DNA from: Acetilactobacillus jinshanensis
Lineage (GTDB): Bacteria > Bacillota > Bacilli > Lactobacillales > Lactobacillaceae
Length of the DNA stretch: 64,000 bases
Direction of reading: 5' to 3'
Assembly: GCF_004359375.1 (NCBI RefSeq)
Contig: NZ_CP034726.1
Location: 682,001 to 746,000 of the forward strand
The stretch's first letter is position 1, and each line of letters starts with the position of its first letter. The notes below the pieces were generated by a model. The model did no database searches. It saw only the letters and a list, made by a program, of their open reading frames with translations, and was not told the origin of the DNA. Shown one piece after another: positions 1 through 64,000 of the stretch. The position numbers and the translations under genes are program-made.

Positions 1-43
1 TACTAATAAAACTAATAATCTTTTTAGCATTTAACTTTGGCAT
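1..43 (-). CDS. N-terminal fragment of a dapH/dapD-like tetrahydrodipicolinate N-acetyltransferase (cut by window edge)
   Basis: Only 14 codons are inside the window, reading MPKLNAKKIISFIS. This resembles the start of tetrahydrodipicolinate N-acetyltransferases (DapH), whose N-termini typically carry a D/N-A-x-x-IISFI pattern. A GAGGG ribosome site lies just upstream of the ATG, and the start is 16 bases after the lysA stop, so the two are probably co-transcribed under the lysine riboswitch. The family assignment rests on a very short match plus pathway context, since DapH acts in the acetylase branch of diaminopimelate and lysine synthesis. Confidence 0.6.
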   Translation of the reverse strand, partial: MPKLNAKKIISFIS

Positions 44-59
44 AGATAAGTCCCTCATT

Positions 60-1364
60 TTATAATTTCTGGTTTAAACGAATCATATCTGCGTAAGTTT
101 CACGACGAATTACTAACTTGGATTTACCGTTTTCAACGAAGACAACGGCCGGACGCGGGTTCATGTTATAGTCCATGGCCATCGAATAGCCATAAGCTCC
201 GGTATCCAATACTGCTAAGATGTCACCAGGTTTAATCTTTGGCAACGGCTGGTTCTGAATCATGATGTCACCGGATTCACAGTACTTACCAGCAATCCGA
301 ACGTTCTGAACGGGTTTAGCGTTTGGATCGTTAGCTAAGACTGCTTCGTACTTGGCATGATACAGAGCTGGACGGATGTTATCACCCATCCCGCCGTCAA
401 CGTCGACATACGGTTTAATACCAGGAACCCGTTTGCTAGAACCAATCGTGTAAAGGTTATAACCAGCAGGGCCGACAATCGAACGACCAGGTTCAATCCA
501 GATAGCAGGCATTGGTAAGTGCTGTTTAGCAGCCTGTGATTTGATCGTCTTAACAATCGCATCAACGAAGTCTTCCGGTGCGATGGGATGATCACTCTTG
601 ACGTAACGGATCCCGAAGCCACCGCCGACGTCGATGATCTTAGGTACAAAGTTATATTTTCGTTTCCAGTCAGCGGCGAACTTGACCATCTTTTTGGCAG
701 CAATCTCAAAACCGGTTACGTCAAAGATCTGCGAACCGATGTGGCAATGAATACCGATTAAATTCATCCGTGGACTGTGAAGCACTTGCTTTAAAGCGTC
801 TTCACCCTGTCCAGACTGAACATCGAAACCGAATTTACTGTCAACCTGACCGGTCTGATCATAACTATTGGTTTCAGCGGTAATTCCCGGCGTTAAGCGG
901 ATCATAACGTTAATCTTGCTATTCATCTGATCTAAAACGCTATTTAATAAATCAATTTCATGAAAGTTATCTAGCATGATCGCACCCAAATGGTGACGAA
1001 CGGCCATTTCTAATTCGGCACGTGATTTGTTATTACCATGAAAGATCATCATTTTACCGGGAACGCCTGCAGCTAAAGCAGCGTAAATTTCACCACCGCT
1101 GACGACGTCAAAGTGACAATGTTCCTTGTTAGCTAATTGGAACATCGCTAAACTTTCGAATGCCTTGGTGGCGTAGACTACGGCGGATTTTACGTGATTA
1201 TCACGGAAAACCTTCTGAAAATGATGAATCTGGGATTTGATCTTGGCAACGTCGTAGACAATTAACGGCGTACCGTATCGTTGTGCTAATTCTAAGGTAT
1301 CAACCCCACCGATCGTCAAATGACCAGCTGAGTTGATCTGATTTGAACTAATTTGTTCATTCAT
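60..1364 (-). CDS. lysA: Diaminopimelate decarboxylase
   Basis: PLP enzyme that decarboxylates meso-diaminopimelate to L-lysine, the last step of lysine synthesis, in the cytoplasm. The 434 aa length is normal for the family. Visible motifs, in order: YATKAF with the Schiff-base lysine near residue 67, HCHIGSQI, the glycine-rich DVGGGFGIRY, EPGRSIVG, CESGD, and the C-terminal DTGAYGYSMAMDYN. The start is an ATG 8 bases downstream of AGGGG. That ribosome site lies inside a hairpin (see the leader entries). A lysine riboswitch precedes the gene and a dapH-like gene follows 16 bases after it, forming a lysine-repressed operon. Confidence in function is high. Confidence 0.95.
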   Translation of the reverse strand: MNEQISSNQINSAGHLTIGGVDTLELAQRYGTPLIVYDVAKIKSQIHHFQKVFRDNHVKSAVVYATKAFESLAMFQLANKEHCHFDVVSGGEIYAALAAGVPGKMMIFHGNNKSRAELEMAVRHHLGAIMLDNFHEIDLLNSVLDQMNSKINVMIRLTPGITAETNSYDQTGQVDSKFGFDVQSGQGEDALKQVLHSPRMNLIGIHCHIGSQIFDVTGFEIAAKKMVKFAADWKRKYNFVPKIIDVGGGFGIRYVKSDHPIAPEDFVDAIVKTIKSQAAKQHLPMPAIWIEPGRSIVGPAGYNLYTIGSSKRVPGIKPYVDVDGGMGDNIRPALYHAKYEAVLANDPNAKPVQNVRIAGKYCESGDIMIQNQPLPKIKPGDILAVLDTGAYGYSMAMDYNMNPRPAVVFVENGKSKLVIRRETYADMIRLNQKL

Positions 1365-1372
1365 GAAAAAAG

Positions 1373-1407
1373 CCCCTAACTTTTCAGACTTTCGAAGAGG
1401 TTAGAGG
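1373..1407 (-). promoter_or_regulatory. Second leader hairpin of lysA, sequestering the ribosome site
   Basis: RNA CCTCTAAC (1407-1400) pairs with GTTAGGGG (1380-1373) and is followed by six U just before the lysA ATG. The lysA Shine-Dalgarno AGGGG is inside the 3' arm. The loop holds CCTCTTCGA, which with the preceding AA is an exact 11-nt complement (1392-1402) of the 5' P1 strand of the upstream riboswitch (1699-1709). It could act as a ribosome-site sequestering hairpin, a second terminator, or both; this is inference. Confidence 0.55.
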
Positions 1408-1461
1408 TACAACAATCAATTTCGACTCAATCTCGATCAAAATTTAACACGCTCAGTGCAT

Positions 1462-1508
1462 CAAAAAAGTTCCTTCATTTCGGTGCACTTTGAAACGAAG
1501 GAACCTTA
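1462..1508 (-). terminator. Intrinsic terminator of the lysA lysine riboswitch
   Basis: A stem of about 13 bp (GTTCCTTCGTTTC with GAAATGAAGGAAC, one G-U pair) is followed by TTTTTT. Its 5' arm carries TTCAAAG, complementary to the 3' P1 strand CTTTGAA of the aptamer. This gives the usual mutually exclusive antiterminator and terminator arrangement, with lysine binding favouring termination. Confidence 0.88.
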
Positions 1509-1540
1509 ATTAATTTCGTGTTAAATTTCGGTCTTACGAT

Positions 1541-1709
1541 TCAAAGCTCTCCGTAGATTCAGCCTACGACAGTCCGTAGCCTCTTGAGCTACGTCCCAGA
1601 ACACTAATAACTACCATTACTAGCACCTCGGCGATTTCCCCTTTTGACTAATGTCATCACAGTGGTAGCTGTTCGACTAGTCTACTTATGTCAATCGCAA
1701 CCTCTTCGA
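1541..1709 (-). promoter_or_regulatory. Lysine riboswitch (L box) aptamer controlling lysA
   Basis: The minus-strand RNA shows the L-box core: TCGAAGAGGTTGCG at the 5' end, AAAAGGGGAAATCGCCGAGG in the middle and GGAGAGCTTTGAA at the 3' end. P1 forms from TCGAAG and CTTTGA. Size and motif order match known lysine riboswitches upstream of lysine synthesis and uptake genes. The downstream gene is lysA, which fits. Confidence 0.93.
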
Positions 1710-1729
1710 TTTAAATTACATCTTTAATA

Positions 1730-1757
1730 ATAATAATAATTTATTTTGATATGTCAA
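1730..1757 (-). promoter_or_regulatory. Promoter of the lysA leader
   Basis: TTGACA (1757-1752), a 16-nt spacer and TATTAT (1735-1730) lie about 20 nt upstream of the L-box 5' end, the expected distance for transcription starting just before P1. Confidence 0.6.
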
Positions 1758-1910
1758 TAATAAACCACTAATTTATTAAATTTCTGCATTCTTTTTCCAA
1801 GAACAATTTAACTTTTGGACTCATAATTGTCTCAACACCTATATTATTAAAGCATTTTGGAAAACTTAATTATGTTGATACTTCATATTCATTATGTGCT
1901 TATTAACACT

Positions 1911-1947
1911 AAAAAAGGCATTACATAAATTATTATGCAATGCCTTT
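1911..1947 (-). terminator. Terminator after the 229-aa secreted protein gene
   Basis: AAAGGCATT and AATGCCTTT form an inverted repeat, followed by a run of T on the minus strand, 20 bases past the stop of the gene ending at 1967. Confidence 0.7.
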
Positions 1948-1966
1948 CAAGTGTACGAGGATTCGA

Positions 1967-2656
1967 TTATTTAGTAGAATTCGGATAATAGACTTCATCA
2001 AGCGCATCCTCATTGATCTGTTTTACGACCGGGTAACTAAAGATCTGTTTTACGACCGGGTAACTAAAGATCTGTTTAGTCTTTTCGATGACTCGATAGC
2101 TATTTCTAGCGTCATTCAAAGTTCGCTTGGTTACATGATTATGCGGACTAACGCTAAATGCGGAGGCATCAATATAACCGCGTTTATACTCACGATTCTT
2201 AATTAAGTGTTCAGTTACCAGATTCCATTCACCGTCATAGAAGCCACGCTTAAAATTACGGGATTGGTGTCTGTAATTAATCTTGCTTTTAGCGTTATTA
2301 AATTTCTGTTCCAAATTAGCAATATCAGACATGACAATCTTATAAACCAGCTGAGGTTTGGTCAGTCGATGATCAATATTGTTTTGGCGAATGTATTTAG
2401 CATGGTTCTGTCGACGAATATAACGACGGTACTGCTTGATGTAGTTACGACCGTGCCGTTCGTTCGGTTGAATGTGATAACGTCGATCATTTTTCTTTTC
2501 CGCGGCGATTTCTTTAACCTGCTTAAAGTGACATTCTACCCGTGGATTTTGAGTCTTAACGTGGTTAGCACTAACGGCAGAATTACCGACGCCTAAAAGC
2601 ATCAACGCACTGACTGATATGATCGCAATTTTCGTTAAATGTTTTTTAAATTTCAT
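1967..2656 (-). CDS. Secreted basic protein of unknown function with a duplicated C-terminal motif
   Basis: 229 aa. The N-terminus is a clear Sec signal peptide: MKFKKHLTKIA, a hydrophobic core ending LLGVGNSAVSA, and a likely signal peptidase I site after VSA. The mature part is rich in Lys, Arg, His, Asn and Tyr and shows no family I recognise. Near the C-terminus the segment KQIFSYPVV occurs twice in tandem, encoded by an exact 27-bp direct repeat at about 2012-2066. Start: ATG behind AAGGAGC. It lies just downstream of another secreted protein gene on the same strand, 35 bp away, so both may be co-expressed as exported proteins. No function can be assigned. Confidence 0.75.
   Translation of the reverse strand: MKFKKHLTKIAIISVSALMLLGVGNSAVSANHVKTQNPRVECHFKQVKEIAAEKKNDRRYHIQPNERHGRNYIKQYRRYIRRQNHAKYIRQNNIDHRLTKPQLVYKIVMSDIANLEQKFNNAKSKINYRHQSRNFKRGFYDGEWNLVTEHLIKNREYKRGYIDASAFSVSPHNHVTKRTLNDARNSYRVIEKTKQIFSYPVVKQIFSYPVVKQINEDALDEVYYPNSTK
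2012..2066. repeat. 27-bp tandem duplication inside the secreted protein gene
   Basis: The unit beginning GATCTGTTTTACGACCGGGT occurs twice back to back with no differences, and a third partial GATCTGTTT follows. The repeat is a multiple of three, so it adds nine residues without breaking the frame. Its exactness points to a recent slippage or recombination event. Confidence 0.85.
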
Positions 2657-2691
2657 AAAAAGCTCCTTATTAATATAGCCAATTAATTGAT

Positions 2692-3417
2692 TTAGCTACT
2701 AAAGTTTTCCGATACGTAGTAATCATTGGTGCCGTGTTTCTGGGAAGCACCAATGCCAACTTTGGTGTAATGCTTGTTTAAGGTATTGTAGCGATGGCCC
2801 CAGTTGGAATCAGCATCATGGTAGACCATTTCGTCTTCGTCCATATCAGCCATGTCAATTCCGTCTTGATTGTTATAAACGTGAGGATTATTGTCCATTA
2901 AGATCGGTCCTTTACCCGCACCGGCAATGTTTTCACCACTGTAGTCACCGAGGTGAACGCCCAATTTGTCGGCATCCTTTTCGTAATAAATATTACCTTG
3001 AGAATCTCGATGGGTTAAATAATCTAATTCGGAACACTGATCAGCACGTAACTTAGCTAATTCCCTTAAGCAATGGGTCTGGCAAAGTGGCTTTAAGTGA
3101 TGTAACTTCCGGTCTTCGTTAATCTTCCGGAAGGTCTCATGTTCAATCTGGGTAATGCTCAAAGGATCATCATAGCGATCTGGGCTTAGATCAATCACGA
3201 TTTTATGGTGATCAACGTTAATGACCGCTTTAGCTGCTCTATGGTGACGACAATGACGTCTGAAGCGACATTGATGGCGACGGCACATATGCCGTGAGAT
3301 TCGCGGGCGTCGATGCACCGAGATCGCGTTAACGGGACTGCTGGACGCGCCAGCCATTCCTAACGAAAGTAAAATAATTGCGGATACTTTAATTAAGTGC
3401 TTCATATTGATTTTCAT
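2692..3417 (-). CDS. Secreted CAP/SCP-domain protein
   Basis: About 241 aa. A signal peptide (MKHLIKVSAIILLSLGMAG, cleavage after PVNA) is followed by a His/Arg/Cys-rich segment (RRPRISRHMCRRHQCRFRRHCRHHR) and then a CAP domain. The domain shows HETFRKINEDRKLHHLKPL, a conserved His in YLTHRDSQG, SGENIAGAG, the HRYNTLNKHYTKVGIG block and a terminal YVSENFSS. CAP proteins are secreted and of varied, often unknown, function in bacteria. The start is taken at 3417 because GGAAAG lies 10 bases upstream; an upstream in-frame ATG at 3435 lacks a ribosome site. The Cys/His-rich linker before the domain is unusual and might bind metal. Confidence 0.8.
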   Translation of the reverse strand: MKINMKHLIKVSAIILLSLGMAGASSSPVNAISVHRRPRISRHMCRRHQCRFRRHCRHHRAAKAVINVDHHKIVIDLSPDRYDDPLSITQIEHETFRKINEDRKLHHLKPLCQTHCLRELAKLRADQCSELDYLTHRDSQGNIYYEKDADKLGVHLGDYSGENIAGAGKGPILMDNNPHVYNNQDGIDMADMDEDEMVYHDADSNWGHRYNTLNKHYTKVGIGASQKHGTNDYYVSENFSS

Positions 3418-3569
3418 CGAAACATTTCTTTCCATTAAATAAATAAAGTATTAAAGAAAGTTATTATTTAAACGCAATTTATTTTTGTAGTCCGTTAATC
3501 AGCACTTTTATTATAACCGATTTTGGCGGGCCTAAAAGTTAATTTTAGAAATTCTTAAAAATCGACATA

Positions 3570-3604
3570 AAAACAGCCACACATCAATATTGACATGTGG
3601 CTGT
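3570..3604 (-). terminator. Terminator between oppA copy 1 and the CAP gene
   Basis: AACAGCCACA and TGTGGCTGTT form an inverted repeat flanked by A and T runs, downstream of the oppA stop at 3652. Confidence 0.75.
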
Positions 3605-3651
3605 TTTCATTCACAGAAGGTATTTATAAATTAATCAATTTATAAACTAAT

Positions 3652-5442
3652 TTACTTTAACGAACTAGAGGTTAAGCTTAACTTACCCCACATGTTGTTA
3701 TCACCAGGGTTGACACTGTAGCCTTTGACACGGCTATTAACAGGAGTCCAGCTTAAGCTGAAGAATTCAGGAGTGTAAACAGCTTCTTTGTTCATGTACT
3801 TCTGCCACTTTTCGAAGACTTTCTTACGGTGAGCCTTGTTGAATGACTTCTTGTCATTCATTTCGTTAAGTAGCTTCGTGTTTTCTTTAGTGCTTAAACG
3901 AGACATGTTGAAGTTAGCGTCGGTACCGTATTCACCAGTAGGTGTTGGATCAGCGGTCGTGGTGAAGCCTAATTCGTAGACATCAACCTTGTTCTGCTTA
4001 GGCTTGAGTAACATGGAAGCTAAGCTGTTCAATTCTTGTGGACGGCCATTAACGAACTTAACATCTAAGCCTAACTTATGCCACTGTTGTACGTAGTAGT
4101 GATCTTCGGCACTGCTTGCGGCATCGTTCTGTGGGCAACCAAAGTTAATTACTAACTTCTTGCCGTTAGGCTGAGATAACCATTTACTGCCATTACGCTT
4201 CTTGTAGCCAGCGTTCTTTAATAACGTCTTAGCTTTCTTGAAGTTGTATGGAAAGCCTGGTACCTGGCTATAAGATGAATGGTATTCTTTGTTTGCCGGT
4301 GGGATTAAGGTATTAGCACGGTAACTTAAGCCAAAGCCGAACTTCTTAGCGACTTCGTTTAAGTTCAAAGCATACATCATAGCTCGACGTAAGCTACGGT
4401 TATTCATCTTGTTATCTTTCTGCATTACACTAGCACCGGCTTTATCCTGATAACCAACGTGGAAGCCCATGAAGTCATAGGATAATGCAGGACCACCAAC
4501 AACGTGGTAATCCTTTAAGTGTTTAACGTTTGGATACTGAGTAGAGGAAGGACCGTTAGCCCAGTCATACTTCTTAGACTTTAAAGCAGCGGTAACGTTG
4601 CTTGGGTTAACAACTTGGATACTGATGTGTTTGATCTTTGGCTTAGCACCCCAGTAATACTTGTTAGGTACCCAGCTGGTGGATTCACCATGAACTTCTT
4701 TCTTTAACTTGTAAGGACCAACGAAGACTGGATGATTACGAACCTGAGTCGATGATGCTAACTTATTGATCGGTACGTTCTTCAAATACTCGTATGGTTC
4801 AACACCGGCCCACATGAAGCTGTTACCGTTATACTTTAATGCAGGAACTAAACGATGGAAGTGAAGAACGGCTTTTCGACCTTTAGGACCATCTGGGAAG
4901 GTAATTCCAGAAATGGTCTTAGCTTTACCGGCATGGTATGCAGCCATTCCTTTAATATCGTTCATGTCAGTGGTGTATTGCTGAGAATTACTGTTCTTGT
5001 TACCCATCATTTCGTATGGATATTCAACATCTTTAGCAGTAACCTTCATACCGTTAGACCACTTAGCGTTCTTACGTAAGGTAACGGTTGCGGTCTTGTT
5101 CTTCTTGCTTAACTTTAAGTTAGCTAACCCACCGTTAACGATCTTGTAATTCTTGTTCTGGTTGAACATGGCGCCACCGCCACCAGGAGCAAAGACATCT
5201 TGGTCTTCACCCATGGTCTGTAAGGTTGGTGAAGAAACACCGGTAAATGGTGAGCTAGCAACTTCAGCAACCTTTAAAGTACTGTGTTCATCGGCAGACT
5301 TAGAAGTCTTGCCAGGTGCTGTGTAGGTTTCAGATAAATGGGCATGTTTGTTAGTACCGTTAGCATTATTAGAACAGGCAGCTAATCCTAACATTGACAT
5401 TAGGACAACGCCTAAACCGAATAATTTCTTATATCGATTCAT
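3652..5442 (-). CDS. Oligopeptide ABC transporter substrate-binding lipoprotein (OppA family), copy 1
   Basis: 596 aa, typical for OppA/DppA solute-binding proteins. Lipoprotein signal: MNRYKKLFGLGVVLMSMLGLAACSNN, lipobox LAAC with the acylated Cys at about residue 23. Family blocks include AKWSNGMKVTAKDVEYPYEMM, FVGPYKL with WVPNKYYWG, and RRAMMYALNLNEVAKKFG. It should capture extracellular peptides for uptake. It is a close paralogue of the protein at 11012-12805. Neither copy has oppB, C, D or F nearby, so both are orphan binding proteins that would need a permease encoded elsewhere, or could act as peptide sensors. Start: ATG behind AAGGAGATATAATTACG. Upstream, on the same strand, lie a 39-aa peptide gene and a terminator. 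Confidence 0.9.
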   Translation of the reverse strand: MNRYKKLFGLGVVLMSMLGLAACSNNANGTNKHAHLSETYTAPGKTSKSADEHSTLKVAEVASSPFTGVSSPTLQTMGEDQDVFAPGGGGAMFNQNKNYKIVNGGLANLKLSKKNKTATVTLRKNAKWSNGMKVTAKDVEYPYEMMGNKNSNSQQYTTDMNDIKGMAAYHAGKAKTISGITFPDGPKGRKAVLHFHRLVPALKYNGNSFMWAGVEPYEYLKNVPINKLASSTQVRNHPVFVGPYKLKKEVHGESTSWVPNKYYWGAKPKIKHISIQVVNPSNVTAALKSKKYDWANGPSSTQYPNVKHLKDYHVVGGPALSYDFMGFHVGYQDKAGASVMQKDNKMNNRSLRRAMMYALNLNEVAKKFGFGLSYRANTLIPPANKEYHSSYSQVPGFPYNFKKAKTLLKNAGYKKRNGSKWLSQPNGKKLVINFGCPQNDAASSAEDHYYVQQWHKLGLDVKFVNGRPQELNSLASMLLKPKQNKVDVYELGFTTTADPTPTGEYGTDANFNMSRLSTKENTKLLNEMNDKKSFNKAHRKKVFEKWQKYMNKEAVYTPEFFSLSWTPVNSRVKGYSVNPGDNNMWGKLSLTSSSLK

Positions 5443-5559
5443 CGTAATTATATCTCCTTAACTTAGAAATTCATTCATTCAACATCATCAAACCTGTGAT
5501 TAAAAATAAATTCTTTAAGAGTGATCTATAATCGTCAGCCCTTTCTAAAGGAAGGTATT

Positions 5560-5600
5560 AAAAAATCCTCATGGCTAGAAAACCTAAACCATGAGGATTA
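5560..5600 (-). terminator. Terminator C of peptide cassette copy 1
   Basis: RNA AATCCTCATGG pairs with CCATGAGGATT and is followed by TTTTTT. The loop (GTTTAGGTTTTC) can pair with the loop of hairpin B (AAAATCTAAAC) over about 11 positions including one G-U. It separates the peptide gene from oppA. Confidence 0.85.
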
Positions 5601-5648
5601 AAATTACAGATCCAAAATTTAAAAACGATGAAAATTCTAAGTCAGGAT

Positions 5649-5688
5649 CATATCCACACAGTTTAGATTTTACCCCTGTGTGGATATG
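5649..5688 (-). other. Hairpin B of peptide cassette copy 1
   Basis: RNA CATATCCACACAG and CTGTGTGGATATG form a perfect 13-bp stem around the loop GGGTAAAATCTAAA. The loop and lower stem are conserved in copy 2 (10794-10821). The loop is complementary to the loop of terminator C, so a kissing interaction is possible. No T run follows, so it is not itself a terminator. Confidence 0.75.
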
Positions 5689-5712
5689 AATTACTTGAAA
5701 CAACTCAAACAA

Positions 5713-5801
5713 CTCAGATTATTCACACAGTCATGCAATAATTAAAATCACAATCATAATCGCAATAATAATTAAAATCGCAATGACTGCAATAATCTGA
5801 G
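5713..5801 (-). other. Hairpin A of peptide cassette copy 1 (reaches into the peptide ORF)
   Basis: RNA CTCAGATTATTGCAGTCAT (5801-5783) pairs with ATGACTGTGTGAATAATCTGAG (5734-5713), giving 11 bp, a 3-nt GTG bulge and 8 bp with one G-U. The 5' arm starts in the middle of the peptide ORF and the 3' arm runs past its stop, so the hydrophobic half of the ORF is held in the apical part. Copy 2 keeps the same fold with a compensatory change. Confidence 0.7.
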
Positions 5802-5850
5802 ATTGCATCCATAGCTTATTCAGATGTGCTGCCAAACAAGCTCGTTGCAT
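5731..5850 (-). CDS. 39-aa hydrophobic peptide, cassette copy 1
   Basis: Short ORF: MQRACLAAHLNK, then LWMQSQIIAVIAI, then an Ile-rich stretch ending IILIIA-like. It has a polar N-terminal third (about 16 residues) and one 22-residue transmembrane-like segment. Two other ORFs in the window share the pattern MQ-x(3-4)-LNK-x(3)-QSQII-x-VI (10634-10753 and 39426-39542). Start: ATG behind GAAAGAAGGTAAGCTTG, a leader conserved in copy 2. Candidate roles are type I toxin, leader peptide for the downstream oppA, or secreted signal. The sequence does not decide between them. Confidence 0.72.
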   Translation of the reverse strand: MQRACLAAHLNKLWMQSQIIAVIAILIIIAIMIVILIIA

Positions 5851-5892
5851 CAAGCTTACCTTCTTTCGATATATGATTACTTTACGTTTATT

Positions 5893-5920
5893 AGGATAAC
5901 ATAAATTAAGTTTCTGTCAA
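5893..5920 (-). promoter_or_regulatory. Promoter of peptide cassette copy 1
   Basis: TTGACA (5920-5915), a 16-nt spacer and TATCCT (5898-5893) with an extended -10 TGT just before it. The same consensus -35, spacer length and TGT element occur in copy 2. Confidence 0.75.
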
Positions 5921-5993
5921 GTCAATTTCAAAACTTAATTTAAATTAACTCACGTAAAGTTTTCTTATTTCTCTTAACGATTTTTATAGTAAC

Positions 5994-6036
5994 TAAAAAA
6001 TGACCGAATTGCAACAAAATTCAGTCATTTTTTAAA
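5994..6036. terminator. Bidirectional terminator downstream of the 88-aa gene
   Basis: AAAAAATGAC, then GAATT and AATTC, then GTCATTTTTT form an inverted repeat with A and T flanks. It serves the minus-strand gene ending at 6052. Confidence 0.75.
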
Positions 6037-6051
6037 ATTATTTTGAATTAT

Positions 6052-6318
6052 TTATTTCTGGTAGCGATTAACTAGTGATTCACGGTTGCTATAATAAGAT
6101 GCGCGACGACGGTCAGCTAGGTTCATGCCGTGGTTATTAGCTTCTAGACGGTCCATGTGATCCTGACTAGCCCGGTTAACGTCACTTGGCATAAAGTTCA
6201 CGTTTTGTAAAACGTTCAAGCCTAAGTTACCAGCAAAATTCTTTAAGTTGGTGACCTGATAACTTGATTGATATGCATTTAAACCTAAATTATTAGCAAA
6301 TGAGTTTCGACTTACCAT
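6052..6318 (-). CDS. Small hypothetical protein with an internal NLGLN duplication
   Basis: 88 aa, no signal peptide or membrane segment. Two similar N-terminal blocks, SFANNLGLNAYQSSYQVTNL and NFAGNLGLNVLQNVNFMPS, suggest a short internal duplication. The rest is polar and Asn/Arg-rich. Start: ATG behind AAAAGGGGATTAG, a good ribosome site. It is divergent from the 76-aa gene at 6493. I do not recognise the family. Confidence 0.65.
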   Translation of the reverse strand: MVSRNSFANNLGLNAYQSSYQVTNLKNFAGNLGLNVLQNVNFMPSDVNRASQDHMDRLEANNHGMNLADRRRASYYSNRESLVNRYQK

Positions 6319-6492
6319 AATCTAATCCCCTTTTATAAATCATGTTTACTAACTGCGCCTTGAGTATAAAATTGGACCGTTAGAAAGGCAACTGATCGAA
6401 CCAATTTTAATTAGTTTAAGAATATACCTAAACTAACGCCCTAATTTCTAGTAATATAGACATAGAAACGAAAATTAAAGGAGTAAAAAATT

Positions 6493-6723
6493 ATGACTGC
6501 TAAAGATACTCAATCAATTAAAGTCATCAAAGCGGACGTCGCCAAGAAAGACTTCGCTAGCGCTCGTAAGACTACCGAAGAATTAGAAGCTCGTCACACT
6601 AACGATGACCTTAACATGAACATTACCGATATCATTAACGCCTTAGCTAATAAAGATGCCCAGGGCGCTAACATTGCTATCGAAGCCTTCGAAAAATGGT
6701 ACGACACTAACGTTAACTACTAA
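6493..6723 (+). CDS. Small acidic helical protein, hypothetical
   Basis: 76 aa, mostly predicted helix: MTAKDTQSIKVIKADVAKKD and on to IEAFEKWYDTNVNY. No Cys, no membrane segment. Start: ATG behind AAAGGAG. The codon use is regular and a strong terminator follows, so it is very likely expressed. I see no domain I can name. Confidence 0.75.
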   Translation: MTAKDTQSIKVIKADVAKKDFASARKTTEELEARHTNDDLNMNITDIINALANKDAQGANIAIEAFEKWYDTNVNY

Positions 6724-6740
6724 TTAACTTATGATTTAAA

Positions 6741-6780
6741 AATAAAAACCGTTGTGATTTATCAATCACAGCGGTTTTTT
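6741..6780. terminator. Bidirectional terminator between the 76-aa gene and catalase
   Basis: AAAAACCG-TGTGATT and AATCACA-CGGTTTTTT form a long stem flanked by A and T runs, between convergent genes. Confidence 0.85.
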
Positions 6781-6797
6781 ACTATTATGATCAGAAT

Positions 6798-8264
6798 TTA
6801 CTTACCTTTAATTTCACTCATGTCTAGACCTAAAGCTTTAGCGACCCGTTCACCGTATTCATGATCGGCATGGTAGAACTGACGAGTTTCTAAGACTTTG
6901 GTGGTGTGACTCTTAACGGTCCCTAAGGTCGATTTAAGAGTTTCAATTAAGCGATCCTGTTCGGCTTTAGGATAAAGTCGATATAATGCACCGGCGGCAG
7001 AATAGTAATCCGGAGCGTAAGTATCGTAAGAATCAGCCTTACCAGAAACGTCGTACGGTTTGATCTTAGCGGCGTGGTCTTCGACCGGCCCGTTTTCACC
7101 ATTCGGTTCGTAGTTGACCTGATGCCCTTGATGTTCGGCCATAAAGCCATCCTGTTCGTAATTAGCGGGATGTTTGACGTTGTGTGGCCGGTTGACCGGT
7201 AAGTTTTCGAAGTTAACACCTAAACGGTAGCGTTCAGCATCCTTATAGGCGAAGAGCCGTCCCTGCAGCAGCTTATCAGGTGATGCTTCAACACCTGGTA
7301 CCAAGTTAGCTGGTGAAAAGGCGGCTTCTTCAACGTCGTCAAAGTAATTGTCAGGATTCTTGTTCAAGGTGAAGTAACCAACTTCGTGTAACGGATAGTC
7401 CTTTTTACTAACGACTTTCGTGACGTCAAAAATATCGTGTTTGTAATGCATACCAGCTTCATAAGGAATGATCTGAACGTAGACCTTCCAGGTCGGGTAG
7501 TTCTTATGAGCAATGGCATCATATAAATCCTTGATAAAGTAGTCAGTATCCTCACCAGCGATCTTAGCAGCCGTTGCGGCAGACATGTTCTTGACGCCTT
7601 GCTGGGTATGGAAATGATATTTGACCCAGTAAACCTGGCCATCTTTATTGACCCACTTAAAGGTATGGCTGCCGTAACCGTTCATATTGCGGTAACTAGC
7701 GGGTAAACCACGGTCACCCATTAGGTAGGTAACCTGATGACAGGATTCTGGTGAATGCGACCAGAAGTCCCACTGCATATCCTGACTACGTAAATGCGTT
7801 TGCGGATCGCGTTTCTGCGAATGAATGAAGTCAGGGAACTTCAACGGGTCATTAATAAAGAAGACCGGCGTGTTATTACCAACGATATCGTAATTACCGT
7901 CACGAGTGTAAAACTTTAAGGCAAAGCCACGAACATCACGGACGGTATCTGGATAACCCGCTTCACCAGCAACTTCAGAGAAACGAGCCATCATCGGTGT
8001 TTTTTTGCCCTTCTTACCATTAAAAATGTCGGCTTTAGTGTACTTACTCATGTCATGAGTCAAGACAAAGACACCCTGGGCACCGGCACCCTTGGCATGA
8101 ACGACTCGTTCTGGAATTCGTTCACGATCAAAATGAGCTAATTTTTCAATTAGTTGATAATCCTGCATGAGAACCGGGCCACGTTTACCAGCCGTCAACG
8201 AATGATTATTGTCAGCCCACGGTTGGCCGGCAGCGGTTCGCAGTGTTTTCTTCTTTTTACTCAT
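6798..8264 (-). CDS. katA: Heme catalase
   Basis: Small-subunit heme catalase of 488 aa, converting H2O2 to water and oxygen. Catalytic His region RERIPERVVHAKGAGA, catalytic Asn in DIVGNNTPVFF, RFSEVAGEAGYPDTVRDVRG near the heme, and the proximal ligand motif RLFAYKDAERYRLG with the heme-binding Tyr are all present, so the enzyme looks intact. Most Lactobacillaceae do not make heme, so activity would depend on heme supplied from outside. Start: ATG behind AAGGTG. Monocistronic, convergent with the 76-aa gene. Confidence 0.95.
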   Translation of the reverse strand: MSKKKKTLRTAAGQPWADNNHSLTAGKRGPVLMQDYQLIEKLAHFDRERIPERVVHAKGAGAQGVFVLTHDMSKYTKADIFNGKKGKKTPMMARFSEVAGEAGYPDTVRDVRGFALKFYTRDGNYDIVGNNTPVFFINDPLKFPDFIHSQKRDPQTHLRSQDMQWDFWSHSPESCHQVTYLMGDRGLPASYRNMNGYGSHTFKWVNKDGQVYWVKYHFHTQQGVKNMSAATAAKIAGEDTDYFIKDLYDAIAHKNYPTWKVYVQIIPYEAGMHYKHDIFDVTKVVSKKDYPLHEVGYFTLNKNPDNYFDDVEEAAFSPANLVPGVEASPDKLLQGRLFAYKDAERYRLGVNFENLPVNRPHNVKHPANYEQDGFMAEHQGHQVNYEPNGENGPVEDHAAKIKPYDVSGKADSYDTYAPDYYSAAGALYRLYPKAEQDRLIETLKSTLGTVKSHTTKVLETRQFYHADHEYGERVAKALGLDMSEIKGK

Positions 8265-8452
8265 ATTTAGATCACACCTTATCCCACAAAATCTGATTTA
8301 TAAACAACATGGACTCTTACGCCTCGCATTTATCATAGATCATCAACATTATAGATGTAAAATCACCTATTTTATGGATAATTCGAAACATTAGCACCTA
8401 AAAATAGTTTATAATAAGGATATACTCTATTTTAATGAATCGGGTAATATAA

Positions 8453-8587
8453 ATGAACGTGATTTATGGTTTTGTTGATTTCATCATTCGGTTAGGTCAG
8501 TTAATCGTGGCTTTTGCGCCCTTTATTTTCGTGGTGTTATTCGTTGCCTTCTTAGCTGAACTAGCCATTAAACACTACCTAGGATAA
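8453..8587 (+). CDS. 44-aa membrane protein, hypothetical
   Basis: MNVIYGFVDFIIRLGQLIVAFAPFIFVVLFVAFLAELAIKHYLG, written here in the pieces MNVIYGFVDFIIRLG, QLIVAFAPFIFVVLFVA and FLAELAIKHYLG. It is almost entirely one or two membrane segments with a short charged tail. TATAAT-like elements occur about 35 and 20 nt upstream; the ribosome site is weak (CGGGTAAT). Unlike the peptide-cassette family, it has no adjacent hairpins. Confidence 0.5.
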   Translation: MNVIYGFVDFIIRLGQLIVAFAPFIFVVLFVAFLAELAIKHYLG

Positions 8588-8668
8588 ACATCTAAAGTTG
8601 CGAAAGTTACTGGAAAAATGCTAAACTAAAGACGTGGCAAATTCTCCCACAATTTACAGCCACGTTAT

Positions 8669-8758
8669 GGAGAGTTACTCAAGTGGCTGAAGAGGACGGT
8701 TTCGAAAACCGTTAGGTGGACTAAAATCCGCGCGGGGGTTCGAATCCCCCACTCTCCA
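8669..8758 (+). tRNA. tRNA-Ser (anticodon CGA)
   Basis: 90-nt cloverleaf with acceptor GGAGAGT/ACTCTCC, anticodon stem ACGGT/ACCGT around loop TTCGAAA, the long variable arm typical of tRNA-Ser, and a T arm with GGTTCGAATCC. It reads UCG codons. No CCA end is encoded in the expected place. A terminator follows. Confidence 0.95.
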
Positions 8759-8766
8759 CTAATCAT

Positions 8767-8803
8767 GATTGAAAGACGTTCATTATTTGAACGTCTTTTT
8801 GTT
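8767..8803 (+). terminator. Terminator after tRNA-Ser
   Basis: AAAGACGTTCA and TGAACGTCTTT inverted repeat with a T run. Confidence 0.8.
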
Positions 8804-8902
8804 TATGTTGCTTTAAATTAGATGAGCTAAATGAAAGCGCTTTTATAAATAATTTGTTATTATTTATATTGTACTTGATTGAAAACGTTTGGAGGAAACC
8901 AT

Positions 8903-9124
8903 ATGAGTACCAACGATAACCAAGTCAATTTAAAGAGCTGTGAAGTTGACGTCCCGATCTCTAAAAAGGCTCAGGATGCTCAATCCGCAGCCGGCATTAA
9001 ATTGTTAAAGGCTAACGAAAAGAAGTATCACTTGAACATTCACGCAATCACTTCAGGTGGTATCAGTACTGATGATGCTGGTAATAACTATGCATCATTC
9101 TACGTTAGCTACCAAAATAAGTAG
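8903..9124 (+). CDS. Small hypothetical protein
   Basis: 73 aa, MSTNDNQVNLKSCEVDV onward, ending ASFYVSYQNK; a single Cys, no membrane segment. The start is placed at the ATG 7 bases after TTGGAGGAAAC; an upstream in-frame TTG at 8879 lies before that ribosome site and is unlikely. Followed by a strong terminator. I do not recognise the family. Confidence 0.7.
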   Translation: MSTNDNQVNLKSCEVDVPISKKAQDAQSAAGIKLLKANEKKYHLNIHAITSGGISTDDAGNNYASFYVSYQNK

Positions 9125-9153
9125 TCAACCATTGATATGAACATCTCCCGTGT

Positions 9154-9185
9154 TAAGTCCGCTAATCAAAGCGGACTTTTTTGTT
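9154..9185 (+). terminator. Terminator after the 73-aa gene
   Basis: AAGTCCGC and GCGGACTT inverted repeat followed by TTTTTTG. Confidence 0.8.
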
Positions 9186-9268
9186 ACTTTGCTCACAAGT
9201 CCCCATGAAACCGGCTAAATCGTGTTAGAATGGGCATTGTTTCATTCAATTATTGGGAGGATCAATAT

Positions 9269-10495
9269 ATGAAAATGACTAAAAACCAGAAGTGGACCTT
9301 GGCGTCCACTTCCGCTGGTAACGGACTGCTGGAAACCGACAGTTCATTCATCTCTTTTGCCATGACACCAATCATCGCCGAGATGCACATTAGTGGAGCC
9401 GAAGGTGGCATGATGATCACCGCTAATGACATCGGGATGTTAATCGGTGCTCTAATTTTTGGGATGTTAGCTGATATCTTCGGTCGAGTTAGAGTCCTGA
9501 CCTACACGATTTTCCTGGCTGCGATTGCGACGACCGGGATGTACTTCGCCCACGGGATCTTCTTTATTTACGTGATGCGTTTTATTGAAGGTCTCGGTGA
9601 CGGTGGTGAATACGGTGCCGGAGTTACTTTAATTGCTGAAAACTTTAAACACCATAAGATCGGAACATTGGAATCGGTCGCCAACAGTATCGGTGAACTA
9701 GGTTCCATTCTGTCGGCATTGATTGCGGCCGTCGTGATTCCACTCTGGGGCTGGCGCACGATGTTCCTGTTCGGTTTAATTCCGGTCGCTTTAGCGTTCA
9801 TTACCCGTAAGAATTTAAACGAAAATCCGGATTTTCTTAAGAACGTTCGAGAAAGACGGCTTCATCATCACCACCGGATCCCGAACTTGAAACGATTATT
9901 TGAGACACCCAAAATCGCTTGGCAAACCATCGCCATCATGATCATGGCAATGGTCGAAGAAGCTGGCTACGATGGCTTATTGAGTTGGTTACCGTCCATG
10001 ATGCAGAAACAGCTGCACGTTAGCGTTACTGATTCGTCATTGTGGACAATCGCCACGGTCATCGGGGTTGGTGCCGGTGCAATTGCCTTCGGAAAGTTAA
10101 TGGACGCGAAAGGTGCTCGATTTGCCTTTACTACGTTCTTTATCGCCTCGGCAATCTCCGTTTACGCCATCCCGATGTCGTTCAATGCGATCACGTTAAT
10201 CATCGCCGCCACGATCGTCGGTTTCTTCGTTACCGCAACCTACAGTGGCTACGGAGTCGTAATTAGTCGCCTCTATCCAATGGACATTCGGGCAACTGCC
10301 AACAGCTTTATCGAAAACATGGGAACGTTGTTCGGTGGCTTTGCACCGATGGCGATCGGTTTCATGATGCAGTATTCCAGCATCAAGATGATTATGCTAA
10401 TGTTATCGTTAATGTTTATCTTGAGTCTGGTTGTCATGCTATCAATTCCAAACTTAAAGAAGTTAAGCATTAAAGAAGCGGCCGAAAAAGCTTAA
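9269..10495 (+). CDS. MFS transporter (sugar or organic-acid symporter type)
   Basis: 408 aa with about 12 membrane segments. The loop 2-3 motif of MFS carriers is visible (GALIFGMLADIFGRVRVL), and GDGGEYGAGVTLIAE matches the metabolite:H+ symporter group. Substrate cannot be read from the sequence. Start: ATG behind GGGAGGATCAATAT; an upstream GTG in frame at 9230 lacks a ribosome site. It stands alone between a terminator and the peptide cassette promoter. Confidence 0.85.
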   Translation: MKMTKNQKWTLASTSAGNGLLETDSSFISFAMTPIIAEMHISGAEGGMMITANDIGMLIGALIFGMLADIFGRVRVLTYTIFLAAIATTGMYFAHGIFFIYVMRFIEGLGDGGEYGAGVTLIAENFKHHKIGTLESVANSIGELGSILSALIAAVVIPLWGWRTMFLFGLIPVALAFITRKNLNENPDFLKNVRERRLHHHHRIPNLKRLFETPKIAWQTIAIMIMAMVEEAGYDGLLSWLPSMMQKQLHVSVTDSSLWTIATVIGVGAGAIAFGKLMDAKGARFAFTTFFIASAISVYAIPMSFNAITLIIAATIVGFFVTATYSGYGVVISRLYPMDIRATANSFIENMGTLFGGFAPMAIGFMMQYSSIKMIMLMLSLMFILSLVVMLSIPNLKKLSIKEAAEKA

Positions 10496-10519
10496 CCATC
10501 AAACATTAAGATAATTACA

Positions 10520-10556
10520 TCAAAAGTCAGATTTATAAAAATCTGGCTTTTTTGTT
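10520..10556 (+). terminator. Terminator after the MFS gene
   Basis: AAAGTCAGATTT and AAATCTGGCTTT inverted repeat followed by a T run. Confidence 0.75.
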
Positions 10557-10564
10557 TCTTTACC

Positions 10565-10592
10565 TTGACACATGTTCAATTAATGTTATATT
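10565..10592 (+). promoter_or_regulatory. Promoter of peptide cassette copy 2
   Basis: TTGACA (10565-10570), a 16-nt spacer and TATATT (10587-10592) preceded by TGT (extended -10). Same spacing and TGT as copy 1; the region down to the start codon (TATATCGAAAGAAGGT) is also conserved. Confidence 0.8.
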
Positions 10593-10633
10593 GATAACCG
10601 TAAAGTTAAGTATATCGAAAGAAGGTCAGTCTG

Positions 10634-10753
10634 ATGCAACAGACTTGTTCGGAAATGCTGAATAAGTTTAGTCGACAATCACAGATTATTACAGTCATTG
10701 CGATTATTATTATTGCGATTATTGCGATTTTAATTATCACTTTGACTGTGTGA
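10634..10753 (+). CDS. 39-aa hydrophobic peptide, cassette copy 2
   Basis: Reads MQQTCSEMLNKFSRQSQIIT, then an Ile/Ala-rich membrane-like stretch ending in TLTV. Homologous to the peptide at 5731-5850: MQ, a Cys at position 5, LNK and QSQII are shared. Start: ATG behind GAAAGAAGGTCAGTCTG. The hydrophobic half is built from repeats of GCGATTATT-like codons. It is followed by hairpins A and B, terminator C and an oppA paralogue, as in copy 1. Function unknown; see findings. Confidence 0.75.
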   Translation: MQQTCSEMLNKFSRQSQIITVIAIIIIAIIAILIITLTV

Positions 10754-10763
10754 ATAATTTGTG
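10680..10763 (+). other. Hairpin A of peptide cassette copy 2
   Basis: CACAGATTATTACAGTC (10680-10696) pairs with GACTGTGTGAATAATTTGTG (10744-10763): 6 bp, GTG bulge, 6 bp, G-U, 4 bp. Relative to copy 1 the second pair changes from U-A to A-U on both arms, a compensatory substitution. Confidence 0.7.
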
Positions 10764-10793
10764 GCTGTTGTTTTGGTTGCATCGGAAAATGTT

Positions 10794-10821
10794 CACACAG
10801 GGGCAAAATCTAAACTGTGTG
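10794..10821 (+). other. Hairpin B of peptide cassette copy 2
   Basis: CACACAG and CTGTGTG enclose GGGCAAAATCTAAA. Loop AAATCTAAAC is a perfect 10-nt complement of GTTTAGATTT in the loop of terminator C. The stem is shorter than in copy 1 but the loop sequence is nearly identical. Confidence 0.7.
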
Positions 10822-10862
10822 GATATGATCTGGAACGTTAATTTTGAATTTCATTAAAAATG

Positions 10863-10900
10863 GTCCTCACGGTTTAGATTTCAAATCGTGAGGATTTTTT
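10863..10900 (+). terminator. Terminator C of peptide cassette copy 2
   Basis: TCCTCACG and CGTGAGGA stem, loop with GTTTAGATTTC, then TTTTTT. Lies between the peptide and oppA. Confidence 0.87.
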
Positions 10901-10934
10901 CATGCCTCCTTTCTATTTCTAGGAAGGTGATTAG

Positions 10935-10976
10935 ATGAAAGTTGCGATTATGCATTATAAAAAATGTCGTCGTTGA
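10935..10976 (+). CDS. Possible 13-codon leader ORF before oppA copy 2
   Basis: ATG behind AGGAAGGTGATTAG reads MKVAIMHYKKCRR and stops 35 bases before the oppA start. The ribosome site is good, but copy 1 has no equivalent, so this may be chance. Confidence 0.25.
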   Translation: MKVAIMHYKKCRR

Positions 10977-11011
10977 ATAATTAGTCTAAATTTTTGATGG
11001 AGTGAAAATTA

Positions 11012-12805
11012 ATGAATCGATATAAAAAGATGTTAGCAATGGGCGTTGTCCTATTATCAATGGCAGGCTTAGCTGCTTGTTCCAATAGTGCAAACGGAAC
11101 TAACAAACACGTTCATTTATCTGAAACCGCGAATTTAAGTAAAAAGCCAACCAAGGCCGGTGATAAAAGTGGCCTGAACGTTGCCGAAGTTAGTGATTCA
11201 CCGTTCTCAGGAATTACTTCGCCTGAATTAATGGATAATGGTGAAGATCTCGATATGTTCGCCCCCGGTGGTAACGATAATATGTTCAACCAGAACAATC
11301 ATTATGAAGTTACCAAGGGCGGCCTAGCTAACTTAAAGTTAAACAAGAAGAACAACACCGCTACTATCACTTTACGTAAAAACGCTAAATGGTCAAACGG
11401 TATGAAGGTCACCGCTAAAGATGTTGAATATCCATACGAAGTCATCGCCAATAAGGACAGTAAGTCGCAGTCTTACAGTGATGTTTTAAACGACATTAAA
11501 GGCTTGTCAGCTTACCATAACGGTAAAGCTAAGACCATTTCCGGAATCACCTTCCCAGATGGTCCTAAGGGCCGCAAGACCGTAATTCATTACAATCACC
11601 TAACTCCAGGCATGAAGTACAACGGTAATGACTACATGAACGGTACCGTTGAACCATACGAATATCTAAAGAACGTGCCAATCAGCAAGTTAGCTTCTTC
11701 ACCACAGGTCCGTAAGCACCCACTCTTCGTTGGCCCTTACAAGATGAGTAAAGAAGTTGATGGTGAATCAACCAGCTGGGTACCCAATAAGTATTACTGG
11801 GGCAAGAAACCAAATATCAAACGAGTCCATATCCAAGTCGTTTCGACCAGTAACTTTGCCGAAGCCATGAAGACCAAGAAGTATGATTTTGCTAGTGGTA
11901 CCTATGGTGCTTTCTCAGACTTCCCTCACGTCAAGAATTTAAAGGACTACACCACCGTTGGTAAACCATTCTTAGCCTATGGTAACTACGGCTTTAACGT
12001 TGGTTATCAGAATAAGAAAGGCAATACCGTTGAATACAAGCACGGTAAGATGAGCAACCCTAGCTTACGTCGTGCCATGATGTACGCACTTAACTTGAAC
12101 ATGGTCTACAAGAAATTTGGCTACGGTTTAAAGTACCGTGCTAATACCTTAGTTCCACCGATTTATGGTAAATACCATGCTTCTTATAAGTCTCAGCCAG
12201 GCTTCCCTTACAACATGAAGAAAGCTAGACAGTTACTTAAGAATGCTGGCTATAAGAAGCGTCATGGCAGCAAGTGGTTATCTCAACCCAACGGTAAACC
12301 GTTAACGATTCACTTAGGTGCCATGTCAGGTAGTTCCGTTGGTAACGCTCAATCTGAATATATGCTACAGCAATGGCGTAAGTTGGGCTTAAACGCTAAA
12401 TACACTAATGGCAAGCCAATGGAAATGAATAGTTACTACGCTTACCTATCCAAGCCGAAACAGAAAGCCATGGATGTCTTCGAATCCGCATTCGAAATCA
12501 ATGCTGATCCATCCGAAGGTGGCATGTACGGACCAGGTGCTGCTGAAAACTATTCTCACTTCGCATCTAAAGAAAACAACAAGCTACTGACCGAAATGGA
12601 CAGCAAGAAAGCCTTTAACCTTAAGTACCGTGTCAAGGTATTTAAGAAGTGGCAGAAGTACATGAATAAAGAAGCCGCAGTCGTTCCTGATGATTATATG
12701 ACCATCTGGACACCAGTTAATCACCGTGTCACTGGTTTCAACTATTCACCAGGTGCTAATCAATTCTGGAGTAACTTGGGCTTAAACGCCACAAGCGAAA
12801 AATAA
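11012..12805 (+). CDS. Oligopeptide ABC transporter substrate-binding lipoprotein (OppA family), copy 2
   Basis: 597 aa paralogue of the protein at 3652-5442. Lipoprotein signal MNRYKKMLAMGVVLLSMAG followed by LAACSNSANGTNKH; AKWSNGMKVTAKDVEYPYEV, LFVGPYKMSKEVDGESTSW, PNKYYWGKKPNIKR and RRAMMYALNLN are shared. Both proteins begin nearly identically and differ more in the ligand-binding core, as expected for paralogues with different peptide preference. No permease or ATPase genes are adjacent. The next genes, PepX and an S9 peptidase on the same strand, would break down imported peptides. Start: ATG behind GGAGTG. Preceded by the peptide cassette. Confidence 0.92.
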   Translation: MNRYKKMLAMGVVLLSMAGLAACSNSANGTNKHVHLSETANLSKKPTKAGDKSGLNVAEVSDSPFSGITSPELMDNGEDLDMFAPGGNDNMFNQNNHYEVTKGGLANLKLNKKNNTATITLRKNAKWSNGMKVTAKDVEYPYEVIANKDSKSQSYSDVLNDIKGLSAYHNGKAKTISGITFPDGPKGRKTVIHYNHLTPGMKYNGNDYMNGTVEPYEYLKNVPISKLASSPQVRKHPLFVGPYKMSKEVDGESTSWVPNKYYWGKKPNIKRVHIQVVSTSNFAEAMKTKKYDFASGTYGAFSDFPHVKNLKDYTTVGKPFLAYGNYGFNVGYQNKKGNTVEYKHGKMSNPSLRRAMMYALNLNMVYKKFGYGLKYRANTLVPPIYGKYHASYKSQPGFPYNMKKARQLLKNAGYKKRHGSKWLSQPNGKPLTIHLGAMSGSSVGNAQSEYMLQQWRKLGLNAKYTNGKPMEMNSYYAYLSKPKQKAMDVFESAFEINADPSEGGMYGPGAAENYSHFASKENNKLLTEMDSKKAFNLKYRVKVFKKWQKYMNKEAAVVPDDYMTIWTPVNHRVTGFNYSPGANQFWSNLGLNATSEK

Positions 12806-12829
12806 TTCATTTTATAACATCATCAAATT

Positions 12830-12865
12830 AGTCTAAAGTCTTAAGTATGGGCTTTAGACTTTTTG
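12830..12865 (+). terminator. Terminator between oppA copy 2 and pepX
   Basis: AGTCTAAAG and CTTTAGACT inverted repeat followed by TTTTTG. Confidence 0.75.
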
Positions 12866-12894
12866 TTTACTGAACAATATAAGGAGATCATAAA

Positions 12895-15312
12895 ATGAAA
12901 GATCATCAATTCGCTCTCAAGCCGACTAAATGTAATGAAATGGTTAAAGAATTAAAAACAATTCATTTTTATAATGATCAATTAGCTAAATTGAAACCCA
13001 CTAAATTATTAAAGACTTTACTAATGAAGGCCTTTGCGAATGAACACAGCCACACCATGAAAATGGTCCGTTTACATGATCTAATGGCGACACCCACCGT
13101 TGCGGCAGATGACTATTTAGCTCATCACGATGATGTTTCGTTCAACGTCTTCTATAACATCGCCCTATGCATGTTACATTTCGACGTTGACTTAGATTTC
13201 CAATTATCAGATCCACTTAAGGGATTGAAGAAGAGCAACATGCCCTACTTAAAGCCACTAGATCCTAAATCAATGACGACTAAGGAAATCTTTGAAGCTT
13301 GGTACCTATTATTATGTACCCACACCAAAAAGTGCCAGACCTTATTGGAAGAATTAGCCAGTGCCGGTTATTATAAACAATTTAATGATTTACCTAAGCC
13401 GTTATTCTTTAACGGTAAAGCTCAGCCTGTCTTTGACACTAGTGATTTTATCCACGACATCGTCTACGTTGAAGCACCGTTAGATACTGATCATGATGGC
13501 AAACGGGATCTCTTAAGGACCGACGTTATTCGCCCACGAGAAACTGAAGATGGCCTAAAAGTTCCGACCGTTTTCACACCCAGCACCTATAATCTAGGCA
13601 CCAACGACCGTCTCGATCTCAAAATGATTCACAATGTTAACGTCCCATTAAAACATAAGCAGCCCAATAACTACACCTACAAAGACGTTACGACTCATTT
13701 TGATCCAACTAAAAACATCCCAGCACCCCGTAAAATCAAAAAGACAACTAAGAAAGCTGAAGCTAGCAGCTACGATGACGGCTGGACTTACAACTTAAAT
13801 AACTACTTTCTAGCCCGTGGCTTTGCGGTTGTCTATTCATCGGGCGTTGGGACCTATGATTCACAGGGCTTACGTGATACTGGTGCCCGTTCCGAAGTGG
13901 ACAGCACCAAAGCCGTGATCGAATGGTTAGCAGGCAACCGCACGGCCTTTACCAATCCTGTGGATCAGATTGCCATCCCCGCTTGGTGGTCCAATCACCA
14001 CGTTGGCATGACCGGTCGTTCCTACTTGGGTACCCTGACCGAAGCGGTCGCTGGAACCGGTGTTAAGGGCTTAAACGCCTGCATCGTCGAAGCCGGAATC
14101 TCTAATTACTATGACTACTACCGTGACACCGGTCTAGTCATTGGTGGTGAAGATTGTGACGTCCTCGGTGAATTCACCTTTAGCCGTCGGAAAGGCGTCG
14201 GTGACTATCATCGCATCAAGCCAAAGTGGCACAAACAGTTAAAGTACATGCTGAAGGGCGAAGACCGGAAGACCGGAAATTATAACAAATTCTGGGATAA
14301 TCGGAATTACTTAAAGAACGTGCATAACGTTAAAGCTGGGATGTTGATAGTCCACGGTTTGAACGACTGGAACGTTAAGCCCCGGAACGCCTGGAATTTG
14401 TGGCAACACCTGCAGAACGTACCGACTGACAAGAAAATCGTTCTTCATCAGGGTCAGCACATCTACATCAATAACTTACAGTCGATCGACTTCACGGATA
14501 TGGCTAACCTCTGGTTCAGTAATAAACTTTATGGTGCCGACAATCACGCCAACCAAGTCATACCGACCGTAATGGTTCAGGACAACACCAAGCCTGAGAC
14601 CTGGCATACGTATGGCAACTGGGGTCACACTGGTCATCAGGTCACCTATCGATTTAATGACCATCAGTTAGATCCTAAGCAATCATCCTCTCAGCCGTTA
14701 TCCTTTAAAGATCATCTGGATAAAAAGCATTTTGATCACTATTGTCACTGGCATGACGACTGGCACCATGATACCTTCAGCAGTAAACCAAGTCCGATGT
14801 CCCATAACCGCTTATTGTTCAAGAGTGCTCCACTTAAACACGATCTAGTTGTTGACGGTGTCGTTCACTTGAAACTACGGGTCAAGAGCAGTGCTAACGT
14901 CGGTCTTCTAACCGCATTCTTAGTTGATTATGGCAAGATGAAGCGTTTAACCAAGACTCCGCAGATTTTACAACCGCAACGGGTTACCCTCACCTATCAT
15001 TGGCAGCAAGCCAATATCAAAGATTTCATGAAGCAGGAAAACTACACACCATTCAAGAAGATCGTTACGGCTCATTTAAACATGCAAAATCGCGAAAATT
15101 GTTACAAAGTTGACGATTTAAAACCAAATCAGTATGTTGACGTTGATCTACAGTTCCAGCCAACGTTTTTCCACTTCCTACCGAAGCATCGGGTTGGCTT
15201 AGCCGTTTGTGCGACCGATTTTATTTGGACCCAGCGTGGCAACCAGAAGATTACCTATACTCTTGATCCAAAGCATTGCGAATTAATCTTACCGACGTAC
15301 GAAAAGAAGTAA
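12895..15312 (+). CDS. pepX: X-prolyl dipeptidyl aminopeptidase
   Basis: 805 aa, the usual size for lactic acid bacterial PepX, a cytoplasmic S15 serine peptidase releasing X-Pro dipeptides. The catalytic Ser is in GRSYLG (Ser376), the Asp in GLNDW (about Asp491) and the His in HQGQHIYI (about His522). The N-terminal helical domain, the alpha/beta hydrolase core (DVIRPRETEDG, YSSGVGTYDSQG) and the C-terminal beta-rich region are all present. Start: ATG behind AAGGAG. The next peptidase begins 15 bases after the stop, so the two form an operon for proline-rich peptides, with OppA just upstream. Confidence 0.95.
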   Translation: MKDHQFALKPTKCNEMVKELKTIHFYNDQLAKLKPTKLLKTLLMKAFANEHSHTMKMVRLHDLMATPTVAADDYLAHHDDVSFNVFYNIALCMLHFDVDLDFQLSDPLKGLKKSNMPYLKPLDPKSMTTKEIFEAWYLLLCTHTKKCQTLLEELASAGYYKQFNDLPKPLFFNGKAQPVFDTSDFIHDIVYVEAPLDTDHDGKRDLLRTDVIRPRETEDGLKVPTVFTPSTYNLGTNDRLDLKMIHNVNVPLKHKQPNNYTYKDVTTHFDPTKNIPAPRKIKKTTKKAEASSYDDGWTYNLNNYFLARGFAVVYSSGVGTYDSQGLRDTGARSEVDSTKAVIEWLAGNRTAFTNPVDQIAIPAWWSNHHVGMTGRSYLGTLTEAVAGTGVKGLNACIVEAGISNYYDYYRDTGLVIGGEDCDVLGEFTFSRRKGVGDYHRIKPKWHKQLKYMLKGEDRKTGNYNKFWDNRNYLKNVHNVKAGMLIVHGLNDWNVKPRNAWNLWQHLQNVPTDKKIVLHQGQHIYINNLQSIDFTDMANLWFSNKLYGADNHANQVIPTVMVQDNTKPETWHTYGNWGHTGHQVTYRFNDHQLDPKQSSSQPLSFKDHLDKKHFDHYCHWHDDWHHDTFSSKPSPMSHNRLLFKSAPLKHDLVVDGVVHLKLRVKSSANVGLLTAFLVDYGKMKRLTKTPQILQPQRVTLTYHWQQANIKDFMKQENYTPFKKIVTAHLNMQNRENCYKVDDLKPNQYVDVDLQFQPTFFHFLPKHRVGLAVCATDFIWTQRGNQKITYTLDPKHCELILPTYEKK

Positions 15313-15327
15313 TTAGGAGGTCTTATT

Positions 15328-17286
15328 ATGCAAGGCGTAAGTCCAGAAGATTTATATCTGTTTAAATCAGTCACTCAGCCGTTATATAAAACTCATCAAT
15401 CATTTTTCGTTGAAAACAGTATCGATCGCAATAATAATCAATACTTGGCTCGATTAGCTAGTCTTGATGCGCAAGGTCATTACCACGTTTGGGCTGACGG
15501 TGGCACTAACGTTAATCCACAGGTCAGTTCAACCACTCTCTATTACGTTCATACCGGTAAAAAAGGTGGCCAGTTAATGAAGAAGTCACTAAAAGGTGGC
15601 CTTACTAAACAAGTTCCCGTTAAGGGCTCCGTAAGTTCACTGTTATTATCTGGTGATCAACTCTTCTTTAAAGTCGTCACGGGTACTGAGCAACCGAAGT
15701 TTACCACCACCAAATTCCCGAAAGTCCGGGAAGTTACGAAATTTCAGAATAAATTTGACGGCTACGGGTGGTTACCAAATCACGCTCAATACAAACTATG
15801 TGTGTATGATACTAAGGATCACCAAGTCAAAGTCTTAATGTCCAGTAAATACAATTTTGCTTTACAATCGGTTAGCCCTGATCAACAAAAAGTATTGTTC
15901 ATGACCGCTACAAAACATCCCAAGACAACCTATAGCGAAGCCAACGGCGCTTTTATCTTTGACGTTAAGACCCATCAAGTTACCCTATTGAATCAAACTT
16001 TACCTGACGCGGTCTTTACTTCCGCTAAGTTTTCACCGGATGGCAAATGGGTTGGCCTCGTTGGCAGTGATAATCACGCTCATGGCGCTACGACGGCTAA
16101 CTTTTGGCTATATAACGTTGCTAGTCACGAATTAAAGGACGTCACTAAAGATCAGGATGACGTCGATGTTGGTTACTTAGGCTTATTAACCGGTGACTTT
16201 ATTCAACAACAGAAAGGTGACGAATTCTACTGGTTAGATAATGATCATTATCTTTTTCATGCGTATCACCATGCTCACAGTCAGTTCTACGTTGGCGATA
16301 CCACGGGTAACGTTTCGCTAGCGGATAATCAGAAGCGTGACGTCTATGACTTTTCACCCATGGATCCGTATCACCTACTCATTTGTTCATCAGAGCCCAC
16401 TAGTCCCTGTGAATTACATGAATTAGATTTGAAGACTGATAAGGAAACCACCCTATATAACCCAAATCACGTTTACGAAGAAACGCATCGGTACGTAAAG
16501 CCAACGCCGTTCACCTACCAATCTAAAGATGGCAAGGTTACGTTAGACGGCTGGTTAATGCGTTCACCGAAACATCTGCATGATAAAAGTCCGGTCGCCC
16601 TATATGTTCATGGTGGGCCACACGCTGCTTACGGCTATACGTTCTTCCAGGAATTCCAGGCCCTTTGTAACCACGGCTATTCGGTATTGTACGTCAACCC
16701 GCGTGGTTCAAGTACGTATGGTGAAAAGTTTGCCGCGAACGTGATCGGTCACTACGGTGAAGATGATTATGATGACGTGATGTCAGGTGTTGATGCCGCC
16801 TTTAAGAATTTCTCTGGTTTGGATTCGCATCATTTATACATCATGGGCGGTTCCTACGGTGGCTTCATGACCCTATGGACGATCGGTCATACAAATCGTT
16901 TTACTGCAGCCATCGCTCAACGACCCGTTTCTGACTGGTGGTTAATGTATGGCGTTAGTGACTGCGGAGTTGAATTCCTGCAAACGGAACTTGGCAAGGA
17001 TCTTTATAAAGATAAAGGTGCTTTAGCTCTGTACCATAAGGAATCACCGCTCACCTACGTAATGAACGTCAAGACACCATTAATGCTTCAACATGGTGAA
17101 TACGATATGCGTTGCCCAATCAGTAACAGTGAAGTCTATTACACCGCCATGAAACGGAACGGGACCGAAGTTAAGTTCCTACGTTACCCGCAGAGTTTCC
17201 ACGGTGTCTCACGTAATGGCTTACCAAGTTTAAGGGTTCACCGAATGCACGATATCTTTGACTGGTTGGATGAGCATAATAAATAA
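15328..17286 (+). CDS. S9-family prolyl oligopeptidase / acylaminoacyl peptidase
   Basis: 652 aa with an N-terminal beta-propeller-like half (WD/DPP-like repeats such as FSPDGKWVGLVGSDNHAHG) and a C-terminal alpha/beta hydrolase. Catalytic triad: Ser509 in GGSYGGFMT, Asp593 in HGEYDMRCP and His625 in SFHGVSR. It has no signal peptide, so it is cytoplasmic. It is coupled to pepX (15-bp gap, own AGGAGG) and probably completes degradation of imported peptides. Exact specificity (acylaminoacyl against dipeptidyl) cannot be decided here. Confidence 0.9.
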   Translation: MQGVSPEDLYLFKSVTQPLYKTHQSFFVENSIDRNNNQYLARLASLDAQGHYHVWADGGTNVNPQVSSTTLYYVHTGKKGGQLMKKSLKGGLTKQVPVKGSVSSLLLSGDQLFFKVVTGTEQPKFTTTKFPKVREVTKFQNKFDGYGWLPNHAQYKLCVYDTKDHQVKVLMSSKYNFALQSVSPDQQKVLFMTATKHPKTTYSEANGAFIFDVKTHQVTLLNQTLPDAVFTSAKFSPDGKWVGLVGSDNHAHGATTANFWLYNVASHELKDVTKDQDDVDVGYLGLLTGDFIQQQKGDEFYWLDNDHYLFHAYHHAHSQFYVGDTTGNVSLADNQKRDVYDFSPMDPYHLLICSSEPTSPCELHELDLKTDKETTLYNPNHVYEETHRYVKPTPFTYQSKDGKVTLDGWLMRSPKHLHDKSPVALYVHGGPHAAYGYTFFQEFQALCNHGYSVLYVNPRGSSTYGEKFAANVIGHYGEDDYDDVMSGVDAAFKNFSGLDSHHLYIMGGSYGGFMTLWTIGHTNRFTAAIAQRPVSDWWLMYGVSDCGVEFLQTELGKDLYKDKGALALYHKESPLTYVMNVKTPLMLQHGEYDMRCPISNSEVYYTAMKRNGTEVKFLRYPQSFHGVSRNGLPSLRVHRMHDIFDWLDEHNK

Positions 17287-17322
17287 TTAGAATTTAAGAT
17301 TGGATATCTTAAATTCTAAAAT
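17287..17322 (+). terminator. Hairpin after the S9 peptidase
   Basis: TTAGAATTTAAGA and TCTTAAATTCTAA form a 13-bp inverted repeat directly after the stop. The T run is weak (AAATTG), so termination may be partial. Confidence 0.5.
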
Positions 17323-17329
17323 TGTTTAG

Positions 17330-17622
17330 CACGGTTAAATAAAAAGCGTAATCTGGTTATTTTACCAGACTACGTTGTAGTACGGTTATATCTTTAATTC
17401 CAGCAACAACAGAAAAATCTTTACTTCTTAGCTATGAGAACTAAAAGGCAAAGTGCGGGAGTAATGCCGCTATACATCGAGAAGTGTATTTAACTATACT
17501 TAATAATAAGATAATTTATTGATCTTTAGGTCTAAATGCGATATTTTAAAGACGCGAGAAGTAATGTAGTTGCTTCATGTAATTAGCAACAATAGGGAAG
17601 ACGCTTAAAAAGCGTCTTTTTT
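17330..17622 (+). ncRNA. Non-coding stretch with several hairpins; candidate structured RNA
   Basis: No credible ORF. Several local stems occur: CGTAATCTGGT/ACCAGACTACG, GCGG/CCGC around GAGTAATG, ATACA/TGTAT around TCGAGAAG, GTTGCT/AGCAAC, and a final AAGACGCTTAAAAAGCGTCTT with a T run (17599-17622). Coding density, base use and the closing terminator suggest a small RNA on the plus strand. No known family is recognised. The terminator could instead serve the minus-strand gene ending at 17698. Confidence 0.35.
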
Positions 17623-17697
17623 ATTTTGTCTAAATTAAGTATGGTATTTACTTAAATTAAACACTCTAGTCTCAAATATAGACAAATGCACGGCAAC

Positions 17698-18352
17698 TCA
17701 TTTTGATAACTTCTGAAAATACGTTTTAATATCTTTCGCTACCCTACTTACGTTAAGACATGCATTGCGAAGATCTGAAATATTTTTATGAGTAGTCTCC
17801 TTTTGACTATAATCGTCAAGAACCGCTAACGAACTCACCAACGGCTTTAATCGATAGTTGGTCTGATGCTCTTCTTTACTAATATCTGACAACGCTTGTT
17901 CCTTATTCTTAGACGACCAGCATTTGATGGTCCGTTTCTTATAAAACGAATGGATATTACTGAATAAGTTACTTAATACGGAAGAATCCGTTAATTCCTT
18001 CGTTGACGTTAATGACATCATAATTTTACGCAACGATTGATTATTCGTTGCTGTTACATCATTAAGTGATTTGTATAAACGATGTGACGTTACTTCAATG
18101 TCCTTCAATTCGGAAAGAATATTAAATAGGTCTTCCGCGACGGATCTAATATAATCACGCCGATGAATATAATCATTAGATATGATCGTGATTAAGATGG
18201 ATGCAGGTACCCAATGATGGCACCTAAGAAACCTAATCTGGAGTCATCTGACGCATGCATAAATAAATCAAATGAAACTCCAAACAGAAAAATAATGAAA
18301 ATTATGATAATTATTAATAATTTGTGTTTGTTAAAGGATTTGATGGGATCAT
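17698..18352 (-). pseudogene. Frameshifted two-TM membrane protein, hypothetical
   Basis: The intact frame from 18108 down gives 136 aa of soluble helical sequence (MKDIEVTSHRLYKSLND and on). The upstream sequence in another frame encodes KLLIIIIIFIIFLFGVSFDLF and LGFLGAIIG, which join VPASILITIISNDYIHRRD if one base is added at the GGG run near 18210. A second one-base slip (AAA near 18340) would join it to an ATG at 18352 behind AGGGAG. The original product was probably a membrane-anchored protein of about 215 aa with two TM helices. It sits at the edge of the R-M island. Decay or assembly error are both possible. Confidence 0.55.
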
Positions 18353-18384
18353 CTCCCTAAGATATTGGTTAAAATGACATAGAA

Positions 18385-19713
18385 TTAGACATAATATTTT
18401 TTCTTAAAATAGTCAGCAATACTATCCTTATCCATAAAGAGACTCATTTTATTTATTCCCATCGAATCTAATTTTCTTCTAATAGATGACTTATTCTTTA
18501 TATTTATTACATACATTGGCTCAGGTTTATGAACGATAGATAAAGATGGAATATATACAGAATCATTAGGTAAATCATCTTTAGATCTAAAATGATTAAA
18601 ATTCTTTCCATCAAAAGTATACGGACTTTGTATTATAAAATAACTTTTTTGAGCTCTAATTCTACCCCAATTCAAAGTACAATTAGTACAGAAATTTAAT
18701 TCTTTTGGTATAAAAAACTTAGTATCATTTAAAACATAATTACTTAAATATATCAAAAATAATAATAACAACGAATAATTAACCAATTTATTACTTGCAG
18801 AATCAATTGCATTACCATCCTTATCAATGTAATGATACATTACGTTTTTTACACCGTTATTAGTATTAAGATATGAATATGATGTTGGCCTAATTCCAAA
18901 TATATTTAAAAAATGGATATAAGCCATAACTAAAGGTGTTGGGTGATTAGTAGATAGTCCATTTACAGTATTTCTAATTGATCCATATAACATGAATGGA
19001 TTCTTTATGTTCTTTAAACAGTTACTTATATCTAAACAATATTTATCATTCCTAAATTTAGACGAATTAGAATTTAATTTTTTAAGAATTCTACTAATAA
19101 GAAAATTTAAATAATTATTTTGCCGATTATTAGCATTGACCTCAAGATCCCTAATAGAGTCATATGATTTTCTAATACTTTCATTAGTCTTTAACGATAA
19201 TAACGCATATGTTTGATCACCTTTTCTACATTTCATTAAATATTTATATGACAAAATATGATTATCGAAAGGGATAAAATTATCTTTCTTGAATATGTAT
19301 ACTCTGCCATAGTCATCATTAATTTTGTTCTTAATAGGCTGTGAAGCAAAATATAATGCTATCAGTGGTGATGTGGATACATCTAATAATGGTGTTGGTA
19401 ATGAATGATGCTGACATAAAGCCATAAAATTTTGTTTTTCATTATTAGTAAGATTGGGGACATTCTTATAAAATGAATATGCTGCATCAAGGTATGTCTT
19501 CCAAGTATTATATTCATATACCCCCTTAGAAGACTCACTAGTATCTCCTCGACTACAATCGCTTTTTAAAGGACCTCTTCTATAAAGGGTCGCTGTTAAT
19601 TTTGTATCTCCAAAATCTTGATTTTCGCCGCGATAAAAATAGTCATCATTAATGTTTGTAACGGTATTTAAAATTCTTAAATACTCGTCAACGGTTTTAA
19701 TAGATTCAATCAC
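18385..19713 (-). CDS. FRG-domain protein, R-M-island accessory
   Basis: 442 aa. The N-terminal FRG domain is clear: NDDYFYRGENQDFGDTKLTA (the F/Y-R-G motif), then FMALCQHHSLPTPLLDVSTS with PLIALYFASQ. The C-terminal 250 residues are Asn/Lys-rich and unrecognised. FRG-domain proteins of unknown biochemistry are often found in defence islands and near restriction systems. Here it follows hsdS on the same strand by 57 bp. Very AT-rich codon use, unlike the peptidase genes to the left. Start: GTG behind GGAGATGAGACACA. Confidence 0.8.
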   Translation of the reverse strand: MIESIKTVDEYLRILNTVTNINDDYFYRGENQDFGDTKLTATLYRRGPLKSDCSRGDTSESSKGVYEYNTWKTYLDAAYSFYKNVPNLTNNEKQNFMALCQHHSLPTPLLDVSTSPLIALYFASQPIKNKINDDYGRVYIFKKDNFIPFDNHILSYKYLMKCRKGDQTYALLSLKTNESIRKSYDSIRDLEVNANNRQNNYLNFLISRILKKLNSNSSKFRNDKYCLDISNCLKNIKNPFMLYGSIRNTVNGLSTNHPTPLVMAYIHFLNIFGIRPTSYSYLNTNNGVKNVMYHYIDKDGNAIDSASNKLVNYSLLLLFLIYLSNYVLNDTKFFIPKELNFCTNCTLNWGRIRAQKSYFIIQSPYTFDGKNFNHFRSKDDLPNDSVYIPSLSIVHKPEPMYVINIKNKSSIRRKLDSMGINKMSLFMDKDSIADYFKKKYYV

Positions 19714-19770
19714 TGTGTCTCATCTCCAGGGAAGCCTTTACAAATCACTAAATTACACTCATAGTATTGA

Positions 19771-21168
19771 TTAGATTAGATTATTTAATTTTACTATGAT
19801 CCGATTCTGTTCGGACAACGGTGGTACCGGAACCAATAAATTTTCTAAATCTGCTCGCTTAATTCCAGGTATAATACTTTTTGATTTATTGGATAACTTA
19901 GTTCGGGTTAGTAATAATAATGCATAAATAAATTGTGGCGCAATATTACTTATAAATCTTAAAGCAATAACTTGTCTTGCAATATGTGCTTGACAAAATG
20001 GATTAAAAGCTAATTCCCCAACGGTTCCTTTTACAGTTATTAATAAATCATCTTTAAAACTAACCACACTAGCTAAATGCTTATTTAAATAGGTATGAGT
20101 AACAATTTTTGATGATATAAAATTACCTGCACCAGTTATATATGGAATTGTATTATCATCGTTTATTTTACTTTGTTTCCTCTTTGGTATGTCTCTACCT
20201 GAAATTATTAATGATATATTACCTAATCTAACCCATTTCCAATTCTTCGGGATCTTAAATGGAATTTCATCCTTACTAATTGGTGGTAATTTCTTATGCT
20301 TACGAATTTTACTGGCTTTAATTAACTGTTGCTTCTTTTGCTGAATTGATTGCAACAAATCATCAGCATTACCATCGTTTGGTAATTGTTGAGTTAATTT
20401 ACCCTTCATGGCTTCTAATAATAAGGATTGCTTCATATCATGAGCAAATTTTTGATTTAATTCTCGTTCTTTTTGAATGGTATCAGCGAGTAAGAAGCAT
20501 TTATGAATTTTGGCAACAATACGTTTTTGTTCAGATAATGGCGGTAATGGGATTGGTATCCTATTCATATTATGCATTGTAATATGTTGCATGGAAGTTC
20601 CATGTGATTCAAATTTTGCAAGGTGAGTTACATTTAAAAATACGTAATATAAATAATTCTCATTAAGATATTCTTTAAAGAAATTAACTTTCCATATATG
20701 ATAATGAAAAATTACTGTAGATCCATCCCATATCCTTGGGCCAAAAGAAGCTGACCAAGAATATAGTAAGTCACCTTTATGTGCATAATTTTTACTAGGT
20801 AATTTTAAATTAGAATAATACCACTGCTTATCGGTAAATAAATTACCAACCCTTAAAACAGGTGTTAATGATGAATCTGTCAATAATTCACGTTTTTTAT
20901 AGGCTCGACCATTAATTAACTTACATACATTACCTAATTTTGTCCATTCCCAATTACTAGGAATTTTAAACGGGATTTCTTTATCAGTTACAGGTGGTAA
21001 TGGCTTGGAATATCCTTTTAATTTACCAGCTTGTACTAAATCACGTTTATGATTCACAATTTTCACTAATAAATCTCTAGCATCCCCATCACTCGGCAAC
21101 TGCTTCGTTAGCTTACCTTGCATTGCCTTCTGTAATACGGATTGCTTAAATTCTTTGAGATTAATCAT
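19771..21168 (-). CDS. hsdS: Type I restriction-modification specificity subunit
   Basis: About 465 aa. Two target-recognition domains: TRD1 after IPSNWEWTKLGNVCKLINGRA (about residues 75-215) and TRD2 after IPKNWKWVRLGNISLIISGRD (about 315-460). Each ends in PLPPLSEQKRIVAKI or PVPPLSEQNRIIVKL. Conserved helices LQKAMQGKLTKQLPSDGDA (N-terminal) and LLEAMKGKLTQQLPNDGNA (central) mark the EcoAI-like arrangement. The protein ends 8 residues after the second SEQ motif, so a distal helix is missing, either by circular permutation or truncation. Start at 21168, where GGGAG has good spacing; overlaps the hsdM end by 8 bases. Confidence 0.88.
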   Translation of the reverse strand: MINLKEFKQSVLQKAMQGKLTKQLPSDGDARDLLVKIVNHKRDLVQAGKLKGYSKPLPPVTDKEIPFKIPSNWEWTKLGNVCKLINGRAYKKRELLTDSSLTPVLRVGNLFTDKQWYYSNLKLPSKNYAHKGDLLYSWSASFGPRIWDGSTVIFHYHIWKVNFFKEYLNENYLYYVFLNVTHLAKFESHGTSMQHITMHNMNRIPIPLPPLSEQKRIVAKIHKCFLLADTIQKERELNQKFAHDMKQSLLLEAMKGKLTQQLPNDGNADDLLQSIQQKKQQLIKASKIRKHKKLPPISKDEIPFKIPKNWKWVRLGNISLIISGRDIPKRKQSKINDDNTIPYITGAGNFISSKIVTHTYLNKHLASVVSFKDDLLITVKGTVGELAFNPFCQAHIARQVIALRFISNIAPQFIYALLLLTRTKLSNKSKSIIPGIKRADLENLLVPVPPLSEQNRIIVKLNNLI

Positions 21169-22645
21169 TCTTATCATTACTCCCAAAGATGTCTTTGACT
21201 TCTTTAGTTAACTTAGCGATTTTCTGATCATACTGATGTTTTTGCGTTAAGTATTCGTTTAATAAGGTCATCGGATCCTTAATTACGGCATGATGCTGAC
21301 CAAAGCCAACGTAAGATAAGTCATACTTGCGTTTCTTGATCTGGTCAATCGAGATCTGTTCAGCCTTTTTATTACCATTATTATCAATAACTTCAGGAGC
21401 TTCAAGCCATTCATTTACTTTCTTAAATGTATGGTGAGTAATCGGTCGCGTCTTAGTGAACTGCTTCATTCCTTTAGGCAAATCAACCCGGTAGAACCAA
21501 GTCTTCTGGGTACTATGCGTATTATCAAAGAAGACTAAATTAGTGTTGATTGAGGTATAAGGCTGAAAGACACCCTTTGGTAAACGGACGATTAACTTAA
21601 CGTTAAAATCATGAAATAACTTCGCTTTAATGTGCTGTTTTACCGGGGATGTACCAAACATAAAGCTATCGGGCAAAATTAGACCGACTCGTCCCTGTGG
21701 CTTAATCCGGTACATGGCTAAGATAATGAATAAATCAGATAATTCATTAGATCTTAAATCATAAGGGAAATTGTTTAAAATCGTCTCTAATTTATTCTGG
21801 CCATAAGGCGGATTCATACAGATAACGTTAAATTTATCCTTATCTTCGTATTCATCAACGTTTTTACTAAGGCTATCGCCATGAATAACGTCTGGATTAT
21901 CAACTGAATGTAAGAATAAGTTAGTGACACATAATAAGAATGGTAAGAAGTGTAATTCTTTACCAAAGACAGAATTATTGTAGGTATCGATATCATGCGC
22001 GGTCTTAACTTGCTTCTTTAAGATCTTAAGGCTAGACGTTAAGAAGCCACCAGTGCCGACAGCGAAATCACCGATTCTATCACCTAAGTGGATATGAAGA
22101 TGACTTGTAATAAAATCGGTTAACGGACGTGGTGTGTAGTATTCACCTGAATTGGACTGAGATTGCATACTACGTAAGATCATTTCATAGATATCAGCCA
22201 CGGTATCGTTACCTTCTGTGCTGGTTAAATCTAGAGCATCAACATCGTTAATGACTTTCCGTAAAAGGACACCGTTCTGCATATGGTTACTGATTCCTGA
22301 AAAGATTTCAGGAACAATAGCTTGCCGAGCTGGTGTATGTGAGTTTACTGGGATATTCTTTAAGTCAGGAATTAAATGGTCATCAACGAAATTAATTAAT
22401 TCTTCACCCGTTTTATTCCAGTTCTTTTTAGTATTAGCGGCCCAATTATTCCACTGGTATTTATCAGGAATAATGGATTGATAATCGTCTTCTTCTAAAG
22501 CCCAGTGCTGTTCACGGAAGTAATAGACTTTTAGAAAAAGAATCCAGGTAATCTGTTCAATCTGTTGCTCATTATTACCAATGCCCGCATCGCCACGCAT
22601 ATCATTGCGGACGTTACTGACAAAATTATTGGTGTCGTTATTCAT
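21161..22645 (-). CDS. hsdM: Type I restriction-modification methyltransferase subunit
   Basis: 494 aa N6-adenine methyltransferase. N-terminal helical HsdM domain (NNEQQIEQITWILFLKVYY), SAM-binding motif in FAVGTGGFL, and catalytic NPPY in VICMNPPYGQNK. It forms the modification complex with HsdS and supplies host protection. The gene overlaps hsdS and lies 23 bp after hsdR, forming an hsdR-hsdM-hsdS operon on the minus strand. Codon use is closer to the chromosome than the type III genes that follow upstream. Confidence 0.95.
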   Translation of the reverse strand: MNNDTNNFVSNVRNDMRGDAGIGNNEQQIEQITWILFLKVYYFREQHWALEEDDYQSIIPDKYQWNNWAANTKKNWNKTGEELINFVDDHLIPDLKNIPVNSHTPARQAIVPEIFSGISNHMQNGVLLRKVINDVDALDLTSTEGNDTVADIYEMILRSMQSQSNSGEYYTPRPLTDFITSHLHIHLGDRIGDFAVGTGGFLTSSLKILKKQVKTAHDIDTYNNSVFGKELHFLPFLLCVTNLFLHSVDNPDVIHGDSLSKNVDEYEDKDKFNVICMNPPYGQNKLETILNNFPYDLRSNELSDLFIILAMYRIKPQGRVGLILPDSFMFGTSPVKQHIKAKLFHDFNVKLIVRLPKGVFQPYTSINTNLVFFDNTHSTQKTWFYRVDLPKGMKQFTKTRPITHHTFKKVNEWLEAPEVIDNNGNKKAEQISIDQIKKRKYDLSYVGFGQHHAVIKDPMTLLNEYLTQKHQYDQKIAKLTKEVKDIFGSNDKND

Positions 22646-22668
22646 AGTATCGTTTAACCTCTCTTGTT

Positions 22669-25047
22669 TTATGCTGCTGATGGGTGATCGTTATACATCG
22701 AATTAATAATACTATCGATAGCTTTGGTATAGTTCTTCTTACTACCGAAGTCATGAAGAACGACGTTAACGACGTCGCCAAAACGATGAGTGAATTCAGG
22801 AAGCTGTAACGTCTTGATGTTTTCTAAACTTCCAACGTCAATCCCAGGCTTTTGAAACTTTTCTAGCAAGGCTTTCAGTACTTCACGAGCTTGTCCATGA
22901 TACTTATAAATAACACCCTGCTTTTTAACATTATTAACTCGATCATGTTTACTTAAAGCTGGTGTATCAAAAGCTAAATGGGTAATAACATCAAAATCAT
23001 CATACTTATCAAGTGATTTATCTTGTTTCCGCAATTCTGGAATTAAAATCCCATGCTTTCGTAATTCCTTCAAGAATAATGATTTTCTAGCGGCACTATT
23101 CCAACTCTTTAAGAAGTCCTTTAAACTATGAAATTCACTCAAAATATTATTCTTATCGTAAATTCGGATATCATCAGTAATTCGGTGTCCATTTTTATCA
23201 AAATGATAAACATACGCATCATTAACATACACTTTAGCGTTAACTTCAGGAATATAATGTGTTACTGAATCTGAACCAGTAGATTTTGGTTTTGATTGCA
23301 TCTTTTGCTGATGATCTTTCAATTGACTGGTTGAAGTAACATCTTCAATGTCATCAGGTGTGCCATCAAATTTTGGATCCGAAAATAGTCGAGTAGCATT
23401 TCTGAAATCGATAATGACGAAGCTCTTCTTACCGTTTTCAGTATCTAAACGAGTTCCACGACCAATAATCTGTTTAAATTCGGTCATCGAATTAATATTA
23501 GTATCGAGGACGATAATCTTAACGTCTTTTGCATTGACTCCAGTTCGGAGCATGTCAGACGTTGTAACTAAGACTGGATATTGAGAATTAGGTGCCTCAA
23601 AACGACTTAATTGAGCTTGCGCATCGTCTACTCCACTAGTGATTTGGGCAACGTAGTCATCATTATATTTATGCTGCAAATCTTGATTAAAATGAATCAG
23701 AGCGTACCTCATTCGACGGGCATGATTAATATCCATACAGAAAATGATGACCTTTTCGTTTCGACCATTCTTTTTCAGATAATCAGTTACGAATTTAGCC
23801 ACGGCCATATCACGTTGTGGAATAATGATGGTTCGATCAAAGTCTTTAGTATTGTACTGTTGAAGCTTAATCGGATAGCCGTTAACATCCTTCTGACCAT
23901 TATATGGAGTGAAGCCATGCTCATCAATATTAGTCCCAACTCGAATGACACTATATGGTGCTAAAAAGCCATCGTTGATACCCTGCTTTAAAGTGTAGTT
24001 ATAAACGGGCTTACCAAAATAAGATAAGTTAGCACCATGTCTTTCATTAGGCGTAGCCGTCATACCAACAACAATCGTGTTAGAACCTTTGGGCGCAAAA
24101 TAATTTAAAATACTATGCCAATTACTGTCTAAATTAGCAGATCCACGATGCGCTTCATCAATAATTATTAAGTCAAAGAAATTTTGATCAAAATTCTTAT
24201 ATAAATGCTGATCTTTTCCGTGACTAAAAAGTTGCTGGTAAAGGCCAAAGTATAACTTATAAGCTGGTAGACTAGCTGGATCTTTCCATTGCTTACGACT
24301 TAATTTAACTGATACATCTTTCATGGCACGGAAATCACCATTCATAGGCTGATCAGCTAAAATATTACGATCTACTAAGTAAAGCACTTTATTAATAGGA
24401 TGATGCAAGTCTTTTGCATGCATTAAACGCCAAGCAATCTGAAAGGCCGTATACGTTTTACCAGTCCCAGTAGCCATAACAAACATAATGTGATGTTGAC
24501 CTTTAGCAACGGCTTTTAATGTTTGATTAATGGCATTGACCTGATAATAACGTGGTGAAATCGATCCACGACGATAATAATACTGAGACTTAAGTAAATT
24601 TAAGCCATCTTTACCTAGATGAGCTTCCTTAACGTATTTAGTGAGTAATTCTTTTGGTGTCGGGAATTTATCCATTGGAATATGAACGTCATCGCTAGCA
24701 ATTAATCGATCTTTAAATACAAAATCGTGCCCATTAGACGTAAAAACAAACGGGATCTTTAGATCTCTAGCATAAGTGAGACCTTGTTGCATCCCTTTAC
24801 CCTCGGGCAAATCATAACGTTTTGCTTCAATAACAGCTATCTTATGATGAATATCAGGACAGTATAGTAAGTAATCTAAGAACTTACCCCTACGTTCGCC
24901 ACGTTGCCCATTAAATGAGTTAATTTTCCCATCGGTGTAGTATAACGGCTTATCTTTATATTCCATTCGAACGTTTTTACCATCATACCATCCACTTTGT
25001 CTTAATTTGGGATTAATGTAATGTGTCTTCGTATCTTCTTCACTCAA
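22669..25047 (-). CDS. hsdR: Type I restriction endonuclease subunit
   Basis: 792 aa, the size of EcoAI-like (type IB) HsdR proteins. N-terminal nuclease fold with PDIHHKIAVIEAKRYDLPEG (PD-ExK), helicase motif I FVMATGTGKTYTAFQI, DEAH box LIIIDEAHRGS, motif III MTATP, and VI-like IIGRGTRLDTENGK. It translocates DNA and cleaves unmodified targets. Start: TTG behind AAAGG, giving MSEEDTKTH. All key motifs are intact, so the system should be able to restrict if HsdS is functional. Confidence 0.93.
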   Translation of the reverse strand: MSEEDTKTHYINPKLRQSGWYDGKNVRMEYKDKPLYYTDGKINSFNGQRGERRGKFLDYLLYCPDIHHKIAVIEAKRYDLPEGKGMQQGLTYARDLKIPFVFTSNGHDFVFKDRLIASDDVHIPMDKFPTPKELLTKYVKEAHLGKDGLNLLKSQYYYRRGSISPRYYQVNAINQTLKAVAKGQHHIMFVMATGTGKTYTAFQIAWRLMHAKDLHHPINKVLYLVDRNILADQPMNGDFRAMKDVSVKLSRKQWKDPASLPAYKLYFGLYQQLFSHGKDQHLYKNFDQNFFDLIIIDEAHRGSANLDSNWHSILNYFAPKGSNTIVVGMTATPNERHGANLSYFGKPVYNYTLKQGINDGFLAPYSVIRVGTNIDEHGFTPYNGQKDVNGYPIKLQQYNTKDFDRTIIIPQRDMAVAKFVTDYLKKNGRNEKVIIFCMDINHARRMRYALIHFNQDLQHKYNDDYVAQITSGVDDAQAQLSRFEAPNSQYPVLVTTSDMLRTGVNAKDVKIIVLDTNINSMTEFKQIIGRGTRLDTENGKKSFVIIDFRNATRLFSDPKFDGTPDDIEDVTSTSQLKDHQQKMQSKPKSTGSDSVTHYIPEVNAKVYVNDAYVYHFDKNGHRITDDIRIYDKNNILSEFHSLKDFLKSWNSAARKSLFLKELRKHGILIPELRKQDKSLDKYDDFDVITHLAFDTPALSKHDRVNNVKKQGVIYKYHGQAREVLKALLEKFQKPGIDVGSLENIKTLQLPEFTHRFGDVVNVVLHDFGSKKNYTKAIDSIINSMYNDHPSAA

Positions 25048-25430
25048 GATTAATATGACCTTTCAATTACGCGATTAAACTTATTAATATCCTAATAATA
25101 TTTTATCATGAAAATATTAATAATTAGGAATTAAATAAAAATCATTAAGGTACTGAATCATTAACGTACTGAATAAAATACAACATATTTACACAAATAC
25201 ATCTCTGAATTGAATTCCTTATGTTGAATTATTTTGTCCAATATAAAGGAGCGAGTTTAAATAATTATGCTACTAATGGTGAAATCCCACACTTCAAATA
25301 TTATGAACATAGTAAATACATAATTATTTTGGGATTCGAATAATAGCCACTTGAATCACAGTAGTTACCTTACCAGAATATACCCTCAGTATTAACTATT
25401 AAGAAAATAAATTTAAACTAATTTGTGCAT
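25048..25430. other. AT-rich intergenic spacer between the type I and type III systems
   Basis: No gene found. It holds a 9-bp direct repeat, GTACTGAAT, at about 25149 and 25165. Two weak plus-strand mini-ORFs have poor ribosome sites and I reject them. The hsdR promoter is presumably here but no strong consensus pair stands out. Confidence 0.5.
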
Positions 25431-25458
25431 AAAAAAAGATTGAAATTATATTCAATCT
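25431..25458 (-). terminator. Terminator overlapping the res stop codon
   Basis: GATTGAATATAATTTCAATC followed by TTTTTTT on the minus strand. The 5' arm lies within the last codons of res. Confidence 0.75.
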
Positions 25459-28382
25459 CCTTTTTCTTTATTTTTACCATACAATTTATTCAAAAAATTA
25501 GTAACCTGTTCTTTATTAGTAGCCATTTTATAATATATATGATATCTTTTAAATTTATTAAGAAATTTTTTCTGTATCAAAATGATATCCTTATCACGTT
25601 TTCGCATATTAGGAGCTTTAGTTTCAACTAATAAATAACATTTTGTATGTTTTGTCTTTATGAAATATACAAAATCGGGAGTAGTGGTACCACCATCAAA
25701 TTTAGGAATTCGAATTGAATTCCTTGGTAATTTTCCAAATACAACTACAGGATCTTTATAATTTATTTTTAATAATTGTTTTTCAGGATGTATAGAATCA
25801 TATCTAATGGGCGGTGTTTTATAAAGATATCTATAGTCTTCATGATAATTTTTATCAGATTCAGTCCCTACCCATGAAGCATTAACATAATCACTAAATG
25901 TATTTGTATTTATATTATAAATAGAATTAGTAGCATTTAAGAAATTAAGTTTCTCATAATCGTAATTATTTATTAATTTGTACCCTAATACATTATTTAA
26001 AGCGTTACAAATATTATTTATAGTACTTATATTTAAGTATCTTTCTACATCTTGTTTAGACTTATATTTGTTAATCAAATACTTATAGATACATCTATGC
26101 AATAAAAATATTGGTAATTTAGTGCTTTTAGATATTTGTTCTATAAACTTTCCATAAGGTACTATAACGTTACTTTTTTCTTCTTCCTGCGTATCCGTCA
26201 TTACAACTTTATTATTTTTTACATCCACAGAATTTTTATTAGTGATATATGATTCTGTTGTAAATAAATCACCTTTATTGTTAAGTGTATCTAATATTAT
26301 ATTGTCTAAATTTCTTATATTTTTGTATTTAATCATATAATTATTTGATAAAACATTCCATAGTGGCTTTATTTTATTCCAATTTCTTTTCACTAATTTA
26401 ACTTTAGTCTTTGGCCCATGTTGTTTATTTCTATTCACAACTTTATCATGATTAAATCGATAAGTATTTAAAATCGAATATTTTTCTGTTAATCGTTCTA
26501 TACCATGTTCTTTAAAATAACCTTTGTAATTAATGATTCCCTTGTTTATTAATGACGCAAATAAATTATTTTTATTACCTACTGATGGATAATTTTTAGT
26601 AATAAGATTACTCATACTACTTGTAAATTTTTTACTGTTCCAATAATCTCTATTATCCTCATTAGCTTCATTCGTTAATTTTTTAGCAAAATCTTTTTCA
26701 TCATAACCAACCAAAAATGCTAATCTAAATTCTTGGTCATTTACCCTATTACCAAATTCATCTACCGGAATCCTTAAACCTCGTCCAACCTCTTGAAATT
26801 TGGATATTTCGGATCCAGATGTCCTTAATTTTGCTATAACGAAAACATTTGGATTATCCCATCCTTCTCTAAGTGTCCACTTTGAAAAAATAAAGCGTCT
26901 TAAATTCCAATTATTATTATCTTTAAACGTTAACATTTTCTTCTTATTTTTTAGTATGTCATCCACTTCATCTTGAATTACTTTATTATTCTTGCCAGCA
27001 CTACGATCATCACTAAAATATCCAGCATGAACTTTTTGTGCATGCGAATTCAAACTCTTTTTAGTAGCTATTAAATATTGTAAATATTCCTTTTCACGAT
27101 AATGACTTTTATATTGATATTTATCTATGAGTGATTCTAATTTTGCATTCAATAACTTTGTAAAACTTTTAGCTAGCCAACCATATTCTCTACCTTCACC
27201 AGCTTTTTTCTTCCGTCCGTAACTATCAATACTATCTATAAAAAATAATGTTATTGTTTTTATTTTTGGTAATTGTAAATTATTTCCTCTAATAAAATTT
27301 TCTTGTTCAATATTAAAATGTTTATTAATAGCATCTTTAATTAGTCTATTTTGATAATTTGTAGTAAAAGTTCCTGGTACGAGTTCTTGATCTTTTGCTA
27401 ATATTAGTCCATTTGAGAGCTTTTTTTCACCTTCATATTTTATGGGAATACCACCAGTTACTTTTAGAGGTTCACCCTCATCAATTTCCGTATATTTATG
27501 ATTGTGTACATTAGTTAAACAAAGTGTTTTATTTCTGTTCTTAAAGGACACTTTTAATCTATTAATGGCTTTATTTTCAGGGAAATCTGGATAATATACA
27601 TCAATGGCTTTAATAAGATTTTTATTAAAACTTTTAACTATATTTAAATTATACTGAGGATATCCTCTATAAAAATCAGTTTTTCCATTTAATTTTGGAA
27701 AAGTAGCACCAAATCTCACAACCATTTGAGGATGTAAACGTGTCATGTATTTATAATATTTTTTGTTTCTCGGAAAACGTTGTGGTTCATCTATTATGAC
27801 TACAGGCTTTATAGCTTTAAGTCCTGTCATTGGACATGTAAATCCATTTAATAATGTTTGATCATAGTCATCTCGCTGCATATTTTTAGTTCGTAACATA
27901 TCAGCATTTATAATTAATACTTCAATTTGATTATTTTGATGTGTCGTATTAATAAATGTAGATAATTTTGAAGGAAAATATTTACGTCCAGACTTACTAT
28001 TAAAATCACCAGCATTAATAGTATGAACATCTAAATTTACATGCCCATAATATTGCTTAAAATAGCGTCTAGATTCCTGAGATGTCATAAAGGTTTTAGA
28101 ACCTTCTTTTATAGCTGGTGATGGAACTAAAAGAATAAATTTAAATAGTCCATATTTCCAGTTTAATTCGTACATCATTTGAGTATAAACAAATGTTTTC
28201 CCTGTACCGGTTGTCATTTTTATGTCAATATTAGGTGTTAGTTTAGCATTAGTATCATATCTATGCTTAATCAAGGGATTAGAATATGAAAAGTTACTAT
28301 TTTTATCGATACCCTTAAAGCTTTTTACAATAGCATTAATAGCATCTTTTTCATATCTTAGGTTCTCCAATTTTAATTTCAT
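25452..28382 (-). CDS. res: Type III restriction enzyme, Res subunit
   Basis: 976 aa, normal for Res. Superfamily 2 helicase: motif I KMTTGTGKTFVYTQM, DE-box VVIIDEPQRFPRN, and the late motif EVGRGLRIPVDEFGNRV. The C-terminal endonuclease domain shows TPDFVYFIKTKHTKCYLLVE followed by TKAP (PD...ExK). With Mod it cleaves near unmethylated, asymmetrically recognised sites. Starts 3 bp after the mod stop, behind AAGG. The gene is far more AT-rich than the lysA or pepX regions, consistent with horizontal acquisition. No frameshift is seen. Confidence 0.93.
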   Translation of the reverse strand: MKLKLENLRYEKDAINAIVKSFKGIDKNSNFSYSNPLIKHRYDTNAKLTPNIDIKMTTGTGKTFVYTQMMYELNWKYGLFKFILLVPSPAIKEGSKTFMTSQESRRYFKQYYGHVNLDVHTINAGDFNSKSGRKYFPSKLSTFINTTHQNNQIEVLIINADMLRTKNMQRDDYDQTLLNGFTCPMTGLKAIKPVVIIDEPQRFPRNKKYYKYMTRLHPQMVVRFGATFPKLNGKTDFYRGYPQYNLNIVKSFNKNLIKAIDVYYPDFPENKAINRLKVSFKNRNKTLCLTNVHNHKYTEIDEGEPLKVTGGIPIKYEGEKKLSNGLILAKDQELVPGTFTTNYQNRLIKDAINKHFNIEQENFIRGNNLQLPKIKTITLFFIDSIDSYGRKKKAGEGREYGWLAKSFTKLLNAKLESLIDKYQYKSHYREKEYLQYLIATKKSLNSHAQKVHAGYFSDDRSAGKNNKVIQDEVDDILKNKKKMLTFKDNNNWNLRRFIFSKWTLREGWDNPNVFVIAKLRTSGSEISKFQEVGRGLRIPVDEFGNRVNDQEFRLAFLVGYDEKDFAKKLTNEANEDNRDYWNSKKFTSSMSNLITKNYPSVGNKNNLFASLINKGIINYKGYFKEHGIERLTEKYSILNTYRFNHDKVVNRNKQHGPKTKVKLVKRNWNKIKPLWNVLSNNYMIKYKNIRNLDNIILDTLNNKGDLFTTESYITNKNSVDVKNNKVVMTDTQEEEKSNVIVPYGKFIEQISKSTKLPIFLLHRCIYKYLINKYKSKQDVERYLNISTINNICNALNNVLGYKLINNYDYEKLNFLNATNSIYNINTNTFSDYVNASWVGTESDKNYHEDYRYLYKTPPIRYDSIHPEKQLLKINYKDPVVVFGKLPRNSIRIPKFDGGTTTPDFVYFIKTKHTKCYLLVETKAPNMRKRDKDIILIQKKFLNKFKRYHIYYKMATNKEQVTNFLNKLYGKNKEKGD

Positions 28383-28385
28383 ATT

Positions 28386-30503
28386 CTAAAACCTTTCTAT
28401 GAATCTAACATCTAATTGATTAAGCCCATTTTCTAATTCTTTAACATCTGCAAAGCTAACAGTATATTTAAAAATAACAACGGTCTGAATACTTATATTA
28501 TTATTACCAATTAAATTTAATAAGCTTCGCGTTTGTTCATTATGCCAGTCACTAGATAGAATATAAGCCTGTTCATTACTTATTATTGGAAGATTATAGC
28601 CTTTTAAATTTACATAATGTATATCTGCGTTAATATTATATCCATCATCGATCAAGAATGTAGACAATAGCGTATCAAAGCCATTACATTTACAAGGTAT
28701 ACACAATTCTTTACTAGAAAATGAATTTATAACATTATATGGATCAAACATGTGTAATTGCTCAGTATTATCGTCAAACGATAAATCATTTAGACTTAAT
28801 GAATTTAATGATTTTAAATCAGATTTAGTAATATAAAAATGCTTAAAGCCCAAATCTAATTTATTAGCTTTTAAGGGGTGATTCTTTCTAAGGACTTTCT
28901 CAGAATTACTTATTCGTTTTAATCCAATTTGGTCTAATGTTTTATAACCTTGTTTATATGCTGATTTGGCACCTTTAGCAATAACAACTTTCTTATGACC
29001 ATTTGAACTGTATTTAATTCTATAAATGGGATTATTAATTTGCATCATAATATATGAATTGTTTGAATTATTTATTATATTATTACGCATTACAGCATCT
29101 GCTGTTGTGGCAGAACCAGCAAAGAAATCCATAATAATACCATTCTTAATTCCAGACCATTCCAAAAGTTGTTGTATTAGTCTGACAGGCTTTTTACCAT
29201 TTTTGTATGCAACATTACCCTCTTTATTAATATTCATCATATCTGCGCTAAAGCCTTTCCAAAGATCACCTCGGATGACGCTTCTACCATATTTTGGTCT
29301 TAAATCGTTTGATAAATGAAATGTATTTTTTAATGGAAGTAGTTGCCTTATTTTATTTCCACCAGTTCTGATTAATAAATATTTTTTAAATTTTACTGGA
29401 AAACAATCACTATTGATTTTGTGCTTAACATTATTTGGTATATTAAAATTAGCAGCGGCATCTTCAAAGATTCTATTAGCATTACTATTAATAAATTTCG
29501 ATATTTCAGGAATCATTTTTAAAAAATAAGATAAATTTTTAGTTACAAATTTTTTATGAATTTGATTAGAAATATTATCTATTAATTTCAATTGGTTTGT
29601 ATTTTTATAAATATAATCACATAAACTTACTAATTTATTTTTAACTAATATCTTAGAGAAATGTGCGTCATAATGTGGATTATAATCATATAACGGCTTT
29701 CTTAAAGAATAATCATTATTATTATTAAATTCATAAAGTAAAACATATTGTTTATTTCCTACGATTTCACCTTTTTCAGCAGCTCTAACCTTTAATCCCT
29801 GTGCTTTTGATGTTTCTACGGCTATTTGAGATACAAAATCATTTTCACCAAAAATATCATTCATTAATATCTTTAAATCCGCTTGCTCATTATCATCAAT
29901 AAAAATAAATATTAATCCATGATTTCGTAACAAATTTTTAGCTAAATATAGTCTAGGGTACATAAATGTAAGCCAAGCACTATGTGTTGAAGTCCCTCTG
30001 ATATTTTTCAACTGTTTTAATTGCTTATCTGTTAAATTAAATTGTTCTTTTAATATGTTATCTGACAATTCAAAATTATCGGGATAAATAAAATCATCAG
30101 ATCCGGTATTAAATGGCGGATCAATACAGATAGCGTCAATTTTATGATAATAACTAGCTTGGAGATGTCTAAGACCCTCTAGATTATCCCCAGATAAATA
30201 TAAATTTTTAGAGTGTTTATTAAATTCACTTTTATTATGGACTTTATCTGGGGCAATAACAGTATGTGGCAATTCTCCAGTTTGTTGTCGGGCATAATTT
30301 TTACCAATGAAATTCAATTGATAACCGTCTTGTAATTCTTTAATATTATTGTTTTCTAACGATGACTTAAATTTATCTAATTTAAAATTATCATTTTTAT
30401 CAAAGAACTCTGGTAATTTTTTCTTTAATCGTTCCATGAATTTTGAATTAGGTCGTATTTTATTATTATAATTTTTGTTATTTATATTCAATATATCTCT
30501 CAC
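28386..30503 (-). CDS. mod: Type III restriction-modification methyltransferase, Mod subunit
   Basis: 705 aa beta-class adenine methyltransferase: catalytic DPPF at 128-131 (ICIDPPFNTGSDDF) precedes the SAM motif IIMDFFAGSATTADAVM, with a variable recognition region of about 250 residues between. Gives target specificity for the mod-res pair. The start is unclear: GTG at 30503 overlaps its own AAGG, while TTG at 30491 has the ribosome site at 11 bases; either gives a functional N-terminus. No simple-sequence repeat that would make it phase-variable is visible. Confidence 0.93.
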   Translation of the reverse strand: MRDILNINNKNYNNKIRPNSKFMERLKKKLPEFFDKNDNFKLDKFKSSLENNNIKELQDGYQLNFIGKNYARQQTGELPHTVIAPDKVHNKSEFNKHSKNLYLSGDNLEGLRHLQASYYHKIDAICIDPPFNTGSDDFIYPDNFELSDNILKEQFNLTDKQLKQLKNIRGTSTHSAWLTFMYPRLYLAKNLLRNHGLIFIFIDDNEQADLKILMNDIFGENDFVSQIAVETSKAQGLKVRAAEKGEIVGNKQYVLLYEFNNNNDYSLRKPLYDYNPHYDAHFSKILVKNKLVSLCDYIYKNTNQLKLIDNISNQIHKKFVTKNLSYFLKMIPEISKFINSNANRIFEDAAANFNIPNNVKHKINSDCFPVKFKKYLLIRTGGNKIRQLLPLKNTFHLSNDLRPKYGRSVIRGDLWKGFSADMMNINKEGNVAYKNGKKPVRLIQQLLEWSGIKNGIIMDFFAGSATTADAVMRNNIINNSNNSYIMMQINNPIYRIKYSSNGHKKVVIAKGAKSAYKQGYKTLDQIGLKRISNSEKVLRKNHPLKANKLDLGFKHFYITKSDLKSLNSLSLNDLSFDDNTEQLHMFDPYNVINSFSSKELCIPCKCNGFDTLLSTFLIDDGYNINADIHYVNLKGYNLPIISNEQAYILSSDWHNEQTRSLLNLIGNNNISIQTVVIFKYTVSFADVKELENGLNQLDVRFIERF

Positions 30504-30836
30504 CTTAATAATTCATTTAATTGAGTTAATCAACGAATAATTCTTGTTATACTATAAAAACCAAAAGTAGGTACTTAAGCGTTGAATACATTGAAAATTT
30601 CACTGTTAAATATATTATTTGATGATATAAATAATAAATTATTTTTTGAAAATGCTGTTAAGCTTATACTCCGATGTTTGCTAATTTTATACAATAATTT
30701 CTTTTCATTTGCTTTATGTTTTCCAAACATGGATTCACCTACTTTCTACTTATACTCCCATTTGTGGTAGGGCGTGTGAAGATTCAAACAAACATTAAAA
30801 GCTTATCATATCCGCAAATAATAACGCAATACAAAA
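30504..30836. other. AT-rich intergenic region upstream of mod
   Basis: A -10-like TATAGT/TATACT on the minus strand near 30550 may serve mod. A 62-codon plus-strand frame at 30582 has no ribosome site and AT-driven composition; I do not call it. Confidence 0.45.
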
Positions 30837-30860
30837 AGCGGAAGTTTTAAAACTTCCGCC
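30835..30860 (-). terminator. Terminator after the 116-aa secreted protein gene
   Basis: GCGGAAGTTTTAAAACTTCCGC palindrome (10-bp arms) followed by TTTTTG on the minus strand. Confidence 0.85.
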
Positions 30861-30894
30861 AATTATTTAAATAAATTTAGTAAAATAAATTATT

Positions 30895-31245
30895 TTAACT
30901 GAATACACTACCTAATCTCCGAGTACTTCCATAAAACCAATAATGACTATTAGTCCTTGCATACCATTGGCCACGATGACCATAAACATGTAATACATAG
31001 CCATCACGATCTTGATGATAGAAGCGTTTTACGTTAATATATTCACCACGATGTAAACGTAATCGTGAATGTAATGAAACACGATGATAAAATGCCCAAT
31101 TAGGATGATAACGATAAACTGTAATCGACCGTCTTACTCGACGTCCTGCTGCGTTAGCATTATTTGATCCAACTCCAACACCAACCCCGATTAACATTAA
31201 TAAACTAATGCCAATAACCAGGAATTTTTTAAACAATTTATTCAT
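30895..31245 (-). CDS. Small secreted basic protein, SH3-like C-terminus possible
   Basis: 116 aa. Signal peptide MNKLFKKFLVIGISLLMLIG with an Ala-rich cleavage region (SNNANAAG). The mature part is very rich in Arg, His and Tyr (RRSITVYRYHPNWAFYHRV, GQWYARTNSHYWFYGS) and may be a small beta barrel of the kind found in surface-layer-associated proteins of lactobacilli, though the match is only by character. Start: ATG behind GGGAAGAGC. Divergent from another small secreted protein at 31390. Confidence 0.65.
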   Translation of the reverse strand: MNKLFKKFLVIGISLLMLIGVGVGVGSNNANAAGRRVRRSITVYRYHPNWAFYHRVSLHSRLRLHRGEYINVKRFYHQDRDGYVLHVYGHRGQWYARTNSHYWFYGSTRRLGSVFS

Positions 31246-31389
31246 ATAATTAGCTCTTCCCTAAATTATTTCTGCATCTCAAAATATACCAGAAATTTTT
31301 CTTTTTGTGAATGATTTTACTTGCTATTGATAATTTTATTACACTCTTGGTATACTTAATTCGGAAATATTCAAAAGAGGTTTAACATA

Positions 31390-31809
31390 ATGCATAAATT
31401 AACTAAACAAATCCTTACAGGTGTAATTGCTTTAGGATTATTGGCACCTGTAGCAACATCGTCTATTAGCAATAGTCCTGCCGTCACAGTTAATGCTCGT
31501 AGTCGTGCTTTATCATATTACTGGGCTAAACGGGATGTTCGTAAAACTTATAATGGCAAAGATAGTCTCCACGATTACTTTAATTTACATAATAACGATC
31601 GTCATGGTGATCGTACCTATTTAAAGGCATCGTTTGGCGGTAACGCAGAAATTTACTTCACGGTTATTCATTATGGTCGTTATGCCCATATTCATGTGAC
31701 AATTAAAGCATCATCCGGTGAAGCTGATAATCCATGGTATGGTAACGTAAGTCGTAGATATTATCGTACCTACGGTATTCGTCGTAATATGACTGTTCGT
31801 GCTTATTAA
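31390..31809 (+). CDS. Small secreted protein, hypothetical
   Basis: 139 aa. Signal peptide MHKLTKQILTGVIALGLLAP, cleavage after VNA. The mature protein is Tyr/Arg-rich: YYWAKRDVRKTYNGKDSLHD, a beta-type middle (AEIYFTVIHYGRYAHIHVTI) and a basic tail. Start: ATG behind AAAAGAGG. No known family recognised. Its divergent neighbour has a similar composition, so the pair may share a role at the cell surface. Confidence 0.65.
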   Translation: MHKLTKQILTGVIALGLLAPVATSSISNSPAVTVNARSRALSYYWAKRDVRKTYNGKDSLHDYFNLHNNDRHGDRTYLKASFGGNAEIYFTVIHYGRYAHIHVTIKASSGEADNPWYGNVSRRYYRTYGIRRNMTVRAY

Positions 31810-31845
31810 TTATCAATTTAAATGTAGTTTAAATTAAGCCATACC

Positions 31846-31885
31846 TCATAATTATTAGATAAATAATCTAGTAATTATGAGGTAT
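31846..31885. terminator. Bidirectional terminator between convergent genes
   Basis: ATACCTCATAATTA and TAATTATGAGGTAT inverted repeat with T runs, between the 139-aa gene and the mrr-like gene. Confidence 0.8.
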
Positions 31886-31926
31886 TTCATTTTCATTAAC
31901 TGATTAAGATTTAATATCATTTAAGT

Positions 31927-32853
31927 TTAATCGAAGAAATCCTTATCAATCTTCAAAATTTGATAATCATGTTCCACTTGCACACCAACTTGATATTCCA
32001 GCAACAGGTTAGATAACTGTTCTCCATTAATCGCTACAATTGAAAAGCGTTTTGCTAATTCTTTAGCTCGTTTAGAGAAGTCAGAAGTTGTTATAAACAC
32101 ACCACGAGACGCGTTTCGAGTTCTAATTGCACCAAAGAAACCTTGAATTGCTGGCGAACCAACAATGTGTTTCTTATTATATCGTTTAGCTTGAATGTAT
32201 ACGGTACTGGTCCCTAATGGATCTTGATTAATAATACCGTCGATTCCACCGTCTTGGGTATCTTGAGTCCGAATTGCACTGCCGTGACGACCTTTATAAC
32301 CCATCTTAGCTAATAAGTCGACAACTAATTGTTCAAAAAAGAATGGATCTTCTTTCTTTACAATTATTTCTAATAATCGGGATCTTAAGCCTTCATTATA
32401 TTTATTAATCTGATCTCCAATACTATTAGGAAAACTAACTGACTTTTTAACGTTAAGTTTACGCTTCGATTTATAGAGTGATTTAAATAAATTCTTAATC
32501 ATTTTTTGTAAATAATCATGTTGCAACTTATACCCAGAATGTTCTTTCAAAAAAGCTATTCCTGATTTATTAATACAATATGTTGCTGGATATGGTTTAG
32601 ATACAAGGTGTAATCGATGTAAATACATACATGCAAAATAAATTCGATCGTGAATTACTGTGTCACCGTTCTTAATGTGCTTCTCATGAAGAGCTATTGG
32701 CAATTTAAGATAATTCTTGGCAATCGATTCTTGAACATCTTCAGATCGGCAATTACAAGCTTCTTTATATAATGCTTCTAGTGCTAATGGCATAAAAGCA
32801 TCGTATGTTGGGATTCCATATTTGTTGTCTAATTTTAGTGACTGATAATCCAT
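31927..32853 (-). CDS. Mrr-like type IV restriction endonuclease
   Basis: 308 aa. N-terminal Mrr_N-like winged-helix region (about 1-110: MPLALEALYKEACNCRSEDV), then the Mrr_cat nuclease: FEQLVVDLLAKMGYKGRHGS, the acidic TQDGGIDGIINQD and the VYIQAKRY (D-QxK) core, then VGSPAIQGFFGAIRTRNAS and GVFITTSDFSKRAKELA. Such enzymes cut modified or foreign DNA. It closes the defence island next to the type III and type I systems. Start: ATG behind TAGGAG. Active-site residues are present. Confidence 0.88.
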   Translation of the reverse strand: MDYQSLKLDNKYGIPTYDAFMPLALEALYKEACNCRSEDVQESIAKNYLKLPIALHEKHIKNGDTVIHDRIYFACMYLHRLHLVSKPYPATYCINKSGIAFLKEHSGYKLQHDYLQKMIKNLFKSLYKSKRKLNVKKSVSFPNSIGDQINKYNEGLRSRLLEIIVKKEDPFFFEQLVVDLLAKMGYKGRHGSAIRTQDTQDGGIDGIINQDPLGTSTVYIQAKRYNKKHIVGSPAIQGFFGAIRTRNASRGVFITTSDFSKRAKELAKRFSIVAINGEQLSNLLLEYQVGVQVEHDYQILKIDKDFFD

Positions 32854-33017
32854 AAGATAAACTCCTAGTGTTAAATAATTCTTTCATCATTAAATATGTA
32901 TAAAAAGCAGTTTCAATACTACTCTTGACCTAGTAAATTTCTCACACTAGGCAGTATATCAGAGATTATTAGGATCCAACAAATTATGCTATCCTAATCC
33001 CAAAGGGAATGATTAAT

Positions 33018-34652
33018 ATGAACCGAATTTTAAATAATCCATTCAAAAATAAAGGAACCGCCTTTACTCTCAAAGAACGTCAACAATTAGGTCTTGATGG
33101 TCTGTTGCCACCCAAAGTCCAGACGTTACAGCAACAGGTCGATCAAGCCTACCAGCAGTATCAATCTAAGCCAACTAACTTGGCTAAACGTCAATTCTTG
33201 ATGACGATTTTTAACACCAACCGAATTTTATTCTACAAATTATTCAGCCAGCACGTTGTTGAATTTATGCCGATCGTTTATGATCCAACAATTGCGGAAG
33301 ACATTGAAAAATACAGTGATATCTTTACTCAACCGCAGGGTGCAGCCTACATTTCAATTGATAATCAAAATTCAACCAATGCTATTAAACGCGCCCTCGT
33401 CTATGCATCTGACGGTCGTAAAATCCGTTTAATTGTGGTTACTGATGCTCAGGAAATCCTAGGGATTGGTGACTGGGGTGTCAACGGTGTTGACATTTGT
33501 GTCGGTAAACTAATGGTCTACACTGCAGCAGCTGGCATTGATCCCCGTGAAGTTTTACCCGTTGTTTTAGACGTTGGTACTGATAATCAGAAATTGTTAA
33601 AGAGCCCAAATTACTTAGGCAACCGTCACGCCAGAGTAACTGGTGACAAGTACTACGACTTTGTCGATAAATTCGTGAAGACTGCTGAAAGTACCTTCCC
33701 TGACATGTACTTACACTTTGAAGATTTTGGTCGTGATAATGCAGCTAACATCTTAAATAAATACCGTTCTCAATACACGGTCTTTAACGATGATATTCAG
33801 GGAACCGGAATCATTATTCTGGCTTCAATTTTAGGCGCTTTAAATATTTCACACGAAAAGTTAACGGATCAGCGTTACCTATGCTTCGGTGCCGGAACCG
33901 CTGGAACCGGAATTGCTAACCACGTTTATCGTGAATTTATCCAGCAGGGATTATCACCTAAGGAAGCCAAGAAGCATTTCTACTTAGTTGATAAACAAGG
34001 CCTGTTATTCAAAGATGACCCAACGTTAACGCCTCAACAAAAGGTCTTCGCTCGTGATAAATCAGAATTTGATCATCCCGACCGGTTAACTGACTTACTC
34101 AGTGTCGTTAAAGCTATTCACCCCACCATTTTAGTCGGTACATCCACGGCACCTGGCACGTTTACTAAACAAGTCGTTCAAGAAATGGCCGCTCACACTA
34201 AACGACCGATTATTTGCCCGATTTCTAACCCAACCAAATTAGCCGAAGCTAAACCGAAAGATCTATTGAATTGGACAGATGGTAAAGCCTTAATTGCTAC
34301 AGGTGTCCCCTATCCAGACATCAAAGCTAATAACGGTGTAACTTATCAGATTGGTCAAGCCAACAACGCCTTAGTCTATCCAGGTGTCGGCTTAGGTGTC
34401 CTTGCGGTTCACGCCACCCGTTTAAGTGATGAAATGATTTCAGCCGCAGCTCATTCATTAGGTGGGATTGTTGACACTACTAAACCTGGTGCGGCCGTTT
34501 TACCACCGGTATCCAAATTGAACCAATTCTCAAATAACGTTGCGATTGCCGTAGCTAAGACCGCTGTTAAACAAGGCTTAACTAAGTCCAAGATTAGTGT
34601 CGACGACGTCCCCAAATTAGTTAAACAAACTCGCTGGAGTCCGCATTATTAA
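33018..34652 (+). CDS. mleA: Malolactic enzyme
   Basis: 544 aa, the length of malolactic enzymes, which turn L-malate into L-lactate and CO2 using NAD and Mn. N-terminal [47 protein letters not shown]-like [37 protein letters not shown], and NAD-binding [15 protein letters not shown] are conserved. Start at 33018 where AGGGA lies 9 bases upstream; ATG at 33009 is too close to that ribosome site. A malate permease (mleP) is not adjacent, which is unusual. A malic enzyme cannot be wholly excluded, but the overall pattern favours malolactic. Confidence 0.87.
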
Positions 34653-34671
34653 AAATGATCATAATATTTTC

Positions 34672-34716
34672 AGATAAGTCTTTACGTTAGGTAACGCAAA
34701 GGCCTTTTTATTTGAA
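34672..34716 (+). terminator. Terminator after mleA
   Basis: Imperfect stem AAGTCTTTACGTT/AACGCAAAGGCCTT followed by TTTTT. Confidence 0.65.
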
Positions 34717-34729
34717 AAATTAAAGTAAA

Positions 34730-34763
34730 CCAAAAAGCCCGCTAAATCTTACTTAGCGGACTT
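34730..34763 (-). terminator. Terminator after the glycerol dehydrogenase gene
   Basis: AAGTCCGCTAA and TTAGCGGGCTT inverted repeat followed by TTTTGG on the minus strand. Confidence 0.75.
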
Positions 34764-34790
34764 CACCAGAGAATTAGATTTCAATTTAGA

Positions 34791-35900
34791 TTAGCAACGA
34801 TGTTCAGCTTCGTACATTCGACTGTAAGCATTAGCACCACGCATTGCCTGAACGATCATGTATGGGGTGATCTTCATTGGCATTTCGGTCATGGTATCTT
34901 TAGGTGAATCAGCGACTTTGGCGATCTGCATTAAGTCTTCGTCACTGATGGTCGGAACACCTAATTCCTTGAAGTTAGTTGGTAAGCCAACTGATAATTC
35001 AAAGTCTAAGTACTTATTGAGTCGGTACTTACCAGCACCTTCTAAGAATAACTGGGTAAGTAGGCCAAAGGCAACGATTTCACCGTGCATGCGCGGGATC
35101 TTGCCGTAAGCAGTCGTGCCGTTATATAAAGCATGTGCAGCAGCCAAGCCACCGGATTCGGCACCCAGACCACTCATCAGGATATTAGCTTCGATAACCT
35201 TATTAACGGCAGTGGTATCAGCGTTGACACCGACACAGGTAACGGCTTCTTTGCCGTACTTGAATAACGTATCTTCACACTTCTGAGCGATGGCTAAACC
35301 AAATAACGTCTGTTTCTTACCGATTAAGTTATCACCATGACTCTGTTCAACGGCCTGGGCTTCAACGTTGGTTGCTAAAGCATCCCCGATGCCTGAAACC
35401 AAGAACCGTTTTGGTGCATCGGTCAATAATTTAGTATCAACTAATACTAAATCTGGGTTACTGTTATAGAACCAATAATGTGAGAAGGATCCATCATCAT
35501 TATAGATAACCGATAGACGAGTACAAGGCGAATCGGTTGAAGCTAAGGATGGGAAGATCGCAACGTGAATGTGAATCTTGTTAGCGGTTGCCTTAGCCGA
35601 ATCTAATACTCGACCACCGCCTAAACCGATGATGACCTGGGCTTGAAATTCAGTCGCAAGCTTAGCGATTCGGGTGATTTCCTTCATTGATGATTGACCA
35701 CCAAAGATAACGACCTTGTTTGAAACGCCGTTACTCTGTAAGTAGTTACTTAAGCGGCTCCCGATCATTTTGTTAAGTCGGTTACTAGTTAAAATAATCG
35801 CACGGCTACCTAATTTCTTGATGTAATCTTTACATCTAAGAATTAAACCGTTACCTTCAACATACATGGATGGACTTGTGAATGATACATCTTGACTCAT
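34791..35900 (-). CDS. gldA: Glycerol dehydrogenase (iron-type alcohol dehydrogenase family)
   Basis: 369 aa, as expected for GldA, which oxidises glycerol to dihydroxyacetone with NAD. Nucleotide-binding GLGGGRVLDSAKA; metal-binding region GIGDALATNVEAQAV (Asp) and the two His in AAAHALYNGTTAYGKIPRM and HGEIVAFGLL; FPSLASTDSPCTRLSVIYND is characteristic of the family. Start: ATG behind AAGGAGC. Convergent with mleA. The physiological direction could be either glycerol use or diol/ketone reduction. Confidence 0.9.
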   Translation of the reverse strand: MSQDVSFTSPSMYVEGNGLILRCKDYIKKLGSRAIILTSNRLNKMIGSRLSNYLQSNGVSNKVVIFGGQSSMKEITRIAKLATEFQAQVIIGLGGGRVLDSAKATANKIHIHVAIFPSLASTDSPCTRLSVIYNDDGSFSHYWFYNSNPDLVLVDTKLLTDAPKRFLVSGIGDALATNVEAQAVEQSHGDNLIGKKQTLFGLAIAQKCEDTLFKYGKEAVTCVGVNADTTAVNKVIEANILMSGLGAESGGLAAAHALYNGTTAYGKIPRMHGEIVAFGLLTQLFLEGAGKYRLNKYLDFELSVGLPTNFKELGVPTISDEDLMQIAKVADSPKDTMTEMPMKITPYMIVQAMRGANAYSRMYEAEHRC

Positions 35901-35980
35901 ATTATCAGCTCCTTAAATTATCCACGTCTTTAAGGTACCAGGACGTGTCATTCACCACCTATTCAATCCGTAGGTTCACC

Positions 35981-36121
35981 ATGTTGATTATTCGACCACA
36001 TAAAAGAAACCCTAGCGATTGGCTAGAGCTTCAAAAACAGGGGAAAGTAGTTGTTGTTGAGAAATGTACTGCAGCGGAATGGCTGGGTAGGATTGTTGAA
36101 CCATCCCATGTTTTACTTTAA
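35981..36121 (+). CDS. Possible 46-aa protein
   Basis: Reads MLIIRPHKRNPSDWLELQKQ, then GKVVVVEKCTAAEWLGRIVE and PSHVLL. The composition looks protein-like, but only a weak AGG lies upstream and no family is known. It may be a remnant, since the surrounding kilobase has several short or decayed frames. Confidence 0.3.
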   Translation: MLIIRPHKRNPSDWLELQKQGKVVVVEKCTAAEWLGRIVEPSHVLL

Positions 36122-36205
36122 AGATAATCGATGAAGAAAAGCTCTTGATTAGTTATATCGATCGTGTCTATTATGAGTGTTATCCAATGGAAAGCACGTG
36201 ATCAT

Positions 36206-36463
36206 ATGCGCATCAATAAAAAACGATTTAAGCAACAAAAACACGCCAATCAAATTAAACTTCCGCATGTTATAGTCCAGAAATTCGCGAAAGCCATTGC
36301 GATTGGCAATGTGCCAAGTAATCAACAGTTAAAGATTGCGGTTGATCTAGGTGTCGTTAAAAAGAACGCTAGTGGAAAACTAGATCCAAAATCATTAAAT
36401 GATTACTTTACAACGTTTATTCAGCAACGCCACGCTGATGATGCCAGGAATCAGAATCAATAA
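36206..36463 (+). CDS. Possible 85-aa basic protein, hypothetical
   Basis: Starts MRINKKRFKQQKHANQIKLP and contains KFAKAIAIGNVPSNQQLKIA and VDLGVVKKNASGKLDPKSLN. GGAAAG lies 11 bases before the ATG; an in-frame GTG at 36164 would extend it by 14 residues without a ribosome site. No membrane segment and no recognised domain; basic N-terminus. Confidence 0.4.
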   Translation: MRINKKRFKQQKHANQIKLPHVIVQKFAKAIAIGNVPSNQQLKIAVDLGVVKKNASGKLDPKSLNDYFTTFIQQRHADDARNQNQ

Positions 36464-36626
36464 CAAACTTAAAGAATTAATTGATTTGTGGGGCACCCCA
36501 AGCCATCGCTGGATCTTTTGTCCAACTAAGAAAACGTTTTCAATGAGCTTAAGTTCACCTTTGAACAGTGCTTCTAAGTAACCTGCAATATTTATAATCC
36601 ATATTGGCTAACTTTGCTCATTATTA
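36464..36626 (-). pseudogene. Possible membrane-protein remnant without a start
   Basis: On the minus strand an open frame encodes GYLEALFKGELKLIENVFLV, GQKIQRWLGVPHKSINSLSL and LLILIPGIISVALLNKR, with a hydrophobic segment, but there is a stop upstream (TAG) and no start codon before it. It looks like a decayed C-terminal fragment. Low confidence. Confidence 0.25.
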
Positions 36627-36726
36627 TCTAATAAATGATAGCCGATATGCTCCATAGTGCCCTACAACATGGGATTGACCCCAATAATAGATCGGCTAAT
36701 ATAATCTGGTGGAAGGAAATGATCTT

Positions 36727-36876
36727 ATGACTATCAGGTTAATTAAAATCATCAAAGATCGTCACACTAACAGCATTAACAAAGACATCCAGCTTCGGAA
36801 TGATCCTCAGTATCAGAAGATGTTGGACAATACTGATGCAGAGGTTAACTTCTTCCAAAAAGCAGCGATTAAATAA
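36727..36876 (+). CDS. 49-aa hypothetical protein
   Basis: Reads MTIRLIKIIKDRHTNSINKD, IQLRNDPQYQKMLDNTDAEV and NFFQKAAIK. A good GGAAGGAAATGATCTT ribosome site precedes the ATG and a terminator hairpin follows, which supports expression. No family recognised. Confidence 0.5.
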   Translation: MTIRLIKIIKDRHTNSINKDIQLRNDPQYQKMLDNTDAEVNFFQKAAIK

Positions 36877-36883
36877 TAATCAT

Positions 36884-36946
36884 CGAGTCAGAGTTGCTGC
36901 ACTGAATGGGATTCACTTCACATTCAGCAGCACTTTTCTTTTACCC
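36884..36946 (+). terminator. Terminator after the 49-aa gene
   Basis: GCTGCACTGAATG and CATTCAGCAGC pair with a 2-nt bulge, followed by TTTTCTTTT. Confidence 0.65.
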
Positions 36947-36965
36947 TAAATGAACTTGTGAATAA

Positions 36966-37019
36966 AAAATGACCCCACCTTATTGAACAAATTTTGTTGT
37001 CCAACAAAATGGAGTCACT
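36966..37019 (-). terminator. Terminator after the Rrf2 regulator gene
   Basis: TGACTCCA and TGGGGTCA enclose TTTTGTTGGACAACAAAA, followed by TTTTTT on the minus strand. Confidence 0.7.
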
Positions 37020-37032
37020 ACATGTTTTTAAT

Positions 37033-37467
37033 TTATTTACGATGTTTAAGTCGGTGTTCTTTTAAAACCTGATCAATAATGTCAGCTAACGTAATCTGAT
37101 CCATCTCGTGTTCAGCAGCGTTCTGGACCTTATCATAAACACGATTTAAAACGGTTTGAATGTTGCCACCGACGATGCAGCGGGGATTAGTCTTCTTATC
37201 GATGTGAAGTAACTGACCGCCACCCAAAGCGTTGTAAACATCTAACAACGAAATCTGTTTTGGTGATCGAGTCAACTTTCGACTGGCAATTCCCGGTTTA
37301 CTAGCAACTAATCCAGCTTTTGTTAATTTCGATAGTAACCGTCGAATTAAACTGGGGTTCGATTCTACACTGGCGGCAATCGTCTTGCTCGATAGATCAT
37401 AATCACGGCAGACGTAGATGTACGTTAGAACGTGTACCGCGTCACTTAGCTTATGGGAATACTTCAC
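37033..37467 (-). CDS. Rrf2-family transcriptional regulator
   Basis: 144 aa with an N-terminal winged helix (KLSDAVHVLTYIYVCRDYDL, SSKTIAASVESNPSLIRRLL, SKLTKAGLVASKPGIASRKL) and the LDVYNALGGGQLL-type dimerisation helix of Rrf2 proteins. Only one Cys (NPRCIVGG) is near where iron-sulfur members have three, so it is more like the YwnA group than IscR or NsrR. Start: GTG behind GGGGATGATTGG. It follows the NmrA-like gene by 22 bp and probably controls it. Confidence 0.85.
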   Translation of the reverse strand: MKYSHKLSDAVHVLTYIYVCRDYDLSSKTIAASVESNPSLIRRLLSKLTKAGLVASKPGIASRKLTRSPKQISLLDVYNALGGGQLLHIDKKTNPRCIVGGNIQTVLNRVYDKVQNAAEHEMDQITLADIIDQVLKEHRLKHRK

Positions 37468-37489
37468 CCAATCATCCCCTAATCAGGAT

Positions 37490-38344
37490 TTATTTTAACA
37501 TCTTTTTGATAGCTTCGGTCAATGGCATTAACGGGTGACCCAAGACCTTTTCTAAGTCATCGGAGTTTTCGGTTAATTCACCAGCCCGGATTAATTGCTG
37601 AGTTGAAACGACGAAGCCAGCAATCATGTCGTTCATACCAGCCTTTTTAAGAACCTGCTTGAATTGGTCATCACTAACCGGCATGGCTTTAACTGGTTTA
37701 CCAATAACTTTAGCGACGACTTTTGCTAAGTCAGCGTAACTACGACTCTTACCAGCAAATTCATAAACAGGCTTCGGGTTATCACTAGCTAAGACCTTTG
37801 CAGCGCCCATAGCGTATTCAAATTCCGGAGCCCAGCCAACTTTACCGTCACCAGCAGAATACATAAGTGGCTGGCCCTGAGCGGCAGCCTTAATTAACAT
37901 GGCGTCATCACGTAAGTACCAGTTATCACGAATAAAGGAGTACTTTAAACCGCTGTTCTTAAGGTTCTTTTCGGTCTGACGGTGATCAGCAGCGAATGCT
38001 GACTTAGTCTGATCAGCATGCGGGAAACTGGTGTAGGCGATGTATTTAACGCCAGCGGCCTTAGCAGCATCGATCATGTTCTGGTGCTGCTGAACACGGG
38101 AAACCTTGCCACCAGGCATTGATGAAATCATTAATAATTTATCAACGCTCTGTAATGACTTAGTTAACTGTGCTTTGTCATCATAGTCACCTGGTCGAAC
38201 GGTAGTTCCGGCAGGTAAAACCTTTTTACCCTTCTCAACGTTTCGTGCTAAGGCGACCACGTTATCCTTACCGACTAACTTTTCTAAATCTTGAACGGCT
38301 AAACGACCTAAATGACCAGTTGCAGCACTAATTGCGTATTTCAT
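37490..38344 (-). CDS. NmrA-like NAD(P)-binding oxidoreductase
   Basis: 284 aa atypical short-chain dehydrogenase: N-terminal Rossmann motif ISAATGHLGRLAVQDLEKLV, ARNVEKGKKVLPAGTTVRPG, YIAYTSFPHADQTK in place of the catalytic YxxxK, and LKYSFIRDNWYLRDD. Resembles NmrA/quinone oxidoreductase (QorB-like) proteins that use NADPH for quinones or act as redox sensors. Start: ATG behind AAAGGAGC. Paired with an Rrf2 regulator downstream in one operon, a common layout for redox-responsive oxidoreductases. Confidence 0.85.
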   Translation of the reverse strand: MKYAISAATGHLGRLAVQDLEKLVGKDNVVALARNVEKGKKVLPAGTTVRPGDYDDKAQLTKSLQSVDKLLMISSMPGGKVSRVQQHQNMIDAAKAAGVKYIAYTSFPHADQTKSAFAADHRQTEKNLKNSGLKYSFIRDNWYLRDDAMLIKAAAQGQPLMYSAGDGKVGWAPEFEYAMGAAKVLASDNPKPVYEFAGKSRSYADLAKVVAKVIGKPVKAMPVSDDQFKQVLKKAGMNDMIAGFVVSTQQLIRAGELTENSDDLEKVLGHPLMPLTEAIKKMLK

Positions 38345-38424
38345 AATAATTCGCTCCTTTACTTGTTACTTTATACTTAACTTGTGATTATTATAATAAC
38401 ATGCTCAGATAAAATGTCAAACTA

Positions 38425-38462
38425 AAAAGATCGCTGAATTTTTTATTCAGCGACCTTTTTTA
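38425..38462. terminator. Bidirectional terminator near the omega-RNA-like element
   Basis: TCGCTGAAT and ATTCAGCGA stem with T runs on both sides. On the minus strand it lies about 75 bases past the end of the omega-RNA-like guide scaffold and could end such a transcript. Confidence 0.75.
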
Positions 38463-38556
38463 AATATCGTAATTTTTGAGGAACGAACATATATGGCTAT
38501 CAATTATTAGCAAGCAATAGATATTAGAGTTTCATTAGTAAATTTACGAGGTTAAA

Positions 38557-38732
38557 TGAACTACATCAGGACTAAAGTCCCGAGTTTCTGGGAACGCTTG
38601 GCTCGTCACTCGTACCAATATATGAGCGATGTACATGCTAAGTTGTTTACCACGGCTCATTCCGAGCCTAGACGTAGAATATAATTCTAACGTCCACATT
38701 TATATGATTGATGCTTGGTTATCGCATTAATC
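38557..38732 (-). ncRNA. Omega-RNA-like right end of an IS200/IS605-type element, without TnpB
   Basis: The minus-strand RNA reads TCTAGGCTCGGAATGAGCCG, GGTACGAGTGACGAGCC, then AACTCGGGACTTTAGTCC and TGATGTAGTTCA. A small GGACTTTAGTCC hairpin followed by a GTAGTTCA end is the usual right end of TnpB-encoding elements, where it forms the scaffold of the guide RNA. No tnpB or tnpA is left nearby. The next bases (38556 and down) would be the guide. A TATAAT with TGT just before it lies at 38744-38739, so it may still be transcribed. Family call is by pattern memory and needs a covariance search. Confidence 0.6.
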
Positions 38733-38738
38733 ACAAAT

Positions 38739-38767
38739 ATTATAACATTATGAATTTTATACGTCAT
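38739..38767 (-). promoter_or_regulatory. Candidate promoter of the omega-RNA-like element
   Basis: TATAAT (38744-38739) preceded by TGT (extended -10); a weak -35 ATGACG lies 17 bases upstream (38767-38762). Confidence 0.4.
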
Positions 38768-38844
38768 TCATCTCGATATTAAAACATCGAGTATTATGAC
38801 TAAAATTCATATTAGATAAAATAATAGGAGGCGAGTATTAATGG

Positions 38845-39048
38845 CTAATCCATACCGCCAGAGAACAGGTGTTTAAGATCACTCTTTAATTCGGCTTTCA
38901 TTAAGTTCTTATCACTAACGGCGGGAACGATGTTAGTCATTGTTGACTGACTTTCAGCAAGTACTAACTTAAATAAATCATCTGTGTTTTTAGCAAGTTT
39001 ATTACTAGCAGCTTCATCACTAGATGCACTTAACGCGTTCATTAACAT
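38845..39048 (-). CDS. 67-aa helical protein, hypothetical
   Basis: MLMNALSASSDEAASNKLAK, NTDDLFKLVLAESQSTMTNI, VPAVSDKNLMKAELKSDLKH and LFSGGMD. No signal peptide or membrane segment, mostly helical. Start: ATG behind TTAGGAGATCATATT. It follows a 42-aa ORF by 19 bases, so the two are probably translated from one message. No family recognised. Confidence 0.6.
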   Translation of the reverse strand: MLMNALSASSDEAASNKLAKNTDDLFKLVLAESQSTMTNIVPAVSDKNLMKAELKSDLKHLFSGGMD

Positions 39049-39067
39049 AATATGATCTCCTAACTGA

Positions 39068-39196
39068 TTATCGATCAGCCACCCCGTTATTTCGAGATGG
39101 CTTTAAAATACAAAACATGCGATACATATGATTAACCTCTAAATTTTTAATCTGAACCGGAACGCCAGTATGGCGACCACTAATCGCATTTTCCAT
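39068..39196 (-). CDS. 42-aa hypothetical protein
   Basis: MENAISGRHTGVPVQIKNLE, VNHMYRMFCILKPSRNNGVA, DR. GAAAGAGAT lies upstream with acceptable spacing. Together with the 67-aa gene it forms a two-gene unit. No domain recognised. Confidence 0.45.
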   Translation of the reverse strand: MENAISGRHTGVPVQIKNLEVNHMYRMFCILKPSRNNGVADR

Positions 39197-39425
39197 ATCG
39201 AACCATCTCTTTCTAATCTATAGTTTGGATCCTGTGAATCCTTTTTATTAAGTGGAGCTCTTCAATTCACTTAATTAACTTTACAATTATGATTATATAC
39301 GTTATTCATCATATGTCAACATTATTTTAAAATATTTATTAATTGTTTCTAATGTATTGCAATTTAACCGTAATATGATACATTAGTAAATGTAATGTTA
39401 ATTATTTAAAAAGAGGGCCATATTA

Positions 39426-39542
39426 ATGCAACACGTATCCTTAGCACATCTCAATAAAGAATTCCTACAATCTCAAATTATTGCTGTCATCACATTACTC
39501 ATGATTTCAGCCACAATTTTAATAATTGCCTTAGCCATTTAA
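39426..39542 (+). CDS. 38-aa hydrophobic peptide, orphan third member of the cassette family
   Basis: MQHVSLAHLNKEFLQSQIIA, then VITLLMISATILIIALAI. It shares MQ, LNK and QSQII-x-VI with the peptides at 5731-5850 and 10634-10753. Ribosome site AAAGAGGG. A promoter-like TTGCAA, 16-nt spacer and TACATT (with TGA before it) is at about 39356-39383. Unlike the others there is no clear hairpin B or kissing pair and no oppA downstream; a terminator follows at 39633-39668. The Cys at position 5 is replaced by Ser. Confidence 0.6.
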   Translation: MQHVSLAHLNKEFLQSQIIAVITLLMISATILIIALAI

Positions 39543-39632
39543 TTTGGGACCAAAATTGCATTAATCAATACATACCCACATTCACAGAAGGTCATTTATG
39601 GCCCTTGACTTTTAGACATTAGCAAAGCGACA

Positions 39633-39669
39633 AAAAAGCAGTGATAAATTAATATCACTGCTTTTTCTA
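39633..39669. terminator. Bidirectional terminator after the orphan peptide
   Basis: AAAAAGCAGTGATA and TATCACTGCTTTTT inverted repeat. Confidence 0.85.
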
Positions 39670-39714
39670 TTTATGAAATTTAAGGAAATGTTTATTAACT
39701 AATTTGATTGGCGA

Positions 39715-40227
39715 TTAGTACCAACGATGAGCCTGCCAGAACTTTTTGGCGTTGACCCAAGAACCATAACGGGACTTGGCATAGGCATCAGCAACTTTAA
39801 CCTGATGTTTATGATCTAAGTTAACGTGACCGTGCTTATAACCTAAGTAGTTAGGATCTAACTGGAAATAACCGATACAACGATGACCATAACTTAAAAT
39901 GTTCCAACGATGACCACTTTCGTGCCAGGATACCCAGCTACGAGCACTGTAATCATTGTTGTTCAAGCCATCACGGAACCAGTCATTGTTGGACTGCTGA
40001 TTATGATTAACCTGTTGTTTAGTCTGTTGAACCAAAGTAGTGTTGTTCTGATTCTGGTATTGCTGACTACTGTTTTGTTGGCTATTAGCGGTGTCGGCAT
40101 GAATATTACCAGATAAACCGATGAATAATAAAACAGAAATTAAGACAATATAAACAACGTAAAATATGAGGGTTTTGCTCTTTTTACTACTTAAATCCTT
40201 AACAAGAGATTCCATAAAATTAATCAT
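39715..40227 (-). CDS. Secreted or anchored APF-like transglycosylase-fold protein
   Basis: 170 aa. An N-terminal membrane segment (TLIFYVVYIVLISVLLFIGL), a Gln/Asn-rich linker, and a C-terminal domain like that of aggregation-promoting factors: SWVSWHESGHRWNILSYGHR, CIGYFQLDPNYLGYKHGHV, VADAYAKSRYGSWVNAKKFW and a terminal HRWY. The Glu in WHESG corresponds to the lysozyme-type catalytic residue. It probably acts on peptidoglycan or in adhesion. The start is uncertain: ATG at 40227 is 3 bases from AAAGG and the next ATG (40215) is 15 bases away. Confidence 0.82.
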   Translation of the reverse strand: MINFMESLVKDLSSKKSKTLIFYVVYIVLISVLLFIGLSGNIHADTANSQQNSSQQYQNQNNTTLVQQTKQQVNHNQQSNNDWFRDGLNNNDYSARSWVSWHESGHRWNILSYGHRCIGYFQLDPNYLGYKHGHVNLDHKHQVKVADAYAKSRYGSWVNAKKFWQAHRWY

Positions 40228-40375
40228 AATCCTTTCTGAAAAATTCGGTTACTAGAAATGTTGACCTCTCGATCAACCTGACAATTATTATAGTAAAGGT
40301 CAGATATTAACCATATGTTATAGGAATGTTACAAGATTGTGACGCTATATTAAATCATCGTAATATACGAAGAAA

Positions 40376-40407
40376 ATAAGGCTACTACTTAATGTAGCAG
40401 CCTTTAT
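40376..40407 (-). terminator. Terminator after the yigZ gene
   Basis: AAGGCTGCTAC and GTAGTAGCCTT inverted repeat with flanking T run on the minus strand. Confidence 0.7.
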
Positions 40408-40423
40408 ATCATCTAATAATTTT

Positions 40424-41080
40424 CTATTTTACGTCGATTTCAGTGTACTTTTCTTTACCAATCTGATACTTAAATCGATCTGATAACAAGTTAGTAATTT
40501 CCTTAATGAACGCTTTAACTTTTGGCGTATCAATTGATACCGTCACCACCACTTGATCTGTATATTTAACGTTCACAATGTGGTAATGATTTTGGTGTAA
40601 ATAATACTGTAATTTACCGAATAGATTGTAATTCAACCGCAGTTCGACCTGGGTCTGCATAACCTGTTTAACGATGTCAGCCTTTTCAATCGCACCAGAT
40701 GCCGTTTCACCATAGGTCCGGGCTAAATGACTGGCACCCAATTCGGTGCCACCAAAGTATCGGGTTACGACCACCACGACGTTATGCAAATTTTTATGTT
40801 TAATGTCATTTAAGACTGACAATCCAGAAGTATTATTCGGTTCACCATCATCGTTCTTTCGTTGAATGTGGTCATCCCGACCAATCACGTACGCATAAGC
40901 ATTCGCGCTCGCTTTTTTATTGGCGCCCTTGACCGCATTGATAAACTGTAAAGCTTCTTTTTCGTTACCAACCCGTTTAGCACGGCCGATAAAACGGGAC
41001 CGTTTCCGAACGATCTCGAACGGAATTGCTTGCTGATGTTCTTTAATCGTTAAATAATTTTGATTCAATCTATCACCCAT
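40424..41080 (-). CDS. yigZ: YigZ/IMPACT-family protein
   Basis: 218 aa. The UPF0029 N-terminal domain is clear: [60 protein letters not shown] and [20 protein letters not shown]; a DUF1949 C-terminal domain follows. The family is related to a eukaryotic translation regulator, and its bacterial role is not established. Start taken at 41080 (ATG); a TTG four codons in is possible. Confidence 0.9.
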
Positions 41081-41131
41081 TAGAATTCGATCTATACGTT
41101 TATGTTAAGGCAAACTAAAAATCAGCCAAAA

Positions 41132-42007
41132 TTAAATAAATCCAGTGATGACACCGCCAATCACAACTAAGAATAATCCGGATAAGGTATAGGCCAACGT
41201 CTTACCATGACGATGTTCCTTAAAGAAGATCAGGCCACCGAATGTGGAAACCACGGTACTCATTTGGGACAATGTAAAGCCGGTCGAAATCCCGCACAGC
41301 ATGATCGTAATTAGATATGACAACGAGCCTAAACCGGAATTAACTCCGGTAATCATGTTCTTTAACGTGCCTTTAGAAAAGAGTAATTTACCAGCGTGAT
41401 ACTTTCGGATCATTAATGAAAAGGCAACTGCACTCACTAGCATTCCGATTGCCTGCGGTGGAAACGTCGACCAGCCACTAGCTTCAGGAATTTTCGGCAA
41501 CGTTGAACAGGCAGTATAGCCAATTCCGGCACCTAACAGGAGCTTGATCACAGCCTTGGTGACCTGCATTTTACCTTGTTGATTACGGGTCTTTTCATCG
41601 CCACGGGTCGTTAAGAAGACCCCTAAAAAAATCAAAAGAATGGCGAAAAAGCCGGTAATTCGAGCTTCGGTACTGGCCCAACTACCAAAAAACATGACCC
41701 CGATTAAATTCACGCCAACGAGTTGAACCCCGGCACTAATCGGGGTGGTGATCGAAATCCCAAGGTCATATAAGCCCTTGTAGGTCGCTAGTTGTCCAAC
41801 CGACCAACAAGCTCCGGCTAAGAAACACCACCAGAAAATGGAGTTATTCATCTCAGGGTGCTTAAAAATTAATACTAAGATGCCAAAAATAAAGGCCCCG
41901 TAAGTCGTTCCTAACAATTGTTCAATCGGTTTACCACCGAAGAGCTTAGCCCACAATGGGGTACAGCCCCAAAACACGGCCGTCAATAATGCAATCGCGA
42001 TTCCCAT
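41132..42007 (-). CDS. GRP/RbsU-family sugar uptake protein
   Basis: About 291 aa, ten membrane segments, DMT superfamily. MGIAIALLTAVFWGCTPLWA, LLGTTYGAFIFGILVLIF, VGQLATYKGLYDLGISITTP and SQMSTVVSTFGGLIFFKEHR are typical of the glucose/ribose porter family (GlcU, RbsU). Likely proton-linked sugar import. The start is placed at the ATG (42007) 8 bases after TTAGGTGG; an upstream GTG at 42019 is less likely. Confidence 0.85.
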   Translation of the reverse strand: MGIAIALLTAVFWGCTPLWAKLFGGKPIEQLLGTTYGAFIFGILVLIFKHPEMNNSIFWWCFLAGACWSVGQLATYKGLYDLGISITTPISAGVQLVGVNLIGVMFFGSWASTEARITGFFAILLIFLGVFLTTRGDEKTRNQQGKMQVTKAVIKLLLGAGIGYTACSTLPKIPEASGWSTFPPQAIGMLVSAVAFSLMIRKYHAGKLLFSKGTLKNMITGVNSGLGSLSYLITIMLCGISTGFTLSQMSTVVSTFGGLIFFKEHRHGKTLAYTLSGLFLVVIGGVITGFI

Positions 42008-42112
42008 AACATAATCCACCTAACTTCAGAATAAAAAGAGCCGCACTTTTTGCATGTGCTGCTTCTCATCGTTTTAAGATCTAAGTTAATTATATCATGA
42101 TTGGATAGAGAA

Positions 42113-42147
42113 AAAGAAACCCCAAATTAGTTTGAGGTTTCTTCAAA
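42113..42147 (-). terminator. Terminator after the 104-aa gene
   Basis: AAGAAACCTCAAA and TTTGGGGTTTCTT inverted repeat followed by T-rich sequence on the minus strand. Confidence 0.7.
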
Positions 42148-42177
42148 GAAATGAATATTTTGATAAGAGCTTATAGC

Positions 42178-42492
42178 TTATTTAGCAGGAACTTTATCCT
42201 CAATGGCATCAATGGTGTCAGTCAACATGGCCTTAATTCGATCCTTCGTTAATTCATGGTGGTTAACGTCATATAAATCATAATGATCAACACCATGTTC
42301 AAAGAAGTAATTATTTAAAACTTTGCCGTCAACCGTTACTAACTTATGAGTATGCTGTAAAGCATCCTGGATCAGGTCATCAACTTCTAAAGCTCGAATA
42401 TTATCGTCAACGTTGGTAATATTATGTAAATCACCCATCAAATGCTTCAATTCAGCAACTTCTTGTTCTGAAGTCTTTTTATAGTCTGCCAT
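42178..42492 (-). CDS. Hypothetical soluble protein
   Basis: 104 aa, acidic and helical: SEQEVAELKHLMGDLHNITN, VDDLIQDALQHTHKLVTVDG, KVLNNYFFEHGVDHYDLYDV. No membrane segment or signal. Start: ATG behind GGGTGATCTAA. Stands alone between a transporter and the ECF substrate protein. I do not recognise the family. Confidence 0.7.
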   Translation of the reverse strand: MADYKKTSEQEVAELKHLMGDLHNITNVDDNIRALEVDDLIQDALQHTHKLVTVDGKVLNNYFFEHGVDHYDLYDVNHHELTKDRIKAMLTDTIDAIEDKVPAK

Positions 42493-42580
42493 TTAGATCA
42501 CCCGTATTTATAGTAACCCAAATTATATTTTTAATCTACCCTAAAAATAATGTTTCAGATATATAAATACGGGCACGCTT

Positions 42581-43141
42581 TTACTCTAATAAACGCTTTG
42601 GAATAGCTCTTAAAATCATCTTAACGATGAAGTAAGCCAATTCACTGAAGATGAAGATCGAAATAAAGCGAACGACAAAGCAAACTGATAACAGATCCAG
42701 TGGTAATTTATTGTAACCATTCATGAACCAGCTATAAATAAACGTCGTAATGTCGGCGCAAAAACTGGATAACGCTAACGTTAAATGTCCATAGTGTCTG
42801 TATCGGGTGAAGAAGAAACCGGCTTCGTAACCCACACCGTCGAAGACACCACTTAGAGCATCGGTCCAGCCGCCTTGGTCACCCATTAACATCTCGACGA
42901 TTGATGATACGAACTGGCCAAAGAATGATGAACCTGGAAATCTGAATAACATCCCGACGATCGGGGCCGTTATCAACCATGGCCCTTGCGAAATATCTGC
43001 GGCCATCACTGATAGTCCAAACGGCATCAATAGCATTCTAATTCCGTCTTCTAAGAAACTAACCGAATAAAAGATGACCCCACAAATAATCGAGATTAAG
43101 GTCATTAAAATAATGTTCCTTAAACTAAAGCGACTTTTCAA
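42581..43141 (-). CDS. ECF transporter S component, YkoE type (thiamine or precursor)
   Basis: 186 aa, six membrane segments. IILMTLISIICGVIFYSVSF, SQGPWLITAPIVGMLFRFPG, SSFFGQFVSSIVEMLMGDQG and GVFDGVGYEAGFFF match YkoE-like substrate-binding proteins (hydroxymethylpyrimidine or thiamine). No EcfA/EcfT genes are nearby, so it would share a housekeeping energising module. No TPP riboswitch is visible upstream, which is unusual for this family. Start: TTG behind GGGGATCTTAACG. Confidence 0.75.
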   Translation of the reverse strand: MKSRFSLRNIILMTLISIICGVIFYSVSFLEDGIRMLLMPFGLSVMAADISQGPWLITAPIVGMLFRFPGSSFFGQFVSSIVEMLMGDQGGWTDALSGVFDGVGYEAGFFFTRYRHYGHLTLALSSFCADITTFIYSWFMNGYNKLPLDLLSVCFVVRFISIFIFSELAYFIVKMILRAIPKRLLE

Positions 43142-43177
43142 CGTTAAGATCCCCTAAATTTGAATTAAAAAATTTAT

Positions 43178-43228
43178 GAAAAAGAGCCTGTTATGTTAAC
43201 GTGTCTTCAACATAATTGACTCTTTTTC
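43178..43228 (-). terminator. Terminator after pepD
   Basis: AAAAAGAGTC-AATTATGTTGA and TTAACATAA-GGCTCTTTTT inverted repeat, about 30 bases past the pepD stop. Confidence 0.7.
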
Positions 43229-43253
43229 GTTTAATTTAATTAGCGATTATTTA

Positions 43254-44681
43254 TTAATAAGCAAAGTCAGGTGAATGCAGAGCTTGCTTAACTAACTTAC
43301 CAATGACCTGCATGGTTCGTTCCGTGATCTCATCAGAAGTGTCACAGGAAGCCTTGGTCAAGAATTCCTGGAGCTGTTCTGGTTGAAGATCTTTCGCTTT
43401 TTCGTCAGTCCAGTGAACCCGATGGTTAGCGTATTCCTGGCACTTTTCTTTGTAGGTATTGATCATATCAGCGTATTTCTTATAATTCTGGTTGACCAAA
43501 GCAGCTAACGTCTTGTACATCCAAAAGGCACTCTTCATCGTGTAGTGATTTTGATCCGCAATCTGATAGTTAGCCGGTGTCTTCAAAATATTCGTGAAGA
43601 ACGGGACGTATGGACTGTAAGCAAATAAGCCCATCGCAAGCCATTCAACCACGGAATAATCAGCTGGAACGTTATTCCGGATCTGAATGATGTGTGATTC
43701 TTGACCACGATCAATTCCAATCGGTCGGAAAACGGGTTTCTTTAAGTTCGTTGGATCGTACTTAGTGTTCTGATAATGAGAAGCCAGGTAATATTCAGCG
43801 TCTTCGACCGTTAATTTCCGGTTAGCGTGCAGAATAAACGGAATGTTACCGCTGGTGGGCGTTAGCTTTTCAGCGATTTTTGGACTAAATAATTTAACTC
43901 CATACCAAGCCCGTGGTGTGTTGTAGTGACGATCCAAATTACCGTGGGTTCCGGCAATCTTACGCAGGTTAAAAGTACCCGGTTCCGGGTTAAGATGATG
44001 CTTTTTAACAAATTTCTTCAAATGTGATGACCACATGAAGTTTTTGTGATCCTTAAAGTCAACGTTCTGAATATTAATCTGGTTCGGTGCTAAGGCATAG
44101 CAGTCATCCGGAATTCGTTCAGCGACCCACTGGTGGCCACCGATACTTTCGAAGTACCAGATGTTGTCCTTATCAGCAAACGAGATCCCGTTGGACTGAC
44201 CAGTACCGAACTTCTCAATCAATTTACCTAAGCGTTTAACACCCGCTTTAGCGCTATCAATATACGGCAAAACAACGGTAACCATGCTGTCTTCGTTAAC
44301 CCCGTGTTTTACCAATGGGTCAAAGCCCTTAAAACGAGCGTTGGTGAATGCCGATTCAGTAGCACTCATGGCAACGTTCTTTTCGTTAACGCCTGCTTCT
44401 TCATAGAATGGATTATCTTTTGCGATTGCTGGGTTAACTTCCGGATCGTAGGTACTTGGACAGCACGTATAACGATAAGCGTGGGTCGGTAACGGAATCA
44501 TGACCCCGGTCGTTGGTGACGTATAAACCCGATCCTTTTTGTCGTTAGCAGGACGAACTAAAAAGGTCTTCGGATTATACGGCGTGAAATAATCTTCATT
44601 TCTGGCAATGATGGTCGAACCGTCAATGCTAGCTTTCTTACCGATTAAAATCGATGTACAGTTATCAGAATATTTACGCAT
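43254..44681 (-). CDS. pepD: C69-family dipeptidase
   Basis: 475 aa, the usual length of lactobacillus PepD. The nucleophile is the Cys in MRKYSDNCTSILIGKKASID, followed by GSTIIARNEDYF, SATESAFTNARFKGFDPLV, and GQSNGISFADKDNIWYFESI with the GGHQWVAERIPDDCYALAPN block. An Ntn hydrolase; here the Cys is close to the N-terminus so only a short propeptide would be removed. Start at 44681 because AAAGGTG is 8 bases upstream; the TTG at 44699 precedes the ribosome site. Confidence 0.92.
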   Translation of the reverse strand: MRKYSDNCTSILIGKKASIDGSTIIARNEDYFTPYNPKTFLVRPANDKKDRVYTSPTTGVMIPLPTHAYRYTCCPSTYDPEVNPAIAKDNPFYEEAGVNEKNVAMSATESAFTNARFKGFDPLVKHGVNEDSMVTVVLPYIDSAKAGVKRLGKLIEKFGTGQSNGISFADKDNIWYFESIGGHQWVAERIPDDCYALAPNQINIQNVDFKDHKNFMWSSHLKKFVKKHHLNPEPGTFNLRKIAGTHGNLDRHYNTPRAWYGVKLFSPKIAEKLTPTSGNIPFILHANRKLTVEDAEYYLASHYQNTKYDPTNLKKPVFRPIGIDRGQESHIIQIRNNVPADYSVVEWLAMGLFAYSPYVPFFTNILKTPANYQIADQNHYTMKSAFWMYKTLAALVNQNYKKYADMINTYKEKCQEYANHRVHWTDEKAKDLQPEQLQEFLTKASCDTSDEITERTMQVIGKLVKQALHSPDFAY

Positions 44682-44701
44682 TTGATTCACCTTTTTCAAT
44701 G

Positions 44702-46135
44702 TTATTTATGTTTTTGATCAAATTGATTTAAATCCATTGGTTTATATTGACTTAATTTATGATCACCGTGTTTGCGGTGCCAAGCTTTCACTTTCGCAAT
44801 CTGCTTCATACGATTCTTAAAGTGACCTTCCAAGCCAAAGTCGGTCGGGTAATAATATTGTCGATCAACTAATTTCTTAGGCATGGTTCGCATTGCTGTA
44901 ATGTGATCTTGATAATTTTCGGCGTACTTGTAATGTTCGCCGTAGCCCAGTTTATTCATTAATTTGGTTGGTGCATTTCTAATCTGGAGCGGAACCGGTA
45001 AATTCATGGTCTTTTTAACGTCATGTTCAGCTTTTTCACCAGCCTTTAGCAATGAATTGGACTTCGGATCCAAAGCTAAGCGGACGATGGCTTCAACCAA
45101 CGCCAATCGACATTCTGGCATCCCTAAATAGCGGGCCACCTGAAACGCGTTCACGCAAGTCGTCAACGCACCTGGATCAGCTAAGCCAACGTCTTCACTG
45201 CTCATCCGGATCATTCTTCGGGCAATGTAGACTGGATCATCACCGCCCTCTAGCATTCGGTACATCCAGTAGATCGCTGAATTAACGTCCGAATTTCGGA
45301 CCGATTTATGCAGTGCTGAAATCAGGTCGTAGTGCTGATCGCCCTTTTTGTCATACAACAGGAACCGACGGCCCATTAACTGCTTCAGGCTATCATTAGT
45401 AACCATTACGGTTTTATGATTAACGTTTCCGTTATCAACGGCCATCGCTAAAGTATTCAAAGCCTTGCGGGCATCACCGTTCGCAAATTTCGTGATCAAC
45501 TCAATTTGTTTATCATTAATCTTAACGTGGTAATGATTAAAGCCGTTCGGACTTTTTAACGCATGCTTGATCAGCGTTTCAACATCTTTGGTGGTCAACT
45601 GATGAAATACGAAGACCTTACAGCGCGATAACAAGGCTGAATTAATGGTAAACGACGGATTCTCGGTCGTGGCACCGATCAAAGTAATGCTCCCCTTTTC
45701 AGTGTAAGGTAAGAAGGCATCCTGCTGAGACTTATTGAAGCGGTGAATTTCGTCGATAAAGACGATCACCTTTTTACCAAGTCGTCGATACTCTTCAGCT
45801 CGGCGCATTAAAATTTTAATCCGTCGAATGCTGGCGTCAGCCGCACTGAATTGCAGAAAGGTTGATTTGGTGTGTCGGGCAATGATCTCCGCTAAAGTCG
45901 TTTTACCGCAGCCTGGTGGTCCCCACAGGATCATGTCAGGGACCCGGTCACGAACGATCAAGGTTCGCAATAGTTGGCCTTTGCCTAACAGATTCTGCTG
46001 ACCCACGAATTCATCAAGGGTTCTGGGTCTGACCCGATCAGCTAACGGAGTATTCTTTGACATCCCTTTGGTCGGATCAGTCAAATGGTTAGAACCCTGA
46101 GCAGGGTTACCAAACAGCGATTCCTGTTGATGCAT
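44702..46135 (-). CDS. rarA: Replication-associated recombination protein RarA (MgsA)
   Basis: 477 aa AAA+ ATPase related to clamp loaders and RuvB, acting at stalled forks. Walker A GPPGCGKTTL, Walker B VIVFIDEIHRFNKSQQDAFL, sensor 1 IGATTENPSF, arginine-finger region SALLSRCKVF, and C-terminal MRTMPKKLVDRQYYYPTDFG. It is longer than the usual 420-450 aa because of an N-terminal extension (MHQQESLFGNPAQGSNHL, an SSB/clamp-type peptide region) and a basic C-terminal tail. Start: ATG behind AAGGAGG. Confidence 0.93.
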   Translation of the reverse strand: MHQQESLFGNPAQGSNHLTDPTKGMSKNTPLADRVRPRTLDEFVGQQNLLGKGQLLRTLIVRDRVPDMILWGPPGCGKTTLAEIIARHTKSTFLQFSAADASIRRIKILMRRAEEYRRLGKKVIVFIDEIHRFNKSQQDAFLPYTEKGSITLIGATTENPSFTINSALLSRCKVFVFHQLTTKDVETLIKHALKSPNGFNHYHVKINDKQIELITKFANGDARKALNTLAMAVDNGNVNHKTVMVTNDSLKQLMGRRFLLYDKKGDQHYDLISALHKSVRNSDVNSAIYWMYRMLEGGDDPVYIARRMIRMSSEDVGLADPGALTTCVNAFQVARYLGMPECRLALVEAIVRLALDPKSNSLLKAGEKAEHDVKKTMNLPVPLQIRNAPTKLMNKLGYGEHYKYAENYQDHITAMRTMPKKLVDRQYYYPTDFGLEGHFKNRMKQIAKVKAWHRKHGDHKLSQYKPMDLNQFDQKHK

Positions 46136-46188
46136 GCGGACAGCCTCCTTGTTACTATTATAGTCTCATTTAGCTATAAAAAACGAAA

Positions 46189-46226
46189 ATAAAAAGTACT
46201 GCTAATTATAATGCAGTACTTTTTCA
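46189..46226 (-). terminator. Terminator after lysP
   Basis: AAAAAGTACTGC and GCAGTACTTTTT inverted repeat. Confidence 0.85.
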
Positions 46227-46254
46227 ATATCATTTATCTTAATATCTAAATTAA

Positions 46255-47736
46255 TTATTTATTTAATTTACTCTGTTCAACTTCTTTCAGTGAACGAACG
46301 TCAATCTTCTTTAACGGAATGACGTGATCATGATGACTCCACTTGTAAGCGAAGTAAACGATCAGTAATACTGGAACACTGAAGTAAGTTACTAAGATGT
46401 TGAACCAATCAAGGCTAGCAATGGAACTGTAACCTTGGGCAACGATAATGAACAGACAGAAGATAATTGAAATAATGGCACAGAACTTGAACCACTTAGC
46501 ATGGTAAGTCAATTCGTCAAAGCTATGGCCCTGTTTGATCCATGCGTTACCAAATCGGTAAGCGGCGATGGCGATCATTAACCATGCGATAAAGCCAAGT
46601 AAACTAGAACTAGTGATTAATTCATTATAAACCTTAGGACCAACGAAGCTTAAGCCATAAACAGCTAATGACAATACGGAAGTCAGAGTCAATGCTGAAT
46701 ACGGAATCCCTTTCTTAGTCGTGTTACCAAAGAAGTGGAGTGCACGGCTACGGTTGTTACGGCCCATGGAGTATAGAGAACGAGTACCGGCGTATAAACC
46801 AGAGTTAGCTGCTGAGATAACGGCGATTAAGATAATGGCGTTCATCAATGAAGCAGCGCCTTTTAAGCCGGCGTTCTTAAATACTAAGGTAAATGGACTC
46901 GTGGTAATGTTGGTTACACTTTGACCCAGTAATGCTTTACTGGTGTAAGGAATTAAGAATGACATTACGGCTAATGAACCAACGTAGAATAACATAATCC
47001 GCCAGAAAGTCTGCTTAATGGCTTTCGGAACGGCCTTTAACGGGTTACTACTTTCACCGGCAGTAATTCCAACTAATTCAGTACCCTGGAATGCAAATCC
47101 GGCTAAGATAAAGACGTTAACGGTTGAAGAAAAGCCACCAACAAACGGTGCTTTACCGATCGTAAAGTTCTTGAAGCCAACGGACTTGCCACCGAAGATA
47201 CCAAAGATGGTAAGAACACCAACGACCAAGAATGCTAAAATAGCTAAAATCTTGATGAAAGCCATCCAGTATTCAGTCTGTCCGAAGGAACGAACTGAAA
47301 CGGCGTTAATCAAAATAATCAATGCTAAGGCAATCAAGCTCCAGATCCATCCTGGTGTGCTCGGGAACCAAAACTTCATAATAATACCAACAGTAGCGAT
47401 ATCAATCGGAACGGTGAATACCCAGTTTAAGAAGTATTCAACATCAGTTGTAAAACCAGATGATTGATCAATGTATTGAGCACTCATGTCACCGAAACTA
47501 CCACTTGGGAAGTGGGTAGCAACGGTACCTAAACAGGCCATTAAACAAAGCATGAACAATGCGATGGCACAGTAAGCTAACAGTGCACCACCTGGTCCGG
47601 CACTGGTAATCGCACCACCAGAGGTAATGAATAGACCAGTACCAATACAACCACCTAAGGCAATCATTGACATATAACGGTTCTTTAAGCCACGTCGCAA
47701 AGACTGAACTCTAACCGTTTTATTCCGTCTAAGCAT
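46255..47736 (-). CDS. lysP: Lysine-specific permease, amino acid-polyamine-organocation family
   Basis: 493 aa, 12 membrane segments. MSMIALGGCIGTGLFITSGG is the APC N-terminal signature; SFGQTEYWMAFIKILAILAF and FQGTELVGITAGESSNPLKA are typical of the amino-acid permeases of the AAT group. Lysine as substrate is inferred from the lysine riboswitch upstream. The start is 47736, an ATG 6 bases after AGGAGG; an upstream in-frame ATG (47823) lies inside the leader hairpins and would not be used. Expression should fall when lysine is plentiful. Confidence 0.88.
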   Translation of the reverse strand: MLRRNKTVRVQSLRRGLKNRYMSMIALGGCIGTGLFITSGGAITSAGPGGALLAYCAIALFMLCLMACLGTVATHFPSGSFGDMSAQYIDQSSGFTTDVEYFLNWVFTVPIDIATVGIIMKFWFPSTPGWIWSLIALALIILINAVSVRSFGQTEYWMAFIKILAILAFLVVGVLTIFGIFGGKSVGFKNFTIGKAPFVGGFSSTVNVFILAGFAFQGTELVGITAGESSNPLKAVPKAIKQTFWRIMLFYVGSLAVMSFLIPYTSKALLGQSVTNITTSPFTLVFKNAGLKGAASLMNAIILIAVISAANSGLYAGTRSLYSMGRNNRSRALHFFGNTTKKGIPYSALTLTSVLSLAVYGLSFVGPKVYNELITSSSLLGFIAWLMIAIAAYRFGNAWIKQGHSFDELTYHAKWFKFCAIISIIFCLFIIVAQGYSSIASLDWFNILVTYFSVPVLLIVYFAYKWSHHDHVIPLKKIDVRSLKEVEQSKLNK

Positions 47737-47742
47737 AGAATT

Positions 47743-47775
47743 CCTCCTAATAATCAAAATCTCGAAGAGGAGGTT
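47743..47775 (-). promoter_or_regulatory. lysP ribosome site and anti-SD hairpin with P1-complement
   Basis: RNA CCTCCT (47773-47768) can pair with the lysP ribosome site AGGAGG (47748-47743). The overlapping CCTCTTCGA (47770-47762) is a 9-nt complement of the 5' P1 strand of the riboswitch (48098-48090). lysA has the same layout, which suggests a second, translational layer of control. Inference. Confidence 0.5.
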
Positions 47776-47804
47776 GGATAAGTTATTCATGTATCGAATC
47801 CAAG

Positions 47805-47847
47805 CAAAAAGCCCTTCAGTCAATTTTCTGACCGGAGGGCTTTTATC
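47805..47847 (-). terminator. Second terminator-like hairpin in the lysP leader
   Basis: AAAAGCCCT and AGGGCTTTTT enclose GTCA/TGAC-rich pairs, then T run on the minus strand. It lies downstream of the riboswitch terminator and upstream of lysP, an unusual tandem arrangement. Confidence 0.7.
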
Positions 47848-47854
47848 AACGTAC

Positions 47855-47900
47855 CAAAAAATTCTTTCATTTCCGATACGCTTTGAAACGAAAGAACTTA
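47855..47900 (-). terminator. Intrinsic terminator of the lysP lysine riboswitch
   Basis: AGTTCTTTCGTTTC and GGAAATGAAAGAATT pair, then TTTTT. Its 5' arm TTCAAAGC is complementary to the aptamer P1 3' strand GCTTTGAA. Confidence 0.87.
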
Positions 47901-47928
47901 ATTTCTAACTTAGATTCGGTTCCATGAT

Positions 47929-48098
47929 TCAAAGCTCTCCGTGAAAACTGATTCACGACAGTCCGTAATCTATTGAATTACGTCCCGGTACACCAATAAC
48001 TGTTATTATCAGTACCTCGGCGACCTCCCCTTTCGATCAACGTCTACACAGTAACAGCTGTTCGATTGATCTAATTATGTCGGTCGCAACCTCTTCGA
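47929..48098 (-). promoter_or_regulatory. Lysine riboswitch (L box) aptamer controlling lysP
   Basis: Same motif order as the lysA copy: TCGAAGAGGTTGCGACC, AAAGGGGAGGTCGCCGAGG and GGAGAGCTTTGAA on the minus strand. The P1 strands (TCGAAG and CTTTGA) are identical in both copies while the peripheral helices differ. The downstream permease fits known lysine-riboswitch regulons. Confidence 0.93.
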
Positions 48099-48170
48099 TT
48101 TAATTTACAATTATAATAATACACCATTTTTCAAATATATCAATATATTTGTAAATAGAATATAATATAA

Positions 48171-48650
48171 ATGTGGAATAATATTAAGAAGGTTTTCGAT
48201 TTGATTAAGATCACAGCCCAAATGCTAATGAACGACATTGAGCCCATTAGCTTAGAAAATGAAGTCAATGATAACGAAACGTTACTGGTCGCCATGCGAC
48301 AGAAAGCCAAGCGTGAACACATTAAATTAATGGCCAACTTCTGGAACAGCCACGAACCATTGGGTGTCGTTAAGGACAGTTTATTATACAAAGCTTTAGT
48401 CCTTTATTACTACCAAAAGGTCGGCAATTTTGAATATGAAGCCGCAAAGAACATTCATGGTTTCTTGAACAATAATTCATCAGAACCGAAAAAGAAATTC
48501 GGTTTCTTCTTTCACGCTAAGGCCGACATTCAACACCCCGCACTTCCGGTGGTCGTCTTTGCGACCCTGCTTAAACATGTGGGGACCATCCCTGATTTTC
48601 TAAAGTTCGTCAATCATCAAGTTGGCTACAAAAAGGACGTGGCAAAATGA
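48171..48650 (+). CDS. Hypothetical protein, possibly leaderless
   Basis: 159 aa, soluble, helical: MWNNIKKVFDLIKITAQMLM, LLVAMRQKAKREHIKLMANF, DSLLYKALVLYYYQKVGNFE. No recognised family. TATAAT at 48161-48166 ends 4 bases before the ATG and there is no ribosome site, so either the message is leaderless or translation starts further in (for example near TTG at 48203 behind AAGG). Overlaps the next small ORF by four bases (ATGA), indicating translational coupling. Confidence 0.65.
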   Translation: MWNNIKKVFDLIKITAQMLMNDIEPISLENEVNDNETLLVAMRQKAKREHIKLMANFWNSHEPLGVVKDSLLYKALVLYYYQKVGNFEYEAAKNIHGFLNNNSSEPKKKFGFFFHAKADIQHPALPVVVFATLLKHVGTIPDFLKFVNHQVGYKKDVAK

Positions 48651-48814
48651 TCTACGTTGCGTTAATCTACCTGGCATGTATCTTTATCATCCTGTCATTA
48701 ATGGGCGGAATCCTGGTAAGTCATCTTTGGTACATCGTTTTACTAATCAGCGTCATTTTATTCTTATACTGCCTTTCGAAACTGAAAAAGATCAGTAGAG
48801 GGCCCAGAAATTAA
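48647..48814 (+). CDS. 55-aa two-TM membrane protein
   Basis: MIYVALIYLACIFIILSLMG, GILVSHLWYIVLLISVILFL, YCLSKLKKISRGPRN. Two membrane segments and a basic tail facing the cytoplasm. Its ATG overlaps the stop of the preceding 159-aa gene (ATGA), so the two are probably coupled. No family recognised. Confidence 0.65.
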   Translation: MIYVALIYLACIFIILSLMGGILVSHLWYIVLLISVILFLYCLSKLKKISRGPRN

Positions 48815-48868
48815 GCGTTATTTGTTATATCATATAGATAGTACCGTTTTAAGAAAGGACATTCAGTT

Positions 48869-49162
48869 ATGAAAAAAGTAACACCAAAGCAAGCCGCAAT
48901 CGTTGTTAAGTCTGGAATCTCCAACTTAATGCGTGACTTAGCCGATAAAAAAATTCCTGACAAAGCTAACCCCGTCAAGAACGATATCGATTACTGCAAG
49001 CAGGTCGCTAACTTATACTCTTACAAAGTCGACTTCGCAAAAGACGCCTACGGTAAATTAGTAACCATGAGTGACAAATTCGCCAAGGATGCTAATGTTG
49101 ACGACGTTGCCGATGCTTGTAAGAAGAACTGGCCTGGCTTAGCTAAAAAGATCTTAGCTTAA
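48869..49162 (+). CDS. 97-aa soluble helical protein, hypothetical
   Basis: MKKVTPKQAAIVVKSGISNL, MRDLADKKIPDKANPVKNDI, DYCKQVANLYSYKVDFAKDA, ending in NWPGLAKKILA. Two Cys, no membrane segment. Start: ATG behind AAGAAAGGACATTCAGTT. A strong terminator follows. No family recognised. Confidence 0.72.
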   Translation: MKKVTPKQAAIVVKSGISNLMRDLADKKIPDKANPVKNDIDYCKQVANLYSYKVDFAKDAYGKLVTMSDKFAKDANVDDVADACKKNWPGLAKKILA

Positions 49163-49180
49163 TTTTAAACTAATCACTTC

Positions 49181-49221
49181 ATATAAAGACGAGTAGGAAT
49201 TATTAAATTTCTACTCGTTTT
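49181..49221 (+). terminator. Terminator after the 97-aa gene
   Basis: CGAGTAGGAAT and ATTTCTACTCG inverted repeat followed by TTTTTT. Confidence 0.85.
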
Positions 49222-49229
49222 TTCACCAA

Positions 49230-49500
49230 AAAGAAAGGACCGGCACGACACCGATCCCGAGTTAAACCTAGTTTGCAAAGGAGTCTCTTACAATGCTTGC
49301 TCCAATTAGCCACATAAGGAGTAGGAGCACTAAGAAAGTAGTTACTGCAGAAAGCCATTGCGGATGGCCGTAACGGTTTTGGTAAGGGACAAGGGCGTTA
49401 ATTCGTCCTCGTCACTGTTCACTATAAACAATCAATAAAATTATGGTAGAATAACGAACGATTTTTGATGTGTCTATTTTTCACGTATAATAATAAGGAT
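49230..49500. other. Structured intergenic region upstream of the TauE gene
   Basis: Several hairpins (TGCTCC/GGAGCA around 49297-49332; TTGCGG/CCGTAA around 49358-49373). A 26-codon plus-strand frame (49293-49373) starts behind AAAGGAG, and on the minus strand an open frame without a start reads WLSAVTTFLVLLLLMWLIGA. Neither is convincing as a gene. It may be an RNA or a remnant. Confidence 0.3.
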
Positions 49501-49524
49501 AACTAAATTTTCGAAGGTGATCTT

Positions 49525-50301
49525 ATTCATTTTGCATTATGGCAAATTCTAGCGATGTTCCCGATTGGAGTCGTTGCTGGGATTATCAGTAGCAGTGTTG
49601 GTATGGCTTCGTTAGCCACCTATCCGTCGCTACTGTACATCGGTGACATGCCGGCCATCGCGGCTAACGTTACCAATACGTCGTCGATGATCTTTACCGG
49701 GATGGGTTCCGGCCTATCGTCCATCCCGGAACTCCGAGGCCACGTTAGACAGTTGTTATTAACGTTAGTTTGTACGTTCATCGGTAGTATCGGTGGAACT
49801 TATCTTCTATTATCTGAACCCAGTGCTTCATTCAAGAAAGTCGTTCCGTTCTTTATCTTAATTGCCGGGATCATGATCCTTTGGCCAAAGAAGCCCCTCA
49901 ACGAAAACAGTGAAAATCATCAACGTAAAGTTAGAGTATGGGAATATCTGATCGGTGGCCTCGCTTTCTTGATTGCTGGAATTTACATGGGATACTTCGG
50001 TGCCGGAGCCGGCTTAATTTTAATTGCGGTTCTGTCACACATTACCGATGAACCTTACCCGGTATACAACGCCATCCGAAACGTATCGTCATTGTCAGCT
50101 AACGTGGTTGCCATGACAATCTACGCCATTAAAGCGACCGTTTACTGGGTGATGGTCATCCCGTTAGGCATCGGCCTATTCATCGGTGGTTACATCGGAC
50201 CCAAGATCGTCCGGGTAATCCCCGAAAAGATTTTAAAGACGGTCGTTGGAATCTGTGCCCTGGTTTTATCGGTTGTGCTATTTTACCAAACTTATTTCTA
50301 A
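49525..50301 (+). CDS. TauE/SafE-family membrane protein, probable ATT start
   Basis: About 258 aa, seven to eight membrane segments, TauE/SafE (sulfite exporter) family: MFPIGVVAGIISSSVGMASL, IAANVTNTSSMIFTGMGSG, LIGGLAFLIAGIYMGYFGAG, AGLILIAVLSHITDEPYPVY. Substrate unknown. The ribosome site GAAGGTG at 49514 is 7 bases from an in-frame ATT (49525), and no ATG, GTG or TTG is correctly placed; the next in-frame ATG is 49555, 34 bases away. So an ATT start, or an unusual spacing, is implied. Confidence 0.75.
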   Translation: MHFALWQILAMFPIGVVAGIISSSVGMASLATYPSLLYIGDMPAIAANVTNTSSMIFTGMGSGLSSIPELRGHVRQLLLTLVCTFIGSIGGTYLLLSEPSASFKKVVPFFILIAGIMILWPKKPLNENSENHQRKVRVWEYLIGGLAFLIAGIYMGYFGAGAGLILIAVLSHITDEPYPVYNAIRNVSSLSANVVAMTIYAIKATVYWVMVIPLGIGLFIGGYIGPKIVRVIPEKILKTVVGICALVLSVVLFYQTYF

Positions 50302-50318
50302 ACTTAGATGATTACAGC

Positions 50319-50350
50319 AAAAAAGCCGTCAAAAATTTTGACGGCTTTTA
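50319..50350. terminator. Bidirectional terminator between tauE-like and eamA-like genes
   Basis: AAAAGCCGTCAAAAATTTTGACGGCTTTT: here the arms AAAAGCCGTCAAA and TTTGACGGCTTTT pair perfectly, between convergent genes. Confidence 0.88.
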
Positions 50351-50369
50351 ATTTTATTCTAAATTGATT

Positions 50370-51329
50370 TTAGCTTTCGATTTCTTTAGCATCCTGTTTG
50401 GTAGTGCGGTGATGGAACCATTCCAAAATGTATACAGATAAGATGACTAAGATCGCACCTAAAATTTCGACCCAGTTAAAACTGGTGTGGAAAAAGATGA
50501 TACTGATGACGAAGGTTGCAACTGGTTCAATGGCATCAACGATGCTGCTGACTTGACTGGAGGCAAAGCGCAAACTATATAGCATACAAGAGAATGCAAT
50601 AATGGTACCAATGATGATGACACCGGTAACCCCTAAGATCAACGGAACGGTAATCTTCGGAACGTGCGTCCAGACTGGTGAATAAAGGTTAGAAAAGATA
50701 CTGGTAATTAACGTACCCCAGCCCAGGATAACGATCGGTGAATTATCCCTCATTAACGGTTTTGGTTCTGCATAGTAAACACCGGCGGAAACGGCAGATA
50801 ACAGACCGAAGATAATTGAAATCATCGGGATTGATAATTGACCAATGTTACCTTTAGTCACGGCTAGAAAAACCCCAACCAACGCTACCAAGAAAGCAAC
50901 TAGATCACCCTTTAACGGCTTCTGACGCTTAAAGACAAAGGCGTATAAAGCAATGAACATTGGTGCCAAGTATTGTAAGATGGTGGCCATAGCGGCGTTA
51001 CCTGATTGAATACAGATGTAGAACGTCGACATGTTCATCCCGATCCCGAAGATACTGTAAAGCAGTAACCGCTTGATATTTTTCTTCTTAAGCGGATCGA
51101 AGATGTGCTTACCAACTTGGCAAAAGCCAATTAGTAATAATAAGACTCCAGCAAACAGAGTTCGAAACGACATGAACCATTGCGTAGAAACCGCTTCGTT
51201 CTGAGAAACGAATTGCATTAAGTTACCTGAAATCCCCCAGAGACACGATGCGGTCGCTGACCAAAAGATCCCTTTTTCAACGTCACGCCTTACGATGTGC
51301 GTGTTCAATTGAGTTTTTTGTTGATCCAT
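50370..51329 (-). CDS. EamA-family DMT transporter
   Basis: 319 aa, ten membrane segments in two EamA repeats (WSATASCLWGISGNLMQFVS and ISIIFGLLSAVSAGVYYAEP, then LRFASSQVSSIVDAIEPVAT). Probably exports a metabolite or drug; substrate unknown. Start at 51329 (ATG), GGAGTG 10 bases upstream; an in-frame TTG at 51338 is too near to it. A small-peptide leader and a terminator lie directly upstream. Confidence 0.88.
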   Translation of the reverse strand: MDQQKTQLNTHIVRRDVEKGIFWSATASCLWGISGNLMQFVSQNEAVSTQWFMSFRTLFAGVLLLLIGFCQVGKHIFDPLKKKNIKRLLLYSIFGIGMNMSTFYICIQSGNAAMATILQYLAPMFIALYAFVFKRQKPLKGDLVAFLVALVGVFLAVTKGNIGQLSIPMISIIFGLLSAVSAGVYYAEPKPLMRDNSPIVILGWGTLITSIFSNLYSPVWTHVPKITVPLILGVTGVIIIGTIIAFSCMLYSLRFASSQVSSIVDAIEPVATFVISIIFFHTSFNWVEILGAILVILSVYILEWFHHRTTKQDAKEIES

Positions 51330-51373
51330 AAAAACCAATCACTCCATCTATTTAACAAATCATCAAAGTAAAC

Positions 51374-51409
51374 TAAAAAGCTGCCGATTTTCCAACCGTG
51401 CAGCTTTCG
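51374..51409 (-). terminator. Terminator between the leader peptide and the EamA gene
   Basis: AAAGCTGC and GCAGCTTT stem followed by TTTTAG, about 45 bases upstream of the EamA start. Confidence 0.7.
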
Positions 51410-51522
51410 TTTCATAATTAAGATCATGATTTACGATTTACACGGCCGAGTCTGCCCCCGCCTGTGCAAATCAACGATTTCTTGTAAAATCTCGTTTATT
51501 TAATTCTTCGCACAGACGCTAA
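51410..51522 (-). promoter_or_regulatory. Structured leader upstream of the EamA gene
   Basis: RNA GTCTGTGC (near 51511-51518) and GCACAGGC (near 51459-51466) form the base of a hairpin containing CGAGATTTTAC/GAAATCGT. GGCCGTG further on could pair with CACGG in the terminator loop. This looks like an attenuator or riboswitch-type region, but I cannot match it to a known class. Confidence 0.4.
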
Positions 51523-51612
51523 TTAATTTAAACCAGAATTTGAATTCACGTTATTATTCAAATTTCGATTCAAATTATTAGCATCCACTAACATTTCGAA
51601 TCTAAATAACAT
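51523..51612 (-). CDS. 29-aa leader peptide candidate upstream of the EamA gene
   Basis: MLFRFEMLVDANNLNRNLNN followed by NVNSNSGLN. GGGAG lies 9 bases upstream of the ATG. Asn-rich. It precedes a structured stretch and a terminator before the transporter gene, the layout of a leader-peptide attenuator. Confidence 0.4.
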   Translation of the reverse strand: MLFRFEMLVDANNLNRNLNNNVNSNSGLN

Positions 51613-51695
51613 TTAAGAGAACTCCCTAAATAACGGATCTATTTTCTCTAACTATTATTATCATATCATTTTACATAATCCCAATTCAAGATAAC

Positions 51696-52505
51696 TTAGA
51701 CTCTTTGCATGATATGGTCAAACCAACTGGTTGGCAAAATTGCGTGAAGAAACACGATCAGCTTAGCGTAACGACCGACTAAGTAACGGGCTTTAGGCTT
51801 TTTAGTTACGGTAGCATCGCAAATCACCCTCGCAATCTTAATCGGTGCTGTAGCGTTGCCGTCTGGTCGGTACATGTGCTCTAACGTGTGAGCCATTTTC
51901 ATACCCGGCTTTTCGTAAACGTCACCCTTAACGGTTTTGATTAAATGATTAGCCGCAATTTTACCCCATGGTGTTTTAATGATGCCAGGCTCAATAATTA
52001 TGACCTGAATGCCAAACGGAGATAATTCAATTCGCATATCACTACTTAAGGCTTCCACGGCATACTTAGAAACGTTGTACCAGTCACCAAAATGCATTGG
52101 GACCTTACCAGCAATTGAGGCTAGATTAATGATTTTACCAAACTGATGCTTACGCATTGACGGGATCACTAGCTTTGATAATCGAGCAATCCCCAAGACG
52201 TTAACGTTAATCTGATTTTTAGCTTCTTGGATCGGAACTTCTTCAACGGGACCGAATGATCCATAACCGGCACAATTGATTAAGACGTCAATTCGACCGT
52301 GATCATGCAAAATTTGTTCAACACAAACCTGACATGATGTTGGATCAGTTACGTCCAGTTGAACGGTATGAATTCCTAATTTTTCAAGGTCTTTCATCTT
52401 ATCTAGATGACGTGCGCCACCATAGACGGTATTACCAGCTTTTGCCAATAAAATTGCCACTTGTTTTCCCATGCCACTGCTGGCACCGGTGATTAATATA
52501 ACCAA
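51696..52505 (-). CDS. Short-chain dehydrogenase/reductase
   Basis: 269 aa classical SDR. NAD(P)-binding LITGASSGMGKQVA, NNAG-like LINCAGYGSF, catalytic Ser in NLASIAGKVP and YNVSKYAVEALS with the Tyr-x3-Lys pair. The C-terminal tail (LHAILPTSWFDHIMQRV) may touch the membrane. Substrate unknown. Start: TTG behind AGGAGGGCTAACC. Monocistronic. Confidence 0.88.
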   Translation of the reverse strand: MVILITGASSGMGKQVAILLAKAGNTVYGGARHLDKMKDLEKLGIHTVQLDVTDPTSCQVCVEQILHDHGRIDVLINCAGYGSFGPVEEVPIQEAKNQINVNVLGIARLSKLVIPSMRKHQFGKIINLASIAGKVPMHFGDWYNVSKYAVEALSSDMRIELSPFGIQVIIIEPGIIKTPWGKIAANHLIKTVKGDVYEKPGMKMAHTLEHMYRPDGNATAPIKIARVICDATVTKKPKARYLVGRYAKLIVFLHAILPTSWFDHIMQRV

Positions 52506-52685
52506 GGTTAGCCCTCCTCATGTATCCTTAAGTATACTAAAGATATTCCTTACGTTACAAATATGTTAACGTTTACTAGGAAAGTTGATTAGCGTTTTGA
52601 TTAGAGTAAAATTTAATCTTGTGCGTGTTTTTTATTACGCATATTTCCAAGAAATCGATAATAATTATAGAAAGAAACATTTAAA

Positions 52686-52823
52686 ATGATGAAACGAGAC
52701 TATCAGACCTATACGTTAAAACCAATTATGAAGGATGATGACACCGAAAAAGAACATTTGGATCAGCCTAACCTGATCTTATTTGTCGTAATTGTCGTTT
52801 GTGCCATCCTGTTCTGGGTCTAA
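52686..52823 (+). CDS. 45-aa single-TM protein
   Basis: MMKRDYQTYTLKPIMKDDDT, EKEHLDQPNLILFVVIVVCA, ILFWV. A charged N-terminal half and one C-terminal membrane segment, so probably an N-in tail-anchored protein. GAAAGAAAC lies upstream. Followed by a terminator. No family known. Confidence 0.55.
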   Translation: MMKRDYQTYTLKPIMKDDDTEKEHLDQPNLILFVVIVVCAILFWV

Positions 52824-52830
52824 AATTATC

Positions 52831-52867
52831 TAAAAGAAAAGGGCCGTTGTTTAATGACGACCTTTTC
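52831..52867. terminator. Terminator after the 45-aa gene
   Basis: AAAAGGGCCGT and ACGACCTTTT pair imperfectly with T run. It also faces the convergent gene at 52889. Confidence 0.65.
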
Positions 52868-52888
52868 ACGGCTAACCTTGGTAATTAG

Positions 52889-53524
52889 TTAGCCGCTAAT
52901 TCTTTTGGAGATAATGTAGATGTCATTGATGATGTCTTTTGAAATCCCCTGATTAGCGATGATGGTTCCCATGTAGTCCAGCATGTTGTCCATCATCATG
53001 ATAATTCGACTCGATACAGAATTGACGACGTAGCTGATATCATCAAGATTAGAACTAATTGTATCAACTTGGTCGTCGACATGAACACCATAATGCGCTT
53101 TGATGATTGGATTAATAACCTGAGCATCGTCAGCCATGGCGATCAGACTGCTGTTGGTGAGTGATCTTGCGTCCTTTACGGAACTTTTCATGGCTGCGAC
53201 ACTGGCTTTGATATTTTGGATTATCTGAAGATTAAAATGCTTGGCATTATAAATATCAGTGGTGACGTTGATATCAGCCTTGATCATCTTGATATCGCTA
53301 ACCAGCATGTCGACCAAATCACGCCGGGTTTCATCAATACTCGAAGTCATATGGTCGAGATTGGCAATCATTTTGATGTCACTAGTATTAATCAGTTTAG
53401 AATTGGATGAATTAACCACATCCCTAATTGACGCAACATTCGCATTAATCACGTCCATTTTACGTGACATGTTACTCATCACATCAAACATATGAGGCAT
53501 CTTACTGACGTTAACACTTGACAT
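52889..53524 (-). CDS. Helical hypothetical protein, cargo gene of the fourth peptide locus
   Basis: 211 aa without signal peptide or Cys. Long amphipathic helices rich in Ile, Asp, Ser, Asn and Met: MSRKMDVINANVASIRDVVN, DMLVSDIKMIKADINVTTDI, MMDNMLDYMGTIIANQGISK. The pattern resembles a coiled-coil or four-helix bundle but I see no known domain. Start: ATG behind AGGTAATATCG. It sits downstream of a small peptide, hairpins and a terminator, in the position oppA takes in cassettes 1 and 2. Confidence 0.7.
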   Translation of the reverse strand: MSSVNVSKMPHMFDVMSNMSRKMDVINANVASIRDVVNSSNSKLINTSDIKMIANLDHMTSSIDETRRDLVDMLVSDIKMIKADINVTTDIYNAKHFNLQIIQNIKASVAAMKSSVKDARSLTNSSLIAMADDAQVINPIIKAHYGVHVDDQVDTISSNLDDISYVVNSVSSRIIMMMDNMLDYMGTIIANQGISKDIINDIYIISKRISG

Positions 53525-53604
53525 CGATATTACCTGGTTTCTAAAAACAGAGCATAAAACAACATAAGTATAAATTTAGAGAGACTTACAGACCTGAATG
53601 TATG

Positions 53605-53650
53605 AAAAAATCCTCACGATGATTTAACAATCGTGAGGATTTTATTTTTT
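53605..53650. terminator. Terminator C of the fourth peptide locus
   Basis: RNA ATCCTCACGAT and ATCGTGAGGAT with loop TTGTTAAA, then TTTTTT on the minus strand; T-rich on the plus side as well. The loop is complementary over 8 nt to the loop of hairpin B (TTTAACAA). Confidence 0.85.
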
Positions 53651-53673
53651 ATGACTTGAAATTCGATCAAACC

Positions 53674-53699
53674 CGCACGGTTGTTAAAATTACCGTGCG
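53674..53699 (-). other. Hairpin B of the fourth peptide locus
   Basis: CGCACGGT and ACCGTGCG enclose AATTTTAACA; TTTAACAA pairs with TTGTTAAA in terminator C. Different primary sequence from copies 1 and 2 but the same B-C pairing logic. Confidence 0.7.
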
Positions 53700-53709
53700 A
53701 CATTAGAAA

Positions 53710-53811
53710 TCAGCAGATCTTTAAACTATCCAATCGATTCACACGGCATGGATTAATGATATTAATCGCAATATTGATAATGCTGTGAATCGCTTGAATT
53801 AACTTAAACAT
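53710..53811 (-). CDS. 33-aa peptide, fourth peptide/RNA locus
   Basis: MFKLIQAIHSIINIAINIIN followed by PCRVNRLDSLKIC. Amphipathic Ile-rich first half, Cys-containing basic second half. Very strong ribosome site AAGGAGG 8 bases from the ATG. Hairpin A (53735-53792: CGATTCACAGCAT with ATGCCGTGTGAATCG) lies within it. Promoter TTGACA, 16 nt, TATCAT upstream. Sequence differs from the MQ...QSQII peptides, so it is related by layout rather than by clear homology. Confidence 0.55.
   Translation of the reverse strand: MFKLIQAIHSIINIAINIINPCRVNRLDSLKIC
53735..53792 (-). other. Hairpin A of the fourth peptide locus
   Basis: CGATTCACA (53792-53784) and TGTGAATCG (53743-53735) pair over 9 bp, extended by GCAT/ATGC with a CG bulge; it is wholly inside the peptide ORF. 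It shares TTCACA/TGTGAA with the stems of copies 1 and 2. Confidence 0.65.
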
Positions 53812-53846
53812 CTGACTGACCTCCTTTTTCATAACGTTCATCTACT

Positions 53847-53874
53847 ATGATAAACATTATCTGAATAATGTCAA
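53847..53874 (-). promoter_or_regulatory. Promoter of the fourth peptide locus
   Basis: TTGACA (53874-53869), a 16-nt spacer and TATCAT (53852-53847). Same spacing as cassettes 1 and 2. Confidence 0.65.
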
Positions 53875-53916
53875 TAATATATTTGATAAATATTAACTTT
53901 TATATTATTTATAAAA

Positions 53917-53962
53917 TAAAAGGGCTTGCATGATTTAAACAATTACGCAAGTCCTTTATTTT
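53917..53962 (-). terminator. Terminator after the LPQTG protein gene
   Basis: AAAGGACTTGC and GCAAGCCCTTT inverted repeat followed by TTATTTT. Confidence 0.75.
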
Positions 53963-53974
53963 TTAGGTTAGATT

Positions 53975-56900
53975 TTATTTATTATCTTTTTGACGCTTCA
54001 AGGTTGGAATCATGAATGCCAAGCCCAATGCCAACAGAACAGCGGCGGCTAAGCTCATGTGTTCATGAGCTTCTCCGGTTTGCGGTAGCTTGTTACCGTT
54101 ATTGGCATTATTAGTTTGAGCATTCTTATGATTACTCTGATTAGTTTGTGCAACATTGCGATAACCTTTTTCAGCTTGTTCAAAATCATGATAACCCTGA
54201 ACATAGTAGCGGTCATTGCTCTGCATTGCATGACCAAGTCGGGCATCATTGATCCCGCCAAAGTATGCATGAACTTCAGAGGCACTCATGCTACGCATGT
54301 GATTAATACCAGCAACGTTCATCTGACCATATCTTGAGCCATATTGATGATAACCATAGCGATTACCGTACAGCTTATGATATTGTCCAGCAGACATACC
54401 AGTACCAGCATATTGTGGATAGCCGTGACGTCCGTAATGGCCATAGTGGTCATTGCCATTAACATTGTTAACGCCGTTAATTCCGTTGAGTCCTAACAAT
54501 CTCATTAATCGCTTCTTGGCTTGATGCATCTGTTTTGGAGTAGCATTACCATTCTTTAAGAAGTTAATGAGGCTTGGAACATCATTTGGGATCGTCACGT
54601 TAGTAATCGATTGAGTGGTGTAATGAGTAATACCACCATTCTTATTAATGGATTTCCCTTTAGAATAACGATGAGAAGCAGGTGCTCCTGATGTAGTGTG
54701 GGCTGCAACACTATTAGTTGTGTATGGTGCAATCGGATGACTTGCCGTTGTATTCTGAGTACGTTTCGAATCACTGCTCTGACCAGAACTCGGTTGTGCG
54801 CTCGAGCTTGGTTGAATATTCGGTAAGACCGCAATCGGCTGCGGCTGCTTATCGTTATTGAACGTCAGACCCTGCGTCTTCTGACCTGGGGCGACGTGAT
54901 AGCCCTGCGGAACCGTATCCGACGGGACATCGAACGTGGTCTGCTTAGGGTTATTCGGATCGTAACTGTACTTCTGCGGAGTAGAACCTGGAACGGGCTT
55001 GCCGTTAACCGTGTACTGAACGGTCTCACTGTCGGGGGCCACTGGCACGTTAGTCGTGGCCGTGCCCGTCTTATCAGGCGTGTAATTTACCGGTGTGGAA
55101 TCGCTGGCTAAGTGGTAACCCGCAGGTACGTCCTGCGCGTTCTTCTTAGTGACGTTCTGATCACTCGGCTTGGTCTGATCGAAGGTCTGCGGATCCTTAC
55201 CTTTCGTCTGACCGTTATACGTATAGATGACGTTCGACGTGTTCGGTGCCACATAAATAACAACTGTTTGTGGCACTCGTTTTCCATTTATAATTGTAGG
55301 TGCCTTTTCTGTATCTATTTCTTCAGTATTATCTGTAGCAGAAACATAATGATATCCCTTGGGAATACGATTAAAATCCGTTTTTACATCATGCTCAATA
55401 TTATTATAACTGCGATGTATATGATAAAATCTATCATTACTATTACCAATATCACTTTGATCTGAAACAGGCGGAGTTTCTGGAGTTATATTATTGCCAT
55501 TATTTTTATCAACATATTGTAAGATAATGTCACTTGGTTTAATACTCCATCCATCTGGTAAAATTTCTAAATTTATAGCTCCACCATATGCAACCCTGTC
55601 ACTTGACTTAAAGAACGGTTTATATCCATTAGGTATTCCTTCTGGATGATAACCAACTTCAACTGGAAATTCATCAATTTTATCATTAATACTCTTATAA
55701 TCACTAGACTGTCCTATAGGTCCATACTCATCACTCATTCCAGTTGTATAAGTTTGACCATTTTTAGTATATGAAGTCCCATAAAGGCCATAAGTTTTAT
55801 TCTTATTAGAGTATAAGACACCCCAACGTTCTCCTGGTTTACCTAAATTAAGTTCCTTATTACCAAAGTAATAATAAAATTTTGCAGGTGCTACCTTAGA
55901 TGTTTTAGCTGTAGCATTTTTATTCGTGACGTAAAAATTACCTCGCCGTTTATCTTTATTTGTATTTAGGCTAATATCACCAGGATGTTCCGTATAACCG
56001 TTTAGAACCCATGGCTTATAATAAGTATTCCCACCATCAGATTGATAATAGTAATCTGAATTATTTGGATTATATTGACTAACGCCATGCTTAGTAGAAC
56101 GTGTATCAGGTTTAGCGGATACATAGTCAATAGTCCAATTAGCACCAGGAATAGTAAATGTCATGACAGGATTTGACTTTATTTCCCCATTTGATAATTT
56201 TCTTACAGTATAATTGGCCGAAGGAAATGCATCACAATGTTTAGCTAAATAATCAAAGAAATCACTATCATTCTGAAATACATAAGCATTACCTGTATCT
56301 GTACTACTTGCTCCGTTAGGTGCCACATGACTAACATTAGTATTTGTAAGTAATCCATTTAGATTCCAGTCCTTAGACAAGGCTTTAAATGTAAATAGAG
56401 CATCAGAGTTATTAATGTCACTGTCGTTTAAATCACTGTCAAATAAATGGGGATCATTTTTAAACATAAAAGCAAAATTACGGACCTTACTGGTATCCCA
56501 ATTAGTTAGTGCTTTTATATTACTTAACTTAAAATCACTACGGAACATTTGTGGCATCCATAAAACACTGGATGTATCCCAATTACTTAATCCACTAATA
56601 TTAGTTAACGCTGTATCTTTATAAAACATAAGACTCATATTAGTAACATTATGCATACCCCAATTACCAATTGGTGTAACATTCGTAAGACTTGAGTCGT
56701 TAGAAAACATATTATTAGTGAACTGAACATTACTGGTATTCCAGTCGCTTAATCCACTAAGATCACTTAAATTTTTATCGTTATCAAACATGTAACTCAT
56801 ATTAGTAACATGACTAGTGTCCCAGGTACTCAAATCATTAGTGGTTGTAATACTTGGATCGTTTTCAAACATATGACTCATATCACTAGCATCACTAGTA

Positions 56901-57772
56901 TTAAGTCCAGTTACTTTTTGTAAATCTGAATAACCTTCAAACATCCGATGCATATCAGATAAATCACTAGTGTGAAAATGAGGTCCAAAATCAACTTCTG
57001 TTACTACTTTTTGTACATCACCTGGTCTACTATATGTAGATCTGTGGTTGTCCTTGATATTATTTAGAATATCATACATGAATCTTTGTCCATTAGTAAG
57101 ATTAGGATCAGAGTTTTGTAATTGTGAGGAATTCCATTGGCCCTTATCAAAACGTAATGTACTACCGTCCCAATCGTAATAAATGTCATCAAAATCAGTA
57201 TCAGTTGAGGGGGCTGTGTAATCCGAATTAGTATTTGTGTTATTGGTACTACCTAACTTCATCACACCCAACTTCATCAGAGCATGATGTGCCACTTGAT
57301 TAGCACCACTAATTTGCGACTTAAAACCGTCACCACTTGATTCTCGATTGTCACGAAGATTATTGGTACTTTCACCATCATTACTTTGGGTAGTCTTCGC
57401 CTGTAATGCAGAGTTTACTACACTATTAGCGTTACTTGTAATCTGCTTAAAAGAACTGTTCGATGTATTATTATTTATACTCTCATTAAGATTATTTTGA
57501 GCAACGTTAGTCTGTGCTGCACTTACCAAATGGGCATGCATATGAGAGGCATCGCTCATAACATCTCCAGATGTAGATTGAGGATTCTGTTGTGCGTTTG
57601 CACTAGTATTATTAGGGTTGGTTTGAGCATGTGCAATCTTGCCCTTGTGAGCAACCGACGCACCACCTAACGTAGCTAATAGCGCTAATGAAACAACGAC
57701 CCATCGCTTTCTAATTTTATGTAATACTTTTTTGTCATTAGTTTTTCTATATTGACGTTTATTGTATCCCAA
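53975..57772 (-). CDS. LPQTG-anchored surface protein with BspA/DUF285 repeats
   Basis: 1265 aa. Long signal peptide (RKRWVVVSLALLATLGGASV, cleavage near AHA), a Ser/Asn-rich segment, then from about residue 240 to 470 DUF285/BspA-type repeats of about 25 residues such as MSHMFENDPSITTTNDLSTW and DTSHVTNMSYMFDNDKNLSD. Next a beta-rich region, then two roughly 80-residue repeats (QDVPAGYHLASDSTPVNYTP; VPQGYHVAPGQKTQG), a Gly/Tyr-rich tail (HYGRHGYPQYAGTG) and LPQTGEAHEH with a membrane anchor and basic tail. Sortase-linked, probably adhesive. The repeat part (about 54.8-55.25 kb) is visibly richer in GC than the rest. Start: TTG behind GGAGGACATCG. Confidence 0.9.
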   Translation of the reverse strand: MGYNKRQYRKTNDKKVLHKIRKRWVVVSLALLATLGGASVAHKGKIAHAQTNPNNTSANAQQNPQSTSGDVMSDASHMHAHLVSAAQTNVAQNNLNESINNNTSNSSFKQITSNANSVVNSALQAKTTQSNDGESTNNLRDNRESSGDGFKSQISGANQVAHHALMKLGVMKLGSTNNTNTNSDYTAPSTDTDFDDIYYDWDGSTLRFDKGQWNSSQLQNSDPNLTNGQRFMYDILNNIKDNHRSTYSRPGDVQKVVTEVDFGPHFHTSDLSDMHRMFEGYSDLQKVTGLNTSDASDMSHMFENDPSITTTNDLSTWDTSHVTNMSYMFDNDKNLSDLSGLSDWNTSNVQFTNNMFSNDSSLTNVTPIGNWGMHNVTNMSLMFYKDTALTNISGLSNWDTSSVLWMPQMFRSDFKLSNIKALTNWDTSKVRNFAFMFKNDPHLFDSDLNDSDINNSDALFTFKALSKDWNLNGLLTNTNVSHVAPNGASSTDTGNAYVFQNDSDFFDYLAKHCDAFPSANYTVRKLSNGEIKSNPVMTFTIPGANWTIDYVSAKPDTRSTKHGVSQYNPNNSDYYYQSDGGNTYYKPWVLNGYTEHPGDISLNTNKDKRRGNFYVTNKNATAKTSKVAPAKFYYYFGNKELNLGKPGERWGVLYSNKNKTYGLYGTSYTKNGQTYTTGMSDEYGPIGQSSDYKSINDKIDEFPVEVGYHPEGIPNGYKPFFKSSDRVAYGGAINLEILPDGWSIKPSDIILQYVDKNNGNNITPETPPVSDQSDIGNSNDRFYHIHRSYNNIEHDVKTDFNRIPKGYHYVSATDNTEEIDTEKAPTIINGKRVPQTVVIYVAPNTSNVIYTYNGQTKGKDPQTFDQTKPSDQNVTKKNAQDVPAGYHLASDSTPVNYTPDKTGTATTNVPVAPDSETVQYTVNGKPVPGSTPQKYSYDPNNPKQTTFDVPSDTVPQGYHVAPGQKTQGLTFNNDKQPQPIAVLPNIQPSSSAQPSSGQSSDSKRTQNTTASHPIAPYTTNSVAAHTTSGAPASHRYSKGKSINKNGGITHYTTQSITNVTIPNDVPSLINFLKNGNATPKQMHQAKKRLMRLLGLNGINGVNNVNGNDHYGHYGRHGYPQYAGTGMSAGQYHKLYGNRYGYHQYGSRYGQMNVAGINHMRSMSASEVHAYFGGINDARLGHAMQSNDRYYVQGYHDFEQAEKGYRNVAQTNQSNHKNAQTNNANNGNKLPQTGEAHEHMSLAAAVLLALGLAFMIPTLKRQKDNK

Positions 57773-57879
57773 AACGATGTCCTCCTCATTTTTATCATAT
57801 AAATATAAGGTTTTCTTTTTTGATTACTTTCTGTTACTTCATGTTTCGTTTTATAGATTTACATGCGTAAACCTTTATT

Positions 57880-57908
57880 ATAATATCTTGAATATTAATT
57901 TATGTCAA
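57880..57908 (-). promoter_or_regulatory. Promoter of the LPQTG protein gene
   Basis: TTGACA (57908-57903), 17-nt spacer, TATTAT (57885-57880), about 105 bases before the TTG start. The remaining 57.9-58.1 kb shows nothing I can name. Confidence 0.6.
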
Positions 57909-58131
57909 TATCTTGTGAGATTGTGAAACATAATTTCAATAATGTTATCACTAATTAAAAGCAATTTATCATTACTCCATAATTTATTAATTAACACCAT
58001 CGCATAATTTCGTTGTGTTAATTATTTAGATATTTCATGTTCATTTATTATTATCCGGGATCATCCGAAGCCATGTTCATTAAAAAACATCGATTGCTTG
58101 ATCTAAAACAAAGCGCTTAATTTTTTCGCTA

Positions 58132-58167
58132 AAAATAAAAAGATCGCTAATCTTTAACGACCTTTAA
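58132..58167 (-). terminator. Terminator after the 1237-aa gene
   Basis: AAAGGTCG and CGATCTTT stem followed by TTATTTT on the minus strand. Confidence 0.7.
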
Positions 58168-58197
58168 TACTAATATAAGTATAAGAATTTTTCTAAT

Positions 58198-61100
58198 TTA
58201 TAAAGCGTGTGCCAATTTTCTGAAGAATTGTCTAATCGCATGATTAACTGCATGAATCGATCTTATAAAGAAATTTTGCGACTTTTTATGTTTCTTAACC
58301 GACTGTAAAGCAACCTTTTGTTTATGACTCTGAACTGGTAAATTAGGTCGCCTAGTTTTATGGGTGCTTTTAGCTGTTTGGTGCGGCTGATTTTCTTCAG
58401 ATAAAGCTTTAACCCCGTGATTGATGATATTATGAATGTGTTTCAAGGATTTTTTCTTCGTATCTTCATCTAAGGATGATCGAGAGATTCGATCATCAGC
58501 ACTCTGGATCGCCGCTAATAACACTTCAGCCGAGCCAACTTTATTAAACACCTGTTTAACGGTAGCAAGGCTTTTCTTCTTAGTTTCAAGAAGCTGCTCA
58601 TCAGTTGCATCGTTTACGACCCGCTGATGTGAATGCTGCAGGGTCTGCGTTAACAGCGTAGTACAGGCTTTCTTTTCTTCATTTTGCAAGTACTTGAATT
58701 TCTGGACTTCTTTATCAAAATATTCAATCTGGTCTTGAATATCTTGATAAACGTGCCGCTTTTTATCGTTGATTGCTCTAACCGAAGTAAAAATGGCAGC
58801 TAACTTTTTTTCACCAGCATATCGATTATTAATACAAGTCCTGATGTCAGGAGCTTTCATAATACGATGAATCGTGACGTGATAACAATGATTAAATTTC
58901 TTGTCCCACGTTCTTACTCCACGATTATTTAAAAGTTTCAGTGATTTCAGTTGATCCGTTAAATCATCGAATTTCTGGTTAAATCGTTTAATTTGGGTAT
59001 AATAAATGATTTTGTGATGTTGATATGTTAAATTCTGCAAATTAGTGTGATAAAGCTGTTTAAGCTGATCACCATTACTTGAACTAATCTGATTCAGAAG
59101 GATATGCCGTAACTGATTCAAATTCGCCAAAGTTTGATCGTAAACTTGACCGGCTTGGTACTTCAGGGCGTCCCGTCTAACCTGCTCAATCTCATCATCT
59201 AACTTATGCAGAATGTTCCGTTTAGCCGGATCTAACAAGCTTGTCTGACGGATCAATCGATTTAATTGAGTCTGATTATTTTGGATCAACTTCATTATCT
59301 GGGCGTTATCACAAGACTGAATCTGATTCATCATTTGTCTATTAACGTTTTGGATATTTTGAAGAGCCTTTTGTTTATCATCACTAGCGACATGCTTAAA
59401 GTCTTTAGTTGTGGCTTGCGCCTTCTGGATAATATTGTCCCAAATTTGCTTATAGCAACTCTGCAAAACTTGATCTAATTTTTCATGGCATCGCTTAAGT
59501 TCATCATTAACATGCTGACCAACGCTACAGTTGATTCGCCCGTTGGCCTGATTAATAATAAATAGGATCTGATTAATATTAAGCAAATGTGAATAGTCGT
59601 CCAATGATTGCTTAGCCTTTGTCATCATCTGATTAAGCTTATGATGTGCTTTAGCTTTCGTTGCATCATATTTATCAATAACTTGATCAATTGATCGGCT
59701 GATCTTCCAGATCCCACGTTGATTTAAAGTCTCAATCTGCAATAACGAAGTAGCGCTGTTAATCCGTAATTTAGTTTTATAAACCAGTTCATGTAACTGA
59801 TAGAGCACGTTCTTTGCTGAATTATAGGTCTTCAGCTGATTATGAATTAACGGAACTAACCAATTCAGATGTTCAAGATCGATCTTCTTAACGTTCTTAA
59901 TAGCAATTTCAGCCCAATTCTTTATCTCGTTAATTGATTGGTTAAATTGGGTGTTAAGGTCATTTTTGTCCTTGGCATCATTAAGCGTGACCAGTCGCTT
60001 ATTCACTAGCTGATCCAAGGAATCATTAAGCAAATTTCGATAGCGCGTAATAAAGAGACTCTGGTTAATTAATTGATGCGTGTGATTGGCCTTATCGAGA
60101 AGCTCATTTATAATTTGACTTTCTAATGGCTGATTATTTTGAGCATAAATTTTACGGTAAACGCTATTTTCGTATTGTTGTTCTAAATGACCCCAATTAG
60201 CCACCTGAGATGTCGACTTGGCTTGATGTTTAAACGCCAGTAACTTTTCAGCCAACCATGACTTTTCACCAGAAGTGATCGTTGATTCCTGATGAATAAT
60301 CAGCTGGTTTAACTTAACTAATCGGCTAATCATCCGTTTTTTATCTAATACTGATGCACGCTTCGAGATCTTTTTAATAGCCAATACTTGGTCGCTATAA
60401 CTAAGTCGGTCATTATTTTCAATTTGAGTTAAATGATCGCTTAATCGTTGCTTTTGATCATTACTTAGATATGAAAAGATAATCTGAGCCGATGTTTTAA
60501 AATTCCATTTATCAAGATTTCGTTGCTTAACAAATCGATATTGATTATTAAGAAATTGATTCAGTAGCTTCTTAACATCAGCGGCACTTTGATGTTGATC
60601 CTTAAATTTTCGACCGGCATTAATGATCTGGATCGTTAAATAACCTTTATCAATCGGTAATAGATCGGTAATTTGCTGAATCTGCCCTTTTAAATCATCA
60701 ATTAGGTTTTTAATCCGATTAGCGTTAATTAATTCATTACAATGATGATTTAAATCATTTAAACTGTGTAGACCCCGATTTAATTCTTCTTTTGCCGATT
60801 TTTGATGCAAACTATTAGTTGATGATGCAATATCTTCAGCTTGATTAGTCAAATTAAGTCGTTGATCACCCGTTAAAGCAACGTTAGGTTGATTAATCCC
60901 GACTTCAAAACTGTTAACCATCATATCAATGATCATCGCAACAATTTTATATTGAGTCGAATATAAATTGTTGGCATTAACCTGCCAGGATGCCGCTTTC
61001 ATATTCTGAAGCGTATCATTATAAATCTGATTAATTCGACTATTTAACTTCGATTTTTCACTGGATAATAAATTAAGCGAAGTAATCTGCTTTTTAATTT

Positions 61101-61911
61101 GGCCAATAAATTGATTGAATTTAGTAAAGGTCTTTAAGTTATACTGATACCCTGATTGATTTTGCTTAAATTGATTTGCGGATTGATGATAAATTCGGGA
61201 TATTTCAACAAAATCACTCGTTGTCATTAAATTATTAATCACATTTCGACTAAATTGATCAATCTCATGATTAACCACCATTTTGGCGTCGTGACTAAAT
61301 TTATCATAATGACTTATCTTATTTTTAGCTTTATCAATTAAGATTTCGACCTTATTAATGGCGTTACTCTGATTATCATGAGCAAATTTATATAGAGCAC
61401 CATTAATAGCGCCATTATCATAGGTTAATATATCCCTTAACGCATTAAGTCGTTTTGCGTCATTAATATTTTCTTCTGAATACTGCTTAAACGAGCTAAC
61501 TTCAGAAACAATGGTTTGTTGCTGGGCTCTTGTGAGTAATGAATGATGAATATTCTTAATGGCTAAGTCGGTCGATTGAGCTAATTTCTGGCAAGTAATA
61601 ATTCGACTTAGTTCAAGTTTTACCCTTTGAAATAATAATTTAACTTGAGCATCAGAACGAACGACCGATAAAATCTTGTGAGCACGAGTATTTAACTGAT
61701 TAATCTGAATTTGAGAATTACGTTGGTCCCGATCTTTAATGTTATCGATGTGATTTAACTGCTCACGAACATGTTTAACCTTTCGATCAATTACATTCCC
61801 GAATTTCTTAACATCAACCTGGGTTAATTTCTGTTGTTCAGTATGTTTAACGTTCTGTTGATGATCAAACGATCCCATAATCTGCTCAAATTGACGATCA
61901 TTCATACTCAT
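58198..61911 (-). CDS. Very large alpha-helical protein of unknown function
   Basis: 1237 aa, no signal peptide, no membrane segment and no LPXTG. Almost wholly helical and rich in Lys, Gln, Asn, Ile, Leu and His, with many Q/N-L-x-x-L-x-x-I helices (HKLNQMMTKAKQSLDDYSHL, KIYAQNNQPLESQIINELLD). The helices look like degenerate three-helix (FIVAR or GA-like) modules of surface proteins, but the export signals are missing. The C-terminus is strongly basic (KQKVALQSVKKHKKSQNFFI, RSIHAVNHAIRQFFRKLAHA). Start: ATG behind AAAAGGAGCA. It neighbours the LPQTG protein. No family recognised. Confidence 0.75.
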   Translation of the reverse strand: MSMNDRQFEQIMGSFDHQQNVKHTEQQKLTQVDVKKFGNVIDRKVKHVREQLNHIDNIKDRDQRNSQIQINQLNTRAHKILSVVRSDAQVKLLFQRVKLELSRIITCQKLAQSTDLAIKNIHHSLLTRAQQQTIVSEVSSFKQYSEENINDAKRLNALRDILTYDNGAINGALYKFAHDNQSNAINKVEILIDKAKNKISHYDKFSHDAKMVVNHEIDQFSRNVINNLMTTSDFVEISRIYHQSANQFKQNQSGYQYNLKTFTKFNQFIGQIKKQITSLNLLSSEKSKLNSRINQIYNDTLQNMKAASWQVNANNLYSTQYKIVAMIIDMMVNSFEVGINQPNVALTGDQRLNLTNQAEDIASSTNSLHQKSAKEELNRGLHSLNDLNHHCNELINANRIKNLIDDLKGQIQQITDLLPIDKGYLTIQIINAGRKFKDQHQSAADVKKLLNQFLNNQYRFVKQRNLDKWNFKTSAQIIFSYLSNDQKQRLSDHLTQIENNDRLSYSDQVLAIKKISKRASVLDKKRMISRLVKLNQLIIHQESTITSGEKSWLAEKLLAFKHQAKSTSQVANWGHLEQQYENSVYRKIYAQNNQPLESQIINELLDKANHTHQLINQSLFITRYRNLLNDSLDQLVNKRLVTLNDAKDKNDLNTQFNQSINEIKNWAEIAIKNVKKIDLEHLNWLVPLIHNQLKTYNSAKNVLYQLHELVYKTKLRINSATSLLQIETLNQRGIWKISRSIDQVIDKYDATKAKAHHKLNQMMTKAKQSLDDYSHLLNINQILFIINQANGRINCSVGQHVNDELKRCHEKLDQVLQSCYKQIWDNIIQKAQATTKDFKHVASDDKQKALQNIQNVNRQMMNQIQSCDNAQIMKLIQNNQTQLNRLIRQTSLLDPAKRNILHKLDDEIEQVRRDALKYQAGQVYDQTLANLNQLRHILLNQISSSNGDQLKQLYHTNLQNLTYQHHKIIYYTQIKRFNQKFDDLTDQLKSLKLLNNRGVRTWDKKFNHCYHVTIHRIMKAPDIRTCINNRYAGEKKLAAIFTSVRAINDKKRHVYQDIQDQIEYFDKEVQKFKYLQNEEKKACTTLLTQTLQHSHQRVVNDATDEQLLETKKKSLATVKQVFNKVGSAEVLLAAIQSADDRISRSSLDEDTKKKSLKHIHNIINHGVKALSEENQPHQTAKSTHKTRRPNLPVQSHKQKVALQSVKKHKKSQNFFIRSIHAVNHAIRQFFRKLAHAL

Positions 61912-61985
61912 TGCTCCTTTTCATCCTTGAGGAATAGGTACATTATACAACAAGTCGATTTATCTCAATATCGATCGGTTTATGT

Positions 61986-62056
61986 CACCTGCTTATGAAA
62001 AAACTAGCCCGTTAATTACTAGTTCAAGATTAGCGATTAACGGGCTAGTTAAAGTT
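61986..62056 (-). terminator. Terminator after ppx
   Basis: ACTAGCCCGTTAAT and ATTAACGGGCTAGT form a 14-bp arm with a 30-nt loop, followed by TTTTTTC. Confidence 0.75.
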
Positions 62057-62077
62057 ATTGATTTTAAAATTTCCTAA

Positions 62078-63037
62078 TTAATTATTCTTAGTAAAGCCAT
62101 GCTTTTCTTCACTCAACTGATGCAAGTATTCATGTAAAGCACCGGTCCGTAAGCCGTGCTTTGAGAAAATAACTCTAGTTGAGTCAATGTATCTCAGTAA
62201 GTAAACCAACGGAGCGGTACCACCAACAACGATATCGGCACGGTCCTTTGGTAGACCTGGAATGTTCTTTCGTTCTTCCAAGCTACTTGCTAGCATCTTA
62301 TCAAAGACTTCATCGACCTGCGTATTTGACATCCTGAAACCATGAATCTTATCCCAATTCTTACGAAGTGGATCTTTATGGCGCCAAATCTTAGCTAAGG
62401 TTCGATTCGATCCACCTAAGGCAATAACCGGAGTATTACGACCCCAGTTCAACCACCAAACATCATCATAGATTAAGTTCAATGCGGTGAATAACCTAAA
62501 GACATCACTGGCGGTTGGCTTATCGGTGTGTAGATAACGTTCAGTTAAAGTAACACCACCAATTGGCAAGCTTAATAAATGAGTTGGTCGTCGGTTCTGA
62601 ACCAAGATTAATTCAGTACTGGCACCACCGGCATCGATAATTACACAGTTAATGACTGGTAATGAATTAACGACACCTAAGTAGTCGTAGTAAGCTTCGG
62701 ATTCACCAGGTATGACTTCGACATCAAAACCGGTTTCCTTCTTGACTAACTTACAGAATTCCTTCTGGTTTTTAGCCATTCGGACGGCTGCGGTGGCCAT
62801 GACACGCATATTTAAGTTATCTAAGCCTTGGATATCCTTCTTAAATTTCTCTAAGGCACCGATAGCTCGCTTCATGGCAGGCTTCTGTAACATCTTATCA
62901 TTTTCCATCATACCTTCGGACAAACGTGCGGAGACCTTATCTTCAACCAAGGTATGGGTCATCCCGTCGTTTTCGATCTGGGTAACAATCATATGAATTG
63001 AATTAGAACCTAAATCAATTACACCAAATCTTCTCAT
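62078..63037 (-). CDS. ppx: Ppx/GppA-family exopolyphosphatase
   Basis: 319 aa, a short Ppx/GppA phosphatase with the ASKHA actin-like fold: phosphate-binding FGVIDLGSNSIHMIV, DKVSARLSEGM, and NCVIIDAGGASTELILVQ, GGVTLTERYL. It removes terminal phosphates from polyphosphate or pppGpp. Start placed at the ATG (63037), with AGAAAG 10 bases upstream; a GTG at 63046 is too near. It follows ppk by 15 bases, the usual ppk-ppx pairing. Confidence 0.9.
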   Translation of the reverse strand: MRRFGVIDLGSNSIHMIVTQIENDGMTHTLVEDKVSARLSEGMMENDKMLQKPAMKRAIGALEKFKKDIQGLDNLNMRVMATAAVRMAKNQKEFCKLVKKETGFDVEVIPGESEAYYDYLGVVNSLPVINCVIIDAGGASTELILVQNRRPTHLLSLPIGGVTLTERYLHTDKPTASDVFRLFTALNLIYDDVWWLNWGRNTPVIALGGSNRTLAKIWRHKDPLRKNWDKIHGFRMSNTQVDEVFDKMLASSLEERKNIPGLPKDRADIVVGGTAPLVYLLRYIDSTRVIFSKHGLRTGALHEYLHQLSEEKHGFTKNN

Positions 63038-63051
63038 AGCATTCACGCTTT

Positions 63052-64000
63052 CTAGAATCGACTGTACAAACGCTCAGCAATTTGCTTACGGTGGGTCATG
63101 TAAAACTTTAAGTAGTTAAATGGCTTCCCCTGATGATCCAAACGAACCTCATGCCAAGTATCATCTGGCATCAAAATTTGGGTCTGCACATTGTCCTTCC
63201 ACATCAAGCCAAAGATGTATTGAATCTGCTTCCGAATATGGCGACTTAAGACTGGGAATAATAATTCAACCCGTCGACTTAAGTTTCGTGGCATCATATC
63301 CGCACTGGATAAATATACCAGACGATCACCACCGTTTTCAAACATGTAGATCCGGCTGTGTTCTAAGTAACAACCGAAGCCAATCGAGTGGACCGTGATG
63401 TTCTTAGCAACTCGTGGATCGTTTAATCGTAGGTCACAGATCGTTCTTACAATGATGTGAACCTTTACACCGTTGTAACTAGCACGATATAATTCTTGCA
63501 TAATCGGAATATCCGACAAATGATTCATCTTCATGTAAATGGCCGCAGGTTTACCTTCTCTAGCGTTGGCGATTTCGTCTTCCATCTTTTGTATTAGGAA
63601 GTTACGGATGCCAAATGGTGAGATCACTAACTGTTTAAAGCGTTTTGGCTTTGAAAATCCGGAGAGCATATTAAAGATTCCGGTAGCATCCTAGCCAATT
63701 TCTGGATTACATGTAAATAGATCCATGTCGACGTAGTGCTTAGCGGTCTTTTCATTGTAATTACCGGTGGACATGTGCATGTAACGACGAACGCCGCCTT
63801 TTTCACGACGAACGACCATCGCTAACTTACAATGAACCTTTAAGCCCTTCATCCCGTAGATCACGTGGCAACCTAACTGCTGTAACTGAAGTGCCCACTT
63901 AGTATTAGCAGCTTCGTCACCACGGGCCTTTAATTCAATCAAAACGGTAACCAATTTACCGTTCTTAGCGGCTCGCTTTAAGGCTGCGATTACAGGAGAA
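63052..64000 (-). pseudogene. ppk: Polyphosphate kinase interrupted by an in-frame amber codon (3' part; cut by window edge)
   Basis: The C-terminal half of Ppk1, read from the window edge: [35 protein letters not shown] with the catalytic His, [20 protein letters not shown], then a TAG at 63691-63693 within NPEIG-stop-DATGIFNMLSG, and on in the same frame to HSRIYMFENGGD, LSSADMMPRNLSRRVELLFP and the normal C-terminus. There is no frameshift; a single substitution would restore it (the usual residue here is often Glu or Ala). So either the gene is a recent nonsense mutant, the TAG is read through, or it is a sequencing error. The N-terminal half is outside the window. Confidence 0.85.

Follow-up and report, generated by a model that had tools for sequence, protein, structure and literature searches.

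What purpose is served by two neighbouring hairpins with complementary loops, lying between a short isoleucine-rich reading frame and a gene for a 211-aa protein, is the question raised by a locus, here called c4, in a 64,000-nucleotide stretch of the Acetilactobacillus jinshanensis genome (the window; NZ_CP034726.1, positions 682,001 to 746,000). RNA control of amino acids in Lactobacillales has mostly been credited to T-boxes (for histidine, PMC9413887). We are highly confident that c4 senses the supply of isoleucine as a ribosome-mediated leader-peptide attenuator of transcription; its design is of the his-operon type and is not a kissing-loop device, and we take its peptide to be the sensor, supplying the codons where the ribosome would stall, rather than a functional peptide. 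What we observe are five duplexes, covariation from cassette to cassette, enrichment of isoleucine, and agreement of leader, gene and T-box in the sister cassettes; the stalling of the ribosome, the readthrough and the direction in which control runs at c4 are proposed by analogy with experimentally studied attenuators such as Listeria Rli60 (PMC8079631).

Layout of the c4 leader

The whole cassette, one member (L012) of a 19-member family, reads on the minus strand, in the order promoter, Shine-Dalgarno sequence, 33-codon open reading frame containing hairpin A, hairpin B, terminator C and the 211-aa gene. The elements listed in a preliminary description of this DNA (TTGACA-16-TATCAT, AAGGAGG, a 33-aa Ile-rich frame with an internal hairpin, hairpin B and terminator C) are thus all present, and are located as follows.

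53847–53874, minus strand: promoter, TTGACA (53874-53869), 16 nt, TATCAT (53852-53847); consensus scan, 11/12 matches
53820–53826, minus strand: Shine-Dalgarno sequence AAGGAGG of the leader frame, read from the sequence
53710–53811, minus strand: leader open reading frame, 33 aa with 9 Ile, MFKLIQAIHSIINIAINIINPCRVNRLDSLKIC, by translation
53783–53800, minus strand: segment A5', from the A5:A3 duplex
53727–53749, minus strand: segment A3', partner of A5' or B5', from the A3:B5 duplex
53690–53706, minus strand: segment B5', partner of A3' or B3', from cognate versus permuted pairing and duplex energies
53668–53689, minus strand: segment B3' with loop, partner of B5' or, as antiterminator, C5', from the B3:C5 duplex and covariation
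53622–53644, minus strand: segment C5' with loop, partner of B3' or C3', from covariation and duplex energies
53600–53621, minus strand: segment C3' with U-run, the intrinsic terminator C, hairpin C followed by TTTTTT
52889–53524, minus strand: 211-aa gene, presumed to be regulated by c4

Seven of the nine isoleucine codons sit between A5' and A3', in the loop of A, or at the edge of that loop, and a 12-residue stretch of the leader holds seven isoleucines (p 4e-6). Hairpin B starts about 10 nt past the leader stop codon, and the intrinsic terminator (hairpin C, -20.2 kcal/mol, with six T) precedes the 211-aa gene. At permissive threshold Rfam returned nothing at this locus, T-boxes (RF00230) were found neither in the window nor in a permissive search of c4, and a similarity search against plasmid DNA gave no match. 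Directly upstream of c4 lies a gene for a 1265-aa LPXTG-anchored protein with DUF285 repeats (window 53975-57772, minus strand). Elsewhere the window carries two lysine riboswitches on the minus strand, at 1536-1714 before a 434-aa gene resembling diaminopimelate decarboxylase and at 47924-48103 before an amino-acid permease.

Alternative pairings and their conservation

The c4 leader consists of six segments forming five consecutive, mutually exclusive duplexes: A5:A3 (53800-53783 with 53744-53727, -18.0 kcal/mol), A3:B5 (53749-53729 with 53706-53690, -17.2 kcal/mol), B5:B3 (53701-53691 with 53682-53672, -16.2 kcal/mol), B3:C5 (22 nt, 53689-53668 with 53643-53622, -19.5 kcal/mol) and C5:C3 (53644-53629 with 53621-53606). 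When one side was shuffled 5000 times, which was done for A5:A3, A3:B5 and B3:C5, the native energy was matched by 9/5000 shuffles for A5:A3, by 8/5000 for A3:B5 and, with the C side shuffled, by 0/5000 for B3:C5. The 8-nt complementary loops reported earlier are indeed there, TTTAACAA in B (53688-53681) and TTGTTAAA in C (53630-53623), but they are only part of the 22-nt B3:C5 duplex, in which the B loop and 3' arm pair with the C 5' arm and loop, and the A3:B5 pairing had been missed.

Because B3:C5 uses the 3' arm of B and the 5' arm of C, it is incompatible with both hairpins, and the contact between the loops of two standing hairpins that had been envisaged does not hold; B3:C5 takes the place of B and C as an antiterminator helix. 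A kissing loop-loop pseudoknot of B and C, which would stabilise the RNA or sense something by itself, would draw on the existence and conservation of the 8-nt loop complementarity, but a 22-nt pairing through both arms cannot coexist with B and C, and the pseudoknot would account neither for A3:B5 nor for the match of leaders and amino acids in the sister cassettes, so that we regard it as very improbable.

A background of similar complementarities in the window had been named beforehand as what could undo the B–C claim, and the claim survives the scan. By ungapped upstream-complement score, cassettes 1 and 4 head the terminator-like hairpins of the window (36 and 33, the next scoring 23); by duplex energy among 120 window terminators (mean -10.9, sd 3.8), cassettes 2, 1 and 4 rank 2nd, 3rd and 6th, the three non-cassette entries above c4 forming weak hairpins (-10 to -12 kcal/mol). 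Within the window, a long upstream complement to the 5' arm of a terminator is therefore rare.

The claim that the B–C pairing is kept while the bases differ is borne out by comparison across 26 cassettes. Cognate energies were -520 for B3:C5 and -424 for A3:B5, against -341±18 and -315±15 after permutation of partners, with 0/20000 permutations as good in either case; with redundancy removed and only this genome considered, cognate pairing had z values of -8.3 and -5.8, respectively. In a 26-row alignment, which was fitted to B and C rather than to the alternative helix and includes three opposite-strand rows, the B and C stems are 91.8% paired, with two-sided compensatory changes at 20 of 24 pairs. 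The antiterminator helix is 91.5% paired in the same alignment, with two-sided changes at 11 of 12 pairs, these twelve having been picked after inspection of the columns, with poorly paired ones dropped; when all 16 columns are counted, pairing reaches 81% of cells, versus 61% in the next best register. Sliding the helix by 1-3 columns lowers pairing to 28-43%.

Cassettes of the same plan

The preliminary description counted c4 as the fourth locus with this RNA plan; the plan is common to the loci, but the number was too low. A structure-based search, as had been proposed there, used a covariance model built from B and C of seven cassettes (R1; the E-values of such home-made models are rough) and found 19 convincing cassettes in the 1.6-Mb genome, as well as similar ones in other genera of the family. 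The 19 are listed with the leader and the product of the downstream gene.

L010 (cassette 1), 5556–5850, minus strand: Ile-rich leader; peptide-binding protein (SBP_bac_5) oppA, 3652-5442
L007 (cassette 2), 10633–10904, plus strand: Ile-rich leader; oppA (SBP_bac_5), 11012-12805, then pepX and S9 peptidase
L020 (cassette 3), 51371–51612, minus strand: Asn-rich leader MLFRFEMLVDANNLNRNLNNNVNSNSGLN; EamA transporter, 50370-51338
L012 (c4): Ile leader; 211-aa protein
L017: Val/Leu leader; SBP_bac_5
L014: Arg leader; SBP_bac_5
L015: Arg leader; SBP_bac_5
L019: His leader; SBP_bac_5
L016: Asn leader; asparagine–tRNA ligase (above NCBIfam cut-off)
L021: Asp leader; GltP-like Glu/Asp symporter
L023: Arg leader; Arg-type ABC transporter
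L018: VVVVV leader; APC permease
L024: WWW leader; APC permease
L029: Tyr/Phe leader; MFS–chorismate mutase fusion
L008: Ala leader; aminotransferase
L011: leader without clear bias; D-2-hydroxyacid dehydrogenase
L013: Ile/Val/Leu leader; 102-aa protein without Pfam match
L009: Val leader; paralog of the 211-aa protein
L025: Val leader; paralog of the 211-aa protein

A single amino acid dominates a 12-residue stretch of most leaders (p ≤7e-4, without correction for having chosen the stretch), the bias being weak in L009 and L011, and in many sister cassettes the leader amino acid clearly suits the downstream gene. A further minus-strand region of the window (39330-38850) has small open reading frames behind a TTGACA-like promoter, one starting MLMNALSASSDEAASNKLAKN, and does not match R1.

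Four leaders adjoin one of the 26 T-box hits of the genome, three T-boxes lying directly after Arg leaders (L014/L107, L015/L109 and L023/L104) and one before the Tyr leader (L029/L115). Their specifier codons, the position of which was read by eye from Rfam alignments, are CGA, CGA, CGA and UAC, so that leader and T-box name the same amino acid in 4/4 cases, and at these four loci a leader-peptide attenuator and a T-box of the same specificity stand in series. CGA is favoured by the Arg leaders themselves as well (29/45 Arg codons in the 19 leaders), as is GTC for valine (25/61), the window genes using each at about 27%; the two codons were perhaps chosen as slow codons.

Among 398 sampled genomes of the family, 32 had a hit, and only this genome had many. 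The covariance model retrieved Ile, Val and Leu leaders in other genera (L037, L039, L044 and L038), and in further relatives (L122-L146) the DAHP synthase gene and aroE follow Tyr leaders, and aromatic leaders stand upstream of an aminotransferase gene, the names aroE and aminotransferase being read from N-terminal sequences; a Leu leader in a relative precedes a lactate/hydroxyisocaproate-type dehydrogenase. Hits L042 and L043, and hits without a leader in relatives, were dropped as plain terminators, and those around relatives' oppA were dropped as weak, downstream of genes and with no leader seen.

The putatively regulated gene

The gene downstream of c4 does encode a 211-aa protein, as described; that it is helical is a low-confidence prediction, a single-sequence AlphaFold model being all helix with a pLDDT of 48.7, which is not usable. 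The protein had no Pfam hit and only a marginal PHROGs match (E 0.024). In 301 family genomes its three good matches, the protein itself and two paralogs, all come from this genome, and one marginal match elsewhere (25% identity, E 3.2e-4) has stops inside, so that by sequence search the family seems essentially confined to this genome.

All three members (at L012, L009 and L025) stand behind Ile or Val leaders. The 354-aa paralog behind the Val-rich leader of L009 (L009:1697-2758, plus strand) contains 126 Ile (35.6%), 2 Val and 2 Leu, and it uses ATC and ATT equally often for isoleucine, which is not what simple AT drift would give. The paralog at L025 (L025:1634-2338, plus strand) is rich in valine (23.8%), and its likely Shine-Dalgarno sequence and ATG are out of frame with the homologous frame; this copy may have decayed. 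The idea that a product is poor in the amino acid sensed by its leader holds for L009 but fails for L025 and c4, and the isoleucine content of the 211-aa protein itself (14%) is unexpected in a gene that isoleucine shortage would turn on.

Relation to RF04312

The RF04312 'trpB motif' entered the literature as a strong riboswitch candidate, although its authors left room for a classic attenuator (PMC11109978). We examined 29 genomes of a neighbouring family, where each of the 14 hits that exceed the RF04312 cut-off has a Shine-Dalgarno sequence and a short open reading frame about 20 nt upstream; these frames end in W-Q-x-W and two residues, mostly RR, with one continuing beyond. Most weaker hits likewise have an upstream Shine-Dalgarno sequence and a short Trp frame, and two of them have a Tyr version (FYFSYYR) before an aroE-like gene; the leader frames of the hit loci (L065, L069-L097) end in WQxWRR (Trp) or FYFSYYR (Tyr). 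Among the genes that follow are trpB and one for an ABC substrate-binding protein (PF04392). From these sequences, RF04312 is probably a Trp leader-peptide attenuator rather than a riboswitch.

That c4 should itself be a riboswitch that binds a ligand, as has been proposed for RF04312, with a merely incidental reading frame, has a slimmer chance still than the loop-loop contact. The two share a two-hairpin terminator/antiterminator plan, and RF04312 has standing as a published candidate (PMC11109978), but B and C have no conserved binding core beyond their pairing, the leader codons track the regulated gene, and RF04312 has upstream Trp leader frames of its own. The 59-bit cut-off of RF04312 was reached nowhere in the window, c4 included, the whole genome gave no hit, and the best score among 14 loci searched, 39.3 bits for the relative L038, is below it. 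Least probable of all is a type I toxin-antitoxin (Fst/Lpt-like) locus with a hydrophobic peptide and a bidirectional terminator: the c4 peptide is short and hydrophobic and its terminator has U-runs on both strands, but the B–C core is kept in sister cassettes with hydrophilic leaders (Asn, Asp, Arg, His), the peptides match the amino acid of the downstream gene, and no credible convergent antisense promoter was found at c4, a search of the plus strand left of C (53450-53606) giving none.

Discussion

As an attenuator, c4 would work through the position of the ribosome on the leader. With ample Ile-tRNA, the ribosome would pass the isoleucine codons to the stop codon and cover A3'; B5':B3' would then form, C5' would be free for C3', and the terminator would halt transcription upstream of the 211-aa gene, giving an abundant short transcript of about 230 nt. 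With Ile-tRNA scarce, the ribosome would stall on the isoleucine codons in the A loop and block A5', whereupon A3' would take B5', B3' would take C5', no terminator would form, and RNA polymerase would read on. Masked-ribosome folds of c4, which are only partly informative, being at equilibrium, of fixed length and at two transcript lengths, contain the antiterminator when the ribosome sits on the isoleucine codons of A and lack it when the ribosome is at the last two codons. The antiterminator is present in the ribosome-free equilibrium fold too, and in the equilibrium fold with only B complete, B beats A3:B5 at every ribosome position. Equilibrium folds therefore do not separate the states cleanly, and the model leans on kinetic, co-transcriptional folding.

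The finding places classical leader-peptide attenuation at regulon scale in one small genome, with a shared core and swapped sensor codons, over the import of peptides and of single amino acids and one tRNA synthetase. The cassettes form a natural series for studying how sensitivity depends on the choice of codons, their position and the fold; an orphan Rfam candidate, RF04312, gains a concrete and testable reading; and the 211-aa gene family is pointed to as under isoleucine and valine control. We would go further only as speculation, and think it rather unlikely, in supposing that one attenuator core has become a re-programmable family (19 paralogous cassettes that keep the B–C switch while the leader is rewritten, with at least nine amino acids sensed and four cassettes beside a T-box of the same specificity) and that the 211-aa family under its control would be a buffer or sink for branched-chain amino acids. 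Our literature search, which covered papers outside subscription, found no report of the regulon; Eckert and Weinberg have reportedly published a set of novel leader-peptide candidates.

The his operon attenuator of enteric bacteria has six segments, A-F, in which A:B, C:D and E:F alternate with B:C and D:E. Like it, c4 has a leader peptide in which the sensed amino acid comes in runs, a chain of duplexes, and the last hairpin as terminator; unlike it, c4 occurs in a different phylum, shows no sequence relation, senses isoleucine rather than histidine, and has a core that is reused for many amino acids within one genome. RF04312 (PMC11109978) resembles c4 in its two hairpins, of which the second is a terminator and the first carries the antiterminator in its right shoulder, and in the leader frame upstream of the hits examined here, although c4 does not match its sequence family. 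Listeria Rli60 at ilv-leu (PMC8079631) and the Leu-rich ilv attenuator of S. aureus (PMC5794164), like c4, are found in Firmicutes and combine a branched-chain leader peptide with termination and antitermination; Rli60, however, has a four-region design in place of the six segments of c4, and both stand at a biosynthetic operon, whereas the cassettes described here precede peptide transporters and the 211-aa gene. His leader peptides have been found computationally in bacilli, Peptostreptococcaceae and Erysipelotrichaceae, the histidine genes of Lactobacillales being assigned T-boxes rather than leader peptides (PMC2965389, PMC9413887). Like those, c4 is a computationally found leader-peptide attenuator of a Gram-positive bacterium, but they serve a single amino acid, and the cassettes of this genome serve many.
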